Assembly: GCA_902762905.1 (NCBI GenBank)
Contig: CACWQE010000004.1
Coordinates: forward strand, 1 to 64,000
Direction of reading: 5' to 3'
DNA: 64,000 nt
Source of the DNA: an uncultured Lachnospiraceae bacterium
Lineage (GTDB): Bacteria; Bacillota; Clostridia; Lachnospirales; Lachnospiraceae
Shown here piece after piece: positions 1 to 64,000 of this stretch. The notes beneath the pieces are model-generated. The model had not been told where the DNA came from. It did no database searches and saw nothing but the letters and a program-made list of their open reading frames with translations. Each line of letters begins with the position of its first letter. Within the stretch, counting starts at the first letter, position 1. Position numbers and translations under genes: made by a program.

Positions 1-579
1 CTTTCTCAATTCATCGGGTATTCCTCTCCAATCTAACATCTCATGTACACTCATCGGTCCATTCCATGCCTCCGGCTGAAATGTTACCACAATCGTCACG
101 ACCGGTATCAACTTATCATTCTTGCGGATTCCCGATAAGAATTCTGCCGAAGTAGATAACAAACCATTCTTACGATTCTTCTCTCCGATTCCATTCACCT
201 GACCACTGTAATTCAGTGCATCATAAAGCATATTTCTCACCGGCATCGCATAATGTGTCTCAGACTGCTCTTCCACACCTACAATAATTCGGGCAAGATA
301 CCCGTCTGCACCGTCAATCACTACTTCCCGGACAATATCCCGATATCTCTGCACTATATGTGACTGTTTTCTTTGCGTAGTTCTTTGTCTGTTCTTCCCT
401 CTTTCTTCTTTTGAATCATTCTCTCCCAGCGTGATCGCAAGTTCTTCCACACTGTCTGCTTGCCGCAGATTCGAAGCATGCACCACACACTTACCAGAAT
501 ATAATGCCAGATTCACCACATCCGCAAATACTTCATCTGAACTTAAGTATTCCCTTGTTACAACATCCTTTCGTCCCTT
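1..579 (-). CDS. Rpn-family nuclease/transposase, N-terminal part, start codon apparently lost
   Basis: The minus strand is open from 579 to the left edge, giving at least 193 residues that begin GRKDVVTREYLSSDEVFAD and continue with LALYSGKCVVHA and MPVRNMLYDALNY. This is the N-terminal layout of the Rpn/YhgA-like putative transposase family (PD-(D/E)XK nuclease fold), common in multiple copies in Lachnospiraceae. There is no in-frame ATG, GTG or TTG at the expected place. A ribosome site GGAGG (586-590) sits six bases before an AAG codon at 577-579, exactly where relatives start M-G-K/R-K-D-V-V-T, so the ATG seems mutated to AAG. Use of an internal GTG further in is possible but would remove the conserved N-terminus. 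The gene continues outside the window. Confidence 0.75.
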
Positions 580-821
580 GTTACACCTCCATTACACGGA
601 ATACATCTGCATGGACATATACAGATCATGCGACTGCTTTCCGTATCTTCTTTTCTCAGGTTCCCTATACAAAGCTGATTCCGACCGGTCTTGCTCTCAA
701 CTTATTGGAAGTGTAACAAAAGTAATATCCCATAAATGGGACTTAAAATTAAAAAACATGCTTTAATTGCATTTTTAAGCAAAAAAAAGCATAAAAATAC
801 GCACCGCATCTCAAGTCAGAT

Positions 822-1051
822 CTAAAATCTAACACTTGAAGGCACGGTACATGTTCTTATGCCTTCTAATACATTATTGATTTCAATGATATCACCTGCC
901 CGAAATGGAACTTCAACACTAATTTCATAAGTCCATTCGCTTTATAGTCCTTCCTGTCTTTCTGTTCAGTTCCTATATTGCCAACTTCATATCTTTCGCT
1001 ATCATATAAATTAACTTTTGAATCCTCTTTAGTACATTTACGAATACCCCG
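822..1051 (-). pseudogene. Decayed coding remnant of unknown family
   Basis: Two overlapping minus-strand frames read like one broken protein. The upstream frame (from about 1051) gives RKCTKEDSKVNLYDSERYEV and KDRKDYKANG. It shifts near 935-940 into a second frame reading EWTYEISVEVPFRAGDIIEI and ending at a stop at 822-824. Neither piece has a start or ribosome site. The residues look protein-like but no family is recognised. An imperfect inverted repeat with TCAAGT/ACTTGA outer arms (811-839) spans its end. The remaining sequence from 580 to 1125 shows no other gene; it holds a short palindrome TCCCAT-AA-ATGGGA near 728-741 and A/T-rich DNA. Confidence 0.3.
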
Positions 1052-1125
1052 TATCTTTTATGATTTTAGTTGTTTTGTATATTTTTCTTACATTCCCTCG
1101 TTATCACTCATCTATCCAAAACATG

Positions 1126-1305
1126 CTATCTCTCCCACAACAACTTCACTTTCGACCAGATCACGCTATCCACCTTGCCGGTACCCTTGCAGTGGTAGCA
1201 CATTTCAAACTCACAGATTGTTCCATTGGAGGTCTGCTTCACTCTGGATATTCTTCCTCTGCCCTTACATATCGGGCATATCTTTCTATTACTACGGTCT
1301 TTCAT
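1126..1305 (-). CDS. Small 59-aa protein with two CxxCxGxG zinc motifs
   Basis: A short gene starting ATG at 1305 is preceded by AAGGAG at a good distance. The 59 residues contain two copies of the DnaJ zinc-centre motif, CPICKGRG (residues 10-17) and CYHCKGTG (36-43), spaced to form one four-cysteine zinc site. Flanks are basic, and the tail reads SVIWSKVKLLWER. DnaJ central domains use such pairs to bind unfolded protein, but here there is no J domain, so the protein is a free-standing zinc module. It lies 80 bases downstream of the LytTR gene on the same strand and may be its partner or be co-transcribed. Function is unknown; the gene itself is well supported by motif and ribosome site. 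Confidence 0.7.
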   Translation of the reverse strand: MKDRSNRKICPICKGRGRISRVKQTSNGTICEFEMCYHCKGTGKVDSVIWSKVKLLWER

Positions 1306-1385
1306 ACACCTAACATCTCCTTATATACGATTCATGTGAACATTGTCTTCTGTCGGAATGCAATTCCTTTTACTACAAGCTTGCA

Positions 1386-1913
1386 TCACTTACAGATGAG
1401 CCGTTCCTTCACCTCTTTCAACCGATATTTGCTGATCGGTATCTCTTTCCCATTATCCATAAATGCTGTCCGGTGTTTGACCCGTATGACGTGGCTGCTG
1501 TTGACCAGATAACTTCGATGAACTTTTACGAATCCCTCGTTTTCCAATATTCCCTGCACTTGTGAAATACTGATTGATAACAGAAATTCTCCTTCTTTTG
1601 TCACCAGCCGGATCTTGCTGAGATCTGCTTCCACATAATAGATATCATTCACAAAAAACGTGCCAATCTCTTTGCCAACCGATAACGTCACTTTCTTGCG
1701 ATTCGGATTGTTTAACATATATTGTTCAAATTTATCTAGTGCCGTCTCCTCCATAAAAATCATCTGAAAATCCTTCAGATTCTCCTTTAGCAGCTTCTCG
1801 TCCTGACAGCAAATAATCTCTACTGTATCGTCTACTGCAACGATATTCTTATACAGCCGTTGTTTGTGTTTTTGTAGTTTGTCCCCGTCTGTTCCATACA
1901 GCGCAATTCTCAT
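1386..1913 (-). CDS. LytTR-domain DNA-binding regulator
   Basis: A protein of 175 residues. The C-terminal half (about residues 75-175) is a LytTR domain, visible as FFVNDIYYVEADLSKIRLVT, the HRSYLVN motif and the final ISKYRLKEVKERL. The N-terminal part resembles a receiver fold in length and pattern but lacks the usual Asp-Met-Pro phosphorylation site, having MIFMEETALDKF there, so it may not be phosphorylated. A longer TTG start at 1946 is excluded because that position lies in the -10 box of the gene's own promoter; ATG 1913 has AAGGAG upstream. It probably regulates nearby genes such as the kinase operon, by inference from position only. Confidence 0.85.
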   Translation of the reverse strand: MRIALYGTDGDKLQKHKQRLYKNIVAVDDTVEIICCQDEKLLKENLKDFQMIFMEETALDKFEQYMLNNPNRKKVTLSVGKEIGTFFVNDIYYVEADLSKIRLVTKEGEFLLSISISQVQGILENEGFVKVHRSYLVNSSHVIRVKHRTAFMDNGKEIPISKYRLKEVKERLICK

Positions 1914-1945
1914 CTTTCGAATCTCCTTAATCCCACTTATTACCA

Positions 1946-1974
1946 ATGATAGTAAAATGATTTTTCGTTTTCAA
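1946..1974 (-). promoter_or_regulatory. Sigma-A type promoter of the LytTR gene
   Basis: On the minus strand TTGAAA (1969-1974) and TATCAT (1946-1951) are separated by 17 bases. Predicted transcription start is about 1939, giving a short leader with AAGGAG before ATG 1913. Confidence 0.6.
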
Positions 1975-2004
1975 TGCTTTCCAACCAAAGGACCGTTTTA
2001 CAAA

Positions 2005-2021
2005 CGAAAAGTCACTTTTCG
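2005..2021. promoter_or_regulatory. Perfect inverted repeat upstream of LytTR promoter
   Basis: CGAAAAGT-C-ACTTTTCG is an 8-bp perfect dyad with a one-base centre, 31 bases upstream of the -35 box. Position and symmetry suggest a regulator-binding site; it does not look like a terminator because it lacks a T tract and loop. Confidence 0.4.
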
Positions 2022-2115
2022 CTAAATTTTTCCTTGCTTATTAATTCTATCTCACCGCTTTTTAGATGAAAATACGCTTGTCAAAAACACCCACCTTTTT
2101 GTCGTTTTTAACCAT

Positions 2116-2161
2116 ACAAAAAGAACCCTGTTAGTTGTTTTCTAACTAACAAGGTCCTTCT
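2116..2161 (-). terminator. Intrinsic terminator of the kinase/FHA operon
   Basis: Stem arms AAGAACCCTGTTAGTT (2121-2136) and AACTAACAAGGTCCTT (2144-2159) pair with few mismatches around a 7-base loop. A run of T follows on the minus strand, just past the last gene of the operon. Confidence 0.8.
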
Positions 2162-2170
2162 TCATTTTCT

Positions 2171-2716
2171 TTATATCCAACAAAATTTTTCTCCGCAAAT
2201 TGGCACGAATAGAAATTGCACATCTAACACAGATATTCTTTCATAACCAGACAACGACACGCTCTTTTGTAACAGCATATCTCCTACCCTTATCTGCCCT
2301 TCCTCGGGATGGATCATAAATTCATTACTTTCCGGATAATACACAATCGCCGTAAGTAATGATGCTTTCTGCCGTCTTTCATCACCAACATGAATACCAT
2401 CCTCACATCGTTCCACATAATTCCTTCCATAATATAACGGAAATACGTTTCCTCTCTGCACTCCACCGACTGACACCAATATTCCAACCGGTAAATGTGT
2501 TTTTTCCCTATTCTTAAGCTGCTCCATTGCTGCAATGACCGCCTTTTGAAGAGACTCCGGTTCATTATCAAAGCATTTCTTTTTTGTGTAATTTTCCTCC
2601 ACACCATCTAACTGTACGGTATCCTTTAATGTTTGTCCCTTAACTGCACAATACGGACATCTTACAAATTTATCCTGATCGTAATAATGTCCCTTTTCGC
2701 ATTTTTGTAGATTCAT
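2171..2716 (-). CDS. Zinc-ribbon protein with degenerate FHA-like domain
   Basis: A protein of 181 residues. The N-terminus has a zinc-binding pattern, CEKGHYYDQDKFVRCPYC (residues 6-23). After a linker, residues 75-181 resemble the FHA-like domain of Clostridial proteins that start with this zinc motif: YYGRNYVE, a strand-rich centre and the tail LFVPICGEKFCW. The usual phosphothreonine-binding residues (SxxH, NG) are not visible, so phosphopeptide binding is uncertain. The start at 2716 has AGGAG ten bases upstream, and the gene lies 14 bases after the LytTR-FHA gene, last in the operon. It is probably a substrate or adaptor of the kinase encoded upstream. Confidence 0.75.
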   Translation of the reverse strand: MNLQKCEKGHYYDQDKFVRCPYCAVKGQTLKDTVQLDGVEENYTKKKCFDNEPESLQKAVIAAMEQLKNREKTHLPVGILVSVGGVQRGNVFPLYYGRNYVERCEDGIHVGDERRQKASLLTAIVYYPESNEFMIHPEEGQIRVGDMLLQKSVSLSGYERISVLDVQFLFVPICGEKFCWI

Positions 2717-2730
2717 CCCATTTGCTCCTA

Positions 2731-3429
2731 TTATCCAACTTCAAATATCTCATTTGTGTCTGCCAACCGCAATCGATCCCCTGTTTGAGCCTCCCGCATC
2801 ATATCCCTTTCTTCCAACCGGACATCATTGACATAGATACCGTTGACCGAACGGTTACAGATATAATAACGATCCACTTTATCATTATACTGTATCCAAC
2901 AATGTTCTCTACTGATTTCTGGCTCATCAAGTACTACATCTGCCTGATCATATCCCCTTCCTAATATCAATTTCTCATTTGGATATATCCAGAACTCTGC
3001 CCCCTGATATTTACCACTGACACATCGTACTCTCCCTTTGGCAACACCATTCTCTTCTAATATCATCTGTATTTTGTTACGATTGTTTCCCAATAGACCT
3101 TGTTGCCTCATTTTCACATAACAGGTTCTGCTAACCGGGATTTGCTTTCCACCAATCCATACCCACTCCCGACTGATTCGATCAATCTTCTTTCGGTTTA
3201 CAAGAAATGACTTATGGCACCGCAAAAAAGCCTCCCCCAATATCTGCTGTACTTCATCTAGTTTTCCATAAAATCGATATACATTTTCATCCTTAAGATG
3301 CACTTCCACAATACGCACATCACTTGAGAAAAACATTACCTCTTCCAATAGAATTCTTTGCAAGCCATGCTGTGTATGAATTTCCATATATTCATATTGT
3401 TGTCCCTTTTTATAAAAGTTGCAATCCAA
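2731..3429 (-). CDS. LytTR-FHA fusion protein
   Basis: A protein of 232 residues with two domains. Residues about 15-115 are a LytTR DNA-binding domain (VMFFSSDVRIVEVHL, FLRCHKSFLVNRKKI, IPVSRTCYVKMRQ). Residues about 130-232 are a canonical FHA domain with LILGRG, the SREHC phosphothreonine contact and NRSVNGIYVN. This predicts a DNA-binding protein that reads phosphothreonine directly. The start is not certain. TTG at 3429 has GGAG nine bases upstream and overlaps the end of the preceding FHA gene by 20 bases; ATG at 3387 is the alternative and keeps both domains. No receiver domain is present, so signalling probably comes from the Ser/Thr kinase of the same operon. Confidence 0.85.
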   Translation of the reverse strand: MDCNFYKKGQQYEYMEIHTQHGLQRILLEEVMFFSSDVRIVEVHLKDENVYRFYGKLDEVQQILGEAFLRCHKSFLVNRKKIDRISREWVWIGGKQIPVSRTCYVKMRQQGLLGNNRNKIQMILEENGVAKGRVRCVSGKYQGAEFWIYPNEKLILGRGYDQADVVLDEPEISREHCWIQYNDKVDRYYICNRSVNGIYVNDVRLEERDMMREAQTGDRLRLADTNEIFEVG

Positions 3430-3736
3430 TACCCTGTTCTCCTATTCTGACCACATTACCCGGCTTTATATCCGTTGCCTGTTTGTACTTTAACCGTAGT
3501 CCACCCTGTAGAAATGTTCCATTTTTCGAGTAATCTGTTACGATATAATGTTTCCCTCGTTCATCATAACAGATACTACAATGTTTCTTACTGATCCACG
3601 AAGCTTCTAACACCAGATTACAACTTCCTGTATCACGTCCAATATTTAATATCTCTCCTTTTTGAAGAACTAATATCTGATCCTCATACTTGCCATTTTG
3701 TATACGAATTGCCCCGTATGTATACGTTCTACTCAT
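3410..3736 (-). CDS. Single FHA-domain protein
   Basis: A protein of 108 residues that is essentially one FHA domain. It shows LNIGRDTGSCNLVL, the SKKHC motif and DYSKNGTFL, the residues that bind phosphothreonine in this family. No membrane segment or signal peptide is visible, so it should be cytoplasmic. Its ATG overlaps the stop of the surface-protein gene (TAATG), implying translational coupling. It is likely an adaptor that recognises a phosphorylated partner made by the kinase of this operon; the partner is unknown. Confidence 0.85.
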   Translation of the reverse strand: MSRTYTYGAIRIQNGKYEDQILVLQKGEILNIGRDTGSCNLVLEASWISKKHCSICYDERGKHYIVTDYSKNGTFLQGGLRLKYKQATDIKPGNVVRIGEQGIGLQLL

Positions 3737-6228
3737 TACGACTTCCCTCTCTTGCTATAGGCACTACGATACACCTTGTTCTTTTGTTTCTTACAGGCAA
3801 TAATCTTATAAGAATACTCTTTATCCGGCTGTGCCTTCTTATCTTCATAGTAACATTTCTTTACCTTGGCAATCTTCTTGAAACTTCCCTTTTGACTTAT
3901 CTTCCGGTACACTTCATAATAATCACAATTCTTTATCTTTTTCCACCGGATCACACGATTTCCGTTCGTCTTCTTAGTCACTTCTAGCTTCGGTGCTTTC
4001 GGAATGATTCGAAAATTCTTCACAACCATACCTGTATAGTTTCCCTTGAATGTATATTCAATGCTTGCTGTGCCAACCTTCTTATTATTCTGATATTCAC
4101 AGGTATAATCCTGTGGTTCCTTGGGATACACGTATATTATCTCCCCATTATACTGTGCAGCTAATCGGAATGCCGTTGTCGGGCAGATCGCTTTTCCTGA
4201 ATATTCTGCTGCATATATCTTTCCATCTTTTCCTTTCAACATACTCGAAAGCCCCGAAACATCATATGGTTTAATAACAAATGTGACAAGACGCACTCCG
4301 GTATAATCACCTATTCCCTGCACAGTAGCAGTTGCCGTCCCCGCATCTATATTATCACTATACGTTACGGTATAATCCTTGTCCTTCTCCAACTCCTTCT
4401 CTCCATGTATGATCACCATATCCGGTTCCATCGCTCTGTTGCAGTAGGTCAAATCTGGAATCGGTTGTATCGTTAAAGCCGTTATGTCGCATTTCCGTTT
4501 CATTTCATTTTGTATGATTTCAAATGGTATCTCTATCTGTCCTTCATAATTACCAATGCCTGTAACAACCACATATGCCTGTCCTACATTCCAGTTATCA
4601 CGCCCCTCTGCCATATAATCCCTTCCGGGTTGCAGTGTCACACCATTACAACAGACACTCACTTCCGGGGTTTTGGGAAATCCATCCCATATATATCGGG
4701 ACTGACTAAGCGACACTTCCGCTGCATCATCAATTACGCCCTTTTTTATCTCGTACGAGACTACAAAAGGCGTGTCCGATGTATACTTTCCATGCCCCAC
4801 ACTATATAGATTCACATAAATAATACCCGGTTGCACCGTATTCTCTACAATCGAATAATCATAATCCCGTCCCCGAACTAAAATCTGTTCTCCATCCCGG
4901 ATCATAACTTCCGGAATATGAGACTGACCATCGTAATAATAAGTATACTGCGACAATGTACATCCCAGTTCATATAAATCTTTTGTTTGAATCTCATATT
5001 TGTGTTTCTGCTCTCCGATATACCTTCCGATTCCTGTCACGCTGACCGTTGCAGTACCCTGTTCCGTATTGTTGGTATAACGAACCTCATAATCTTTACC
5101 ACACTCTAATACAACATCCTGATCTGTTACCGTTATCCCCGGCTCAATCGGCTCTCCCGTGCGCCAGTATTCGGTCTTTTCTAACTCTACCTGACACGAT
5201 GCAATATCACGGTACACAACATATGGTATCGTCTTCGTTCCCTGATAACACCCCATACCTGTAATCATCATTCGTCCCTCTGCCCCGTCCTCTTCATAAC
5301 TGATCGAATAATCGATTCCCTCATTTAATAAAACCTCATCTTCGCCAAATGCATATGCAAGCGTAACCTTTGGTTCGCTCTGTAAATTCTGATTCAAATT
5401 GGTTTTGCAATAAACATTTGCTATATCATATGTCTGAGTTGCATCTACATAGACTGCATAATTTTTCTGTGCCGTCTGCTTCATATAGTCATTCTTCCCA
5501 TATATTGCATTGATCAAATTCCACGGCAGACATGCCACATCTACCTGTTCTACAGACTCAGGAAAATATATAGTGCGTATTCGATATTCCCGCGTCGACG
5601 GACTCCGAAATACACTTCCCATCAGTCTTTTCGTTCCTTCATTAATCTGTACAACACTATACCATTCGCTTTCATCTAATACTCCCTCCAGCCATACCGC
5701 TCCATAATATGCATCGTCAAATATAGCATAAAACGAATCATCTTCTAATTCCTCAACCGTACCCGGTATATTAATCCTTCTAAGTGGACAATTCGAAAAT
5801 GCATCTCTTTCTATCCTTTGTAAGTGAACCGGAAATTGTATACTCGTCAAACGCATACACGACATAAATGCATTGCGACCAATTATCTGCAAACTCTCCG
5901 GAAGTTCGACCTCTCTCACATAGTGATGCCGATAAAACATACTATCTCCAATATATGTAATCCCTTCCCCCACCACAATCTTAGTGATATCGTCTATATA
6001 CGGATACCACGGCACTTTATATCCCTGCATATAGGAATAATCCCCCATTTTCCCCTCTCCTGTTATGGTCAGCACTCCATCTTCATACTGCCACATAACA
6101 CCTTCCTCGTTATCTGAAGTTCCGCAATATCCCGATGTTGGAATAGTTACCGCCATTGCTTTGTGTGGCACCAATAATATTCCCCAAGCTATAGCAATGA
6201 AAAAAATAAATATTCTCTTTTCTTTCAT
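3736..6228 (-). CDS. Large secreted protein with BspA-type LRR, Ig-like repeats and Fn3 end
   Basis: A protein of 830 residues with a signal peptide at 1-26 ending KAMA. Residues about 40-170 form BspA-type leucine-rich repeats (ITKIVVGEGITYIGDSMFY, LPESLQIIGRNAF). From about 280 to 740 follow several 80-residue repeats of the type DYTVTYSDNIDAGTATATV and GIGDYTG, typical of Lachnospiraceae surface proteins. The last 85 residues are fibronectin type III-like (EVYRKISQKGSFKKIA, YSYKIIACKKQKN). No LPXTG or membrane anchor is seen, so retention at the surface is unclear. Being between kinase genes and FHA genes, it may be the ligand, adhesin or sensed partner of the kinase system. Confidence 0.85.
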   Translation of the reverse strand: MKEKRIFIFFIAIAWGILLVPHKAMAVTIPTSGYCGTSDNEEGVMWQYEDGVLTITGEGKMGDYSYMQGYKVPWYPYIDDITKIVVGEGITYIGDSMFYRHHYVREVELPESLQIIGRNAFMSCMRLTSIQFPVHLQRIERDAFSNCPLRRINIPGTVEELEDDSFYAIFDDAYYGAVWLEGVLDESEWYSVVQINEGTKRLMGSVFRSPSTREYRIRTIYFPESVEQVDVACLPWNLINAIYGKNDYMKQTAQKNYAVYVDATQTYDIANVYCKTNLNQNLQSEPKVTLAYAFGEDEVLLNEGIDYSISYEEDGAEGRMMITGMGCYQGTKTIPYVVYRDIASCQVELEKTEYWRTGEPIEPGITVTDQDVVLECGKDYEVRYTNNTEQGTATVSVTGIGRYIGEQKHKYEIQTKDLYELGCTLSQYTYYYDGQSHIPEVMIRDGEQILVRGRDYDYSIVENTVQPGIIYVNLYSVGHGKYTSDTPFVVSYEIKKGVIDDAAEVSLSQSRYIWDGFPKTPEVSVCCNGVTLQPGRDYMAEGRDNWNVGQAYVVVTGIGNYEGQIEIPFEIIQNEMKRKCDITALTIQPIPDLTYCNRAMEPDMVIIHGEKELEKDKDYTVTYSDNIDAGTATATVQGIGDYTGVRLVTFVIKPYDVSGLSSMLKGKDGKIYAAEYSGKAICPTTAFRLAAQYNGEIIYVYPKEPQDYTCEYQNNKKVGTASIEYTFKGNYTGMVVKNFRIIPKAPKLEVTKKTNGNRVIRWKKIKNCDYYEVYRKISQKGSFKKIAKVKKCYYEDKKAQPDKEYSYKIIACKKQKNKVYRSAYSKRGKS

Positions 6229-6240
6229 ACTCCATCACCT

Positions 6241-7254
6241 CTAATCCTCTATTACAATAACTTCCGTAGTTGCTTCCGTCTTTTTCTCATTTGAACTCTT
6301 TTTACTTTCTTTTGCTTGTTTTTTCTCTGTTGCCTTCTCTGTGGTACTGCTTTTTACCGCTTTCTGTGTTTTTCTTGTCGTCTTAACCGGCTTTTCCTCT
6401 TCTGTAGTTATTTCCTCTGTGGTCACTTCCGGTTGCTCTGCTACCCTCACAACAACCACCTGCCCAGACTGAATCTCCTCTCCACAAGAGATACTCTGCA
6501 TAACAATTTTGCCAACGGATACATTCTCTGTAATATAAGACTCTTTTTGAATCTGAAGTCCCAGTTTCTCCAATTCACCTTTTGCCTGCTCGTATTGTTC
6601 TCCTATTATATCTGGCATACTCTGGTACGTTATACCCTTTGCCGCAAAAAATGCATATGGCTTTCTCCACATAAATAGCGCATACACCATTACTATAGCC
6701 AAAACAGTTAGTTCCACACCAAATACGGTTCTGCCAATATATTTTCCTTTTTTATACTTTTCTGCCGTCCGGTAAAGCATTCTGGTTGCTACATCCTTGC
6801 GCCGATAATTCTCCGAATACTCCGTGATCACATACACCGTTCCATTCTGTTCAAAATAATCATAGATCCGAATGATTCCGGTCTCTTCCCGAAATCTTGC
6901 CAATTCCTTGGCATCGGATATGTATTGTTCTTTTCCTTTCCGGTATTCATTCTCGGCATCCGGTTCTTGCAGGCACACCTGTCTTTGTCCTTCGTCCCGC
7001 GTCAATATTAACTGCGGATAATATTCCTTTATTGCTATCCGCTTATCCAGCACCTGATCCCAGCCAAGGTATATGATCTCCTCTTTTCCGCACCGCAGAA
7101 CAGTTCCTACTATATATCGTGCCTGCAATACAGTCTGCGGCTGCAAAGCAAACGCATATTCCTGCTTTGCATTTATTGTATATCCGCAATACGGACAACA
7201 TTTTTTCTTTTCCTCATATTCCCGCATGCATCCCATGCATCGCAACTTTGCCAT
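6241..7254 (-). CDS. N-lobe-only pseudokinase with transmembrane segment and PASTA domain
   Basis: A protein of 337 residues. It starts with a zinc ribbon (C6, C9, C20, C23). Residues 45-150 align with the N-lobe of the neighbouring kinase (RIAIKEYYP, TRDEG, IIRIYDYFEQNGTVYVITEY) and keep the ATP-site lysine, but the glycine loop is degenerate. The whole C-lobe (HRD, DFG, APE) is absent, so it cannot phosphorylate. A membrane helix (about 176-195) follows, then one PASTA domain (MPDIIGEQYEQAKGELEKLG, residues 213-272) and a Thr/Lys/Glu-rich outer tail. Ribosome site AGGAGG overlaps the stop of the kinase gene. It may hold or modulate the active kinase at the wall; PASTA domains bind peptidoglycan fragments in related kinases. 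Confidence 0.85.
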   Translation of the reverse strand: MAKLRCMGCMREYEEKKKCCPYCGYTINAKQEYAFALQPQTVLQARYIVGTVLRCGKEEIIYLGWDQVLDKRIAIKEYYPQLILTRDEGQRQVCLQEPDAENEYRKGKEQYISDAKELARFREETGIIRIYDYFEQNGTVYVITEYSENYRRKDVATRMLYRTAEKYKKGKYIGRTVFGVELTVLAIVMVYALFMWRKPYAFFAAKGITYQSMPDIIGEQYEQAKGELEKLGLQIQKESYITENVSVGKIVMQSISCGEEIQSGQVVVVRVAEQPEVTTEEITTEEEKPVKTTRKTQKAVKSSTTEKATEKKQAKESKKSSNEKKTEATTEVIVIED

Positions 7255-7264
7255 CTGTTTCCTC

Positions 7265-9091
7265 CTAACGATATCCGTCTAACTGCTGTTCTAATATCGT
7301 TAATTTCTTACGGATATTCTTACGATCTTCCCCGTCCACTCTGCAATTCACGCTTAACATTCTCTCATCCTGTGAAGCCATCATCTGCTGTCCACCATAC
7401 GACAATAGATACTCTATATATAACTCTGCCATCTTTTTTTGCAAATGAGTATGATCCGCATTCACACTCAATGTCCGATACGTAACGGCTGTATTCTCCA
7501 ACGGATAGACACGTATAATTCCAAGCAAATTCTTTTCCTTTGGCACATATGTCTCATATGCATTGATAATATCCTCATAATCGGAAGCGAAACCTGTCAA
7601 ATACGGAATCTGGCCGGTCAAAAACAGTTGTAACTGTTCATCTGAACCATCATATACATATGTATCCTGCGCTTCACTTGCCCCATTCCGCGCTTCGTTT
7701 TCGTTCACTCCCTGCAAAATATACTTCACCTGTACATCAAATCCGATCGGCATTTGCTTTCTCTTAGGAAAATAGGTCTGATATCTCGAAAGAAAATAGT
7801 AACTATCCGATCTGTCCATTCTCGCTGCACAGTCTCCAAGTTCCTCACTATACGCATACACCTCATCTGCCAGTCCGGTGCTTTCAAAAACATCCGGTGC
7901 CTGTTCCGTCCCTAATGCCTGTAATAAATGTTCCTTGTAACTCTCTTCCTTTTCTACATGAACGTTCACCTTCATGTCAGGGTATTCTTCTGCCGCCCAT
8001 TTTCCGCTCATCCGGTTATAATACGCTTCCATCTGATTCACATCTGTATCTTCTGTTGCGCAGATCCAGACATTAAGTGTTCCTCTTGGTGTAGAAAACC
8101 GCTGGCATAAGACCATACCAAACAGAATCAGACCTAACATTCCTGCCAGAATCCCTGTCTTTGCATACTTTCTGCGTTGCAACTGCTTTTCCTTCTTCGT
8201 CTTGGGAACAGCAACCACCTTACACTTTCTCAATGCATCTGCCATCTCCCTGGCACTTGCAAATCTATCTTTTGGCTTCAACGCCATGGCTTTACGTATA
8301 ATATGATCCATATATGCCGGAATCTCTTCATCCCACTCACACGGGCTTACTAACAGATCTTCCTGTACCCGTTCTGTTGCCTCTAACGGAACGCATCCGG
8401 TTACCGCACAGTAACAGGTTGCTCCTAATGCATAGATGTCGGTCCATGGTCCCTGATCAGAATCCGTCTGATACTGCTCCGGTGGTGCATATCCCGGTTT
8501 GACAATTACCTCCCGACAGCTGTCATCATCCACAGACAAACGACTTGCCCCAAAATCAATTAATTTGATCTTACCATCACTACACAAAAAGATATTATCC
8601 GGGCTGACATCCCGATGAATGATCCCTGCAGCATGCAATGTCTCCAATGCCCCCGCAATCGCTAACGCAATCTCTTTGGCATATAGGACTGACATTTTGC
8701 CCTCATTTACCTTCAGAAAATACTTCATGGAGATTCCATCCAAGTACTCCATAACAATATATCCGGTTCCATTCTCCTTAAAGAAATGAAAGACATCCAC
8801 AATATTCGGATGTTTCGAAAACTTTGCAAGATTCCGCGCTTCCTCTAAGAATCGATGTAGTCCAAGCTGGAATTCTTCTTCCTTGCCCGCACTCTGGTAG
8901 CGAATCTGTGCATCACCCTCATCCCGTTTCACAAGACCGATCGGATAAAACTCCTTAATTGCCACTATAATATTTAGTTTTGTATCAAATGCTTTATAGG
9001 TGATTCCAAAACCACCTTTTCCTAAAACCACATCAATCACGTACCGATCTGCCAACATGGTTCCCGGAGTTAAATGATAACATCCTTTCAT
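7265..9091 (-). CDS. Transmembrane Ser/Thr kinase with solute-binding-protein-like outer domain
   Basis: A protein of 608 residues, started at ATG 9091 with GGGG upstream. Residues 15-290 are a complete Hanks-type kinase: GKGGFG loop (24-29), lysine 46, HRDVSPDN (159-166), DFG (179-181) and APPE (202-205). One membrane helix is at about 309-329. Residues 336-608 lie outside the cell and resemble family 1 extracellular solute-binding proteins: GTLNVWICATED, a YKEHLLQALGTEQAPDVFE segment and later QMPIGFDVQVKY. PASTA repeats, the usual outer part of such kinases, are absent here and are found on the neighbouring half-kinase instead. First gene of the operon. No PP2C phosphatase gene is nearby. 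The ligand is unknown; sugar or peptide binding is only inference. Confidence 0.9.
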   Translation of the reverse strand: MKGCYHLTPGTMLADRYVIDVVLGKGGFGITYKAFDTKLNIIVAIKEFYPIGLVKRDEGDAQIRYQSAGKEEEFQLGLHRFLEEARNLAKFSKHPNIVDVFHFFKENGTGYIVMEYLDGISMKYFLKVNEGKMSVLYAKEIALAIAGALETLHAAGIIHRDVSPDNIFLCSDGKIKLIDFGASRLSVDDDSCREVIVKPGYAPPEQYQTDSDQGPWTDIYALGATCYCAVTGCVPLEATERVQEDLLVSPCEWDEEIPAYMDHIIRKAMALKPKDRFASAREMADALRKCKVVAVPKTKKEKQLQRRKYAKTGILAGMLGLILFGMVLCQRFSTPRGTLNVWICATEDTDVNQMEAYYNRMSGKWAAEEYPDMKVNVHVEKEESYKEHLLQALGTEQAPDVFESTGLADEVYAYSEELGDCAARMDRSDSYYFLSRYQTYFPKRKQMPIGFDVQVKYILQGVNENEARNGASEAQDTYVYDGSDEQLQLFLTGQIPYLTGFASDYEDIINAYETYVPKEKNLLGIIRVYPLENTAVTYRTLSVNADHTHLQKKMAELYIEYLLSYGGQQMMASQDERMLSVNCRVDGEDRKNIRKKLTILEQQLDGYR

Positions 9092-9144
9092 CAATCTTCC
9101 CCATTATATATAACAATGTGTTCTTTCGTTTCTAGACTGGTTCT

Positions 9145-9173
9145 ATCATAATACACATTTTCAAAGATGACAA
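9145..9173 (-). promoter_or_regulatory. Promoter of the kinase/FHA operon
   Basis: TTGTCA (9168-9173) and TATGAT (9145-9150) on the minus strand are 17 bases apart. They lie 54 bases upstream of the kinase ATG. Confidence 0.65.
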
Positions 9174-9210
9174 ATATATTTTTATATATATGACATAATA
9201 AAATGTATAT

Positions 9211-9256
9211 AAAAAGCCTCAGATTATAAATGTTATCCTCTATAATCCAAGGCCTT
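9211..9256 (-). terminator. Terminator between Rpn fragment and kinase operon
   Basis: A long hairpin with arms AAGCCTCAGATTATA and TATAATCCAAGGCCTT (two mismatched positions) is followed on the minus strand by TTTTTATA. It isolates the kinase operon from upstream transcription. Confidence 0.7.
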
Positions 9257-9316
9257 CCACACATATTATTTCTGCAAATGTACCAGTTTACAATCTCCGC
9301 ATATCTCTTTTCAAGA

Positions 9317-9664
9317 TTATTGATCCAGTGATTGAATGACTTTCTCCACATCCTCCACTTCCATATCCAGTTCTGCCGCAATCTGTTGTACAGAATAATT
9401 TAGTTTTTGATAATAAACTCTGATTGCTCCTTCCATTCTACCTTCTATCCGACCTTCCCGTCTGCTGACTTCCTTCATCTCTCTCACTGCCTGACACATA
9501 TCGATCACCTCTTCTTCCTCTAATTCACGCTCCGACAAATCCAATGTACAGAATTCATTCAACACCGCCGCTGCCCTTACCGGCATATTTGATAATACTT
9601 CTTCATGTGTATCCACATACTTCTGAAAATTCTCCATCGAAGATGCATACTTTAATAAACCCAT
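9317..9664 (-). pseudogene. C-terminal fragment of an Rpn-family nuclease/transposase
   Basis: The 115 residues match only the C-terminal end of the family: a helical region, then ELEEEEVIDMCQAVREMKE, a Arg/Glu-Gly linker RREGRIEGRMEGAIRVYYQ and a short helix-turn-helix-like end IAAELDMEVEDVEKVI. The nuclease part is missing. Only 39 bases separate its first ATG from the stop of the upstream permease gene, and no convincing ribosome site is present. It is best read as a 5-prime-truncated remnant, possibly left by recombination. It is not the missing end of the left-edge copy, because the order of the two pieces is wrong for a simple insertion. Confidence 0.65.
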
Positions 9665-9703
9665 TATAACACCAAATGTGGATTGTGGGTTGAAGACTTT
9701 TTC

Positions 9704-10939
9704 CTAATTCCTCCGCAGTGCCTCAATCGGACTTAACTTCGCTGCCTTTCTTGCCGGATACACACCGAACAGTATTCCGACAACCGAAGAAAATGCTGAC
9801 GCAAGCAGTACGGTTCCCAGGCTAAGTGCCGGAGCAAAATGCATATTCGGAACGATCATTCCGATGATACCGGCAATGATCCATGCACCTGCCACACCGA
9901 GCAGAATACCGATAAGACCACCGATCAACGTAATAAATGCCGACTCTGCAAGGAACTGTACCGTGATAGATCCGGTCTTCGCACCAAGTGCCTTACGGAT
10001 ACCGATCTCTCTTGTCCGTTCGGTTACCGATACCAACATAATATTCATAACACCGATACCACCAACTAATAACGAAACGGATGCAACAAACGCAACGAAC
10101 ACCGTGATCAAGTTAATAACCTGATTCACCGTTGCCATGATGTCATCAAAACTTTGATAGTTGTAGATTTCCTGTCCTTTTGCATGATGCTTCACTTCAA
10201 GGTAATCAATCACCTCTTTGCAGACCGTTTCTGCATCCGCATCACCATCCTTCAGTGCATAGAAATCCGTGATCTCATTAGACAGATCGATTCCGGTACA
10301 CATCGAAACCGCCATCGGCGGGAGGATCAACTGCACCGAAGGATCTTCATACATTGATGTGATTGCATTCTTCTCTTCTGACTTAGTCACACCAATGATC
10401 GTAACCGTCATCTCTGCCTCATCCCATACTGTTAGGTCAAGATCCATGCCAACCACATTCGTTGATCCAAACATTTTCATGGCATCATCCTCACTAATGA
10501 CGCAAACCGGTTTTCCTGCCTGTGCCTCGCTGTCCGTATATGCCGTACCCTTTACAAAAGTGTTCTCATTAAAAGTAAATGCTGATGCATCTGCGGCGAT
10601 CATATGGACTACAAAGTCATCCTTTTTCGTATGGGTAGTACCTTCTAATATGATCTGTGATGTTACTGCTTTGATCCCATCCATCTTCGCAATCGCATCC
10701 ATATCTTCTTCCGTAATATAGTATTTATCCTGATAGTCCGTAATATAGAATGCAATCTGTCCCTTGCCAATACTTCCTAACTGCTCCGATATCATACCTG
10801 TAGCACCATTACCAATCGAAATGATCAGGATAACGGAAGAGATACCGATAATGATACCTAACATGGTAAGGAATGTACGCACTTTATTGGCCCAGATATT
10901 CTTAAGGGCCATCTTCACATATTCACCAAGTTGTCCCAT
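9704..10939 (-). CDS. MacB-type ABC transporter permease (FtsX family)
   Basis: A protein of 411 residues with the FtsX/MacB permease layout. An N-terminal helix (TFLTMLGIIIGISSVILII) is followed by a roughly 230-residue outer domain and three C-terminal helices containing the family signature EIGIRKALGAKTGSI. Such permeases work with a membrane-fusion-like adaptor and a separate ATPase, both encoded immediately upstream. The complex probably exports peptides, antibiotics or lipids, or acts as a mechanotransmitter; the substrate cannot be read from sequence. The gene starts 10 bases after the adaptor gene. Confidence 0.9.
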   Translation of the reverse strand: MGQLGEYVKMALKNIWANKVRTFLTMLGIIIGISSVILIISIGNGATGMISEQLGSIGKGQIAFYITDYQDKYYITEEDMDAIAKMDGIKAVTSQIILEGTTHTKKDDFVVHMIAADASAFTFNENTFVKGTAYTDSEAQAGKPVCVISEDDAMKMFGSTNVVGMDLDLTVWDEAEMTVTIIGVTKSEEKNAITSMYEDPSVQLILPPMAVSMCTGIDLSNEITDFYALKDGDADAETVCKEVIDYLEVKHHAKGQEIYNYQSFDDIMATVNQVINLITVFVAFVASVSLLVGGIGVMNIMLVSVTERTREIGIRKALGAKTGSITVQFLAESAFITLIGGLIGILLGVAGAWIIAGIIGMIVPNMHFAPALSLGTVLLASAFSSVVGILFGVYPARKAAKLSPIEALRRN

Positions 10940-10949
10940 AACCGGCCTC

Positions 10950-12497
10950 CTATTCTGTTATCGTTACCACGCCTGGTGCTGCCACTGCCGCCGTCTCAGG
11001 CACATACTCATCCCCTGGTTTCATGTCCTTGGTCACATTACGGATCACCTTATCACCCTTCTCAATACCGGTCTTCACTTCATAATATTCATCCGAATAG
11101 ATACCAACTTCCACATCTTTTCTCTGAATCTTATTGTCCTTATCCACAACATATACATAATCACCATCAATGTCCGTGCAAAGAGCTTCATATGGAATCA
11201 CCAATGCATTATCTGCTTTACCCACAAAGATATATGCCTTTGCAGACACACCAATATAAATGTTGTCATCCGGGTTCTCAATTCGGATACGTCCCTTAAT
11301 ACTTCCGCCTGTTGTCTTCGTTGTAGTAGTCGCTGCATCCATACTTGCCACACGGCTTACAAATTCAACCGTTCCGGTATATTCATTATTACCGATCACG
11401 ACTCTTGCTTTCTGCCCGTCGGATATGTAACCAAGGTCATCCTTTGCAATCGTGAACTCGACTCCAACCTCATTCGCATCAATGATCGTAAATAACGTCT
11501 GTGTCTCGTTGGCATATGCACCTTTCACCACTTCTACTGACTGTACAATCCCATCCGCATCCGCTGTAATACCTGCCTCGGCTGCATTTAAGTCTTCCTG
11601 TGCATCACTGATATTCAGATTCGACAACTCATTCGACGCTGCCAACTGCTCTTTCGTACTCTTAGAGACTTTCACATCCTTATTTGCAGATACAATGGAT
11701 TCCTGTTCTGCTAACTTAGATTGTTTTTCTGTAATCGCTTCATTCTTCTTTGTTAACTGCTTGTTAAGATCCCGGATCGTCTGCCGGATTCCCTTTGTAT
11801 CCTGTAGCTTCGGTTCCCTCGTAGTTCCCTGATCATTCGGAGTTGCCGCTTTCTCTGTCTCCTTCGCATTCTGACTTTCAATGTCTTCCATCTGATCCTG
11901 ATATGCTGTAATGCTGTCATTGATTGCCTCTGCTTCTTTCTTCATCGTAGCAATCTCTTTTTCCATCTTCTTCACTTTCTTCTTGGCTGCACTGGTCTTA
12001 TCCGCAGCCTCATCTGCCGTCTCGTAATTGGCATCTCCGGCAGCCTTATCGGAGCGTGCCTGAATCTTAACTTTGGCTAAATTATCTCCCAGATCGGATG
12101 CATCATATGTAAGAAGAACGTCTCCCTTCTTAACCGTCTGTCCTACCTCGACACACACATCCTCTACTTTTGCAGTAACAGGTGATGTGTATGCATTCTG
12201 ACTGATGCCAACCACGGTACCAGATGTTGTGATCTCCTGCTCCACATCCTGCTGATCTACGGTATACAACGACTCATCATCACTGCTTACCGACCCCATT
12301 GCCTCCTTCACCTGCTTCATTGACTTTACAACCGATATAATTCCGCATCCCACGATGATCACCGCTGCAAGTACGATTACAATAATTGCCTTCTTGTTGC
12401 TTTTCTTCTTTGCTTTCTTAGTCTTATCCGGCTGTATGGTATCATCCCCAGCCGTTGTCTCTTGTGCTATCACTTCGCTATTCCTATTCTCTTCCAT
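10950..12497 (-). CDS. HlyD/MacA-type adaptor subunit of ABC exporter
   Basis: A protein of 515 residues. I chose ATG 12497 (MEENRNSEVIAQ) because AGGAGG lies just upstream; a longer in-frame start at 12542 lacks a site. One membrane anchor is at about residues 37-55 (AIIVIVLAAVIIVGCGII). Then come a lipoyl-like half (SPVTAKVEDVCVEVGQTVKK), a long Lys/Glu-rich coiled coil (about 135-290), the second lipoyl half (ADADGIVQSVEVVKGAYANE) and beta-barrel domains. In Gram-positives such adaptors dock on the MacB-like permease and guide substrate through the wall. Confidence 0.9.
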   Translation of the reverse strand: MEENRNSEVIAQETTAGDDTIQPDKTKKAKKKSNKKAIIVIVLAAVIIVGCGIISVVKSMKQVKEAMGSVSSDDESLYTVDQQDVEQEITTSGTVVGISQNAYTSPVTAKVEDVCVEVGQTVKKGDVLLTYDASDLGDNLAKVKIQARSDKAAGDANYETADEAADKTSAAKKKVKKMEKEIATMKKEAEAINDSITAYQDQMEDIESQNAKETEKAATPNDQGTTREPKLQDTKGIRQTIRDLNKQLTKKNEAITEKQSKLAEQESIVSANKDVKVSKSTKEQLAASNELSNLNISDAQEDLNAAEAGITADADGIVQSVEVVKGAYANETQTLFTIIDANEVGVEFTIAKDDLGYISDGQKARVVIGNNEYTGTVEFVSRVASMDAATTTTKTTGGSIKGRIRIENPDDNIYIGVSAKAYIFVGKADNALVIPYEALCTDIDGDYVYVVDKDNKIQRKDVEVGIYSDEYYEVKTGIEKGDKVIRNVTKDMKPGDEYVPETAAVAAPGVVTITE

Positions 12498-12572
12498 ACT
12501 TTCCTCCTTCTGATTCCTGTTTTCAATCCATGTGAAACTCACATAAATATCTGTTAGTGAGCTGCCATTCTG

Positions 12573-13259
12573 CTAATCCCTGCAGAAATCCTCTACAATC
12601 TTCCCATCCATAATCCGTACCACACGCCGTGCATTAGCTGCAATTCCATCATCATGTGTGATCAGTACAATTGTATTTCCCTGCTCATTCAATCCATCTA
12701 ATATATTCATAATATCCTGTGTGGACTTCGAGTCCAGATTACCGGTTGGCTCATCCGCTAAGATAAGTGGTGGTGCGGCCGCAATTGCTCTTGCAATCGC
12801 CACTCTTTGCTGCTGACCTCCCGACATCTCAGATGGCTTATGCCTCATTCTCTCTCCGAGACCTACCTTCTCTAATGCCTCTTCTGCTAACTTTCTTCTT
12901 GTATTCTTATCCACCTTACGGTAAATAAGCGGAAGTTCCACATTCTCAACCGCAGTTAAATTCGGAATCAGATTAAATCCCTGAAAGATAAATCCAATCT
13001 CATCATTGCGCACCTCAGACAACTCATTGTCCGAAAGACTCGACACATCCCGTCCATTCAATATGTAAGTTCCACTTGTCGGAACATCCAGACACCCCAG
13101 CATATTCATCAAAGTGGATTTGCCCGAACCGGAATGACCAATGATCGCTACGAATTCGCCCTTCTGTACGGAAAGACTGACACCATCTAAGGCGTGTACT
13201 TCATTCTCTCCAGGATTGTATATCTTATACAAATCCCTGACATCAATTAAAGCGTCCAT
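12573..13259 (-). CDS. MacB-type ABC transporter ATP-binding protein
   Basis: A protein of 228 residues with all ABC ATPase motifs: Walker A GHSGSGKST, signature [14 protein letters not shown], Walker [13 protein letters not shown] and the H-loop ITHDD. Length and sequence fit the LolD/MacB/YknY family that energises FtsX-type permeases. It is first in a three-gene operon with the adaptor and permease downstream. The site AAGGGG precedes the ATG. Confidence 0.93.
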   Translation of the reverse strand: MDALIDVRDLYKIYNPGENEVHALDGVSLSVQKGEFVAIIGHSGSGKSTLMNMLGCLDVPTSGTYILNGRDVSSLSDNELSEVRNDEIGFIFQGFNLIPNLTAVENVELPLIYRKVDKNTRRKLAEEALEKVGLGERMRHKPSEMSGGQQQRVAIARAIAAAPPLILADEPTGNLDSKSTQDIMNILDGLNEQGNTIVLITHDDGIAANARRVVRIMDGKIVEDFCRD

Positions 13260-13320
13260 AATTTCCCCTTTCTCATAAAATCGATATACAACATTTCCCT
13301 TACTTTATTGTATTATGGCA

Positions 13321-13349
13321 ATAATACAGCAATACAAGGAAAAAATCAA
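13321..13349 (-). promoter_or_regulatory. Likely promoter of the MacAB-type operon
   Basis: TTGATT (13344-13349) and TATTAT (13321-13326) on the minus strand are 17 bases apart, 62 bases before the ATPase start. Confidence 0.45.
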
Positions 13350-13405
13350 CACTTTTTTCCAAAAATGTTTACCTTCTCCCATCACAATCCATTTAATCCA
13401 TACTA

Positions 13406-14449
13406 TTATAGTCTTGGCACCGGCTTCATACGAGACAGATATTTCTCTTGCCGGAGCTCACAAGCCTCCTCATATACCTGTAACAGACGCTCACCAATCT
13501 TACCAATATCCCGCTGTTTCGCTACCTCATATCCATTCTCCACTAACGATGGCATTTCCTTTTCCATGATTCCTCTGGTCAGTTTTTCAAAATCTTCATT
13601 ATTCTCTGCCATATATGCAGAAAATCCATTATGTATCCATCCATCATATACCGGAATATCACGCAGCAATACCGGAATCTTCATTGCAAGTGCTTCTAAC
13701 ACTACAATCCCTTCGGTCTCTTCGTAAGATGGGAACAGGAACAGATCGCATGCCGCATATGCCTGACGCAATTCCTCTTTCCCGACATATCCTGCGAACC
13801 GTAAGTTTGGCAGTCTGGTTTCTACTGCTTCCCTCACTTTTGCCGGAACTGTATGAAGATCCGATTGTCCAAACCAGATAAACTGATACTCCGGCATACG
13901 CTTTGCTAATTCCACAAAGTCTAAGATTCCTTTCCGTTCGATCCACAGCCCGACTGACATGATGATCTTGTCCGAATCCTGATACCCATATTTTTCACGG
14001 AACTTACTACGATCCATAGATAAACGCTGATAATAAGAAGTATCAATTCCATTGGAAATAACATGTACTGGTTTCTGAATGCCATATGTTCCCAATAGCT
14101 TTTTTGAATAATTGCTTGGTGTTATAATATTGTCTCCTAACTGATAACAAAATGTGATCCATTTGCCAAATGCTCCTGCAAACTGATTGGAACCTACATA
14201 GGAATTGGCAAAATCCTCCTTTGTGGAATGTGCATGAAAGACAACTGCCTTGCCATGTCGTTTCGCCCACATTGCCATAGATACCGAACCTGGAAAGATC
14301 GTGTTGATATGGATCACATCGGCATCCTCTTTCCGATCTACGACCTGCACGCCCTGTCGTTCCAATGCCTTCTTCTGGTGGTAGATGGCTCTGCCAACAC
14401 CACTTTTCTCTATCATTTTTTGAAATTGCGAATAAATGTATACTTTCAT
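13406..14449 (-). CDS. GT4 glycosyltransferase, diacylglycerol glucosyltransferase-like
   Basis: A protein of 347 residues with the GT-B fold of family GT4. Visible are MIEKSGVGRAIYHQKKALE, VIHINTIFPGS, HAHSTKEDF, the nucleotide-binding region VGLWIERKGILDF and the donor-site E-x7-E motif in EETEGIVVLEA. This pattern matches Firmicutes alpha-monoglucosyl-diacylglycerol synthases, which move glucose from UDP-glucose to diacylglycerol at the inner membrane face. The paired VTT membrane protein gene lies 28 bases upstream. Specificity is inferred, not shown. Confidence 0.85.
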   Translation of the reverse strand: MKVYIYSQFQKMIEKSGVGRAIYHQKKALERQGVQVVDRKEDADVIHINTIFPGSVSMAMWAKRHGKAVVFHAHSTKEDFANSYVGSNQFAGAFGKWITFCYQLGDNIITPSNYSKKLLGTYGIQKPVHVISNGIDTSYYQRLSMDRSKFREKYGYQDSDKIIMSVGLWIERKGILDFVELAKRMPEYQFIWFGQSDLHTVPAKVREAVETRLPNLRFAGYVGKEELRQAYAACDLFLFPSYEETEGIVVLEALAMKIPVLLRDIPVYDGWIHNGFSAYMAENNEDFEKLTRGIMEKEMPSLVENGYEVAKQRDIGKIGERLLQVYEEACELRQEKYLSRMKPVPRL

Positions 14450-14477
14450 GTTGTGTTTCTCCTTTGTATAGTAGATG

Positions 14478-15071
14478 TTATGCCATAAAGTGCGTCATTG
14501 CCATGTGAAGCACCTGATTTAATCCCATGCTGTACATGAGGATTGCTGCCGGTTTTCCCAGCAGGATAATGGTCGTAAAACGGGTCAGACGCATCCGGCT
14601 TACTCCGGCTAAGTAGCATAAGAAGTCATCCGGTGCAACCGGAAGAAAGATCAACAAGGCAAACATTTTCTCAAACTGATTCTCCTTCTCGAGAAAATGC
14701 TGGTATTTGTTATAGAACTTCGAGCCCGTCATGTTCTGTACGAACATCATGCCATATTTTCTTGCCAGCAAAAATGCACATACCGAACCAATACAGATTC
14801 CGATATAATTGTATACAAATCCCCAAAAGGCTCCGAAGAATACAACTCCAAATACGCAGCCAATGGCACCGGGCATGATGGGAATGACCACCTGTACTGC
14901 CTGTACGATCACAAACAGAAGCGGTGCCAATATTCCGCTTTTTTCTAACAATGCCTGTAATTTTTCCGTATCTGTGAACAGGCCTGCTCTCCATGCCCAT
15001 ACCACTCCGGCTGCAAATAATATCCATCCTGTAATCTCAAACCATTTCTTATGCTTTACGATCCAATCCAT
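14478..15071 (-). CDS. VTT/DedA-like membrane protein (TVP38/TMEM64 family)
   Basis: A protein of 197 residues with about five hydrophobic segments. The family core is seen in MPGAIGCVFGVVFFGAFWGF followed by CAFLLARKYG, and FLPVAPDDFLCYLAGVSRM near the end. Members of this family are linked to lipid scrambling or membrane-lipid homeostasis. Co-transcription with a glycolipid-type glycosyltransferase fits a lipid role. The start at 15071 has AAGGAGG. Confidence 0.85.
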   Translation of the reverse strand: MDWIVKHKKWFEITGWILFAAGVVWAWRAGLFTDTEKLQALLEKSGILAPLLFVIVQAVQVVIPIMPGAIGCVFGVVFFGAFWGFVYNYIGICIGSVCAFLLARKYGMMFVQNMTGSKFYNKYQHFLEKENQFEKMFALLIFLPVAPDDFLCYLAGVSRMRLTRFTTIILLGKPAAILMYSMGLNQVLHMAMTHFMA

Positions 15072-15201
15072 ACATGAACGCCTCCTTTTTCACGTCTCTT
15101 TTTCTTTTCACACCTACTATAACGATATAATTGTGAAAAAATCTTCAATTTTTTACACGTTTAAGAAACTCTTCAGAAAGCTTCATATATTCTTAATAAA
15201 G

Positions 15202-15264
15202 AAAAAACTCCTATTGATCTGCCATGGATGTTATAATAATCCACCGCAAACCAATAGGAGTTTT
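15202..15264 (-). terminator. Terminator after the Fic gene
   Basis: Perfect 13-bp arms AAAACTCCTATTG and CAATAGGAGTTTT close a 35-base interior that holds a smaller TGGAT/ATCCA stem. A T6 run follows on the minus strand. Confidence 0.7.
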
Positions 15265-15275
15265 CTATCTATCCT

Positions 15276-16160
15276 TTAATAACGAATACGGAAATAATCC
15301 AGATATACCTTGTATCTATCCTGTGCTGTCAGGCAGGTGTCTGTAAGATAACCTTTCTCACGGTTCCACTCTTTCAAGCCACGATAATAGAACATCTTCA
15401 AATCATCATCAATAATGAACGGAACTATATTATATTTCAGACATTCTTTGAACATGATCAGCCGTCCTACACGACCATTGCCATCCTGAAATGGATGAAT
15501 CCGTTCAAACTTTACATGAAAGTCAAGGATATCCTCCAATGTCTTTTCTTTCTTATTGTTATATTCTTCTAACAATATTTTCATCCTATCGGCAACTTCT
15601 TCCGGCAAGGCGGTATCCATACCCCCAACCTCATTCGGAAATTGCTTATAATCACCGACAGCAAACCATTCTTTTCTCGAATCACTCGTTCCACTCTTCA
15701 ATATCAAATGCAATTCCTTGATCCATTTCTCCGTCAGAACTGCATATGCATGATCAATGATGCTGTCAATGCAATGAAAATGATTGACCGTTTCAATCAC
15801 ATCATCCACATTGACCACTTCATTTTCCATACCAATCGTATTCGTCTCGAAAATGTACCGTGTCTGATCATGCGTCAGCCGGCTTCCCTCTATATGATTT
15901 GAATTGTATGTGAGATCAATCTGCGTCTTATGGTAAATGCCACCCGAATACCGATTGGCTTTCTCATCCCGCAAAATATCCAATAACGTAATCGGCTGTT
16001 TCTTATTAGGCCGATCTGGTTTTTTCGCATTTTCAGGAATATTCCAGGTCTTTCCGGTAAGAAACGCTCCCGGCACACGCCCCTGTGCACAGTAATTCCT
16101 CACACTGCGCTCGGATACATTCCATTTCTCTGCTATCTTGGCAACTGAAAGATATTGCAT
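15276..16160 (-). CDS. Fic-family AMP transferase with N-terminal helix-turn-helix
   Basis: A protein of 294 residues. Residues 1-45 look like a MerR-like helix-turn-helix (SVAKIAEKWNVSERSVRNYC). The Fic domain holds the complete active site HPFQDGNGRVGR and an upstream auto-inhibitory motif of the S-x-x-x-E-G type, SNHIEG, marking a class II Fic protein with built-in inhibition. Such enzymes move AMP from ATP to hydroxyl side chains. Many act alone in the chromosome and control their own expression; target unknown. An extended -10 promoter lies just upstream at 16204-16209. Confidence 0.92.
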   Translation of the reverse strand: MQYLSVAKIAEKWNVSERSVRNYCAQGRVPGAFLTGKTWNIPENAKKPDRPNKKQPITLLDILRDEKANRYSGGIYHKTQIDLTYNSNHIEGSRLTHDQTRYIFETNTIGMENEVVNVDDVIETVNHFHCIDSIIDHAYAVLTEKWIKELHLILKSGTSDSRKEWFAVGDYKQFPNEVGGMDTALPEEVADRMKILLEEYNNKKEKTLEDILDFHVKFERIHPFQDGNGRVGRLIMFKECLKYNIVPFIIDDDLKMFYYRGLKEWNREKGYLTDTCLTAQDRYKVYLDYFRIRY

Positions 16161-16203
16161 CTATTGTCCTCCTATACCATCTTTAAACGATACCTACCAA
16201 AAT

Positions 16204-16209
16204 AGTATA
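16204..16209 (-). promoter_or_regulatory. Extended -10 promoter of the Fic gene
   Basis: TATACT on the minus strand is preceded by TGG, the extended -10 form; no good -35 is visible. It lies 44 bases before the start codon. Confidence 0.4.
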
Positions 16210-16266
16210 CCATATTATCGGCAATAAATCCATTTATCCCAGTCCTATTTCTTGTGTTTTTTGCCA

Positions 16267-17007
16267 TCACTCTCCCACATTTTTCTTTGTGTATAGCCAT
16301 GCGGACAATCTCGCAGACAACATATACAGTACAACCGATACCACCGGAACGGTCGCTTTTCCATGCTTCATAATCCACGGATGCCGTTCCATAAATTGAT
16401 AAATATGTTCAGCATCCCAATGATCGAATACCGTAAGATCACCGAATAACAGATAGACGATACCACCAAAGAACAGGAATACAATAAATGCAACCCGCAT
16501 CTGGTTGCCCTTCTCCGTTCCAAATCGAAAGCATACCGGAAGTTCTACTGCAAGAACCACCAGACAGCAACCGCATACCGCCGGAAATGCAGAAAGCAAT
16601 TGACCCGTCAACATCTGTACTCCCGGATCATTTCCGATTCCCCGAAGCATCCAGAAGGCTAACACAAAGCCAACCGTAACCAGTCCAAATATTGCCGCCA
16701 ACACAATATACTTGCTATATACATAGCGGCTTGCCGTCGAAGGAAGACTTCTCATATATGCCTCTGCATTCTTGCCCTTATCCGTATCCAATACCGTCTG
16801 CGCCACATTTCCAAGCAGCACACCATACGCACAGACAATTCCAACTCCCAAAAAAAGAAGCACCAGAACACTCACATTATCTGACGGAAGTACAGTTTCC
16901 GGAACCAGATAGCCCACTACAATCGGCAGCATGCACACCAGTACCACGCATAATACCGTCCACCTTAATTTTCCACATATCATGTCTTTATAGCATAATC
17001 CGATCAT
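16267..17007 (-). CDS. ABC-2 type transporter permease (second)
   Basis: A protein of 246 residues with about six membrane segments. Start chosen at ATG 17007 (MIGLCYKDMICGKLRW), which overlaps the stop of the upstream permease as ATGA and has GAAGGGGG before it; a longer start at 17094 would cover that gene. Start pattern and size match the sister permease, so the two probably form a heterodimer with the ATPase of the same operon. Confidence 0.88.
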   Translation of the reverse strand: MIGLCYKDMICGKLRWTVLCVVLVCMLPIVVGYLVPETVLPSDNVSVLVLLFLGVGIVCAYGVLLGNVAQTVLDTDKGKNAEAYMRSLPSTASRYVYSKYIVLAAIFGLVTVGFVLAFWMLRGIGNDPGVQMLTGQLLSAFPAVCGCCLVVLAVELPVCFRFGTEKGNQMRVAFIVFLFFGGIVYLLFGDLTVFDHWDAEHIYQFMERHPWIMKHGKATVPVVSVVLYMLSARLSAWLYTKKNVGE

Positions 17008-17744
17008 TTTCCAAGCCCCCTTCTCTCTTCCAACCACACGGAAATTCCACACGATATTCCCACACAAACCACCATAATTCCTAACAGTATCCATGTGTAA
17101 TCCGCTGCATGTTCTCCTAAATAAATCAACGCCTCGGTAAGCTCTGCATCACTTAACTGACCGCCTTTTATGATAATGTACATTCCCACTGTCAGAAGAG
17201 GAATCAACATGATCAGATCCATTCGCTTTCCTCCAAACCAATATAGCAAAGGAAAAATGATCATATTATAAATGACCAGTCCCGCAAATGCACAAAGACA
17301 CCATTTTGCAATCTCAGAAAATGCAAACGCATCCGTTGTCATAGCTACCATTCCTCCTGCTAACAGGGATACCCCAAGACAAAATACCGACAACAACATA
17401 CTTCCCACATATCTGGCGCACACCAAAGTACGTTTCGATATTGGCATGGAATCTGCGACAACCGAGAATCCAGCCTGAATATCTGCCTTAAAACATTCCT
17501 GTATTGTCGTTAAAAATGTCATCGGTATCAACAGTATCATCCAGATTGTCATCCGATATGCAACAAAGAACATCGCTTCTCCATTTGGTTCCGATTCCAT
17601 ACTGGCAAGTTCTTTGGCAATATTTCCATACTTCGCACTTAAGAAAAATAACACTCCCAATACCGTAACGCCAATTGCCACCTCCAATAGCGTCAGGAGC
17701 TGCCGGCGTAACACACACATATCCTTTTGAATCAGTCCGACCAT
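17004..17744 (-). CDS. ABC-2 type transporter permease (first)
   Basis: A protein of 246 residues starting MVGLIQKDMCVLRRQL, the usual start of the ABC-2 permeases that go with YtrA-type regulators. About six hydrophobic segments are seen, including TMWMILL-like and LYWFGGKRMDLIMLIPLL stretches. The gene starts four bases after the ATPase stop and overlaps the next permease by four bases, so the proteins are made together. Confidence 0.88.
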   Translation of the reverse strand: MVGLIQKDMCVLRRQLLTLLEVAIGVTVLGVLFFLSAKYGNIAKELASMESEPNGEAMFFVAYRMTIWMILLIPMTFLTTIQECFKADIQAGFSVVADSMPISKRTLVCARYVGSMLLSVFCLGVSLLAGGMVAMTTDAFAFSEIAKWCLCAFAGLVIYNMIIFPLLYWFGGKRMDLIMLIPLLTVGMYIIIKGGQLSDAELTEALIYLGEHAADYTWILLGIMVVCVGISCGISVWLEERRGLGK

Positions 17745-17747
17745 GTT

Positions 17748-18653
17748 CTACGCCCCCTTGTTCTCCACCGTCATCTCACTTACACCTGTCGTTCCTTTAC
17801 TTTCTCTACTCACATAATAGAGCATAATATCTTCAAGCGAAGCCGGTTCACACAGAAATTCCGGGTATCTTCCCCGGCATGCCGGAGCGTCATGTACCAG
17901 AATCTCAACTCCATATGCAGATCGTTTCACCCCAACCACGTCCTCTAACCGGAGCTTATCAACATCCTGTTTCTTGCCTTTCAGAATCGCATGCTGCTCT
18001 AATATCACATCCTTATTATCTGCCAACAGAATTCTTCCCTTATCAATAAATGCGATCTCATCTGCAATCCGCTCCAAATCCTCAATAATGTGAGAAGACA
18101 ACAAAATGGTATGATCTTCCTCTTCCACGAATTCCTGAAAGATATCTAACATCTCATTCCGCACAACCGGATCTAATCCACTTGTCGGCTCATCCATGAT
18201 CAACAACTTGGCTCCATGCGATAAAGCTACTGCGATCTGCAACTTCATCCGCATACCACGCGAAAAAGTTCCACACCGTTTCTTATATGGCAGACCAAAC
18301 CGCTCTAAATACTTTGCAAATTCTGTCTCACTCCAATTATGATATATAGACTTCATCATCCGGTTGATCTGCAACGGTGTCATAATCTCATGATATCCCA
18401 TCTCATCAAACACAACTCCGATATCCTGCTTGATCTCCTGCTCATCCTTCTTATAATCTTTACCAAAAATCCGAATCCTGCCCGCATCAACCGGAATGAT
18501 ATTCAATATGGAATAAATAGTCGTTGTCTTTCCGGCACCATTTGCCCCAATGAATCCCATAATACCGCCCTGCGGAATGGATAGATCGAGATTCTCAATT
18601 GCAAAGCCATCATAGCGTTTGCACAGACCTTCTACCTCTATTACATTACTCAT
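17748..18653 (-). CDS. ABC-2 type transporter ATP-binding protein
   Basis: A protein of 301 residues with Walker A GANGAGKTT, signature FSRGMRMKLQIAVAL and Walker B LLIMDEPTSGLD, plus a C-terminal extension of some 80 residues as in YtrB/BcrA-like drug or stress exporters. I chose ATG 18653, since GGGAG lies six bases upstream; GTG 18671, overlapping the regulator stop codon, is possible. The operon is regulator, ATPase, permease, permease. The substrate is unknown; relatives respond to cell-wall antibiotics. Confidence 0.92.
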   Translation of the reverse strand: MSNVIEVEGLCKRYDGFAIENLDLSIPQGGIMGFIGANGAGKTTTIYSILNIIPVDAGRIRIFGKDYKKDEQEIKQDIGVVFDEMGYHEIMTPLQINRMMKSIYHNWSETEFAKYLERFGLPYKKRCGTFSRGMRMKLQIAVALSHGAKLLIMDEPTSGLDPVVRNEMLDIFQEFVEEEDHTILLSSHIIEDLERIADEIAFIDKGRILLADNKDVILEQHAILKGKKQDVDKLRLEDVVGVKRSAYGVEILVHDAPACRGRYPEFLCEPASLEDIMLYYVSRESKGTTGVSEMTVENKGA

Positions 18654-18670
18654 CCTCTTCTCCCTTTCCA

Positions 18671-19045
18671 CTACTCACCATCATAGATCAGTCGTATCGT
18701 CTCCAACAGTTCCTCCAAAGAAAGACCGGCCAATGCCGCCTTCTTACAAGTCTGCTCTGCTAAGTCCTGCACCTGACACAGCAATTCCTCCTGCATCAGC
18801 TCCTTACCGGCAGCCTTCACGAAGCTTCCTCTTCCGGTAAAGGATTCAATGAATCCGTCCCGTTCCAAGTCCTCGTATGCCCGCTTTGTCGTAATAATAC
18901 TGATCCGCAAATCCTTTGCCAACGTACGCATAGACGGAAGAGCGTCCCCTTCCTGTAAGGTTCCATTTAAGATCATCTCCTTAATCTGCGTCGTGATCTG
19001 CTCATAGATTGGACTGTTACTGTTGTTACTAATTATAATATCCAT
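18671..19045 (-). CDS. GntR-family (YtrA-type) regulator
   Basis: A protein of 124 residues with an N-terminal winged helix (SPIYEQITTQIKEMILNG, LPSMRTLAKDLRISIITTKR, AYEDLERDGFIESFTGRGSF) and a short helical C-terminus, the YtrA subgroup. It is the first gene of the ABC-2 operon. A dyad inside its promoter spacer fits autorepression relieved by a ligand. Confidence 0.92.
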   Translation of the reverse strand: MDIIISNNSNSPIYEQITTQIKEMILNGTLQEGDALPSMRTLAKDLRISIITTKRAYEDLERDGFIESFTGRGSFVKAAGKELMQEELLCQVQDLAEQTCKKAALAGLSLEELLETIRLIYDGE

Positions 19046-19062
19046 CTGTTTCCTCCCGGGAT

Positions 19063-19084
19063 ATAGGATGGCTGACCATCCTAT
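19063..19084 (-). other. Leader hairpin before the GntR gene
   Basis: Perfect 9-bp arms ATAGGATGG and CCATCCTAT with a CTGA loop lie between the predicted transcription start and the ribosome site GGGAGG. There is no T tract, so it is not a terminator; it may stabilise the messenger or affect translation. Confidence 0.5.
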
Positions 19085-19101
19085 TAAGTATGCATATTAT
19101 A

Positions 19102-19130
19102 TATATACCATATATACAATATGGTGTCAA
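19102..19130 (-). promoter_or_regulatory. Promoter with embedded YtrA-type operator
   Basis: TTGACA (19125-19130) and TATATA (19102-19107) have a 17-base spacer on the minus strand. The dyad ACCATAT-N5-ATATGGT (19107-19125) fills the spacer, so a bound GntR dimer would block polymerase. Confidence 0.75.
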
Positions 19131-19198
19131 TATCTCTTTTTGCTCCTTCTCGTACAAATGTTTTTGCAGCCCCTTTTATTAAAGACACCATATAAATA

Positions 19199-19228
19199 GA
19201 GATCACGAAAGAATCCTTTCATGATCTC
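19199..19228 (-). terminator. Hairpin terminator after the DUF4143 ATPase gene
   Basis: Arms GAGATCACGAAAG and CTTTCATGATCTC pair with one mismatch. It lies 14 bases past the stop codon; the following T tract is weak. Confidence 0.5.
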
Positions 19229-19241
19229 CTATATTAATCGA

Positions 19242-20537
19242 TTAAATACAAAATGCTGCGTAAAGCGGAACTACTTTCTTATTGTCTTCAAAAGCGAAAT
19301 TCTTAGAAGATAACTTGATCGCATATACTGGTTTGTAAGTATTCATATATACATTCAAACTTTTCGCTCTTGTATTATCCGCTGACTTAACCTCAATCGG
19401 AATGATCTTCCCTTCCCGCTGAATCACAAAATCAACTTCTGCTCCACGCTCCGACTCCCAATAATATGTGTGATATGCATTTGCAATTAATTGTGCATTC
19501 ACATAATTCTCAGTCATACCACCCTTAAAATCATTTATCTCATCTACCATATACAAGATATCATTTGCTGCCAAATCTTTCTTGGCACACAACAAGCCCA
19601 AATCTGACACATAGATTTTGAAAGCATCTATATCCCTGTAATTTTCCAACGGCTTCTTAATCTGTTCCACTCTGTATATCTTAGAAACAACCCCTGACAA
19701 ACACAACCACTCTATTGCATTCTCAAATTCCGAAGCACGTCCCCCTTTCTTGATCAACTTATACTGGAAACGGGTATTCTTCTTTGAAAGCTGTACTGTA
19801 ATGTTATCATATGCCAATCTTGTCTTCTTAATCTCATTGGTATTATTGTACTTACTCATATCATTCAGATAACTTGCAAGAATCGTATCCTGTGTATGAC
19901 GGATCAATACATAATCCTTCGTCTGTACATATTGCATGACACATTCCGGCATTCCTCCGACAACAAGATACTGCCGATACAGTTGCATTGCATGATCGTG
20001 CAATGCAGAAGGCATTGGTTCATTGGTGAGAAAATGCTTTCGGATTCGTTCAACCAACTTCTCCTCCCCCATTGCAATCAGGAACTCCTCCATATCCATT
20101 GGATACATCGTTTTCATATCTACCTTTCCCACCGGAAATGAAAACTGTGCCCGATTCACCGCTACTCCTAACAGACTTCCCGCTACAATAATATGATAGT
20201 CCGGCTCCTGTTCACAGAAATATTTCAAGGAAGTCAATGCCCGCTCGCACAATTGAACTTCATCTAACACGATCAATGTCTTTTCCCTGATGATCGTCTG
20301 CCCTGCAATATGTGACAAGATCGGAATCAGATAATTAGGACTGATATTCTCCTCAAATGTTTCACACAATTTAGGATTCGTTTCAAAATTAAAATATGCA
20401 ACATTATCATAATGCGTCCTTCCAAACTCCAAAATGGAATATGTCTTACCAACCTGTCTTGCCCCTTGTATAATAAGCGGTTTACGATATGGGGTCTCTC
20501 TCCAATCCTCCAAGAAATTCATAATTTTTCTATACAT
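19242..20537 (-). CDS. AAA-type ATPase with DUF4143 domain
   Basis: A protein of 431 residues. The N-terminal ATPase shows PLIIQGARQVGKTYSI (Walker A) and LIVLDEVQ (Walker B). The C-terminal DUF4143 part has the nuclease-like pattern GAEVDFVIQREGKIIPIEVK. I use ATG 20537 (MYRKIMNFLEDW) because GGTGG lies upstream; 20558 is also open. The family is frequent in gut anaerobes and its role is not established. It stands alone with its own terminator. Confidence 0.88.
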   Translation of the reverse strand: MYRKIMNFLEDWRETPYRKPLIIQGARQVGKTYSILEFGRTHYDNVAYFNFETNPKLCETFEENISPNYLIPILSHIAGQTIIREKTLIVLDEVQLCERALTSLKYFCEQEPDYHIIVAGSLLGVAVNRAQFSFPVGKVDMKTMYPMDMEEFLIAMGEEKLVERIRKHFLTNEPMPSALHDHAMQLYRQYLVVGGMPECVMQYVQTKDYVLIRHTQDTILASYLNDMSKYNNTNEIKKTRLAYDNITVQLSKKNTRFQYKLIKKGGRASEFENAIEWLCLSGVVSKIYRVEQIKKPLENYRDIDAFKIYVSDLGLLCAKKDLAANDILYMVDEINDFKGGMTENYVNAQLIANAYHTYYWESERGAEVDFVIQREGKIIPIEVKSADNTRAKSLNVYMNTYKPVYAIKLSSKNFAFEDNKKVVPLYAAFCI

Positions 20538-20687
20538 AATGTCACCACCCTGATCCATTTTCTTGTAGTATATAATATATTCATGTCAAATTCAACGTAT
20601 TTTCATTCAAAAATTACACTAAAATGCACGAACTTTTCTTTCAATCTAACATTATTCTACACTTATTACTTCTATCTTATTCTTCCC

Positions 20688-20716
20688 TTGCCCTCACTCC
20701 GCAATCGTGCTACACT
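20688..20716 (+). promoter_or_regulatory. Possible promoter of the DUF1295 gene
   Basis: TTGCCC (20688-20693) and TACACT (20711-20716) are 17 bases apart, 31 bases before the start codon. Confidence 0.4.
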
Positions 20717-20747
20717 TGATTTTATCAATAAATACGAGGTGAATAAC

Positions 20748-21539
20748 ATGAATTTCTTAATTTTACTTGCTGTTGCATTAGTGATCAGCTGCATCGGTTT
20801 CTACAAATATGTGTACTTTATATCCTTAGGCTACGGTTTCTCGATTGCAGGAATCGGCATTGCCCTGCTCATTCTCTACCCGGAGCAGTTAACCGTTCCA
20901 ACCATTCTTGCCTGCATCCTGTTTATTATCTACGGCTGCCGGCTTGGTGGATATCTTCTAGTGCGTGAGATCAGGAGTGCATCTTACCGAAGTACCATGA
21001 AACGTGAGATTAAGGACGGTTCCGATATGAAAATGATTGCAAAGGTAAGCATCTGGATCACCTGTGCATTACTCTACGTCTTAGAGGTATCGCCAGTATT
21101 CTTCCGCTTATACAACGGCGGCAAGACAGATGTTGTTACAATCGTCGGTATCGTGATCATGGCATGCGGTATTATATTAGAATCCACTGCTGACCTTCAG
21201 AAATCCAGAGCAAAGAAAAAGAACCCGAACCGCTTCTGCGATTCCGGGCTCTACAAAATCGTCCGTTGTCCGAATTACCTTGGGGAAGTATTGTTCTGGA
21301 CCGGCGTTTTCGTATCCGGTGTAACAACTCTCACCGGAGCATTACAATGGGTATGTGCACTCCTTGGCTGGGCCTGCATCGTCTACATCATGTTCGGCGG
21401 TGCCAGACGTCTGGAGATTCGGCAGAACAAGAACTATGGTTCCGACCCGGAGTATCAGGCATATGTGCAGCATACCCCAATCCTGTTACCACTCATCCCA
21501 CTTTATAGTGTCGAAAAGTATAAGTGGTTGATCGGATAA
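20748..21539 (+). CDS. DUF1295 / steroid 5-alpha-reductase-like membrane protein
   Basis: A protein of 263 residues with about six membrane helices. The C-terminal signature GLYKIVRCPNYLGEVLFW and DPEYQAYVQHTP marks the family that includes isoprenylcysteine methyltransferases and steroid reductases. ATG 20748 has GAGGTG upstream; an upstream in-frame extension to 20412 runs through the opposing gene and is not credible. The substrate is unknown. It is the only plus-strand gene in this part of the window and converges on the beta-glucosidase gene. Confidence 0.85.
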   Translation: MNFLILLAVALVISCIGFYKYVYFISLGYGFSIAGIGIALLILYPEQLTVPTILACILFIIYGCRLGGYLLVREIRSASYRSTMKREIKDGSDMKMIAKVSIWITCALLYVLEVSPVFFRLYNGGKTDVVTIVGIVIMACGIILESTADLQKSRAKKKNPNRFCDSGLYKIVRCPNYLGEVLFWTGVFVSGVTTLTGALQWVCALLGWACIVYIMFGGARRLEIRQNKNYGSDPEYQAYVQHTPILLPLIPLYSVEKYKWLIG

Positions 21540-21579
21540 TCTATTTTACTGTTTATATTTATTCGATAACGTAAATAAA

Positions 21580-24883
<3,304 letters not shown>

Positions 24884-24947
24884 ACTCTGTTCTCCTTTCG
24901 TCATTTCCTGATTACATAATTGCGAAACCGTCTATATTCTTAAGATC

Positions 24948-25085
24948 GTTGCCCAAGTATAACAATACTATCGCAGGCACGCTCTCGCTACTCATCACTC
25001 GCAGCGGTACTAAGCTCGAAATAACCTCGCTAAGTACCGGCGGTTCTGAAGTACCTGCTTATAGTAACTGTTATACTTGCACAAC
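24948..25085. repeat. 138-nt long inverted-repeat element in bglP leader
   Basis: Outer arms GTTGCCCAAGTATAACA and TGTTATACTTGCACAAC pair with two mismatches. The stem continues with ATACTATCGCAGG against CCTGCTTATAGTAA with small bulges. The interior has a GGTACT/AGTACC hairpin and a CGCTAC/GCAGCG hairpin. It would fold into a three-way-junction RNA. It has no coding capacity. A mobile MITE-like repeat or a structured leader are both possible. Confidence 0.6.
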
Positions 25086-25130
25086 ACTCCCTTCACTTCT
25101 ATAAGTTCCGCAATTACTTTACCCGGAATT

Positions 25131-25192
25131 AAAAATGACCCGAAACAGACACAATGTATGAAATTATACACACATCGTGTCGTCCGAGTCAT
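25131..25192 (-). terminator. Conditional terminator before bglP
   Basis: A long stem with arms ATGACCCGAAACAGACACA and CGTGTCGTCCGAGTCAT, closing on TGT/ACA and an A/T loop, is followed by TTTTTAATT on the minus strand. It overlaps the RAT site, the usual antitermination arrangement. Confidence 0.75.
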
Positions 25193-25214
25193 GCCTAGTC
25201 GTACTAGTAACACC
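25188..25214 (-). promoter_or_regulatory. RAT antiterminator site 2 (LicT/BglG)
   Basis: The minus strand reads GGTGTTACTAGTACGACTAG followed by GCATGAC, beginning right after the licT stop codon. It keeps the TGTTACT and GGCATGAC parts of the RAT hairpin and overlaps the terminator's first arm. Confidence 0.7.
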
Positions 25215-25215
25215 T

Positions 25216-26049
25216 TTATGCTTTTTTACCTATACGGTTCAAATGTAATGTCAGATATAAGATCTCGCCTCTGCTGATATCCCAGTTATAAGTCTTCTTC
25301 AGGAAGTCCGCGATCTTCAGGGAACACTTATAATCTTCGGGACAACTTACAATCACAGCTTCTGCGATCGTCTCATCAATATCTAACACTTCGCCTTTCA
25401 TCTGGCGCTGCACGAAATACCGGATATGAGAGATAAATCTGCGGACATCAAAATCATCCTCATCAAACTCTCTCTTATAGTATATCTTGCAGATATTCAA
25501 GATATTCTGAATTATCTTTGTGCCAAGAATGGTGTTCTGCATTCCTTCCAAGTTAAGGTTCGCATTGATGAAATGCAATGCAATAAATGCTGCCTCCTGC
25601 TTTGGAATCTCGGTATTCAAATCCCGTTGCAGATCTTCTACCACTGTCATCGCATATCGATATTCCTTGGGATAGATCAATTTGATATCCCACTCTAATG
25701 GAGAAGCGAAATACACGCCTTCTTTCACACGTTCCAACATCATTCCCAGGTGATCTGATAAAGTTAATAGAATACTGTCATTACAATGGTATCCCAACTG
25801 CTGTTCCCCACGCTTGATAATATCGCTGGCCAGTTCGAGATTATCTAACGAGATACGTTCCAACAGACGGTTAAAGTCTTTGTGACCTTTCTCACCATCG
25901 AGGACAAAGAGTTTTTCCACACGACTTTCATTGACAGAACCGCCGGGTTTCAAACCAAATGCAACCCCGCTACCCATAACAACTGCTTCCTGCTTGTTGT
26001 CATCATAGACTAATGCCACATTATTGTTCAATGCTTTAATCAACTCCAT
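25216..26049 (-). CDS. licT: LicT/BglG-family transcriptional antiterminator
   Basis: A protein of 277 residues: N-terminal RNA-binding domain (MELIKALNNNVALVYDDNKQ, VMGSGVAFGLKPGG) and two PRD domains with histidines in SDHLGMMLERVKEG and FIALHFINANLNLEG. Phosphorylation by the PTS controls dimer activity. When active it binds RAT RNA and prevents the overlapping terminators from forming. Start ATG 26049 has AGGAGG; the longer frame has no site. RAT sites occur both before this gene and before bglP. Confidence 0.93.
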   Translation of the reverse strand: MELIKALNNNVALVYDDNKQEAVVMGSGVAFGLKPGGSVNESRVEKLFVLDGEKGHKDFNRLLERISLDNLELASDIIKRGEQQLGYHCNDSILLTLSDHLGMMLERVKEGVYFASPLEWDIKLIYPKEYRYAMTVVEDLQRDLNTEIPKQEAAFIALHFINANLNLEGMQNTILGTKIIQNILNICKIYYKREFDEDDFDVRRFISHIRYFVQRQMKGEVLDIDETIAEAVIVSCPEDYKCSLKIADFLKKTYNWDISRGEILYLTLHLNRIGKKA

Positions 26050-26119
26050 TGTTTCTGCCCTCCTCTCGTTCACCTGATTCTTTCATATATCCTCTCTCCC
26101 ACCGGTTCAAGAATATACA

Positions 26120-26168
26120 AAAAGGCATAACCAAAAAACGTATCTTTCTACGATTATGGTCATGCCTG
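26120..26168 (-). terminator. Conditional terminator before licT
   Basis: Arms AAAGGCATAACCA and TGGTCATGCCT close an A/T-rich loop; a T run follows on the minus strand. It overlaps RAT site 1. Confidence 0.75.
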
Positions 26169-26186
26169 CTTTATCAGTAACACTCT
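26158..26186 (-). promoter_or_regulatory. RAT antiterminator site 1 (LicT/BglG)
   Basis: The minus strand reads GTGTTACTGATAAAGCAGGC then ATGACC, almost identical to the Bacillus bglP/licS RAT sequence. It lies just after the predicted transcription start. Confidence 0.88.
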
Positions 26187-26193
26187 AGATATG

Positions 26194-26222
26194 ATTATAG
26201 GGGAATTGCAGCAAAATGTCAA
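26194..26222 (-). promoter_or_regulatory. Consensus sigma-A promoter of the bgl operon
   Basis: TTGACA (26217-26222) and TATAAT (26194-26199) with a 17-base spacer, both exact consensus. Control must therefore act after initiation, in agreement with the RAT sites. Confidence 0.9.
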
Positions 26223-26231
26223 TCACTATTT

Positions 26232-27557
26232 TTACAACGGTCTTATATAATGCAATGCATCAAACGGAAATACAATCGCAACACTATACACATCCTGCTC
26301 ATGTTTTACTCTCATAATTCCGTTATATGCTCTTACCGACTTTTTCACATTATCAAGACCATATCCGTGAATAAAATCGATTTCGTCTAAATTCTGTACC
26401 ACCTTATCATCCGGTCCGGGTACATAGGTATTTGCAATGTATATGGCAAATGCATTGTTTTCCACCTGTTGTATCTTAAGCACGATCTTGGGATCAAGCT
26501 GTCCCTGACAGGCATTCAAAGCATTATCTAACAGATTCCCTAATATGATCGCCAAATGATAATCACTAACCGGAACCCGTTGTGCCTCCACCTTCAGACT
26601 CGCAGTCAATTGAATTCCCTTAGATCTGGTCTGTAACATAAAATTGCTCACAAGTGCATCAATTGCCAGACATCCTGTATTCACTGTTGCATATCTTGAT
26701 TCCAGATCTGCCATTGCTTCCTGTGTATATGCCGTGATCACATCATATTCTTTCCTTTTCACACATTCATTAATACAGTTAAAATGTTTCTTCGTATCGT
26801 GCACGAAACTCCGGATATCCCGATAGGCTTCGCCTAATTGATCATAACGCTGTTTCTGTCTTAGCAGCTGATCATCTAACATTTGATTCTTTTGTTCCAG
26901 CTCTTCTGCCTTTAACACATTCCCAAGCAATACATAATTCACCACATTGATTACAAAAAGAAAAAGCATCAGCGTGATATAAAATTGAGGATTGCTAACG
27001 ATCATTTCAGAGCAGGGTGGCATAAGAAACAAAACACACGATAATAAAGGAATTATTATTAGCAGCAACGAATACATCTTAGAATGCACTCTTTCCTTTC
27101 TCTTCCACACTGCTCGAAACAGCAAAACAGCTACTAACAAAATCAATCCCTTCACATAACTTATCGCAACAAATGACCAGTCAGGCAGACGATCCATCTG
27201 ATCTTTTACTCCGGTAATATGGCTTACCAGATAATATGAACCATCTTCAAAAACAAAACTAATTATCATAATACTTACTACTGCAAAGACTCTCTCTTGT
27301 AGTTTCAGCCTATAAAAATATGTTAATACAAAATATGTCACTATTGACAACAACGACCTTAGGTAAAATGCGCCCTGCGAAGTATTACCCAGCAAAAAAT
27401 GTGTCATTATTTCATAAGCAATCTCTGTAACAATGCACCCCGTTATAACCCATACGGAGCTTACATCCTGTCTCCGCTTATCATACAGTGTCTGATAATA
27501 TATATACATTACTACTGCATCCAACACCCCTGTTATATAATCTAATATTGTCAACAT
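26232..27557 (-). CDS. agrC: AgrC-like sensor histidine kinase
   Basis: A protein of 441 residues. The N-terminal half has six to seven membrane segments as in AgrC peptide receptors. The C-terminal half is a GHKL kinase with the phospho-accepting histidine in SFVHDTKKHF, N-box NLLDNALNAC and G-box GYGLDNVKKSV. It should sense the cyclic peptide made from AgrD. It is last in the agrB-agrA-agrC order on the minus strand. Confidence 0.88.
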   Translation of the reverse strand: MLTILDYITGVLDAVVMYIYYQTLYDKRRQDVSSVWVITGCIVTEIAYEIMTHFLLGNTSQGAFYLRSLLSIVTYFVLTYFYRLKLQERVFAVVSIMIISFVFEDGSYYLVSHITGVKDQMDRLPDWSFVAISYVKGLILLVAVLLFRAVWKRKERVHSKMYSLLLIIIPLLSCVLFLMPPCSEMIVSNPQFYITLMLFLFVINVVNYVLLGNVLKAEELEQKNQMLDDQLLRQKQRYDQLGEAYRDIRSFVHDTKKHFNCINECVKRKEYDVITAYTQEAMADLESRYATVNTGCLAIDALVSNFMLQTRSKGIQLTASLKVEAQRVPVSDYHLAIILGNLLDNALNACQGQLDPKIVLKIQQVENNAFAIYIANTYVPGPDDKVVQNLDEIDFIHGYGLDNVKKSVRAYNGIMRVKHEQDVYSVAIVFPFDALHYIRPL

Positions 27558-27569
27558 ACATCCGTTCTC

Positions 27570-28301
27570 CTAATTCATCACAACCATCGTTTTCTCAAGG
27601 AATAGATCCTGTACCATCTTCACTCTTCTTCTGCTGATCGGAATTGTCATCCCATCCACCAGCCGTAGCCCCAACCGTTCCACTGCCACAACGTATTTCA
27701 GATTCACCAGATATCCCCTGCACGGAGAGATAAATGCATATGACTGCAAATTTGCCTCCCACTGTTGAATTGTTCCCTCCCCAGTTATTGTTTCATTTTG
27801 CAGTACATATTGTAAGATCGGCTTCTTATCTTTCAATGTCTTCATATATACAATATCTCTAACCTGGATTACCCGCTTCTCTCCATCTGTTTCAACAATC
27901 ACTTTTGTAATACGGGAATGTTCATATCGATGCACAATATCCCGAAACAATTTCTCCATCTGTTCATATTGTATTGGCTTAACTAGAAACTGAAATGGCT
28001 GAACGTCAAAACTATCCTGCATATATTTCGGATAAGAAGTAACAAACACAATAATAATGTCATCCTGCACATCTTCCCGTAACTTCTTTGCCACCTCTAA
28101 ACCATCTATCTCCGGCATCTCAACATCCAATAACGCAATATGATATGGATTCTTTTGATTGCTTTGCAGCAATTCCTTTCCATTCGTAAATGATTCGATC
28201 TCAAATTCTATATCTTTTTGCATCTGGTACCGTTCCATATATTGCTGCAATACCCGGATTACACTCTCTTCATCATCGCAGATTCCAACCCGTAGTTTCA
28301 T
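27570..28301 (-). CDS. agrA: AgrA-like LytTR response regulator
   Basis: A protein of 243 residues with an N-terminal receiver (VGICDDEESV, phospho-Asp in ALLDVEMPEIDG, Lys in FLVKPIQYEQ) and a C-terminal LytTR DNA-binding domain (SPCRGYLVNLKYV, PISRRRVKMVQ). The ATG overlaps the agrB stop (TATGA). It likely controls the agrB and agrD promoters and the plus-strand secretion operon. Confidence 0.92.
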   Translation of the reverse strand: MKLRVGICDDEESVIRVLQQYMERYQMQKDIEFEIESFTNGKELLQSNQKNPYHIALLDVEMPEIDGLEVAKKLREDVQDDIIIVFVTSYPKYMQDSFDVQPFQFLVKPIQYEQMEKLFRDIVHRYEHSRITKVIVETDGEKRVIQVRDIVYMKTLKDKKPILQYVLQNETITGEGTIQQWEANLQSYAFISPCRGYLVNLKYVVAVERLGLRLVDGMTIPISRRRVKMVQDLFLEKTMVVMN

Positions 28302-28867
28302 AATCCCCTCCTGTTCTTCACAATTCCTGCAATCAGCCCTATTAATTCAATTATAACACAGATACTGATTGCCGCATAATACAGATTCCACTCACAAAAC
28401 CAGAACCAGACTTCCACCACACTCAATCCGACACACAATATAACACATCTTCTATGTAACCGTTTTCTCTGTTCGGAGGAAAATCTCTTGTTCGGAGTAT
28501 CCACCGGTGCTACCGCAAGTATCCCAATACAGCCTATCCCATATAAAATGATCCAAATGACATGAAACCATGGGGCTACATAAGGTGTGACATATAAAAA
28601 AATCCCAAATACTCCATAAGATAAGACACTACATATCTCCTTCGAATCTGCGTGATAGCCTCCTGCAACAAAACGCAGTGTCATTGCCACCAACAGATAA
28701 CATGCTGCAATTCCTAATCTTCCACACAATAACCCGATCAGGACAAGACTGCCGCTATACAGAATACTTTCTATTATATAATCAAATATATATGCATATA
28801 TGGCTTGTTCCTTTTCGTTTATTGTGTGATTCTGTACCAAAACTTGTGCGATCCAATTCCCTGACAT
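28298..28867 (-). CDS. agrB: AgrB-like peptide-processing membrane protease
   Basis: A protein of 189 residues with several membrane helices and the catalytic pair of the AgrB family in GGYHADSKEICSVLSY (His and Cys). It cleaves the AgrD tail and forms the thiolactone ring. First gene of the agrBAC operon, divergent from agrD. Confidence 0.93.
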   Translation of the reverse strand: MSGNWIAQVLVQNHTINEKEQAIYAYIFDYIIESILYSGSLVLIGLLCGRLGIAACYLLVAMTLRFVAGGYHADSKEICSVLSYGVFGIFLYVTPYVAPWFHVIWIILYGIGCIGILAVAPVDTPNKRFSSEQRKRLHRRCVILCVGLSVVEVWFWFCEWNLYYAAISICVIIELIGLIAGIVKNRRGL

Positions 28868-28914
28868 CTTTCTGCACTCCCTTTCCGCACTTTACTTACT
28901 ATTTTATATTCTGT

Positions 28915-28943
28915 AGTATAACATAGATTATCTATGTACTCTG
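28915..28943 (-). promoter_or_regulatory. agrBAC promoter with palindrome filling the spacer
   Basis: On the minus strand an extended -10 TGTTATACT (TATACT at 28915-28920) has no good -35 (CAGAGT at 28938-28943). The 17-base spacer is exactly the perfect dyad ACATAGAT-T-ATCTATGT (28921-28937), a likely operator. Confidence 0.6.
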
Positions 28944-28947
28944 GTCT

Positions 28948-28975
28948 TTGGGGTAAGTGGTCTTCATGTTATAAT
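28948..28975 (+). promoter_or_regulatory. agrD promoter
   Basis: TATAAT (28970-28975) with TG extension lies 16 bases after a poor -35 TTGGGG (28948-28953). The motif GGGGTAAGTGGTC (28950-28962) overlaps the -35 and recurs inverted at 29226-29238. A weak -35 suggests activator dependence. Confidence 0.55.
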
Positions 28976-29030
28976 TCACTTATAGATTTTGAGTAGAATC
29001 TACATTACAAAAGAAGGGAGGCTCCTATTT

Positions 29031-29201
29031 ATGAAAAAGAAATTCCAACAATTTATCTGCAAGTACGGTGTACAACTCTGTGCTGTAGCAATGGCATTAT
29101 CACCTCTCATTTCTCGTGGATGCAGAGGAAAATACTATCAGCCAAAAGAACCGGATGGTTTTGCGGAATTTGCACTCAATCACACTAAGAATAGTAAATA
29201 A
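29031..29201 (+). CDS. agrD: AgrD-like cyclic peptide autoinducer precursor
   Basis: A 56-residue peptide, ATG 29031 after AAGGGAGG. It has an amphipathic leader (MKKKFQQFICKYGVQLCAVA), a core around Cys31 (SRGCRGKYY) and the family tail QPKEPDGFAEF. AgrB should cleave near the tail and join Cys31 to the new end, giving a ring such as C-R-G-K-Y. It is encoded opposite to agrBAC, whereas in staphylococci agrD lies inside the operon. Exact mature ends cannot be told from sequence. Confidence 0.9.
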   Translation: MKKKFQQFICKYGVQLCAVAMALSPLISRGCRGKYYQPKEPDGFAEFALNHTKNSK

Positions 29202-29225
29202 AATTACCGTTCACCTCTAAATATC

Positions 29226-29293
29226 GACCACTCGCCCCCGAAAACGTTCATTGCGTATCAAATCTGTTACAATGAAATATAAGTACGGGGCGA
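29226..29293 (+). promoter_or_regulatory. Promoter and dyad region of the secretion operon
   Basis: An extended -10 TGTTACAAT (TACAAT 29268-29273) lacks a clear -35. It lies between TCGCCCC (29232-29238) and its inverted copy GGGGCGA (29287-29293). The left copy is part of GACCACTCGCCCC, the reverse of the agrD-promoter motif with 11 of 13 bases kept. Confidence 0.45.
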
Positions 29294-29336
29294 AGGTTGA
29301 CAGGGGATGATTATCATAAAGAAGGGGGGGAGTACA

Positions 29337-29363
29337 ATGGAAGATAGTCCGCCAATTGAATAA
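29337..29363 (+). other. Short leader ORF MEDSPPIE with hairpin directly after it
   Basis: ATG 29337 follows an exceptionally G-rich ribosome site AAGGGGGGGAG. The 8-codon frame stops at 29361-29363, and the arm GGCTTTCTG (29364-29372) of a hairpin starts on the very next base, pairing with CAGAAAGCC (29395-29403). This is how translation-coupled attenuators look, though the T tract is missing. Confidence 0.45.
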
Positions 29364-29470
29364 GGCTTTCTGTTTTCTTAATGAGATAAGATTGCAGAAA
29401 GCCCACAAAAATTGCAAATCATATTGTAACATGTATATTAATTATTTTCAAGATATCGGAGGAAATTCAT

Positions 29471-29893
29471 ATGATGAAAGTAAAAAAATATTTTGGAGTA
29501 TTTTTGCTCTTTGCCGCATTGATTGTATGTATGCGTGGCATTCAATCACAAGCTACTACATCAGCAAGAGGAGTGAATGGATTATGTAATATGTCAGGTA
29601 ACTTAAATCCTCAGCCATTTAATCAGCGCATTTTCACTTGCACATTATACAACAATACCTCTTCAGAAAAATTTGCAGAGGCATATCTTAGAGTATATAA
29701 ACCTAACAGCAATACAATTGATCACATTAATTCTAGTGCCAATGTTACTCATGCTAATGGTGGATCTCGATCACCATCAGCAGCACGTGTAGCAAATACT
29801 CAAGGAGCAAGCATGAGCGGGTTGCTTCGTGGTGGTAGAACTTCAACATCCGGAGAAATTGATCATGTAAATTTAACGGCAATTACTCAATAA
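29471..29893 (+). CDS. Small secreted protein of unknown family
   Basis: A protein of 140 residues with a signal peptide (about 1-28, ending QSQA). The mature part of about 112 residues is Asn/Ser/Thr-rich with two cysteines (GLCNMSGN and FTCTLYNN), possibly one disulfide. It ends with a Gly/Ser/Arg-rich stretch GGSRSPSAARVANTQGAS. GGAGG lies eight bases before the ATG. It is first in an operon with an ABC exporter and a lipoprotein, beside agr genes, so an Agr-controlled secreted factor or bacteriocin-like toxin is plausible. No family was recognised. Confidence 0.8.
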   Translation: MMKVKKYFGVFLLFAALIVCMRGIQSQATTSARGVNGLCNMSGNLNPQPFNQRIFTCTLYNNTSSEKFAEAYLRVYKPNSNTIDHINSSANVTHANGGSRSPSAARVANTQGASMSGLLRGGRTSTSGEIDHVNLTAITQ

Positions 29894-29903
29894 TATTAAT
29901 GAT

Positions 29904-29941
29904 ATGGTTATGGATAATTCAAAGTTATCCATAACCATTTT
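29904..29941 (+). terminator. Partial terminator between secreted protein and ABC genes
   Basis: Perfect 14-bp arms ATGGTTATGGATAA (29904-29917) and TTATCCATAACCAT (29925-29938) with a 7-base loop, followed by only three to four T. It probably lets part of the transcripts through, making more of the first gene. Confidence 0.7.
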
Positions 29942-29952
29942 GGGGGAAACAT

Positions 29953-31095
29953 ATGAAATATATCTTGAAAAATATATATTGTTTTATTAAATATGATACA
30001 TATATTTGGATATTATTTGTATTAACGATAGCCATATCTGCTCTGCTTACCTGTTTTTCCTATGGTGTATATCAGAACTATCATGTTATTCAAAAAGATA
30101 GTGCAGCACAGACGGAATACGTTTTAGTGGAATTTGATCAATCAGAGGAGTCGTATGTTACAAAAGATATGTTAGATCCCTGTTTGAAAGAACTTGGCAG
30201 CAGGGCGGATGAGATGGAGAACAATATAGATGCCTGTAGTGTTAATCTAGAGATTGATGGCGGTTCTGTTCAATGCATTTTTCTTCTTCACGGAGATTCT
30301 GTGGCATATGCCGATAATGTAGGTAAAAATATGTTGATGTATGGAGTCGTCTCAAGCGGCAGTTATTGGAGCTTATATGACGAAAAAGAGAACCGAAAAG
30401 TGGCAGTATGTTATGATTACCGAAATGCCGGTTCCAATATCTGGTCGGATTTTGTCGAAGAACATATGCACGGGGAAGACACTATAGAATTACAGGGAGA
30501 AGAATATCAGATCACAGGTTGGGGAACTGTTGGTGCCGCCATTCACATTCCATATAATACACTACACAAAGATACACATTTGCAAAATTTCCTGATCAGT
30601 TTCAAAGAAGGGGTTACACAACAGACCTATAACTTAATTAAAGAGATATTCTTCAAACAATTAAAAGGTCATATTTCCATACCGGAAATACAGGGAATAA
30701 AGAGCAATCAATATTATCTTTATCAGACAGTTTCATTGATCGTAATACTTATGATGATAACATGTGTATTAAATTCCGTTTTTTTATATCTATACGTTTA
30801 TTCAAAACGAAAAAAACAATCTGGTATTATGCAGATCTGCGGACTCCCAGAATGGAAAGCATATCTGATTTGTGTTGGTGAATATGCACTACTCGGGATA
30901 CCTGTATATGCCATATCTGTACTGATATATAAGCAATTTATTATGCGGCCGATCAGTACATATTTTCCATATATGAGATTTGCATATAGTTCGAAAATAT
31001 ACGTAGGGTTAATTGCTGGATATGCCCTTCTTACCCTGTTAGTCAGCGGAGTGGTGCTGTATCGAAAAAGATATTGTATTCAAGAGATTTTATAG
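29953..31095 (+). CDS. FtsX-like ABC permease (first)
   Basis: A protein of 380 residues: one N-terminal helix (IWILFVLTIAISALLTCFSY), an outer domain of about 200 residues and three C-terminal helices with the FtsX-type signature KQSGIMQICGLPEWKAYL. The site GGGGGAAAC precedes the ATG. It pairs with the next permease and ATPase. Comparable pairs act in bacteriocin export, immunity or peptide sensing. Confidence 0.85.
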   Translation: MKYILKNIYCFIKYDTYIWILFVLTIAISALLTCFSYGVYQNYHVIQKDSAAQTEYVLVEFDQSEESYVTKDMLDPCLKELGSRADEMENNIDACSVNLEIDGGSVQCIFLLHGDSVAYADNVGKNMLMYGVVSSGSYWSLYDEKENRKVAVCYDYRNAGSNIWSDFVEEHMHGEDTIELQGEEYQITGWGTVGAAIHIPYNTLHKDTHLQNFLISFKEGVTQQTYNLIKEIFFKQLKGHISIPEIQGIKSNQYYLYQTVSLIVILMMITCVLNSVFLYLYVYSKRKKQSGIMQICGLPEWKAYLICVGEYALLGIPVYAISVLIYKQFIMRPISTYFPYMRFAYSSKIYVGLIAGYALLTLLVSGVVLYRKRYCIQEIL

Positions 31096-31109
31096 GGAGG
31101 AGAAATCAA

Positions 31110-32357
31110 ATGTACGCCAAACATGGTATATATCAATTCAAAAAGAATCTATGGATGAATATATTTGTTATGATACAAATGATCATTGTATTGTTTGCTG
31201 TAATCTGTATGGCATCCGTGACCACGAATCTATATCAATATTATCAACGATTCCAGACATATTTTTCGAGAGACGGATGGTTAATTTACACCTGTTATGC
31301 CGTAATTGGTGAAAATCAGTTATGTACAGATTCTGAACAGCTGGAAGATATTCTGCAAAAAGCCACCGTAACATCCTGTTATGAAACGGAGCAATTGGAA
31401 TGTTCCTTAAAAAGTGGTCGTAGAAAAGCGAATTATCGTATTTATGATCACGAATTGGCAACATCTTATACCCCTCCGTTAGAATCCGGAGAATGGATTG
31501 CAACCTGTAAAAAGGAAAAGGGTGTTATTCCCACTGTAGTTTCCCATAATGATTATGGGATCAAAGTCGAAGATATCATAGATCTTGTTGAACGCGGAGG
31601 AATCAAAGAAGAATATACGTGGAAGGCAAAGATTGTCGGAGTATTAAAAGATGGTGCATCTATTGTAGGATGGCCGCAAAAAAATATAAATGGAAGTGGC
31701 GACTATCGTTCGATGTATACTAATTATCTGTTGAGTGAACAAGGAAAACCAATTTTTTTGATGGACATAGATGCCATACGATCAGAAGAACAAGAGCAAA
31801 AAAGAGAGTTCCCAAGAAGACTTGGCAATGTAACAATGATTCGTTATGACAAGGATATTACTTACAAAGAACAATCCGCGAATGATGATATATTACGATC
31901 TGTGTTAGATATCTACATGAAATATCCCATGCAGGAAGTAAGAGATAACAGCTTGAGCGACCTGAAAAATAGCATGAAGGCATATCTTACAATTTTCACC
32001 GGCGCATTCCTTTTAACTTTGATCAGTACAATTTCAATCAGTACGATTATTGTCCGACAGCAAATGAAAACATACGCTGTTTTTTATATATGTGGTATGC
32101 AATGGAAGGATTGTATTAGGATCAATCAAATATGTACATTACTTACAGCTGCTATAGCGGGAATTAGTTTTCTTTTACTTATGATAGTGTTCTGGGCACT
32201 CGGTTTTTTCAAAAAGACAATTCTTTCATTTGGTATATTACAAGTCGTTGGCTGTCTGATTGCATTACTGTTTTATGTTATATTAGCGGGATGGATTGTA
32301 CAAATAGTATTACGCAACAAACAGGCAAAAAATATATTAACAGAACAGACAGAATAA
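31110..32357 (+). CDS. FtsX-like ABC permease (second)
   Basis: A protein of 415 residues with the same layout as its neighbour: N-terminal helix, outer domain (about 45-270), three C-terminal helices and the FtsX-like segment MKTYAVFYICGMQWKDC. ATG 31110 has AGGGAGGAG upstream; the longer frame from 31074 overlaps the previous gene. Sequence similarity to its partner is low, fitting a heterodimer. Confidence 0.85.
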   Translation: MYAKHGIYQFKKNLWMNIFVMIQMIIVLFAVICMASVTTNLYQYYQRFQTYFSRDGWLIYTCYAVIGENQLCTDSEQLEDILQKATVTSCYETEQLECSLKSGRRKANYRIYDHELATSYTPPLESGEWIATCKKEKGVIPTVVSHNDYGIKVEDIIDLVERGGIKEEYTWKAKIVGVLKDGASIVGWPQKNINGSGDYRSMYTNYLLSEQGKPIFLMDIDAIRSEEQEQKREFPRRLGNVTMIRYDKDITYKEQSANDDILRSVLDIYMKYPMQEVRDNSLSDLKNSMKAYLTIFTGAFLLTLISTISISTIIVRQQMKTYAVFYICGMQWKDCIRINQICTLLTAAIAGISFLLLMIVFWALGFFKKTILSFGILQVVGCLIALLFYVILAGWIVQIVLRNKQAKNILTEQTE

Positions 32358-32367
32358 GGGGTGGCAT

Positions 32368-33036
32368 ATGGTCAGATTAGAACACGTAACTAAAATATAT
32401 AATGTACAGGATTCAAATGCATATCGAGCATTAAATGATATTTCACTTTGCATCGAAGATGGAGAAATGATTGCAATTATTGGAAAATCCGGTGCCGGAA
32501 AATCAACACTTCTTCACATATTAGCATGCATTGATACCTACAACGAAGGGGAATATTATTTAGACGATGAATTAATTCGTGCAATGTCAGGTAATCAGAT
32601 GGCACGGATCCGAAATGAACAGATTGGTTTAGTTATGCAGGATTATGCTTTAGTAGAGGATTATTCCGTATTAGACAATGTTCTGTTGCCGCTCGATTTT
32701 TCCACCCGGAAAAAAAGGGGGAAAAAACAATTGGCGATTGATGCATTAGAATCGGTCTCTATGGGAGAATACGCTTCAAAACGGGCAGCGAAACTATCAG
32801 GCGGACAAAAGCAACGGGTTGCAATTGCCAGAGCAATTGTAAATGACCCCAAACTGATTCTTGCTGATGAACCAACAGGTGCCTTAGATTCCGGCACAAC
32901 AGAAGAAATTATGAAATTATTTCACAGTCTACATGAAAAGAGTCATACAATTGTGATCGTAACACATGACATGGATATTGCAAAACAATGCGACAGAATG
33001 ATCGAGTTAGCAGACGGCTGCATTGTAACACAATAA
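32368..33036 (+). CDS. ABC transporter ATP-binding protein (LolD/MacB type)
   Basis: A protein of 222 residues: Walker [10 protein letters not shown], signature [14 protein letters not shown], Walker [13 protein letters not shown] and H-loop VTHDMD. It belongs to the subgroup that powers FtsX-type permeases, and the two permease genes lie directly upstream. Confidence 0.93.
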
Positions 33037-33058
33037 TACAGGGAGAGGATGAATAGAC

Positions 33059-35281
33059 ATGGAGAAGTGGCAATACCATCAGATAATTTTTATTCTGATT
33101 ATGTCGGGACTAATTTTGTCCCTTATGGGATGCGGTCAGACAAAGAGTACGGAACGGCATGTCAAACAGGATGAGATGACATACACCCCGCAGGAACTGG
33201 ATTCAACTGATATACGAGGAAGCATCTATAAAATATATTCGTGTAATGAGTATGTATATATAATTGCAAATCGTTGGGCAACTGAGTCAAATGAAAACGG
33301 CAAAACAGAAGATGTCATTTACCGGATGCAGGCGAAAACTAAAAAAGTAGATGGATTTCCTGTTACACAATATGCAGAAAATGCACAGATACAATCCATA
33401 GGTGCAGATGGACAAGGCAATCTCTATGCCTTACTTGAGACATACGATGATCGTTCTGGAAATGCTATCTATGAACTACTTGCCGTTGATCAGAATGGAC
33501 AGTATCTTGCACAGGCAGATATTACGAAGGATTATGTGTCAGGGGTAGACTTTCCGGAAAATATATTAGTAAATACAAAAGGAGAGATCGTGGTTACTTC
33601 AGGACAACTGTTCTGCCTATATAATAATCAATTGAAAAAAACAGGTGAGGTCGTAGCAGAAACCGGCGTAGATGCTTGTGCCGTATCATCCGAAGGCCTT
33701 TTTCTATGCGGCAGCAAAGACGATAAAGGAATTTATGTAAAGGCTCTTGATTATCATAAAAAATCTTTTGGAAAGCGTCATGATGTTAATCTCCAGACTA
33801 TGGATCAAACAGATTGTTTAATAAACGGAGCCAACGGCTGGGATTTTTATTACCGGGATAGCAGCGGAATTTACGGATATTCCTTAAAAGATAATTCGGT
33901 ACAAAAAATAATGGATTATCTTCTTTCCGATACTGTTTCCGATAATATCTTATGTCTTACCATAACAGAAGAAGGAAAAGTTATCGGTGCGTTCTATGAT
34001 ACACAGGGAGAGGATAAATTATTATGTTATGTCAGACAGAATGCACAACATGAAAAACAAAAAACAACAATTCGGGTAGGCGTTTTGTCCATGGATATAT
34101 TAGGCAGTGAAGCCACTATACTGAATAATGCTGTAGTTGCTTTCAATGGAAACAGCGATCATTACCGTGTGGAAATTGTAGATTACCAAGATGGTCAAAG
34201 TCGGTTAAATGCAGATATTGCTGCGGGTAAACAACCGGATATTCTCTACTTAGACGATGAGGCAATGCCACTGGATGCGTATATCTCCCAAGGTGTATTT
34301 GAAGATCTGACCACTTATTACGATCTTGATAACGAAATCGAAACCGGCGATATCTTGGAACCATTTTATAATGCTCTTCAAATGGACGGCGGAATATATT
34401 ATATATCCCCTTATTTCTGTCTTCAGACAGTAGTCGGAAGTAAAGAGGTGACAGGCGACAGAACTGGCTGGTCGTACGAGGAATTTGAGGAAATACTTTC
34501 TAAACAACAAAAAAACGCCTGTCCTTTCCGGGTTCAAAATAAGAATGAGATGTTAGATACCCTGTTAACGGGACAGATCAATGATTATATTGATTGGAAA
34601 ACAGGTGAGTGTCAATTTGACAGTGAAGAATTCTGCAATATTTTAAGACTATGCAATGATATGGAAATAAATTCAGATTATAATGATGAGGATGGAATTG
34701 ATGCAAAGATAAAGGATGGTAACATCCTATTTTTGCAAGGTGTATTTTCCCTTCCGGAAGAAGTATTAGATCGTGCATTATATCAAACGGATATTTCTGT
34801 CGTGGGATATCCGTGCAGGGATCAAAAGGGAACCTATTATGTACCTCAATTAAAGTTTGGATTAAGTGCAAATTCCAAAGAAAAACAAGGTGCTTGGAAA
34901 TTCCTTCGGACATTTATGACAAAGAGTTTTCAAGGAAAATTAATGGATGAAGATATCTATATACCTACAAGACAAGACTGTTATGCAATGTGGAAAAAAA
35001 GAATGACTGCAACAGAACCTTATGTCGATGATCTCGGGCAGGAAATTCAACCATATACTTTAACAGGAGAAGGCGTGAATATAACAGGAATCCCTATAGA
35101 AGACATGAATACATTTGATCGTGTTATTCAGAATACAACCAAAATATATCATTGTGATTCTGCAATCCGAACTATAATCAACGAAGAAGCAGCCGACTGC
35201 TTTAATGGTCAAAGGTCAGTAAATGAAACCGCTAAGATCATCCAAAACCGGGTGACAACCTATGTCAATGAAAGCCGGTAA
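33059..35281 (+). CDS. Lipoprotein joining a propeller-like region to a solute-binding domain
   Basis: A protein of 740 residues. The lipobox LMGC places the anchored cysteine at 25. Residues about 50-330 form short repeated strands like a beta-propeller (GADGQGNLYALLET, NTKGEIVVTSGQLFCLYNN, SSEGLFLCGSKDDKGIYV). Residues about 340-740 resemble family 1 extracellular solute-binding proteins (ILNNAVVAFNGNSDHYRVEI, NADIAAGKQPDILYLDD, LKFGLSANSKEKQGAWKFLR). The propeller-SBP arrangement is not that of a normal importer component and no matching importer permeases are present. It is the last gene of the operon, with a terminator following. Confidence 0.85.
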   Translation: MEKWQYHQIIFILIMSGLILSLMGCGQTKSTERHVKQDEMTYTPQELDSTDIRGSIYKIYSCNEYVYIIANRWATESNENGKTEDVIYRMQAKTKKVDGFPVTQYAENAQIQSIGADGQGNLYALLETYDDRSGNAIYELLAVDQNGQYLAQADITKDYVSGVDFPENILVNTKGEIVVTSGQLFCLYNNQLKKTGEVVAETGVDACAVSSEGLFLCGSKDDKGIYVKALDYHKKSFGKRHDVNLQTMDQTDCLINGANGWDFYYRDSSGIYGYSLKDNSVQKIMDYLLSDTVSDNILCLTITEEGKVIGAFYDTQGEDKLLCYVRQNAQHEKQKTTIRVGVLSMDILGSEATILNNAVVAFNGNSDHYRVEIVDYQDGQSRLNADIAAGKQPDILYLDDEAMPLDAYISQGVFEDLTTYYDLDNEIETGDILEPFYNALQMDGGIYYISPYFCLQTVVGSKEVTGDRTGWSYEEFEEILSKQQKNACPFRVQNKNEMLDTLLTGQINDYIDWKTGECQFDSEEFCNILRLCNDMEINSDYNDEDGIDAKIKDGNILFLQGVFSLPEEVLDRALYQTDISVVGYPCRDQKGTYYVPQLKFGLSANSKEKQGAWKFLRTFMTKSFQGKLMDEDIYIPTRQDCYAMWKKRMTATEPYVDDLGQEIQPYTLTGEGVNITGIPIEDMNTFDRVIQNTTKIYHCDSAIRTIINEEAADCFNGQRSVNETAKIIQNRVTTYVNESR

Positions 35282-35363
35282 TGTCCCCTGCATTATCCGG
35301 CACTATGCAAGAGACTGATCTCGACAGTTTCTTACACATACATTACATAGGATCACATATAGC

Positions 35364-35399
35364 AAATGCCCTATCCAACTCCATTCGGATAGGGCATTT
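35364..35399. terminator. Bidirectional terminator
   Basis: Perfect 13-bp arms AAATGCCCTATCC and GGATAGGGCATTT around a 10-base loop, with T runs on both sides. It lies between convergent genes. Confidence 0.9.
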
Positions 35400-35418
35400 T
35401 ATTCTACTCCTATATTAC

Positions 35419-36321
35419 TTAACGATTATCCTGCAATATCTTTTCAATCATATCCGGGTCAAACTTTCCGCTACGGATCATAGCAATCTCATATGCATAT
35501 GGCGGATAAGACTTCTTGGCATTGTCGGGATCTTTTACATATGGTGTCTCTAAGATCTTCGGAATTGCCGCAAAATTATCATCATTTACTACCTGCATCA
35601 ATGCCTCAAATCCAATATGTCCAAATCCAAAATTCTCATGTCGGTCTTTCGCCGCTCCCGGTTCATTCTTACTATCGTTAATATGGAATACCGCAATCTG
35701 ATCCTTTCCGATCACACGGTCAAACTGCTCCATCACCCCATCATAATCATGAATAATATCATATCCTGCATCACTTGTATGACAGGTGTCAAAACATACC
35801 CGGAGTTTGTCACTATATACAACGCCGTCATAGATCTTGGCAAGTTCTTCAAAACTTCTTCCGATCTCACTCCCTTTACCAGCCATTGTCTCTAACGCAA
35901 TGTGTACGCTGGTATCTTTTGTGAGTACGGAATTCAGTCCCTTCACGATCTGAGCCGTTCCGGCATCTACGCCTTCCCCAACATGAGATCCCGGATGCAG
36001 AACCAATGTCTTAGAACCCATTGCTGCCGTCCGCTGCAATTCCACCTCTAAAAATTCAACTGCAATCTGATACGTCTCTGGTTTCACGCAGTTTGCCAGA
36101 TTAATGATATATGGCGCATGCACAACAAATTCATCGATGCCCTGTTCTTTCATCAACGCCTGAGCTTCCTCAATCCGTAGTTCACTGATATCCTTACGCC
36201 TTGTATTCTGCGGTGCACCTGTATATAGCATAAATGTATTCGCACCATAAGAAAGTGCTTCCTTCACGGAACCGAGCATCATTTCTTTTCCCGACATTCC
36301 TACATGACAACCTAACTTCAT
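35419..36321 (-). CDS. nfo: Deoxyribonuclease IV (endonuclease IV)
   Basis: A protein of 300 residues in the Nfo TIM-barrel family. Metal-binding signatures are present: [26 protein letters not shown] and [25 protein letters not shown] in two parts. It cuts DNA at abasic sites in base-excision repair. It starts 17 bases after the cellulase gene, an unusual neighbour, and appears to share its transcript. Confidence 0.95.
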
Positions 36322-36338
36322 ATTCCTGTTTCCTTTCT

Positions 36339-38663
36339 TTATTTCTGGCTTGCTGCCATCAGATAGATCAATGGTGAATTCCAGTAAATCGTAACCTCAT
36401 TTGTGGAATAGCTCTGTGCATTATCCACATAACATTTTGCCGGAGCTGTATTTAAGAATACTGCCTTAGCATATGGGTCATCCATATTATTGTCCGGCCC
36501 GCCTACTAACATACCCGGCATACATTTTTCCAATACTTCAGACGGTCTGTGATGTGGATGCTCCGGTGATAAAGTACCACATCCGGTCACAAAACAATAT
36601 CCCGTTGGATTCATACCCATCAGATAATTCAAATGCTGTTTTGCATAAGTCGCATACTCTTCCTTCGGACTGATATCATTTGCCAGCAAGAGCAGCATAC
36701 CGGTATTGGCAATTCCCATATTAGAACCCCATTCATACTTCCGGTCCTTGTTGATCATATATCCATTCTTCTGGCTTGTGGCAACCGCCTCATCTGCCGC
36801 AGCGATCAATGCATTCTGAATATCCCGTGTCAGATTACTGCTATCGGTCTTTAACTTGTCCGTTGTCAATGCTGCATATGCACCATATGTGCCAACACTC
36901 GCCCAGCCAAGTCCGGTCATATTCGCAGTATCGGATGTATACTCACCCATTGCACTCTTATATGTATCCTCACCTGTTGTCTTGTATAATTCTGCTGCAG
37001 CCCAGAACATTTCATCTGTGCTTCTTCCATCCGGGTATTCTCCCGTTACGATGTCTTCTGGATTCTTAAACCCTGCTGCATCTTTGTTCTTTTCCAGATA
37101 AGTCCATGCTTTCTTCGCTGCGTCTAAACAGGTCTTCGCATATGCTTTATCACTGCTGTCTCCATATTCAGTATAGATACGGCTTGCTAATGCCATCACT
37201 GCCGCAAAATCACCCGTTGCCGTATTAGAGATCGGGGAAAGAATCAACTCATCCGTCTCATCCTGTGGCATTACAGTCTCAGGGAATACTTTACAGGTTA
37301 CTTTATGATAGACACCACCACTGCTATCCTGCATTTTAAGCAGCCAGTCTAACTCATATCTTGCCTCGTCAATCAGATCATTTACCCCATTGCCGCTTTC
37401 CGGAATGTCATAATTATCTGCATCTTTTGCATGAATCTTACCACCCTGCTTCTCAAAGGCAAGTAACAGATCCGCTACCGTCTTGGCACCGGATACCACA
37501 TAACGTCCATAGTCACCGGCATCATGCCAGCCACCGCTTACATCCACTTTCTGGCTGGTTCCGTATACGGTCGCCTGTGTATTGTGACATACCGGATGTG
37601 CAAAATCTCCTGCCTTATCACTTGTAAGCTCCATTCCACATCTTTGCAGATACAGCATTTTCACGATACTCTTAAAGGTGTCATCATAAATGTTGTCACC
37701 AATCGCAAAAGGATAGGACTCCTCACCCTTTCCCGTTACGATCTTATAAGTTCCTTTTTCCTTCACATCCGTGAAGTCACCATTATTATTCCACTCATTT
37801 GCCGTCACATTAATCTTACGTTCGCTGATCTTACCATCATATACAGACTGGTTCGTATCTACATTTACTACCTGAAATGTCGTGTCATCCTCATCCAGAT
37901 CCGAGAAGATCACCGTCTTCTTATCCCCTGTAGTATATCCTAACTGGTTGACTTTCACTTTCGGCACTTCTACTTCCTCTGTATCCGCTGCCATCTGACT
38001 GTCATCCTTTACCGCAAGAGACAAGTTATCCAGATAAATAGAATGTTCTCCTAAAGAACTTCCATCCATTCCCGCATCTTTCATAGACTGCAATAATCCT
38101 AAGTTAAAACAAAGTCTTGGAGCCGGATCAGTTGCCTCTTCCATCGTAAATTCTGACTCTACATGCTGCACATCCGGGCCTACGCTTACCGTCTCGGTTG
38201 CATATGCATGATAATCGCCACCATTGACCTGTACACGCCATGCAATGTCACGCTCTACCGTACTATGCACATCAAAGGAAAATGTATATACACCACCTTC
38301 CCGCATCTCGAATCCATCATAGTATACCTGCACACCATGTTCCACACTACCTGTCTTGGCAATATCGATCTGCAATTCTCCGTCATCATTGACATCCATT
38401 GTCATCTGACCACCGTTGGTATAGCTTGCAAAGTTTCCTACCCCATTTGAAAAATCTCCATTACGGATCATATTGCCATCTGTACTGACAATCTCCTGTG
38501 TTGTCTCTTCTTCCGTAGTAACATCCTCCTTTGCTTCCTCCGTGGTCTCTGCCTCTGTTGTAACCTCTGTGGTACTCTCTTCCTTCTTACTGCCACATCC
38601 GGCAACGCTGCAGGTCATTGCTGCCACTAACAGCAGTGCCGCTCCCCGTTTCCATCTTGTCAT
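36339..38663 (-). CDS. Lipid-anchored GH9 cellulase with CBM4/9-like domain
   Basis: A protein of 774 residues. The lipobox VAGC (Cys 23) is followed by a Thr/Glu-rich linker. A CBM4/9-type domain lies at about 65-225 ([13 protein letters not shown]), an Ig-like cellulase N-domain at about 232-325 ([19 protein letters not shown]) and the GH9 catalytic domain at about 330-774. Active-site elements include [19 protein letters not shown] and the C-terminal acid glutamate in [14 protein letters not shown]. It should act on beta-glucans or cello-oligosaccharides while fixed to the cell surface. A symmetric operator-like site lies upstream. Confidence 0.93.
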
Positions 38664-38694
38664 AGTTTCTTCCTCCTCTTATTATTCAAGCAGT

Positions 38695-38719
38695 TGCAAA
38701 AGTTCTAACTTCTTTTGCA
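38695..38719. promoter_or_regulatory. Operator-like dyad upstream of GH9 gene
   Basis: TGCAAAAG and CTTTTGCA (8 bp, perfect) with a 9-base centre lie 32-56 bases before the GH9 start. Size and symmetry fit a repressor site; the protein that binds is unknown. Confidence 0.4.
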
Positions 38720-38776
38720 TAGCCTGTTACATACCTTCTTATCCAACCATACTGTATCGTCTTTCTTTGAAGCTTC

Positions 38777-39481
38777 TTACTGTTCCTGCATAATTGCCAC
38801 AGTTGCAGAAGTCCCCAAGCGGTCTGCTCCTGCTTTGATCATTGCCTTGGCCGTTGCAAGATTCCGGATTCCACCGGATGCTTTCACCCGGACTCTCTTG
38901 TATGTCTTGCCCGTCTCTTTCTCTAATGCATCTGTCTTCTCATCTACCGTCTTACGCATCAATGCTACATCTTCTACTGTCGCCCCGCCGGTACTGAATC
39001 CCGTGGATGTCTTTACGAAATCTGCCCCTGCAACTACAGCTGCTTCGCAGGCACGAATCTTCTCTTCTTCCGTCAGCAGGCATGTCTCAATGATAACTTT
39101 CAGAATAACCTCTTTTCCCATTGTATTATGCCGGCATACTTCCTTTACCTGTTCAATATCCTCCTGTACATACCGCCAGTCCGCATCCTTGACTGCTCCG
39201 ACATTGATCACCATATCAATCTCCGTTGCACCACTTTCAATCGCTGCTAACGTCTCAAACTTCTTACCTCTTGTACTCATGGCTCCGAGAGGGAATCCCA
39301 CTACCGTACAGACTGCAATGTCTGTTCCCTCTAAATAGTCTGCCACCTGTTTGGTGCGGCAGCTGTTCACGCATACCGATGCAAAGTTATATTCTTTCGC
39401 TTCTTTGCAGATAGCTTCCACTTCTTCTTCCGTTGCATCTGCTTTCAAGATCGTATGATCAAAATACTTACTGAATTCCAT
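38777..39481 (-). CDS. deoC: Deoxyribose-phosphate aldolase
   Basis: A protein of 234 residues. Start at ATG 39481 ([13 protein letters not shown]) with AGGAGG upstream; the open frame extends to 39607 but lies within rnhA. Conserved parts: [34 protein letters not shown], the Schiff-base lysine in [10 protein letters not shown] and [10 protein letters not shown]. Cleaves 2-deoxyribose 5-phosphate to acetaldehyde and glyceraldehyde 3-phosphate in nucleoside breakdown. Downstream of rnhA by 10 bases. Confidence 0.96.
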
Positions 39482-39491
39482 ATCTATCCTC

Positions 39492-40175
39492 CTATAATCC
39501 CAGTGCCGCCTTGGCAAGCTGGTCTGCCATTTCATTATACTTGACTCCAGTGTGTGCCGCAACCTTTGAAAAAGAAATATCAATCTTTTCACGCTTCTTT
39601 GCCACAAATTCTTTATAGCGCTGTGTTCCTATCTTATTCGCTTTCCAGATGCCATTTGCCCATTTTTCAATTCCCTCATAATCATAATAGATTGTGATAG
39701 ACGAATAACCATGCTCCACTGCCCACTGGATTGCATGCTCACTTCCTAAAATCTCCCCGGCCACATTACGCATAGAAACATAATCTTCCTCATTCCCGCT
39801 GCCATTCAATGTCACTGTATCTTCTGCAAGCACCAAAACGCACCCATACGCATATTGCCGCATACTATGCTCATAACTTCCATCCACATAGGCGACTAAA
39901 TGCGTATCGGTGCTGATTGGTTCCTCACATGTATTGTCTTGTATCTTTCCTTCTTTATTGCAATCATTTGCAACTATTTGCGAACTATTATTCTTTGTAA
40001 CAGAGGATGCGATTCCCTCTCCATACTTTACAACAAATTCTTCCGCTTCCTGTACGGTTGCAAACCCTTTATAGACTGCACCTGAGAATCCATCCACCTG
40101 TGTCTTGCAATCATTCCAGGTCAGATAGATTCCCGGTGTCTTTCCTTTTGCTACTGCATAATATTTCTTTGCCAT
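39492..40175 (-). CDS. rnhA: Ribonuclease H1 with N-terminal hybrid-binding domain
   Basis: A protein of 227 residues. Residues 1-55 are the RNase H1 N-terminal (viroplasmin-type) hybrid-binding domain ([32 protein letters not shown]). Residues about 88-227 are RNase HI with the acidic catalytic residues in [31 protein letters not shown] and the end [12 protein letters not shown]. It removes RNA from RNA-DNA hybrids. GGAGAATC precedes the ATG. Confidence 0.95.
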
Positions 40176-40256
40176 ATTGATTCTCCGATTCTATTCTTGC
40201 TATACACCTAAATGTAGAATACTTTGTTTTCCATATGGCGTCAAGTGAAATCAACC

Positions 40257-40364
40257 TTATGCCAGCATTTCAATCAATGTCGGTAATTCCGACATATTCC
40301 AGATCACATAATCTGCTCCTGCCTTTTTCTTACTCTTCGTTACTGCACATATCGTCATCAACAT
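40257..40364 (-). pseudogene. C-terminal remnant of a HAD-family phosphatase
   Basis: The 35-residue frame contains TKSKKKAGADYVIWNMSELP and TLIEML, the end of HAD-type phosphoglycolate phosphatases, where AGADYVI is followed by a short final helix. The rest of the gene is absent and stops lie just upstream. The remaining 40176-40400 sequence shows nothing else. Confidence 0.5.
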
Positions 40365-40400
40365 TTAAATCATCTTAAGATACTTTCTGAACAATTCTTT

Positions 40401-41549
40401 TTATATATAATTCATACAAAACCTCACAAAATATTCCGCACCATATGGCATAGCTTTCTCACTCAGCTGAAAGGTACTGCTGTGATGAGGAGAATGATGA
40501 ACACCATCATTTCCGCCCAAAAGAACAAATACTCCCGGAATAGATTTTTGATATTTTGAAAAATCTTCACCAATCATTTGAACCGGTAACTTCTGTAATC
40601 CATCTGGTCCTACAATCTCTTTCATAATCTCCTTCGCATATTGGGATATATCCTGTTGATTATCTACCAGTAATGTTCCCCTCTCATACTTCCATTTATA
40701 AGATGCCCGGTATGCTTGACAGATTCCTCTCACCATATCTTCTATCCGACCTGGAAGACTTTCACGAACCGACTCCTCTGTACTCCGAACCGTCCCCTGG
40801 AGCATCGCCGCATCCGGAATAACATTGGCACAATCTCCCGATTGAAAACTACAGATACTAATCACAAGTGGTTTTGTCGGAATGTTTTCCCGAGACACTA
40901 AGGTCTGCATACCATTTACAATCTGTGCACCCACTATAATCGGATCCACTACCGACTGTGGATTTGCACCATGTCCTCCTTTTCCAACAACTGTAAGATC
41001 AAACGTGTCTGCAGCAGCCATCAACACCCCCGGCTGTACACACACCTTTCCTACCGGCAGATCATTCCAGATATGTAAGCCGGTAATTGCCGACAACTGT
41101 TGCACTTCCGACAATTGCATCATATGTGCTGCACCAGACTCCGCAATCCATTCCTCTGCTGGTTGAAACATCAGCAACACATTACATGGCAACTGTCTTT
41201 GAAGATTCTTTAGCCTTTTTGCTGCACCTAACAGCATTGCAATATGAAAATCATGTCCACACGCATGCATAACCCCCTCCCGGCGAGATGCATAATCCAA
41301 CCCCGTTTGTTCCTGCACCGGCAAAGCGTCTATATCTGCACGCAATCCCACTGTATGTGTCTTATCTGCCCCTTCAATCAATGCCAATATACCTGTACCG
41401 CAAACCCGATAACCATTCACCCCCATCTGATCTAATTCCTGCAGAATCAATTCGGATGTATGCTGTTCTTTCCAACTCAATTCCGGGTACTCATGCAGCT
41501 GTCTACGTACATCAACCATATACTTCCTAATATCTTTGGTTATATACAT
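40401..41549 (-). CDS. M20-family amidohydrolase / N-acyl amino acid deacylase
   Basis: A protein of 382 residues with the M20D layout of hippurate hydrolases and N-acetyl-diaminopimelate deacetylases: ELSWKEQHTSE, metal ligands in GLRADIDALP and MHACGHDFH, FQPAEE and HHSPHHSSTFQL near the end. It removes an acyl group from an amino acid or amine. It is last in the operon that starts at the 46626 amidohydrolase and follows the flavin oxidase by 13 bases. The substrate is unknown; an acylated amine would fit its neighbours. Confidence 0.88.
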   Translation of the reverse strand: MYITKDIRKYMVDVRRQLHEYPELSWKEQHTSELILQELDQMGVNGYRVCGTGILALIEGADKTHTVGLRADIDALPVQEQTGLDYASRREGVMHACGHDFHIAMLLGAAKRLKNLQRQLPCNVLLMFQPAEEWIAESGAAHMMQLSEVQQLSAITGLHIWNDLPVGKVCVQPGVLMAAADTFDLTVVGKGGHGANPQSVVDPIIVGAQIVNGMQTLVSRENIPTKPLVISICSFQSGDCANVIPDAAMLQGTVRSTEESVRESLPGRIEDMVRGICQAYRASYKWKYERGTLLVDNQQDISQYAKEIMKEIVGPDGLQKLPVQMIGEDFSKYQKSIPGVFVLLGGNDGVHHSPHHSSTFQLSEKAMPYGAEYFVRFCMNYI

Positions 41550-41562
41550 ATTGTTCCATCCT

Positions 41563-42762
41563 TTACCATACTACAGCCATTTGTTCACTATTCACGTTAT
41601 AACGATTCCGATCCGTCCTCGTAAAGACATCCATCTCCTTTTCAAATCGGTCATACTTGAGATTACTGATATCACACCCAACTTTTTTCTCTGCAATCAC
41701 TTCACTTAATACTTTTCCTGTTGGAGCAGACACACCAAAGCCATGACCGCTAAATCCGGTTGCAACATATAATCCCGGAATCGGATCAATCTTGCCGATT
41801 ACCATTGAATCATCCGGAGAAATGGCCATCCAGCCGCCCCAGGAACGAACAATTTTTGCTTTGGCAAGACAAGGAAACAAATCCACCAAACCCTTTGCAA
41901 GCGATGCCAGTCTGCCAACTGACTGATAATTCTGAAGATAACGGTTTCGATCCGGATAACTGCAATACCCGTCAGAAGCGCCAAATACAAAAGTTCCTTC
42001 TCTTGTCTGCTGACCATAATAGGAACCCACAAAAATTTCATCTAATATCGGAGGCAACTTCTCTGTTACAAAAATTTCTTCATAGAAAGAATATAATGGA
42101 ATATCAATTCCAACTGTATCCAAAATCTTTCGACTATAATAATTAGCTGCCACCAATATCTTAGGAGCTTCATACCGATTTCCGTCTGTTGTAACAACTG
42201 CATAGGCCTTCCCTTGTTTCAATTCGATCCGTTCTACCTCCTGCCCCGGATAGAATACAGCCCCCAGTCGTAGTGCAGCTGCATAAAAGCCCAGTGTAAC
42301 CCGCAGTGGATTTGCCCGCGCTTCTTCCTCACATCGAATTGCTGCATAGATCCGATCGGAGAATTCCGGCACACGCTCACGCAACTGTTTTCCTGACATA
42401 TTTTCAAAATGCAGTCCTTCCTTTGTGGCAAATTCTTCAAACTTTAAAGTCATCTGCAGATCATCCTCATCCATAATAATGCGATATCCACCTGTCTGCT
42501 CATATGCCATGTCAATTCCCGTCATTTCTGCCACCTGCGGCCATACTTCTCTTGCGCCATATGCTCCTAACGACAATTCACCTATTCCTCTTCTGGTCAA
42601 CTTATTCATTGCGCCGTTTCTGACAGATGCAAAGTCTGACAATTGTCCACGCTCCAATACAATGACCTTCAATCCCTCTTTTGCTAAATAAAACGCCGTG
42701 GAATTACCAATACATCCACTTCCGACAATAATTACATCAGCTTGATCCACAAATCCGCTCAT
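41563..42762 (-). CDS. DAO-type FAD oxidoreductase, HcnC-like subunit (cluster 1)
   Basis: A protein of 399 residues, ATG 42762 with AAGGAGG. FAD-binding start VIIVGSGCIGNSTAFYLAKE, and the DAO-family end ATGFSGHGFGVSAPTGKVL. It resembles the catalytic subunit of hydrogen-cyanide synthase, opine oxidases and dye-linked L-proline/D-amino-acid dehydrogenases, which oxidise a C-N bond to imine or aldehyde. Order with the next three genes is the order of such complexes. Paralogue at 58380-59516. Confidence 0.85.
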   Translation of the reverse strand: MSGFVDQADVIIVGSGCIGNSTAFYLAKEGLKVIVLERGQLSDFASVRNGAMNKLTRRGIGELSLGAYGAREVWPQVAEMTGIDMAYEQTGGYRIIMDEDDLQMTLKFEEFATKEGLHFENMSGKQLRERVPEFSDRIYAAIRCEEEARANPLRVTLGFYAAALRLGAVFYPGQEVERIELKQGKAYAVVTTDGNRYEAPKILVAANYYSRKILDTVGIDIPLYSFYEEIFVTEKLPPILDEIFVGSYYGQQTREGTFVFGASDGYCSYPDRNRYLQNYQSVGRLASLAKGLVDLFPCLAKAKIVRSWGGWMAISPDDSMVIGKIDPIPGLYVATGFSGHGFGVSAPTGKVLSEVIAEKKVGCDISNLKYDRFEKEMDVFTRTDRNRYNVNSEQMAVVW

Positions 42763-42775
42763 AACATCCTCCTTT

Positions 42776-43096
42776 CTAACGATCCGACCGACTGGCATCC
42801 TCTAACGTGATCGGCCGCATTGGTGCTCTTGCTGTACACTCTTCTACCTGATCAAACGGTATATGCAGTTCGTTTGCCAGAATATTCTTTATATTCCGGC
42901 TACAGCTTAATCCCTGGCACAAACCCATTCCCGGTCTAAGAAAACGTTTAATTTCATTCATTGTATACATACCATCATGAATTGCCTGACGGATTTCTCC
43001 CTTTGTGATTTCTTCACAACGACATATAATTACATCATCATCCGCCATCGGAATAAATTCTGTTTGTACTCTTTCCCGTTTTAAATACAAAGCCAT
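42776..43096 (-). CDS. BFD-type (2Fe-2S) subunit (cluster 1)
   Basis: A protein of 106 residues. Four cysteines in IICRCEEITKGEIRQAI and GMGLCQGLSCSRNI form a bacterioferritin-associated-ferredoxin-like (2Fe-2S) site, as in the gamma subunit of dye-linked proline dehydrogenase. It should pass electrons between the two flavoproteins. ATG 43096 is chosen because AAGGAGG lies upstream; a longer start has none. Confidence 0.85.
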   Translation of the reverse strand: MALYLKRERVQTEFIPMADDDVIICRCEEITKGEIRQAIHDGMYTMNEIKRFLRPGMGLCQGLSCSRNIKNILANELHIPFDQVEECTARAPMRPITLEDASRSDR

Positions 43097-43109
43097 CCCA
43101 TCATCCTCC

Positions 43110-44678
43110 TTATTCACATGCAAAAAATCTTACCTGATCGAGATATTCCTTTGGTACCTTTATCGTCAACAATGCTGTCTTATCAAATGCCGGTGAGGTC
43201 TTAACGGACACAACTTCTGCCTTGCAGACCTTCTGACCAGATCGATTCAATCCATCCCCTGCACTTCCTACTTCCGGATATGGCAGCAATTCATATGGCA
43301 TTGTAACAGTCCCTGACGTCTCATCATAATCTTCATCTATTAAAAAGATAGCCTGACCGGAACAAGACGCAACACACATGCCACAATTCTTGCAATCTGC
43401 CTCCGGATTCACAATTGGTAAAGCTGTGATTTGATCTCCAATACTAATACAGCCAAACTTACATGCATCCTGACACGGATTACACGGAATATTCTGTGTG
43501 CATTCAATTACCGGATGAACACCGTGGCAATGCGTTACACCCGGATATTGTGCTAATTCCATCTCTTCTAAATATCCTTTTTTCAATAGATTTTCAGATA
43601 TCCGGCATCCCTCTTCTGTCGTCTTAATATCTTTCCCTCGATTCGATACTGCAAACATTCCCTGCCTTAGTTCAGATAAAGAATGCCTGCATGTATCAAC
43701 TACCGTCTGAAATTTATCCGTGTCTATATAGCCTGCTCTGTAAGCCGCTGCGACTCCAGCAATTCGTCCATTGATCATTGCCGAACTCGCTTCCTCAATA
43801 CCCGCAACATCGCCTGCTGCAAATAAACCAGGGATTGTTGTTTCTCCATACTCATCTACAACCGGAACAAGTCCCCCTGCTTCTTTCATCTCTGCTCCTG
43901 CCATCCGAACAAGCTGGCTCATTGGATTCAGTCCAACTGCAACACAAATCACATCCACATCAAAATGTTTTTGCGACCCTTCTACCGGGTTCCACTTTGC
44001 ATCTACCTCTACTACATCCACACCTTCTACACAGCCATCTCCCACTGCTTTTTCAATTGTATGGGATAAATAAAACGGTACTCCCATTCGGGCTATTTTG
44101 GCCGCATGTACCCCATATCCACTAATCTTCGGAGATGCATCGACCACCGCAACCACTTCGCATCCAGCCTGCAACAACTGATAACTGACTACCAATCCAA
44201 CATTTCCAGATCCAACCATCAATATCCGCTGTCCTGGTTTTACCCCATGCAGATTCATCATTGTCTGAGCAGCCCCGGCACCTATTACCCCTGGCAGTGT
44301 CCATCCCTCAAATGGCAGGGTTCGTTCGGAAGCTCCGGTTGCTACAACAATATTGTTCGCATACACCGTCTGGATCTCTCCATCTGTAAATACACCAACT
44401 ACATTGTTCCGAAAAATACCAGTAACGGTTGCATTTAATTTAACGCAAACACCTGCCTCCTCCGCCTCCTTCAGCAATTTTTTCCCAATTTCAATACCTC
44501 TCACCTTTGCCTGATGCTCTTTCGACCCAAAAAATTTATGTATCTGCTTAAATAACTGCCCGCCCGGACGTGCATTTTCATCAAAAACAATGGTTCTCAT
44601 TCCCTGTCTGCTTCCCTCTATTGCAGCAGATAAACCCGCTGGTCCTGCACCTATTACTACCAAATCATAATACTTCAC
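43110..44678 (-). CDS. FAD/NAD oxidoreductase with ferredoxin domain, HcnB-like (cluster 1)
   Basis: A protein of 522 residues. FAD motif VVIGAGPAGLSAAIE, NAD motif MVGSGNVGLVVSYQLLQAG, and a C-terminal ferredoxin segment with cysteine groups CNPCQDACKFGC and CKNCGMCVASC. It likely transfers electrons from the substrate flavin to NAD or ferredoxin. Start: ATG 44684 is only one base from GGAGG, while GTG 44678 is seven bases away and lines up with the ATG of the paralogue at 61438, so GTG 44678 is preferred. Confidence 0.85.
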   Translation of the reverse strand: MKYYDLVVIGAGPAGLSAAIEGSRQGMRTIVFDENARPGGQLFKQIHKFFGSKEHQAKVRGIEIGKKLLKEAEEAGVCVKLNATVTGIFRNNVVGVFTDGEIQTVYANNIVVATGASERTLPFEGWTLPGVIGAGAAQTMMNLHGVKPGQRILMVGSGNVGLVVSYQLLQAGCEVVAVVDASPKISGYGVHAAKIARMGVPFYLSHTIEKAVGDGCVEGVDVVEVDAKWNPVEGSQKHFDVDVICVAVGLNPMSQLVRMAGAEMKEAGGLVPVVDEYGETTIPGLFAAGDVAGIEEASSAMINGRIAGVAAAYRAGYIDTDKFQTVVDTCRHSLSELRQGMFAVSNRGKDIKTTEEGCRISENLLKKGYLEEMELAQYPGVTHCHGVHPVIECTQNIPCNPCQDACKFGCISIGDQITALPIVNPEADCKNCGMCVASCSGQAIFLIDEDYDETSGTVTMPYELLPYPEVGSAGDGLNRSGQKVCKAEVVSVKTSPAFDKTALLTIKVPKEYLDQVRFFACE

Positions 44679-44680
44679 CT

Positions 44681-44998
44681 TCATTCCTCCTTTGCCTGCA
44701 ATCCATCCTGCGTACGGATCTGCATTCCTTCTTTTAACGGAGTAATACAAGTCCGGACATTTGGTTCTCCATCCACTACCATCACACAATCTGTACAACG
44801 GCCTATCGCACAATAAATTCCTCTTGGTTCATGTCGCTTTGCCGTATAACGATGAATCCGGATTCCTGCCGCCAATAATGATGCTGCGATCGGTTCTCCT
44901 TCAAACCCCTGCATTTCTTTTCCATTATAAAAAAATGTTACCTTTTTCCCTTTTTCATATTCACCCAATATAGGATGTTGTGCAATTCTTGTCTCCAT
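44681..44998 (-). CDS. (2Fe-2S)-binding small subunit, HcnA-like (cluster 1)
   Basis: A protein of 105 residues with the ferredoxin-like (2Fe-2S) cysteine pattern in YCAIGRCTDCVMVVDG and VRTCITPLKEGM. Conserved start HPILGEYEKGKKVTFFYNGK. ATG 44998 has AAAGGAGG; the stop overlaps the start region of the next gene. It is the electron-transfer subunit of the oxidase complex. Confidence 0.87.
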   Translation of the reverse strand: METRIAQHPILGEYEKGKKVTFFYNGKEMQGFEGEPIAASLLAAGIRIHRYTAKRHEPRGIYCAIGRCTDCVMVVDGEPNVRTCITPLKEGMQIRTQDGLQAKEE

Positions 44999-45045
44999 TT
45001 CATAGCCTCCTTTGTAACAACTCTGCTCTGATCTTATTCTTTCCT

Positions 45046-46626
45046 TTATAACACCCTCACCCCCTTCACATAACATTCTTCTACTTGTAACCGAAACAAC
45101 TCTTCCTCCGGGAGAAGAAAGGGATCTCCATTCAGGATTAGATAATCGGCATCTTTTCCCGCCTCTAAACTGCCATGTCTGTCATCCAAAAAAAGCTGCC
45201 GGGCACCATTTATCGTAAACATTTCAAGTGCCTTTTGACAGGAAATCCTCTGTGATGGATTATGCACCGGATAAATACTTTCCGGTCTTTTGCGCATTAC
45301 ACACAATCCCAGACAATTCCATATATTCGGTGGAATCGTAACCGGGTAGTCACTCCCTTGCGTACATATAATTCCTGCATTTATAAAATCCTTAACCGGA
45401 TATTCTTGTTCTACTCTCTCTTTTCCTAAATATGGCGTTTCAATTTGATAATAGTAGTCATCACTAACCAGATGCCAGTATGGATTCAATACCGCTATAA
45501 TCCCCATACGCCGCATTCGAATAATCTGCTCCGGCTTAACAACCTGCAAATGTGTAATACTATGTCGGGATTTGGTAATATCGACCTGCTCATTGACATA
45601 TTCCAATGCCTGCAATGCCATTTCTAATGCTCCATCCCCAACTGCATGCACATGTATCTGCAAATGCTCTCTTTCCACTGCCATAAATGCCTTTTTCAAT
45701 TCTTCTAATCTCCACAGACACTGTCCTGCATCTCCCGGTGTATCTGCATACGGTTCTGACAAATATGCCGTATGCCCTTCTATCACTCCATCTAAGAAAA
45801 ATTTCACTCCTATGATCTCAAAACACTCCGACCGGGTTTCCTTTTTCAAGCTTAAAATCTGTGCAACTACCTCCTCTATACAATCCCCATCAAACATTGG
45901 ATATGCCATACGAAAATATATATGTAATTTTCCCTCTTCCGCCAGTTCTTTGTATGCCTGTATTGCCGTCATATACTCCTTTCGTTCTGAAAGCATGGGT
46001 TCAAATGCATATGTGATTCCATACATAGTTGCAAGATCCTGATAATGCAGAATTGCCTTTTTATAATCTTCTACAGAATAAACCGGCAGAATTGATTCAA
46101 AATAATTTTTATCCAATTCATGAATCCACCCCGTTTCACTTTCAAACCCAGCCTGTTTTAATGCAATGGAATTTACCCAGTAAGAATGGCAGTCTTCCGA
46201 TTGCAGCACAATCGGAACCATCACATTATTCTGCTCACAAATGGCATCTAAAATATTTTTATCCGGCCCCTTATCTGGAAACACTCCATTTCGATATCCT
46301 TGTCCTGTGATCACGGTGGCATTCGGATGTTCTGTAATATAATGTATAATTTCCCGTTGATATTCTTTCACTGTTTCTCCCCCTGAAAGATTCACCCCGT
46401 ACAGCTTATCAATTGTACTCGATATATGGGCATGTCCCTCTGTACACCCTGGAAGAATCAGTCCTCTTACTTTACGGATCACTGCTCCCGGATCTGCTTT
46501 TCTTATTACATCCTGTTTCAAACCGATTGCTTGTATCACACCATCTTTACAATACATTGCCTCAGCAAATGGCATATTTGCATTCGCCGTGTAGATGTGA
46601 CCGGTCAATATCTGTTCACGCTCCAT
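45046..46626 (-). CDS. YtcJ-type metal-dependent amidohydrolase (first copy)
   Basis: A protein of 526 residues of the amidohydrolase superfamily. Metal-ligand motif EGHAHI (in GLILPGCTEGHAHIS), HVHAVGDGALEMALQAL, a TQGSDYPV aspartate and the final KDADYLILNGDP. ATG 46626 has AGAGGGG upstream. These enzymes hydrolyse amide or related bonds, mostly with unknown substrates. A promoter with a 19-base spacer precedes it. It is the first gene of the operon running to the M20 gene. The paralogue at 49391-51034 is next to PotABCD. Confidence 0.87.
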   Translation of the reverse strand: MEREQILTGHIYTANANMPFAEAMYCKDGVIQAIGLKQDVIRKADPGAVIRKVRGLILPGCTEGHAHISSTIDKLYGVNLSGGETVKEYQREIIHYITEHPNATVITGQGYRNGVFPDKGPDKNILDAICEQNNVMVPIVLQSEDCHSYWVNSIALKQAGFESETGWIHELDKNYFESILPVYSVEDYKKAILHYQDLATMYGITYAFEPMLSERKEYMTAIQAYKELAEEGKLHIYFRMAYPMFDGDCIEEVVAQILSLKKETRSECFEIIGVKFFLDGVIEGHTAYLSEPYADTPGDAGQCLWRLEELKKAFMAVEREHLQIHVHAVGDGALEMALQALEYVNEQVDITKSRHSITHLQVVKPEQIIRMRRMGIIAVLNPYWHLVSDDYYYQIETPYLGKERVEQEYPVKDFINAGIICTQGSDYPVTIPPNIWNCLGLCVMRKRPESIYPVHNPSQRISCQKALEMFTINGARQLFLDDRHGSLEAGKDADYLILNGDPFLLPEEELFRLQVEECYVKGVRVL

Positions 46627-46675
46627 ATCCTGCACCCCTCTTTCAAACGAATCTAAATCTCCTTGCTTCTCTTTT

Positions 46676-46706
46676 ATTTTAGAAAATATATTAATGTGTA
46701 GGTCAA
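46676..46706 (-). promoter_or_regulatory. 19-bp-spacer promoter of oxidase operon 1
   Basis: TTGACC (46701-46706) and TAAAAT (46676-46681) are 19 bases apart on the minus strand, the distance typical of promoters twisted open by MerR regulators. A MerR gene starts divergently 165 bases away. The -10 region TCTAAAATAA is repeated at 54358. Confidence 0.65.
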
Positions 46707-46759
46707 TAGAACAAAAAATAAAAAAGTGGAGTGCACTGTACTTTTCCATATTCGCATGT

Positions 46760-46765
46760 TATAAT
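46760..46765 (+). promoter_or_regulatory. Upstream promoter reading toward the MerR gene
   Basis: TATAAT with TG extension (ATGTTATAAT) but a poor -35. It lies before the terminator at 46779-46811, so its transcripts could be stopped before the gene. A dyad-like GGAGTGCACT is just upstream. Confidence 0.4.
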
Positions 46766-46778
46766 GTCTTCATATTTC

Positions 46779-46811
46779 AAAGAGGAAGTACTGATTGTAC
46801 TTCCTCTTTTT
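46779..46811 (+). terminator. Terminator or attenuator in the MerR leader
   Basis: Perfect 13-bp arms AAAGAGGAAGTAC and GTACTTCCTCTTT with a TGATT loop, then T5. It points toward the MerR gene and lies between its two possible promoters. Confidence 0.8.
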
Positions 46812-46832
46812 CATGGTGTACCATATACACGA

Positions 46833-46838
46833 TATAAT
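46833..46838 (+). promoter_or_regulatory. Proximal promoter of the MerR gene
   Basis: TATAAT is preceded, 17-18 bases upstream, by a weak TTCATG/TTTCAT. A GTGTA-CCATA-TACAC dyad fills the spacer (46817-46831), a possible operator for autoregulation. Confidence 0.45.
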
Positions 46839-46870
46839 CCTGAATATAAACAATGCAGAAGGTGATAAAT

Positions 46871-48112
46871 ATGATGAAGATCGGTACGTTTTCCAAAAAA
46901 TATGATGTCAGCTTTTACACGATTCGTTTTTATATCAAGGAGGGGCTTCTATTACCGGAACGAAAAAATAACCAATATTATTTTGATCTCCGGTGTGAAG
47001 AAGATATGATGCTTATTTTAGAGCTGCGCGAATGTCGTTTTTCCCTAAAGGAAATGTCACGAATTCTTTCTGTCAAACGGCTGTCTGGCTTTCATGACAA
47101 TGACAGCATTCATTTTTTAAAGGGAATGCTACGTAGCAAACAATCGGAATTAAAAGATGAAATCCGGAACATGCAACAGGCAATTGGATTGTTGGACGAA
47201 AAACAACAACAGTTGAAAAAAATCCCTGATTCTACACAACAATCACAACCACAGGGAATTTCTATGGAATTTTTATATCATTTATCTTGTCCAATATGCC
47301 GGCACTCCCTTACCCTGGAAGATTCCAAACTGCATGGAACCCAGATTCAAAAGGGACGGCTCATCTGTCCATGTGGTTATGAGGCTATGATCAACAATGG
47401 TGAGATTGCAACATCACACATGGATGAAACAACAGAAGTATGGTACACTCTGGATTCCTTAATTGAGAAATTCTCACAGGAATACTTAAACGTGATGTTT
47501 CAATGTTACAATTGGATGTACAATGAAATATTAGAAATCCAGACTAAGGATAAAGTAATTTTATGTAATGGCGAGAATGGCTGCGAATTTCTATATCAGT
47601 ATATGGATAAACTCGGAAAAGATAATCTATATGTCATTACGGAAATATCCGTCAACAGTATCCGCCATACAAAAGACCGTCTGAATGAACGCTATCCGGA
47701 TTACAACATTTTGTATGTTGCATGTGACGGTGCAGAACTTCCCCTGAAAGAGAATAGTGTAGATGTGCTGATCGATGATGGAACTTCCTGGTATGATATG
47801 TTTGACAGCACTGACTATTTTTTAGATAAAGTATTCCCCGTGTTAAAGAAGAGTGTAGAAGTCATCGGTTTCTATCCGGGGTATTCCAAAAAGGCGCTTT
47901 CTCTCAAAAACATCAAGCTTCTATATCCGGAAGCAAATACCGGCAAGATGAACTGGTCCGGCATGAAACAGGATATTGCCGAAAATGGTTTTCACTTTGT
48001 CAGCGAAAAATTAATGGGTGATGTATCTGACTGTGGGACCTGGGCTAAATACCATGTTCAAGGTGAACAGATCCATATGCATGTATATCATGCAAATCAA
48101 AAAACTATATAA
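46871..48112 (+). CDS. MerR-family regulator fused to a zinc and methyltransferase-like domain
   Basis: A protein of 413 residues. Residues 1-70 are a MerR winged helix (IGTFSKKYDVSFYTIRFYIK, RECRFSLKEMSRIL), then a dimer coiled coil. At about 135-175 comes a zinc-type pair CPIC and CPCG as in RlmA-like methyltransferases. Residues about 205-413 have a Rossmann methyltransferase fold (CDGAELPLKENSVDVLIDDG), but motif I is unusual (ILCNGENGCEF instead of a Gly-x-Gly loop). The last part may sense a ligand such as S-adenosylmethionine or an amine. It is divergent from the oxidase operon and is the likely activator of its 19-bp promoter. Confidence 0.85.
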   Translation: MMKIGTFSKKYDVSFYTIRFYIKEGLLLPERKNNQYYFDLRCEEDMMLILELRECRFSLKEMSRILSVKRLSGFHDNDSIHFLKGMLRSKQSELKDEIRNMQQAIGLLDEKQQQLKKIPDSTQQSQPQGISMEFLYHLSCPICRHSLTLEDSKLHGTQIQKGRLICPCGYEAMINNGEIATSHMDETTEVWYTLDSLIEKFSQEYLNVMFQCYNWMYNEILEIQTKDKVILCNGENGCEFLYQYMDKLGKDNLYVITEISVNSIRHTKDRLNERYPDYNILYVACDGAELPLKENSVDVLIDDGTSWYDMFDSTDYFLDKVFPVLKKSVEVIGFYPGYSKKALSLKNIKLLYPEANTGKMNWSGMKQDIAENGFHFVSEKLMGDVSDCGTWAKYHVQGEQIHMHVYHANQKTI

Positions 48113-48114
48113 TA

Positions 48115-48157
48115 AAAAAAGATGACACGCTACAGTGTACCGTGCCATCTCTTTTTA
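48115..48157. terminator. Bidirectional terminator between MerR and potD genes
   Basis: Arms GATGACACG and CGTGCCATC (one mismatch), flanked by A7 and T5, between convergent genes. Confidence 0.8.
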
Positions 48158-48167
48158 TTATGAAGGA

Positions 48168-49328
48168 TTATTTCGACGACTTCACAATGGTTGCAACCTC
48201 GTCATTCTTTGTTGCAATATCACTTTTGATTTCGTTCATCATATAATAATTCTCAAAAAACACATCTGGCAGGAAACATGCTTCGTTATTCTTAAGATCA
48301 TCACTTACATATTCCTTTGCAGCTGTATTCGGACATACATACATAGAATACTCAACTAATTTTGCCGCAATCTCCGGACTTGTTACATAATTGATAAACA
48401 ATTCCGCTTCTTTCTTATGCTTGCACCCTTTAACCATTGCCCACACATCCATTGACAAACTGTTCTTTTTATCCATAAGATATAATTGCGTATCCGGATT
48501 TTCTGCTAAAATCTGTGCCGCCAATCCACTATAAACATATCCGACTGCTGCTTCATTTTTTACCAGCATATCTCGTCCCGCTGCATTTGAACACCATGCT
48601 TTAACATTTGGTGAGATCTTATCTACCAGATATTCCTGTGCATCATCCAATCCCTCTACTGTTTTATTTGCCGGATCGAGTCCCATACAACTATAGGCTA
48701 GTGAGGTATATCCACTATTATCATCCATAACAACCAGATTATCCTTTAACTTCGGATCTGCAAGATCGGACCAATCGTTGATCGTAACTCCTAACTCATC
48801 TAACATTTTTTTGTTGCCTACTACCATGGAAGCCGTTCCAAGATATGGAATGGTGTATTTATTACCCGGATCATACTCCTGATCCAAAAAGCTTTGGTCA
48901 TAATTGTCAAAGGTTGTGATTGCTCCCTCATCAAATGGCTCTAACAGATCGCTTTCGATTAATGCCTTCACAAAGAAATTCGTTGGAACGATAATGTCAT
49001 AATCGGTTGCCTCTCCCGCCGTCAGCTTTGCAAACATTTCCTCATTTGACTCATACGTTGTTTCTACAATCTCAATTCCATACTTATCCTGAAATCCATC
49101 CTTTACTTCCTGCGTCATATACTCGGACCAGTTATACAAATACAATTTATCTGCATATCCGTTTCCATCCGCATCTTCATCTGTACCCGCAGTTTCACCG
49201 CCGGCTTTTTCAGAAGAATCACTGCTGTCGCTGCCGGAACCACCACCGCAGCCTGTCAGACATGTTGCCATCATAATTCCTGTTAATGCCACCGCTGCTG
49301 CTTTACGTAATAACTGTCTCTTTTTCAT
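48168..49328 (-). CDS. potD: Spermidine/putrescine-type binding lipoprotein
   Basis: A protein of 386 residues. The lipobox LTGC (Cys 27) is followed by a Gly/Ser/Asp-rich linker. The mature part has PotD features: LYLYNWSEYMTQEV, FQDKYGIEIVETTYESNEEM, YDIIVPTNFFVKALIE, NKYTIPYLGTASMVV. It captures polyamines or related amines outside the cell for PotABC. Last gene of the operon. Substrate identity is inferred from family. Confidence 0.92.
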   Translation of the reverse strand: MKKRQLLRKAAAVALTGIMMATCLTGCGGGSGSDSSDSSEKAGGETAGTDEDADGNGYADKLYLYNWSEYMTQEVKDGFQDKYGIEIVETTYESNEEMFAKLTAGEATDYDIIVPTNFFVKALIESDLLEPFDEGAITTFDNYDQSFLDQEYDPGNKYTIPYLGTASMVVGNKKMLDELGVTINDWSDLADPKLKDNLVVMDDNSGYTSLAYSCMGLDPANKTVEGLDDAQEYLVDKISPNVKAWCSNAAGRDMLVKNEAAVGYVYSGLAAQILAENPDTQLYLMDKKNSLSMDVWAMVKGCKHKKEAELFINYVTSPEIAAKLVEYSMYVCPNTAAKEYVSDDLKNNEACFLPDVFFENYYMMNEIKSDIATKNDEVATIVKSSK

Positions 49329-49361
49329 ATGAAAACCTCCTTTTCTACCTCTTGCATCTTA

Positions 49362-49375
49362 TTAACTACAGTTAA
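49362..49375. promoter_or_regulatory. Short palindrome between amidohydrolase and potD
   Basis: TTAACT-AC-AGTTAA is a near-perfect dyad in the 62-base gap upstream of potD. It could be a regulator site or a small processing hairpin. Confidence 0.3.
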
Positions 49376-49390
49376 TATATTTGAATTCTG

Positions 49391-51034
49391 CTATTTGCAG
49401 TCTTCTGCATATATTAGTTTTCCCTTTTCATAGTTGCCCACTACCTTTGTCTCATGTAGCGTATGTGGATCCACCGTAAACAGATCACGATCAACGATCA
49501 CAAAATCTGCATCTTTCCCCACCTCTATACTGCCTGTTGTTTTTTCTTTTTTTACCTGATAGGCTCCATTGATTGTCATGACCTGAAGCATCTCCTCCAC
49601 AGTCAATCTCTCTTTGGGATTTAATGGTAATGTCTCAGCATCCCCAAGTGGCTGCCTGGTAACTGCATATTCCAGTCCACGAAACGGATTACACGGAACG
49701 GATACCGGCCAGTCACTTGCCTCAGTAAGCACTGCTCCCGCCTTTAGGAACGACTTCATCGGATACTCATTATCTGCCCGTTCTCTTCCAAGATATCGGA
49801 CTTCTAACTCTTCATAATAAAATGGCTGCCGATAATGCCAATATGGATTAGCCGCTGCAATAACATGCAACCGGGCAAATCTTTCATAATCTTCCTGGGA
49901 AATCAATTGTACATGTGTAATCGTGTTCCGGTTATCCTCTACTCCTGTCTGATCATTTGCGAACTGATATGCATCCAACGACAATGAATTTGCTGCATCT
50001 CCAATTGCATGAATATGATTGACATATCCTGCCTTCTGCGTCGTAGCGCATAATTCCTTCAAATCGTCCGGTTTCCAGAGACACTCACATGTATCACCAG
50101 GTGCATCTGCATATTCTTCCTTTAACCATGCTGTATGCCCCTCAACCACACCATCTACAAACATCTTTACGGCCTGAAAAGACAGGCGTTCAGAGCCAAC
50201 TGTTTCATTTAATTTCTTGATTTTTTCAAATTTTTCTTTCCAATCCTCATCCGGTTCAATATAAGATCCAACCAGGGTAAACACCTTGAGTTTATCTTCC
50301 TCTATCAGTTCTTTATATGCCTGAATCTTACGCTGCCACTGTTCTCCGCTACTCATTGGTTCAAAGACATTATGAATCCCATAAGAAAGCGCTAACTTCT
50401 GATAATGCAGAATCGCCTCTTTATAATCCTCAACAGAATACTTTGCTTTTACCGGATTTAGATAACTCATTGCCGTTTCCCGGAACGCCCCATTAGGTGT
50501 TCCATCTGCATCTCTTCCTATAACACCATCTTTTATATCCGGTGTATCTTTTGTCAATTTACATAATTCTAAGGCTTTTGAATTACACCACATACTATGT
50601 CCATCTTCTGAAGTCATTACAAGTGCAATGTCTGTCGATATCTCATCTAAATATTCCTTCGTTGCCATTCCGTTTGGGAAGACACCATTTAGAAATCCTC
50701 TTCCGTGTATAATCTTGCGATCCGGATGAGCTTCTACAAATTTCCTGATTTCCTCTTGATAACCTGCAATATTACTAACTTTATAGGCCGCAATATCAAC
50801 TTCAAAAATCTGCGATGTTGTCTCACAAACATGCGCATGACCTTCTCCAATTCCCGAAAAGATTGTCTGCCTGCCTGGTGTAATTACCCGGGTTTCCTCC
50901 CCAATATACGTTTCCACACCGTCTGCATCTCCAACATAAATAAATCTTCCATCCTTGACTGCAAATGCCTCCGCATACAATGCTTTCGGATCACTTGTAA
51001 ATATATTTCCTTTTACCACAATATCTGCTACCAT
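49391..51034 (-). CDS. YtcJ-type metal-dependent amidohydrolase (second copy)
   Basis: A protein of 547 residues, clear paralogue of the 45046-46626 product: GIGEGHAHVCET metal motif, YSVEDYKEAILHYQKLALSYG, HIHAIGDAANSLSLDAYQ, TEASDWPVSVP and the end GKDADFVIVDRD. It sits between potC and potD inside the transporter operon, so it probably acts on what the transporter brings in. AAAGGAGG lies upstream. Confidence 0.87.
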   Translation of the reverse strand: MVADIVVKGNIFTSDPKALYAEAFAVKDGRFIYVGDADGVETYIGEETRVITPGRQTIFSGIGEGHAHVCETTSQIFEVDIAAYKVSNIAGYQEEIRKFVEAHPDRKIIHGRGFLNGVFPNGMATKEYLDEISTDIALVMTSEDGHSMWCNSKALELCKLTKDTPDIKDGVIGRDADGTPNGAFRETAMSYLNPVKAKYSVEDYKEAILHYQKLALSYGIHNVFEPMSSGEQWQRKIQAYKELIEEDKLKVFTLVGSYIEPDEDWKEKFEKIKKLNETVGSERLSFQAVKMFVDGVVEGHTAWLKEEYADAPGDTCECLWKPDDLKELCATTQKAGYVNHIHAIGDAANSLSLDAYQFANDQTGVEDNRNTITHVQLISQEDYERFARLHVIAAANPYWHYRQPFYYEELEVRYLGRERADNEYPMKSFLKAGAVLTEASDWPVSVPCNPFRGLEYAVTRQPLGDAETLPLNPKERLTVEEMLQVMTINGAYQVKKEKTTGSIEVGKDADFVIVDRDLFTVDPHTLHETKVVGNYEKGKLIYAEDCK

Positions 51035-51070
51035 TCCAAAACCTCCTTTGTTTATTGATTCTCTATACTG

Positions 51071-51886
51071 TTATATATTTTCTCCTCGTCTTGCCGCCAT
51101 TTTTTCCTGCAAAAACTGAATTCCACCATAAATCACAATTGTTCCAATCATGATAATCGTACACAATGCATATACATCTGGTGTAAATTTGGAACGTACC
51201 ATCCCATATATCTTGATTGGCAAAGTAACCTGATCCGGTCCTGCAGCAAAGAAACTAATGACAACATCATCAATAGATAATGTAAATGAGAGCAATCCGC
51301 CTGCCACAATTCCCGGTACTAACATTGGAATAGTCACCCTCATCAGTGTATGAATCTGATTCGCTCCTAAATCCATAGCCGCTTCTTCAATCGAAGCGTC
51401 AAATCCTGCAATTCTCGATCGCAATGTAATAATGACAAAAGGAATACAAAATGTAACATGTGAGATCACTAATGTTGTCATACTCATACTAATTCCAATC
51501 ATGCTGAGGCTTGCTAAAAAAGCAATTCCAATTACAATCTCCGGAATGACTAACGGTATATACAATATATTATTAATAAATTTTTTTAACCGGAAGTTGT
51601 AGCGATGCATACCAATGGTTGCTGCTGTTCCAATTATGCAGGAAAGAACGGTACTGATTCCCCCTAATTCCAATGATGTCCAGAGGGCATCCCACAAATC
51701 TTTCCGTTGCTCAAACAATACCCGGTACCAATTGGTTGTAAATCCGGTAAAGTTAACATTTAATTCCGATTTATTAAATGAAAACAACATAACTACGACT
51801 ATCGGAAGATATAAGAATAGATATACCAGACAAAGCATAACTATCTGCCAAAGCTTCATTCCCTCTCTTTTTCTCCGTTTTCCCAT
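51071..51886 (-). CDS. potC: Spermidine/putrescine-type permease PotC
   Basis: A protein of 271 residues with six helices and the EAA loop EEAAMDLGANQIHTLMRVTIPML that contacts the ATPase. It forms the membrane channel with PotB. The ATG has AGGAGGTG and lies 11 bases after potB. Confidence 0.93.
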   Translation of the reverse strand: MGKRRKREGMKLWQIVMLCLVYLFLYLPIVVVMLFSFNKSELNVNFTGFTTNWYRVLFEQRKDLWDALWTSLELGGISTVLSCIIGTAATIGMHRYNFRLKKFINNILYIPLVIPEIVIGIAFLASLSMIGISMSMTTLVISHVTFCIPFVIITLRSRIAGFDASIEEAAMDLGANQIHTLMRVTIPMLVPGIVAGGLLSFTLSIDDVVISFFAAGPDQVTLPIKIYGMVRSKFTPDVYALCTIIMIGTIVIYGGIQFLQEKMAARRGENI

Positions 51887-51897
51887 ATAATCACCTC

Positions 51898-52767
51898 CTA
51901 TACCATCTCATCCATATCACCGCCAAGCCTGGTGTATATCTGCATGACTACAAGAGTAAACACGATCAGCAATACAGAAAATGCAGCTCCACTCGGCCAG
52001 TTTCTGGCATTCAGATACTGATTCTTAATTAAGTTGCCAAGTAACATCGTATTACCGCCACCCATAATATCGGATATGAAGAATGCTCCAAGACTTGGAA
52101 TAAATACCTGAATGCTTCCGGCAAAGATACCAGGAAACGTCAATGGTAATATCACTCTTAAAAACGTATGCAGTTTTGTGGCACCAAGATCACTTGCGGC
52201 CTCCAACAACGTCGAATCCAGCTTGCTGATCGAAGTATGGATCGGCAACACCATAAATGGCATAAATGTATAAACCATACCAAAAACAATTGCCGTCTCC
52301 GTATACATAAAGTTCAATGCCGGAAGTCCTAATTTTGTTAGTAGCGTATTCAATGGTCCTGTCTCCCGAAAAATGGTAACCCATCCATTTAATCTTAGTA
52401 AACCATTGATCCAAAAAGGAACCATGATCAATAACATACAAATTGACTTCCATCTTTTTTTCACTTTGGATAAAGCATATGCAAACGGATACGACACAAG
52501 TAAGCTAAATAGGGTTGTTAGCAATGCAATCTTCAGAGACTTCAAGCAAACCTTGCCATATACCGGATTGATTATATCCTGATAATTCTTAAGCGTGGGA
52601 GTCCACACCACACCACCAAACAATCCCTTAGTCATAAAACTAATTGCAATTACATAAATAAGTGGAAGCAGCATAAACGCAATCATCCAAAGACCGGTTG
52701 GTCCAACCATTGCCAGACCTGGAAGAAAATTTTTATTCAATCTCCATTTTTTCTTTTTTTTCTCCAT
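51898..52767 (-). CDS. potB: Spermidine/putrescine-type permease PotB
   Basis: A protein of 289 residues with six helices and the EAA loop LLEAASDLGATKLHTFLRVILPL. Start ATG 52767 (MEKKKKKWRLNKNFLPG) has AGGAGG; the extended frame to 52794 lies in potA. It partners with PotC. Confidence 0.92.
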   Translation of the reverse strand: MEKKKKKWRLNKNFLPGLAMVGPTGLWMIAFMLLPLIYVIAISFMTKGLFGGVVWTPTLKNYQDIINPVYGKVCLKSLKIALLTTLFSLLVSYPFAYALSKVKKRWKSICMLLIMVPFWINGLLRLNGWVTIFRETGPLNTLLTKLGLPALNFMYTETAIVFGMVYTFMPFMVLPIHTSISKLDSTLLEAASDLGATKLHTFLRVILPLTFPGIFAGSIQVFIPSLGAFFISDIMGGGNTMLLGNLIKNQYLNARNWPSGAAFSVLLIVFTLVVMQIYTRLGGDMDEMV

Positions 52768-52777
52768 ATCCCGCCTC

Positions 52778-53890
52778 CTATTCTCCAGCGTCAATCAGGT
52801 CATACAACTTATCCTCATTCGTATGCATTACAACCGTTTTATCCGGACTCCAATGCAAATATACGAGGCTTCCAACCGGTTTAAAATCATCATCCGGTTG
52901 TGCACATTTCTTAACAAGCTGTCCGTTGGGAAGTTCAATTGTCGTTCGTATAATAGAACCAATATAAATATGTTCTTTCACCATTCCTCTTATATTAAAT
53001 CCATTTACCGGTTCCAAGGAACATTTCACACTCTCTGGTCGAATACTTGCATATACGATTTCATTCTGCTCAAATCCATCACCGTATGCCTCCATATCCC
53101 CGTACTCCATAATAAGCTTCAGACTTCCATCCTCTTTTACTTCACTCACATTTGCCTCAAACACATTCGATTCTCCGATAAAGTCTGCAACAAATTTAGT
53201 TTTCGGATGTTCATAAATTTCTTTTGCTGTTCCAATCTGCTCAAACACGCCATTATTCATAATGGCAATTCGGTCACTCATCGTTAAGGCTTCTTCCTGA
53301 TCATGCGTAACATACACGAAAGTAATTCCCAATTGCTGCTGCAAATGCTTTAATTCCAACTGCATCTGCTTGCGGAGTTTCAGATCCAGCGCACCAAGAG
53401 GTTCATCCAGCAACAATACCTTAGGGTTATTCACCAATGCCCTTGCAATTGCAACTCTCTGTTTCTGTCCTCCTGACATTTGGGATGGCATCCTTTTTTC
53501 AAATCCGGAAAGCTGGACCAGATTCAGAATCTCTGTCACTTTCTCGTGAATTTCTTCTTTTTTCATCTTTTTTTCCACCAGACCGAATGCAACATTTTTA
53601 TATACATTCATATGGGGAAATAGCGCATAACTTTGAAAAACCGTATTTACATTTCTTTTATACGGTGGCATATTTCCAACATCCTCATTTTCCAGATATA
53701 TATTTCCCTCTGATAATTCTTCAAATCCTGCGATCATGCGGAGTGTTGTTGTCTTACCACATCCGGACGAACCAAGCATCGTGAAAAATTCTCCTTCATA
53801 GATATCCAGATTCACATTGCGGACTACCGTGTTGTCACCATACCGTTTTGTTACATGATCCAACCGGATAATTGGTCTTTTCTCTTCCAT
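52778..53890 (-). CDS. potA: Spermidine/putrescine-type ATPase PotA
   Basis: A protein of 370 residues with Walker A GSSGCGKTT, signature [14 protein letters not shown], Walker B LLLDEPLGALD and a C-terminal TOBE-type domain (about 240-370) typical of PotA. Powers import. Second gene of the operon, 17 bases after the PII gene. Confidence 0.95.
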   Translation of the reverse strand: MEEKRPIIRLDHVTKRYGDNTVVRNVNLDIYEGEFFTMLGSSGCGKTTTLRMIAGFEELSEGNIYLENEDVGNMPPYKRNVNTVFQSYALFPHMNVYKNVAFGLVEKKMKKEEIHEKVTEILNLVQLSGFEKRMPSQMSGGQKQRVAIARALVNNPKVLLLDEPLGALDLKLRKQMQLELKHLQQQLGITFVYVTHDQEEALTMSDRIAIMNNGVFEQIGTAKEIYEHPKTKFVADFIGESNVFEANVSEVKEDGSLKLIMEYGDMEAYGDGFEQNEIVYASIRPESVKCSLEPVNGFNIRGMVKEHIYIGSIIRTTIELPNGQLVKKCAQPDDDFKPVGSLVYLHWSPDKTVVMHTNEDKLYDLIDAGE

Positions 53891-53907
53891 TGGTATGTCC
53901 TCCTTAT

Positions 53908-54249
53908 TTACAGTATCTTCTCTCCTCTGGCTCCATCCCGAATACGCATGACATCAATCATATCCGATACAAATACTTTTCCATCTCCAACATTGTTCGT
54001 TGACAATGTCTCCTGAATCTCTGTTAATATTTCTTCCAGGTCCTCATCCCACACAACTGTCATAACATAGATTTTAGGAAGCAGGTTAGCATCCAGTCCA
54101 AGATCCTGAAAGTCCTTTTGTAAAAGACCCTTCTGATGTCCACAACCCATAGCTGACATAATTGTCAGTCCACTATACTCATTTTTTGCCAATATTTTTT
54201 TTAATGTATCTAACTTTTCTGGTCGAATGATCACTTCTATCTTTTTCAT
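53908..54249 (-). CDS. Atypical PII-family signal protein
   Basis: A protein of 113 residues of the GlnB/GlnK family: start KKIEVIIRPEKLDTLKKIL, ATP-site GDGKVFVSDM and end RIRDGARGEKIL are kept. The T-loop differs: at the place of the usual TELYRGAEY it has LLQKDFQDLGLDANLL, so the tyrosine that is uridylylated in enteric bacteria is missing. It is first in the pot operon rather than next to amtB, so it may regulate amine uptake or metabolism instead of ammonium. Confidence 0.9.
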   Translation of the reverse strand: MKKIEVIIRPEKLDTLKKILAKNEYSGLTIMSAMGCGHQKGLLQKDFQDLGLDANLLPKIYVMTVVWDEDLEEILTEIQETLSTNNVGDGKVFVSDMIDVMRIRDGARGEKIL

Positions 54250-54314
54250 AAAAACCTCCTTCTACTGTGCATAACAGTTATAAAATAATGAAATAATGAT
54301 TTTGTATGTAAGAA

Positions 54315-54345
54315 AACGGAGAACCCTTTTATTGGATTCTCCGTT
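54315..54345 (-). terminator. Hairpin in the PII/pot operon leader
   Basis: Perfect 9-bp arms AACGGAGAA and TTCTCCGTT with a 13-base loop, then TTTTCTT on the minus strand. It lies downstream of the promoter at 54358 and so could act as an attenuator. Confidence 0.6.
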
Positions 54346-54357
54346 GAATATGTGCTT

Positions 54358-54388
54358 ATTTTAGATACGGGATATAGATAGATGTCAA
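54358..54388 (-). promoter_or_regulatory. 19-bp-spacer promoter of the PII/pot operon
   Basis: TTGACA (54383-54388) and TAAAAT (54358-54363) are 19 bases apart, with TCTAAAATAA at the -10 exactly as in the promoter at 46676. A MerR-type activator is suggested. Confidence 0.65.
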
Positions 54389-54400
54389 TAGCCCATATGC

Positions 54401-54426
54401 AAAAAAAGTAGAGTATACTCTACTTT
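54401..54426 (-). terminator. Terminator overlapping the MATE stop codon
   Basis: AAAGTAGAG-TATA-CTCTACTTT is a perfect dyad with a four-base loop followed by T on the minus strand; its first arm includes the stop codon TAG of the MATE gene. Confidence 0.8.
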
Positions 54427-55751
54427 CCTGCTTTACACATTATGTATTGATACTTCTTTCGATTAGATGGCAACAATAATAAGATCAGGCTAACAAACAG
54501 TGTTATCCCTTCTGCTACAACAGATGCCAGCCATATGCCATTCATTCCCAAAAAGTGCGGCAGAATCAGCAATGCACCACCTAACACAACCAATGCTCTT
54601 GAAAAGGAAATAATACCTCCGTAAAATCCATTTCCAAATGCTGTAAATATCCCCGCCGCAAATATATTTACTCCTGCTGCAAGAAAATTGAACGCATACA
54701 TATGCATCCCCTTTCTTGCTAATATTTCTACCTCCTGTTGTGTAACCATACATTGTATCAAACTGCCTCCAAACAGTTCTGCAATTGCAAAAATTGTCAC
54801 ACTTGTAATCAGTACCAGACCTGCGCAAAACCGAAATAATTTCTGATTCCGTTCTATCTCTCCTGCACCATAATGAAATCCAAACAAAGGTGCTGCTCCT
54901 GCCATATACCCTGTAAATACAGAAAGAAAAAGGAACTGCGCATATAAAATTATAGTCACTGCAGCAATGCCATTCTCTCCTGCAATAGGAAGTGTCACAA
55001 TATTATATAAAAAAGTAATGATTGCCGCCGCAAAATTATTAGCAAAGTTCGATAATCCTTTAATTGATATTCCCCAAATATAGGAAACAGTTGGCATTAC
55101 AAAATGTAATTTCATTTTTCCCCTCTCACGAAAAAAATATAGGATTCCTACAAGACAGCCAGCCAACATACCAATCACCGTTGCCCATCCGGCTCCGGCA
55201 ATCCCCCAGCCAAATACGGCAATAAACAAATAATCCAATATAATATTAACTACGCCACCAATAATGGATAATACCATACTCCATTTAGGTGACTCATCAC
55301 ATCTCAGCAAGAACAAATACATTTCCTTTACCATACCACATGGTATTGCTACACAAGTAGGAATACCATATTCTATACAATACTGCATGGTACGCGATGT
55401 TGCACCAAGCATACTGCATACCGGCCGCAAAAAGAAGAGGAATCCCACCATAAGCAGCATTCCCACTATAATGGATGCAGTCATTCCCATTCCTGCATCC
55501 ATATTAGCCTCTTTTTCTTTCCCTTGTCCATACCGTATTGCCACCTGTACAGCAGTTCCTGCTGCAAACATACTTCCAAATGCATACATCAGATCCGCAA
55601 TTGGATACACGATATTAATTGCCGCTAATGCATCTGAACCAACTAATACCGATACAAATGCACCATCTACAATCATATAGAGGGACATAAATACAAGTGC
55701 AATTGCAGCCGGTATCATATCTCGTAAAAATTCTCTGGTGTCCATTCCCAT
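54420..55751 (-). CDS. MATE-family efflux transporter
   Basis: A protein of 443 residues with twelve predicted helices in two similar halves (IPAAIALVFMSLYMIVDGAF at the N-terminus; repeated pattern from about residue 225). It exports small cationic compounds with a sodium or proton gradient. Its start overlaps the aldehyde dehydrogenase stop; several ATG are possible and 55751, nine bases after GGAAGG, is chosen. It may export an amine product or excess amine. Confidence 0.87.
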   Translation of the reverse strand: MGMDTREFLRDMIPAAIALVFMSLYMIVDGAFVSVLVGSDALAAINIVYPIADLMYAFGSMFAAGTAVQVAIRYGQGKEKEANMDAGMGMTASIIVGMLLMVGFLFFLRPVCSMLGATSRTMQYCIEYGIPTCVAIPCGMVKEMYLFLLRCDESPKWSMVLSIIGGVVNIILDYLFIAVFGWGIAGAGWATVIGMLAGCLVGILYFFRERGKMKLHFVMPTVSYIWGISIKGLSNFANNFAAAIITFLYNIVTLPIAGENGIAAVTIILYAQFLFLSVFTGYMAGAAPLFGFHYGAGEIERNQKLFRFCAGLVLITSVTIFAIAELFGGSLIQCMVTQQEVEILARKGMHMYAFNFLAAGVNIFAAGIFTAFGNGFYGGIISFSRALVVLGGALLILPHFLGMNGIWLASVVAEGITLFVSLILLLLPSNRKKYQYIMCKAGK

Positions 55752-55756
55752 TGACA

Positions 55757-57175
55757 TCATCCTTCCATAGGGATACAGATTGCTTTTATCTCCATATATT
55801 CATCCATACTTTGCTCACAACTTTCCCGGCCAATTCCCGATTGCTTATATCCCCCAAATGGTGCTCCACTATTAATTCCCGAACCGTTAATACACACGAC
55901 ACCCGTCTCCATCTGACGTGCTACTTCAATTGCTTCCTTCTCCGGTCCAAATACGCCACCACATAACCCATACTCGGAATCATTTGCAATTGCAATTGCC
56001 TCTTCTAGAGAATCATATGTAATCATGCAAAGTACCGGACCAAAAATCTCTTCCTTCGCAATTGTCATATCATTCCTAACATCGGAGAAAATAACCGGCT
56101 GTATATAGTATCCTTTCTCTGCACCATCCGGTACTTTTCCTGCAATCATACTAGCCCCCTCTTCCAGTCCTTTCTTTATATATTCCGCCACACTATTATA
56201 TGCTTTCTGACTGACCAGTGGACCAATATCTACATTGGGATCCTGCGGGTCTCCTACTACAAACTCTCTCGCACGGGCAATGGCTAATTCTTCCATCTCT
56301 TCCTTTGCTGATGCTGGAATCAAAAGTCTTGTGATCGCATTACAAGTCTGCCCGGTATTCATAAAACAATCGGTTAATACCGCATCAACTGCCATTTCAT
56401 AATCTGCATCCTGAAGCACGATTGCTGCTGATTTTCCTCCCAATTCCAACGTACATTTCTTAATATTACTAAGTGCAAGGCGTCCTACTTCCCGTCCTGC
56501 AGACGTAGAGCCGGTAAAAGACAGCATACGGATATCCGGATGAAGTGCTAACACATTTCCAACTTCTCCACCACAACCTGTTACAAGATTCAGAACCCCC
56601 GCCGGGAATCCTGCCTCTTCAATGCCCCTTGTAAACCAATATGCGGTAAGCGGTGCCATCTGGCTTGGCTTTAAGATTACACAATTTCCTGCTGCCAATG
56701 CCGGCAGGATCTTTAAAGTAATCTGATCTAACGGATAATTCCATGGGGTAATACCCGCTACAATTCCATATGGTTCTCTTCTTAAAATATATCCGGAATG
56801 TCTAGTTTCATATGCAAAATCTTCAGCTAATTTGGCAAAGAATCTTGTTTCTCCTGCTGCACCCGCTACATGCCATTGCTCTGCCATACTGACTGGCGCT
56901 CCTAATTCCTGCGTAACCGTACTGGCAATCTCTTTTTGATGCACCTCAAAAAAATCAGCCAGTCGATATAAACATTCCGCTCTTTGTTTTCCAGAATAGA
57001 ACCTCCATATTTCATACCCACTTTTAGCCGCCTTCACTGCCCTTTGCACATCTTCTTCATCTGCCTTCGGAACCGCCGCAATCATTTCCTTTTTCGCCGG
57101 ATTCTCCACATATATGTATTCTCCACTATGTCCATCTACCCATTGTCCACCAATATATAACTGTAACTTTTCCAT
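55757..57175 (-). CDS. Aldehyde dehydrogenase
   Basis: A protein of 472 residues. NAD site GSTSAGREVG, glutamate in TLELGGKSA and catalytic cysteine in NTGQTCNAITRL. It oxidises an aldehyde to the acid. Being just after an iron alcohol dehydrogenase and an amine-type oxidase, it probably handles the aldehyde formed from the amine. AAGGAGG lies upstream. Confidence 0.93.
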   Translation of the reverse strand: MEKLQLYIGGQWVDGHSGEYIYVENPAKKEMIAAVPKADEEDVQRAVKAAKSGYEIWRFYSGKQRAECLYRLADFFEVHQKEIASTVTQELGAPVSMAEQWHVAGAAGETRFFAKLAEDFAYETRHSGYILRREPYGIVAGITPWNYPLDQITLKILPALAAGNCVILKPSQMAPLTAYWFTRGIEEAGFPAGVLNLVTGCGGEVGNVLALHPDIRMLSFTGSTSAGREVGRLALSNIKKCTLELGGKSAAIVLQDADYEMAVDAVLTDCFMNTGQTCNAITRLLIPASAKEEMEELAIARAREFVVGDPQDPNVDIGPLVSQKAYNSVAEYIKKGLEEGASMIAGKVPDGAEKGYYIQPVIFSDVRNDMTIAKEEIFGPVLCMITYDSLEEAIAIANDSEYGLCGGVFGPEKEAIEVARQMETGVVCINGSGINSGAPFGGYKQSGIGRESCEQSMDEYMEIKAICIPMEG

Positions 57176-57197
57176 AAACAGATCCTCCTTTTCCCAA

Positions 57198-58364
57198 TCA
57201 AAATGCTGCTTCCAATATCTTCACCACATCCTGTTTGTCTAACGGATGATATGCCTTTGCAAGACCACCTCGAACTGCTTTTTCTGCCATAATCTCAAAC
57301 ATCGACTGATCTTTTATTCCAATCTCCCGTAACGTTGCCGGAATCTTCAACTGCCTGAAATATGCTTCCGTTTTATCAATTGCAAGGTTTGCAATCTCAT
57401 ACGGTAAAAATGATGAATCAATCCCCCACACATTCACTCCATACTGCACAAACACATCCACAATTGCATCATCTAAGATATATCTCATCCAATGCGGAAG
57501 AATAATTGCAAGGCCCACACCATGCGTCACATCATAATATGCACTTATCTCATGTTCAATCGGATGACATACCCACGCACCTGATTTTCCGCAGGAAATC
57601 ATTCCATTAATCGCCCAACTAGAAGCCCACATCAGATTTGCTCTGGCATCATAATCATCCGGATTCTCTACTGCCCTTATTCCATACCGGATACAGGTTC
57701 GTAAAATGCCTTCCATAAACTGATCCTGAATATATGTGTCACCACATTTTTTAAAATAGACTTCAAACACATGCGACATAATATCAGCAACTCCCGCTGC
57801 CGTCTGATAGGCCGATACCGTCTGGGTATACGTTGGATCAAGAATAGAATACTTTGGAATCACTTTCACATGATCAAATTCCGCCTTATCATTTGTTTCT
57901 AAGTTAGAAATGACTGCACAATAGTCCATCTCAGACCCCGTTGCTGCAATGGTCAATACAGTGATGATCGGCAACACATCGGTCACCTTTGACGGGTCTA
58001 GTACAACATCCCATGGATCACCGCTATAATTCACACTGGCAGCTATAACCTTTGCGCAATCAATCACACTTCCTCCTCCAATCGGAATAATCAGATCACA
58101 TTTCTCCTCCCTGCAAATAGCAACACCAGCTCTCACACTGGTAATTCTCGGATTGGGATCGACACCAGCTAACTCTGTATAAGCAATCTTACATTTCTTA
58201 AGCTGTTTTATCACTGCATCATAAATGCCATTCTGTTTAATACTTCCGCCCCCGTATACCAGCAAAGCTTTTCTACCTATGGACGCCGCCAATTCTCCAA
58301 TATGTTCCACCTGACCTTTTCCAAAATATACGATCGTTGGAACATGATATACAAAATTCTGCAT
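57198..58364 (-). CDS. Iron-containing alcohol dehydrogenase
   Basis: A protein of 388 residues of the group III (butanol dehydrogenase-like) family: VYFGKGQVEHIGELA, DLIIPIGGGSVIDCAK and metal histidines in HPIEHEISAYYDVTHGVGLA. It can reduce an aldehyde to alcohol and regenerate NAD(P)+. It lies 15 bases after the oxidase gene and 22 bases before the aldehyde dehydrogenase. Confidence 0.93.
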   Translation of the reverse strand: MQNFVYHVPTIVYFGKGQVEHIGELAASIGRKALLVYGGGSIKQNGIYDAVIKQLKKCKIAYTELAGVDPNPRITSVRAGVAICREEKCDLIIPIGGGSVIDCAKVIAASVNYSGDPWDVVLDPSKVTDVLPIITVLTIAATGSEMDYCAVISNLETNDKAEFDHVKVIPKYSILDPTYTQTVSAYQTAAGVADIMSHVFEVYFKKCGDTYIQDQFMEGILRTCIRYGIRAVENPDDYDARANLMWASSWAINGMISCGKSGAWVCHPIEHEISAYYDVTHGVGLAIILPHWMRYILDDAIVDVFVQYGVNVWGIDSSFLPYEIANLAIDKTEAYFRQLKIPATLREIGIKDQSMFEIMAEKAVRGGLAKAYHPLDKQDVVKILEAAF

Positions 58365-58379
58365 ATATTCATCCTCCTT

Positions 58380-59516
58380 TTAACGGTCACTTACAAACCG
58401 GTCATACCTCAAAGCAGAAAGATCAACTACTGTCTCCTCTCCAACTGCCATCTGTGCCAACATATAACCTACAGCAGGTGCTGTTCCAAATCCATGTCCG
58501 GTAAAGCCACATGCAAGAATCAAACCTGGTACTTCCGTCACCTTTCCCATAATGGGAACCCGATCGATACTCATATCCAGCCATCCTCCCCAGCTTCTTA
58601 CCAGCTTCGCATCCTTTAATGCCGGAATATATCGCATGATTGCACGTGAACCTGCTGATATTGTAAGAGACGATGTCTTAAGATCTGTAAGTGACTGGTC
58701 GGTAGCTTCTTCCAGTCCACATTCCGAGCCAAATACAAACGAACCATGCTTGCACTGATGTCCATAAAAATCTGCATCTGCTGTCCCCAGCATCATATCG
58801 AACATATGTGGCTGCATTTCTGTCACTAATGCCTCCTCAAAATATGTTGTCATCGGAATATCAATTCCCACTGTCCTGGCAATCGCCCGGCTCTCATATC
58901 CCGCCACAAGCAAGATCTGATCTGCCTCAAACACCGTTCCGTCCTCCGTCACAACCTGCCTTGCCCTTCCCTGCATCTTGCGAAGTTTGATTACTTTTGC
59001 ACCTTTTACAAATTGCACGCCAAGCTCTAACGCCCGCTTATAATACGCCAACGTTGTAAGCATAGGATTGGCATGTCCATCCGTCGGACACCAGCTTGCA
59101 CCGATTACCTCCTCTGACAGGTATGGATTTAATTCTTTTACTTCCTTGCCATCAATCATTCGCACATCTAATCCACATGATCTGGCATTATCTGCTAACT
59201 GTTGCAGCTTCTTCATGTGCGCTTCCGTTTTTCCCAACCTTAGATTACCCGTCTGACTATACTCTACATCTACCCCTAACTCCTCGGATAATCCTGGCCA
59301 CAAATTCTGAATTCCCCACATGCAATAGGTCAATTCTCTGACATCTCTTCCTGACTGTCGAACACCGCCACCATTCCTGCTTGATCCACCATGCCCAATA
59401 CTATCTGAGCCTTCTAAGACGATTACATCCGTCAGTCCACGTCTTGCCATATAATATGCAGCAGCACATCCATTTACTCCTCCGCCAATAATAATTACTT
59501 CAGCCGTTTTTTTCAT
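58380..59516 (-). CDS. DAO-type FAD oxidoreductase, HcnC-like subunit (cluster 2)
   Basis: A protein of 378 residues: VIIIGGGVNGCAAAYYMARR, GHGGSSRNGGGVRQSGRDV and ILACGFTGHGFGTAPAVGYM. It is a paralogue of 41563-42762 but clearly different in sequence, so it probably has a different substrate. It overlaps the BFD gene by four bases. Confidence 0.87.
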   Translation of the reverse strand: MKKTAEVIIIGGGVNGCAAAYYMARRGLTDVIVLEGSDSIGHGGSSRNGGGVRQSGRDVRELTYCMWGIQNLWPGLSEELGVDVEYSQTGNLRLGKTEAHMKKLQQLADNARSCGLDVRMIDGKEVKELNPYLSEEVIGASWCPTDGHANPMLTTLAYYKRALELGVQFVKGAKVIKLRKMQGRARQVVTEDGTVFEADQILLVAGYESRAIARTVGIDIPMTTYFEEALVTEMQPHMFDMMLGTADADFYGHQCKHGSFVFGSECGLEEATDQSLTDLKTSSLTISAGSRAIMRYIPALKDAKLVRSWGGWLDMSIDRVPIMGKVTEVPGLILACGFTGHGFGTAPAVGYMLAQMAVGEETVVDLSALRYDRFVSDR

Positions 59517-59851
59517 ACTGCATCACCACCCTGTCCACCATCTTTACCCATCACTTTCATCTCTACCGGCCGCATCGGCGCCCGTGACACAGCTGGTTCT
59601 AATTCAAGCGGATTTATCTTAAGCTCCGCTGCAACAATTCCTTTTACCAGCTTGCCACAGGTCTGTCCCTGACAAAGACCCATTCCACAACGCAGAAACC
59701 GTCTCATCTCTTCTATTGTTGTCATACCCGCATGAACCGCCCGACGAATTTCTCCTTTGGTCACCTCTTCACAACGACAAACCAATACGTCATCATCTTC
59801 CATAGGAACAAATACTCCTATCTCTTTTTCTATATCATTTACACATATCAT
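59513..59851 (-). CDS. BFD-type (2Fe-2S) subunit (cluster 2)
   Basis: A protein of 112 residues with cysteines in LVCRCEEVTKGEIRRAV and GMGLCQGQTCGKLV. GGAGG stands seven bases before ATG 59851; ATG 59857 and a TTG further up are alternatives. Paralogue of 42776-43096. Confidence 0.85.
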   Translation of the reverse strand: MICVNDIEKEIGVFVPMEDDDVLVCRCEEVTKGEIRRAVHAGMTTIEEMRRFLRCGMGLCQGQTCGKLVKGIVAAELKINPLELEPAVSRAPMRPVEMKVMGKDGGQGGDAV

Positions 59852-59875
59852 ATCCATTCCTCCAGTCAACAGTCC

Positions 59876-61438
59876 TCAGCTTTTAAAAAATCTCGCACGC
59901 ATTACCATATCCCTAGGCACCTTCATAGTAAGCAGGTTGGTATGGTCAAACGCATTTGAACTCTTAATATCCAACACCTCTGCTTTACATACCGGCTGTC
60001 CATCTCTGCCAAGTGCGATTCCTATTTGTCCTTTTTCGGGAAGTGGTAAAAATTCATACGGAATCGTTACGGTTCCCATACCATCTCCGATATCTTCCTG
60101 TATTAGAAAAATTGCCTGCCCAGAGCATGCTGCTACACACATCCCACATCCTATACATTGAGATTTGCTATCTACAACCGGAAGAGCTGTAATATTATTA
60201 CCAATTGTAATACACTTCTTCGGACAGACATCCTGGCATGGATTACACGGAATATTCTGCGTACATTCAATTACCGGATGCACCCCCTCCATATGGGTTA
60301 CACCTGGATATCGTTCAATCTCCGAATCTGCGACATATCCGCATTCCAACAAAGTTTCCGATATTGCAATTCCCTCTTCCGTTTGTGTTATTTTCTTACC
60401 ACGGTTCTCTGGTGCAAACATTCCCTTTCGCAAATTTCCAAGTGCCTTTTCATATTTTGCAATCTGCTCTGATCCATCAGCAAGATATCCACTATCACAA
60501 GCTATTGTAATCCCTGCTATACTTCCACCTAACATAGCTGAACTCGCTTCCTCAATTCCTGAAACATCTCCTGCTACATAGATTCCATCCATCGAAGTTC
60601 TTCCATAGGCATCACACTCCGGAACATACCCTCCTTTTGTATCTTTCATTGCACATCCCGCCTGCTTTAACAATTGACTCATCGGAGATAACCCCACTGC
60701 CAGACAGATCGTATCCACATCAAAATGCTGCTCTGTTCCCTTGATCACTTTCCAATCCGGTCCTACTTCTCCAATCACGACACCGGTTACATGATCGGTG
60801 CCTTCTGCCTGCACAATTGTATGTGACAGGTAAAATGGAACACCACATCTGGACACTTTTGCTGCATGAACACCATATCCGCCAATCCTCGGTGCTGCAT
60901 CTACTAATGCAACCACCTCGCAGCCAGCCTGCAACAATTGGTAGCTTACTACCAGACCTACATTTCCGGATCCCAACATCAGTATACGCTTTCCCGGTCT
61001 TATATGATGCAGATTCATCATTGTCTGTGCTGCTCCTGCTCCAATCACACCCGGCATAGTCCAACCCGGAAAACGAACCACACTCTCTGCTGCTCCGGTA
61101 GCAATCAGAACATTATCTGCTTTATAGTGTTTTATTGCATCACCAATTCTTACTGTTATTTCTTTTTGTGCATACAATCCCATAACAGTAGCATTTAACA
61201 CTACCTTCACACCACTTCGCTCTGCCTCAGCAAGCAATTCTTCTCCTATCCGGTAACCACGGATTCTTGCTTTATTCTCCTTAGAACCAAAAAATTTATG
61301 TATCTGTTTAAAAAGCTGCCCTCCTGGCTTTGCATTCTCATCAAAAACCACGGTACGCATTCCACATTTTGCAGTCTCGATTGCAGCCGACAAACCAGCC
61401 GGTCCTGCTCCGACCACAATAACATCATATCTTTCCAT
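59876..61438 (-). CDS. FAD/NAD oxidoreductase with ferredoxin domain, HcnB-like (cluster 2)
   Basis: A protein of 520 residues, start MERYDVIVVGAGPAGLSAAI, NAD site MLGSGNVGLVVSYQLLQAG and ferredoxin cysteines CNPCQDVCPKKC and CIGCGMCVAACSG. It is strongly similar to 43110-44678 along the whole length. AAGAGG lies upstream. Confidence 0.88.
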   Translation of the reverse strand: MERYDVIVVGAGPAGLSAAIETAKCGMRTVVFDENAKPGGQLFKQIHKFFGSKENKARIRGYRIGEELLAEAERSGVKVVLNATVMGLYAQKEITVRIGDAIKHYKADNVLIATGAAESVVRFPGWTMPGVIGAGAAQTMMNLHHIRPGKRILMLGSGNVGLVVSYQLLQAGCEVVALVDAAPRIGGYGVHAAKVSRCGVPFYLSHTIVQAEGTDHVTGVVIGEVGPDWKVIKGTEQHFDVDTICLAVGLSPMSQLLKQAGCAMKDTKGGYVPECDAYGRTSMDGIYVAGDVSGIEEASSAMLGGSIAGITIACDSGYLADGSEQIAKYEKALGNLRKGMFAPENRGKKITQTEEGIAISETLLECGYVADSEIERYPGVTHMEGVHPVIECTQNIPCNPCQDVCPKKCITIGNNITALPVVDSKSQCIGCGMCVAACSGQAIFLIQEDIGDGMGTVTIPYEFLPLPEKGQIGIALGRDGQPVCKAEVLDIKSSNAFDHTNLLTMKVPRDMVMRARFFKS

Positions 61439-61441
61439 ACG

Positions 61442-61756
61442 CTACCTCTTTTCTTCCACTCCATATTGTGTCTGAATCTCCATCCCTGCAGCTAGCGGTG
61501 TAATGCAGGTTCGAATATTAGGCTTACCATCTACAATCATTACACAATCTGTACATCTTCCAATTGCACAATAAATCCCTCTTGGTTCATGCCTCTTAGC
61601 AGTATACCGGTGCACCATCACTCCTGCATTTTTCAATGCCATTGCAATCGGTTCCCCTTCCATTCCTGTCAGCTCTTTTCCATCAAATGTAAATGTAACT
61701 TTTTTCCCTTCCGGAGTAATCCCTAATATCGGATGTTCCATAATCCGCTCACTCAT
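61442..61756 (-). CDS. (2Fe-2S)-binding small subunit, HcnA-like (cluster 2)
   Basis: A protein of 104 residues: HPILGITPEGKKVTFTFDGK, and the cysteine pattern YCAIGRCTDCVMIVDG plus IRTCITPLAAGM. Start ATG 61756 has GAGGTG upstream; longer frames lie in the next gene. It is nearly the same as 44681-44998. Confidence 0.87.
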   Translation of the reverse strand: MSERIMEHPILGITPEGKKVTFTFDGKELTGMEGEPIAMALKNAGVMVHRYTAKRHEPRGIYCAIGRCTDCVMIVDGKPNIRTCITPLAAGMEIQTQYGVEEKR

Positions 61757-61772
61757 CTTATGCACCTCATTT

Positions 61773-62972
61773 CTAATGTAAATGTGGCTTATCCCATAGC
61801 AAAAGCTTGGTGCCAATACCATCTTTTTGTGCCCGACGATAGCATTCATGCCCCCAGGCTACATCTTCAATAGACATTCCTTCAATTGCAACAAAGATAA
61901 TCTCATCCTCTGAAATCCTGCCCTCACATCTTCCACGAACAATATCCCCTATATTGGCGATACTATTTCTCTCAATCAGACCGTCTTTAACCATATACGC
62001 AAAATCTTCGCCCAGACAGCCCGATGCCTGATGCGTACCATCATCATTTCGTCCAATACTCTGTTCGTCTTCGACAGTATAATTTTCAAACATAGAATAA
62101 TCATCCACTACTTTTTTAACATCTATCATATCCTGATGTTCCATATCAAATACACTCGCCGATATTACAAGCGCACCCGGTTCTAACCATTTCCGTTCAA
62201 ACCGCGGCCACTGCCCCTTTTTCACAGAGGCGGCTTCACAAATAATATCTGCCCCACAAACTGCTTCCTCTAATGTTTTGCAAATAATAATCTGCGTAAT
62301 ATGCGGATAATGCTGCGTAATATATTCTTTCAATTCCCTTGCAGACCGGGAATCCGGAGAACTTCCTTTAATCCGTATTGTATCAATTGTCGGATGTTTA
62401 GAAAGAATTGCCATACTGCTGGTTCTTGCAATTACACCAGCCCCAACCATAGACAATATCTTAGGATCTTTCTTTGCAAGCAGCTTCGCCGCCAGTCCCG
62501 GCATTGCACCAGTCCTCATTGCACTAAGAAGATTTGCCGACATAAATGCAAGTGGTGCACCCGTCTCTACATCATTCAACATTACCATCAATATAGAACG
62601 GGGAATCCCACGTTTCACATTCCTTCCATTTGATCCATACCACTTTTCACCGGCCATATGGAATCTTCCTCCTAAATAAGCCGGCATTGCCGTAAATCTC
62701 CGGTCTTTGGAATCGTTAATCGGAAAATTTGTAATATTGGATTTTGGAGGAAATTCCAATACCAACCCATGTGAATTATGATTAGGGCCTCCCATGATAT
62801 AGTCACCATCACTAAATAAACCCATTGCCTCTTCCATCACATCTACACATCTGCCGGCCTCCATAACACCCGCTTCTAACATATCCTGTTCATTCAGATA
62901 TAAAAAATCTAATTCCGTATTATCATTCCATTTTTCTTCCTGCTGTTCTTTCCTAATTGTCTCATTTGCCAT
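61773..62972 (-). CDS. Ornithine cyclodeaminase / mu-crystallin family protein (second)
   Basis: A protein of 399 residues. NAD-binding core ILSMVGAGVIARTSSMAIL and substrate region SANLLSAMRTGAMPGLAAK fit the OCD/mu-crystallin family; a long variant of it in Clostridia is, from memory, labelled tyramine oxidase subunit B. Family members reduce imines or deaminate amino acids with NAD(P). Its place before the oxidase complex suggests it works on the imine formed. AGGAGG lies upstream. Confidence 0.85.
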   Translation of the reverse strand: MANETIRKEQQEEKWNDNTELDFLYLNEQDMLEAGVMEAGRCVDVMEEAMGLFSDGDYIMGGPNHNSHGLVLEFPPKSNITNFPINDSKDRRFTAMPAYLGGRFHMAGEKWYGSNGRNVKRGIPRSILMVMLNDVETGAPLAFMSANLLSAMRTGAMPGLAAKLLAKKDPKILSMVGAGVIARTSSMAILSKHPTIDTIRIKGSSPDSRSARELKEYITQHYPHITQIIICKTLEEAVCGADIICEAASVKKGQWPRFERKWLEPGALVISASVFDMEHQDMIDVKKVVDDYSMFENYTVEDEQSIGRNDDGTHQASGCLGEDFAYMVKDGLIERNSIANIGDIVRGRCEGRISEDEIIFVAIEGMSIEDVAWGHECYRRAQKDGIGTKLLLWDKPHLH

Positions 62973-62990
62973 AAATCCTCCTATCCACCA

Positions 62991-64000
62991 TTACATATTT
63001 AACAAATATGGTTCCTTCCATAAGGTGAGTTTCGTTCCGATTCCTTGTTCCAATGCTTTCTTATAACATTCGTAACCCCAGGCAACATCTAACACCGGCA
63101 TTCCATTTACGCAAACCATGATCAGCTCATCTTCTGACGATCTTCCTTCTGTCCGCCCTCTTACAATGTCTCCAAGAATCTTAACATCCGATTCTTGCAT
63201 ACTTCCTTCCCGAATCATATGTACAAAATTCATTCCAGCAACTCCATTCGAGATACGATTCCCTTGCTCATCATACATCTGATACACATTAATATATTCC
63301 TCATACATTGCCAGATTTTCGACCACTTTTGTCATATGCTCCCGCATGAAAGATTCCGCTATATCCATAGTCCCGGAGGATATTACCGTGCAACCTGGTT
63401 TTAACCACTCAGATTCTATATAAGGCCATGCTCTTCCTGGAACCGATACTGCTTCACTTATAATATCTGCCCCCCTCACAGCCTCTTCTAACGTTGCACA
63501 TACCGTAACAGAAGTTATCTGTGGATATTCCTTCTCGATATATTCTTTCAATCGGTTTGCAGATGCCGAGGTTGGGGATCCCCCCTTAATCCGAATTGTA
63601 TCAATATGTTCCATTACCTCCATGATCGCACGCAGGCAAAAATGATTCATTGTTCCTGCACCGATCAGACACAATTCCCGTGAGTTCTTTCTTGCCAGAT
63701 ACTTTGCCGCCATTCCTGGCATTGCTCCGGTTCTCATCGCACTTAGTATATTGGCAGACATATACGCCTTTGGCGCTCCGGTTTCAAGATCATTTAATGT
63801 CACCATAAGAATAGATCTTGGAAGACCATTACCTTCATTCCTGCCATTTGAACCATACCATTTTTCTCCTACCATGCGATACTTTCCACCAAGGTATGCT
63901 GGCATTGCCATAAATCTTCGATCTCTTGAGTCATACAACGGAAATCCCTCAATTTCTGATTTATCCGGAAAGATTAATTGAATGCCATGGTCATTATGTT
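62991..64000 (-). CDS. Ornithine cyclodeaminase / mu-crystallin family protein (first), partial
   Basis: The frame is open to the right edge, so the N-terminus is missing; about 335 residues are seen. It is homologous to the next gene: HNDHGIQLIFPDKSEIEGF, DSRDRRFMAMPAYLGGKYR, LIGAGTMNHFCLRAI and SANILSAMRTGAMPGMAAKY. The start must lie outside the window. Two adjacent copies may form a heteromer. Confidence 0.87.
   Translation of the reverse strand, partial: HNDHGIQLIFPDKSEIEGFPLYDSRDRRFMAMPAYLGGKYRMVGEKWYGSNGRNEGNGLPRSILMVTLNDLETGAPKAYMSANILSAMRTGAMPGMAAKYLARKNSRELCLIGAGTMNHFCLRAIMEVMEHIDTIRIKGGSPTSASANRLKEYIEKEYPQITSVTVCATLEEAVRGADIISEAVSVPGRAWPYIESEWLKPGCTVISSGTMDIAESFMREHMTKVVENLAMYEEYINVYQMYDEQGNRISNGVAGMNFVHMIREGSMQESDVKILGDIVRGRTEGRSSEDELIMVCVNGMPVLDVAWGYECYKKALEQGIGTKLTLWKEPYLLNM

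Follow-up and report, generated by a model that had tools for sequence, protein, structure and literature searches.

In Mycobacterium tuberculosis, the membrane Ser/Thr kinase PknH acts through EmbR, a transcription factor that carries an FHA domain at its C-terminus and requires the binding residues of this domain (PMC4601284, PMC9239209). In the PknB-MviN-FhaA system of the same organism, the phosphorylated tail of a pseudokinase recruits an FHA domain, and the pseudokinase dimerises via its N-lobe (PMC12599244). Kinases, PPM phosphatases and FHA proteins are also included in type VII secretion (T7SS) clusters of the types T7SSc, T7SSd, T7SSe and T7SSj (PMC11217815). The DNA analysed here, a stretch of 64,000 nt from an uncultured Lachnospiraceae bacterium (the window), contains an operon that encodes a membrane kinase together with FHA proteins, a LytTR regulator and a surface protein. 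As a well-supported working model, which we consider rather probable, the operon would encode a trans-envelope phosphothreonine signalling module that leads from outside to DNA.

The operon consists of six ORFs, all on the minus strand between positions 2171 and 9091 according to the ORF list and the sequence, with a spacing between 14-bp gaps and short overlaps (Table 1). This tight packing and the terminator, which was equalled in none of 200 shuffled sequences, bear out the claim of an earlier note that the six genes form one operon on one strand. Of the promoter and terminator described in that note, the terminator stands, whereas the promoter cannot be used as evidence. The candidate matches the consensus at 10 of 12 positions and its location fits the start of the operon, but since promoter-like matches are no commoner than in shuffled sequence (26 observed, 27.4 after shuffling), it constitutes no independent evidence. 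No PP2C gene was found within the window, as the note had stated for the neighbourhood, and three are present elsewhere in the same genome, statements on this genome being based on searches and selected stretches of it.

Table 1 Features of the operon and its surroundings
Feature	Positions	Strand	Evidence
Membrane Ser/Thr kinase, 608 aa	7265..9091	-	Pfam Pkinase 9.8e-40, catalytic motifs, SBP profiles, TM
Half-kinase/PASTA protein, 337 aa	6241..7254	-	PASTA 1.2e-10, partial Pkinase, ortholog with same truncation
LRR/Ig-like secreted surface protein, 830 aa	3736..6228	-	LRR_5 5.6e-19, repeat segments
Stand-alone FHA protein, 108 aa	3410..3736	-	FHA 7.1e-15, sequence, 47% identical ortholog
LytTR-FHA regulator, 232 aa	2731..3429	-	LytTR 1.1e-16, FHA 4.1e-14
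ZnFHA (zinc ribbon and FHA fold), 181 aa	2171..2716	-	Family alignment, AF2, Foldseek
Intrinsic terminator of operon	2118..2162	-	19-bp stem, -23.5 kcal/mol, z -5.8
Possible sigma-70-type promoter (weak evidence)	9145..9173	-	TTGTCA-17-TATGAT
Solo LytTR regulator	1386..1946	-	LytTR 4.8e-20; locus context of relatives

The Pfam match, the intact catalytic residues (the Lys of VAIK, HRD and DFG) and the transmembrane segment identify the kinase as a membrane Hanks-type enzyme, in agreement with the transmembrane Ser/Thr kinase of the note. Its cytosolic kinase domain is followed by the membrane segment (about residues 312-330) and by an extracellular domain of the sugar type (SBP_bac_1/8), a sensor part that the note had missed when calling the protein a sensor kinase. 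The best PDB match of this C-terminal solute-binding-protein domain in a profile search is 7v09 (E 3e-12), and Pfam SBP_bac_8 was detected in 8 of 11 relatives; the assignment rests on profiles, an AlphaFold2 model of the domain from three sequences having a pLDDT of 41. Related kinase-SBP fusions occur in more than 10 Lachnospiraceae genomes, and one protein in the genus (L254) carries a BspA-LRR ectodomain on a kinase of this kind. The activation loop contains no conserved Thr, either here or in the ortholog from locus L097. Assignment to the PrkC/Stk1 PASTA kinases, which combine kinase and PASTA repeats in a single protein scoring above the curated NF033483 cut-off of 450, was rejected, as the kinase scores 179.6 bits and the half-kinase 44.1. 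A defence system was rejected as well, the only matches being generic ones to the kinase domain (PD-T4-6, mad6), with none for the other operon genes.

The half-kinase starts with a zinc ribbon and continues with a kinase N-lobe, a transmembrane segment (about residues 177-195), a single PASTA domain and a Thr-rich tail. Its Pfam Pkinase match is partial, covering residues 89-163 in the N-lobe, and the whole C-lobe is missing, so that the protein was rightly described as catalytically dead and PASTA-bearing. The ortholog in L097/L137 has the same truncation and an N-lobe that is 49% identical, whereas the juxtamembrane Thr residues are not conserved. In the related modules the SBP-kinases are catalytically intact and their partner kinases repeatedly dead, with HRN in L123, L128 and L131, HYH in L193, HGQ in L234, and loss of the C-lobe here. 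The half-kinase is what is left of such a pseudokinase partner, reduced to the N-lobe. The surface protein, too, agrees with its earlier description as an LRR/Ig-like secreted protein: it has a signal peptide, BspA-type LRR, repeated Ig-like segments, found with a profile made from this same protein, and a conserved C-terminal part. The identity with the L097 counterpart, 51%, extends only over the C-terminal 237 residues.

Two further proteins had been regarded as FHA-type. This holds for the 108-aa protein, in which the phosphothreonine motif GR / SxxH / NG is intact; the 181-aa protein has the fold but has lost the binding residues. The latter gave no Pfam match at all, but its AF2 model (pLDDT 75.6) retrieved the FHA domains of GarA, EmbR and MDC1 with Foldseek (E about 1e-5 to 1e-4, probability 1.00). 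As judged from alignment and model, it is a zinc ribbon with an FHA fold from which the phosphothreonine-binding residues are gone; GR / SxxH / N are missing here and in L097 and present in most paralogs. A conserved Thr motif was found in 15 of 18 ZnFHA linkers of the modules (mean 4.8 and maximum 11 after shuffling). The operon protein shares Thr33 with its L097 ortholog and carries this motif only, the commoner [VI]DT form being absent.

The LytTR-FHA protein, present as the note had claimed, starts at TTG 3429 (232 aa) or at ATG 3387 (218 aa) and lacks a receiver domain. It combines DNA binding with an FHA domain whose phosphothreonine residues are intact, and it does not have the EmbR architecture, LytTR standing in place of SARP/BTA. 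Among 51 relatives the FHA binding residues are under strong constraint, each being more than 90% conserved: Gly is kept in 51 cases, Arg in 50, Ser in 48, His in 48 and Asn in 49. A literature search for LytTR combined with FHA yielded no description of a LytTR-FHA protein. Beyond the operon terminator, a solo LytTR regulator with a truncated, receiver-like N-terminus forms a separate transcription unit. It is probably a seventh member of the set, as 11 of its 13 close relatives in the genus sit in kinase/FHA/LytTR-FHA loci. A scan of the upstream region of this operon and of that in L097 detected no AgrA-like pair of LytTR repeats.

Gene set, operon structure, domain content, conservation, co-inheritance and fusion history can be read from the sequences. 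The note had proposed to examine whether the genes stay together in related genomes, and they do. The complete six-gene order, known from two species only, recurs in one other species (G398/L137) at 34-51% identity, and the core trio of LytTR-FHA, ZnFHA and kinase occurs at dozens of loci across the genus. The gene set is therefore not unique; its genome has several paralogous modules of this kind and six LytTR-FHA copies. At 42 LytTR-FHA loci from 19 genomes, a kinase gene lies within 8 kb in 33 cases, always on the same strand, a ZnFHA gene is present at 32 and an LRR/Ig surface gene at 31. The distance matrices of the partners correlate with r 0.84-0.87, a value reached by none of 2000 within-genome shuffles (maximum 0.72), although block duplication without physical partnership can also produce such co-inheritance. 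That the genes are kept together across species indicates a little-known route from surface to gene control without a histidine kinase.

In this route, sensing outside the cell would fall to the SBP domain of the kinase together with the half-kinase's PASTA domain, possibly aided by the LRR/Ig protein; the signal would be a solute, the wall or surface, or both. Bacterial Hanks kinases form N-lobe-mediated dimers, and inside the cell the active kinase may lie beside the half-kinase, with the N-lobe of the latter as allosteric or docking partner. The kinase would phosphorylate threonines, for which the conserved Thr in the disordered ZnFHA linker (Thr33 here) is a good candidate, and the phosphothreonine would be read by the 108-aa protein and LytTR-FHA through their intact FHA domains. 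Binding could then alter how LytTR-FHA interacts with DNA. The most likely target of this regulator is its own operon and, as we propose, therefore also the surface protein. The phosphorylation and complex formation in this model are what we infer, as are the direction of regulation, the ligand and the target promoter.

A connection with type VII secretion offers an alternative. The FHA proteins and (pseudo)kinases might serve chiefly to construct or gate an assembly in the membrane, with LytTR-FHA as a feedback sensor of its state instead of the end of a relay, and the operon being a T7SS regulatory set minus the secretion core. FHA/pseudokinase contacts occur in EssC-EssB of T7SS, and FHA proteins in T6SS assemblies. 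One of the LytTR-FHA copies of the genome lies within a type VII secretion locus, where a paralogous set (LytTR, REC-LytTR-FHA, zinc ribbon, FHA, LRR protein, kinase-PASTA and PP2C) adjoins genes for EssC-FHA, four WXG100 proteins and YukD (sister locus C11). The T7SSc/d/e/j clusters fit this explanation too, and the degenerate FHA fold of ZnFHA may be purely structural. However, EssC and WXG100 genes are absent from the operon island and from most module loci, and the phosphothreonine residues of LytTR-FHA are conserved, unlike those of purely structural FHA domains. Among the ORFs of the window, neither an EssC/TsxC ATPase nor, with a profile from a single own sequence, a WXG100 protein was matched, and T7SS membership was rejected for the operon, even though it has the kinase and FHA components of the T7SS accessory set. 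We consider the assembly explanation unlikely.

Still less probable is that LytTR-FHA and the solo LytTR are ordinary regulators, constitutive or fed by distant histidine kinases, with an FHA domain that aids only dimerisation or stability. The receiver is missing in 17 of the 42 fused proteins; the other 25 retain it, 22 with the phosphoacceptor Asp and three with Glu instead, and the genome has 13 AgrC-type kinase genes at other places. Since most fused paralogs retain the receiver Asp, those may receive histidine-kinase input. The operon protein, however, is wholly without receiver, its class has strictly conserved FHA binding residues and is co-inherited with a Ser/Thr kinase, and no AgrC-type kinase adjoins any of the islands. 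In a genome-wide scan for the HATPase_c_5 family, the nearest match lay at least 17 kb from the operon, which accords with the absence of a histidine kinase claimed earlier, and classification as an AgrA-type two-component regulator was rejected. Decay of a larger kinase/FHA/PP2C cluster, leaving half-kinase, receiver-less regulator and binding-dead ZnFHA with no present joint function, is very improbable: the parts are indeed reduced relative to larger clusters (L125, L129, L098) and a sister module (C53, L033) lacks a kinase and has a stop within its FHA match, but this operon and that of G398 both have all six reading frames intact and share these reductions despite the deep divergence given above, so that the reduced forms have been retained.

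The phosphothreonine relay may have arisen by fusion. An unfused arrangement, in which a REC-LytTR gene is adjoined downstream by a small FHA gene, is found in another Lachnospiraceae genome (L193) and at eight other loci, and unfused REC-LytTRs retain the phosphoacceptor Asp in 35 of 35 cases. In the LytTR tree, seven of the nine unfused loci fall with this operon and L097 in one 18-row clade (support 93/90), of which the inner forks are weak; L193 and L165 lie outside. It is conceivable, with a chance somewhat below even, that in these Lachnospiraceae AgrA-type LytTR regulators were rewired from histidine-kinase to Ser/Thr-kinase control through FHA-gene fusion and receiver loss. This would have given multi-copy modules of surface-sensing kinase, phosphothreonine adaptor and LytTR-FHA, each controlling its own BspA-type surface proteins, with pseudokinases or the half-kinase as co-receptors. 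In Bacillota the usual complement is one or two Hanks kinases, each with many loose targets. The dedicated kinase-FHA-LytTR modules, several per genome here, look like a second, parallel one-signal-one-regulator set made from recycled two-component regulators. The module would also provide a bacterial example of a receptor pair of active kinase and reduced pseudokinase. It would further give a testable explanation of the way in which gut Lachnospiraceae select the large surface proteins of BspA type that they deploy and, at some loci, the deployment of type VII secretion.

The earlier note knew of no described system with this set, but systems of the same logic exist, namely EmbR, MviN-FhaA and the kinases and FHA proteins of T7SSd/e/j. 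With the AgrA/LytTR response regulators the operon shares the LytTR DNA-binding domain, and paralogs retain the receiver; here FHA is added, the receiver is absent and no histidine kinase adjoins. A Streptomyces coelicolor Ser/Thr kinase is likewise fused to an extracellular solute-binding domain (PMC1262709), which is of the Glu/Gln type there and of the sugar type here. T7SSc-T7SSj loci also cluster a membrane kinase, FHA proteins and an Ig-like envelope protein, and a sister module lies in such a locus; the operon itself has no EssC, WXG100, YukD or PP2C, and LytTR is not mentioned in the text of PMC11217815. PknB-MviN-FhaA similarly combines an active kinase, a transmembrane pseudokinase and an FHA protein, but MviN is two-lobed and acts on peptidoglycan synthesis (PMC12599244), whereas here there is an N-lobe alone and the output is probably DNA. 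PknH-EmbR shares the membrane Ser/Thr kinase and the FHA-bearing transcription factor. EmbR is a SARP with OmpR-type DNA-binding and BTA domains, whereas LytTR-FHA is derived from AgrA-type response-regulator stock and shares its operon with genes for a half-kinase, FHA adaptors and a surface protein; it may act in the manner of EmbR, though it is not an EmbR.

The window lies at the left end of contig C4; the genome measures 2.9 Mb. From 9091 down to 2171 six genes follow one another on the minus strand, never more than 14 bp apart and in places slightly overlapping. The gene boundaries in the earlier note were found again, as was its terminator, which is strong (-23.5 kcal/mol, z -5.8) and ends the operon; the promoter it named corresponds to a promoter-like site, but the number of such sites is not above chance. 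Upstream lie a short gene, probably a fragment, whose product is similar to the C-terminal end of Rpn-family nucleases (TIGR01784, under cut-off), and, on the strand of the operon, transporter genes identified from reading the sequences.

Features of the operon and related loci (window positions unless a locus or contig is named; SBP, solute-binding protein; ZnFHA, zinc ribbon plus FHA; REC, receiver)
Feature	Position	Description
Kinase-SBP	7265-9091	608 aa; intact Hanks domain (Pkinase 9.8e-40), one TM
Half-kinase	6241-7254	337 aa; zinc-ribbon start, kinase N-lobe stopping at hinge, TM, PASTA
Surface protein	3736-6228	830 aa; signal peptide, BspA-type LRR (LRR_5 5.6e-19), Ig-like repeats
FHA protein	3410-3736	108 aa
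LytTR-FHA	2731-3429	232 aa; no receiver
ZnFHA	2171-2716	181 aa
Solo LytTR	1386-1946	
Promoter-like site	9173-9145	
Rpn-like short gene	9317-9664	
Transporter genes	9704-13259	MacB-type permease, membrane-fusion protein, ABC ATPase
AgrC-type kinase	26265-26564	
AgrC/AgrA-like pair	26265-28301	HATPase_c_5 kinase; REC-LytTR at 27570
C11 secretion locus	G000:C11:34000-59464	L027/L028
C53 sister module	L033:2901-4114	source genome (G000)
Kinase-SBP with degenerate kinases	L233:3034-11942	G653:C78
LRR receptor kinase	L254:6662-10354	G412:C75; 1230 aa
Solo LytTR relative	L243:6231-12417	G409:C39

The genes do stay together in related genomes, a point the earlier note had left to be checked. The window order is repeated in the roe-deer rumen MAG RGIG5049 (G398; L097, on a contig shared with L137), where identity to the window counterparts is 48% for kinase-SBP, 41% for the half-kinase (again with zinc ribbon, TM and PASTA), 51% for the surface protein in its C-terminal part alone, 47% for FHA, 45% for REC-LytTR-FHA and 34% for ZnFHA, in this order. 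Since only the C-terminal 237 residues of the surface protein align, its outer part is exchanged while the base stays. Among 42 fetched LytTR-FHA loci from 19 genomes, all of the genus except G326, there are 33 with a kinase within 8 kb (same strand every time), 32 with ZnFHA and 31 with an LRR/Ig surface gene. When pairwise distances are compared as matrices between LytTR-FHA, kinase and ZnFHA, the correlations are 0.84-0.87; to allow for species history, partners were shuffled within genomes, and none of 2000 trials gave a value above 0.72. As far as sequence comparison reaches, gene set, order, domains and conservation are established, and the correlations show that the three genes are inherited as a unit; co-inheritance by itself is no proof of physical partnership. 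The relatives are uncultured Lachnospiraceae, many from deer, goat and rabbit samples (rumen, other gut). Outside the genus, with 392 genomes drawn from the order, G326 was the only clear match over both LytTR-FHA domains among the matches listed.

An unfused counterpart in another Lachnospiraceae MAG (L193) comprises REC-LytTR, FHA, whose start overlaps the REC-LytTR stop, kinase-SBP, a zinc-ribbon pseudokinase with four PASTA domains and ZnFHA. In a tree of LytTR domains, the window and L097 share a clade of 18 rows (support 93/90) with REC-LytTR proteins whose gene is followed by a small FHA gene; 11 of the rows are fused and 7 unfused. This fits fusion of neighbouring genes. The tree has few columns and weak inner forks, and L193 stands outside this clade.

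The window kinase keeps VAIK, HRD and DFG, and all catalytic residues are retained in SBP-kinases. Its outside domain belongs to the solute-binding proteins: a profile built from 11 relatives, eight with a Pfam SBP_bac_8 match, hits sugar-type binding proteins in PDB (7v09, E 3e-12). More than ten further Lachnospiraceae genomes encode such fusions; their usual neighbours are genes for PP2C, FHA or ZnFHA together with another zinc-ribbon kinase, one that carries PASTA domains. Dead partner kinases recur (HRN for HRD in L123, L128 and L131, HYH in L193, HGQ in L234), and in the window and L097 the C-lobe is entirely gone; partner inactivity is frequent and not universal, because the partner is intact in L229, L231 and L232. 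L233 is another case of an active kinase with pseudokinases: after its kinase-SBP gene come two zinc-ribbon kinases that are degenerate (HGR and HRA in place of HRD). In the established MviN-FhaA partnership the pseudokinase domain dimerises, with contacts mostly in the N-lobe, and its phosphorylated tail recruits the FHA domain (PMC12599244); by analogy, an N-lobe-only half-kinase would retain such a dimerisation surface. In L254, from the same genus, a zinc-ribbon start, an intact Ser/Thr kinase, a TM and an LRR ectodomain of BspA type are joined in a single protein, which makes it a bacterial LRR receptor kinase.

Of the two proteins earlier called FHA-type, the 108-aa one has GR / SxxH / NG intact. 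The 181-aa one gave no match in the Pfam search; the family alignment makes it a member of a zinc-ribbon-plus-FHA family, and an AlphaFold2 model (pLDDT 75.6) with Foldseek predicts an FHA fold, GarA and EmbR being among the best matches, but its phosphothreonine residues, present in most paralogs, are missing here and in L097. Several findings speak for the phosphothreonine route proposed earlier. In LytTR-FHA the FHA binding residues are each retained in 48 to 51 of 51 distinct proteins. Of the 42 fused proteins, 17 have no receiver, and in 3 of the remaining 25 Glu replaces the phosphoacceptor; by contrast, all 35 unfused REC-LytTR proteins in this data set have Asp there. The sole AgrC-type kinase of the window adjoins its own REC-LytTR gene. 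The two form an ordinary AgrC/AgrA-like pair, apart from the operon. AgrC-type kinases are located elsewhere. Histidine kinases are nevertheless found in some module neighbourhoods, since the C33 module has a sensor kinase with its regulator, of a different type, at a distance of 2-4 kb. The ZnFHA linker has a conserved Thr, in [VILA][DEPLN]T in 15/18 module proteins (shuffled mean 4.8, max 11). Among relatives from larger clusters, 12/21 have [KR]T[VI] in the linker, often right before the FHA domain (shuffled mean 1.1, max 5). Since the motifs were picked after inspection of the alignment, these counts can only be a hint. The window and L097 proteins lack the [VI]DT form and share Thr33 in xTVx[LM], a residue resembling the threonines that act as phospho-switches in front of the FHA domains of GarA and OdhI. 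What we infer for this pathway are the phosphorylation, the ligand of the FHA domains, the DNA target and the signal.

The solo LytTR gene probably belongs to the system as well, since its close relatives (E <= 1e-15, within genus) fall mainly in kinase/FHA/LytTR-FHA loci (11 of 13 places). L243 has a solo LytTR with 75% identity to the window gene; its upstream neighbours are genes for an LRR surface protein and a kinase-PASTA, and LytTR-FHA is absent there. Paralogous sets occur on contigs C1 (L031), C8 (L030) and C33 (L032) of the source genome. The C53 module is decayed, with a LytTR-FHA gene carrying TAG inside the FHA match, and ZnFHA, without a kinase. The C11 set (REC-LytTR-FHA, zinc-ribbon protein, FHA, solo LytTR) lies inside a type VII secretion locus (EssC-FHA, four WXG100 proteins, YukD, kinase-PASTA, PP2C), which apparently stands under a LytTR-FHA module; EssC-linked copies are also present in G415, G394 and G403. 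Very large clusters in G414, G392 and G411 (L098, L125, L129, L136, L246, L252) hold genes for zinc-ribbon kinases, kinase-FHA, VWA-FHA-TM, FHA-TM, ZnFHA and PP2C, and REC-LytTR plus FHA.

The earlier note knew of no described system with this set. A literature search for LytTR joined with FHA, with most subscription journals outside its reach, found no paper, but components have precedents. Kinases and FHA proteins at type VII secretion loci are already known: PMC11217815 describes variants that include them along with PPM phosphatases, in a text that does not mention LytTR. The kinase-SBP fusion has its likeness in S. coelicolor (PMC1262709), and the logic of a kinase acting on an FHA transcription factor is that of PknH-EmbR (PMC4601284).
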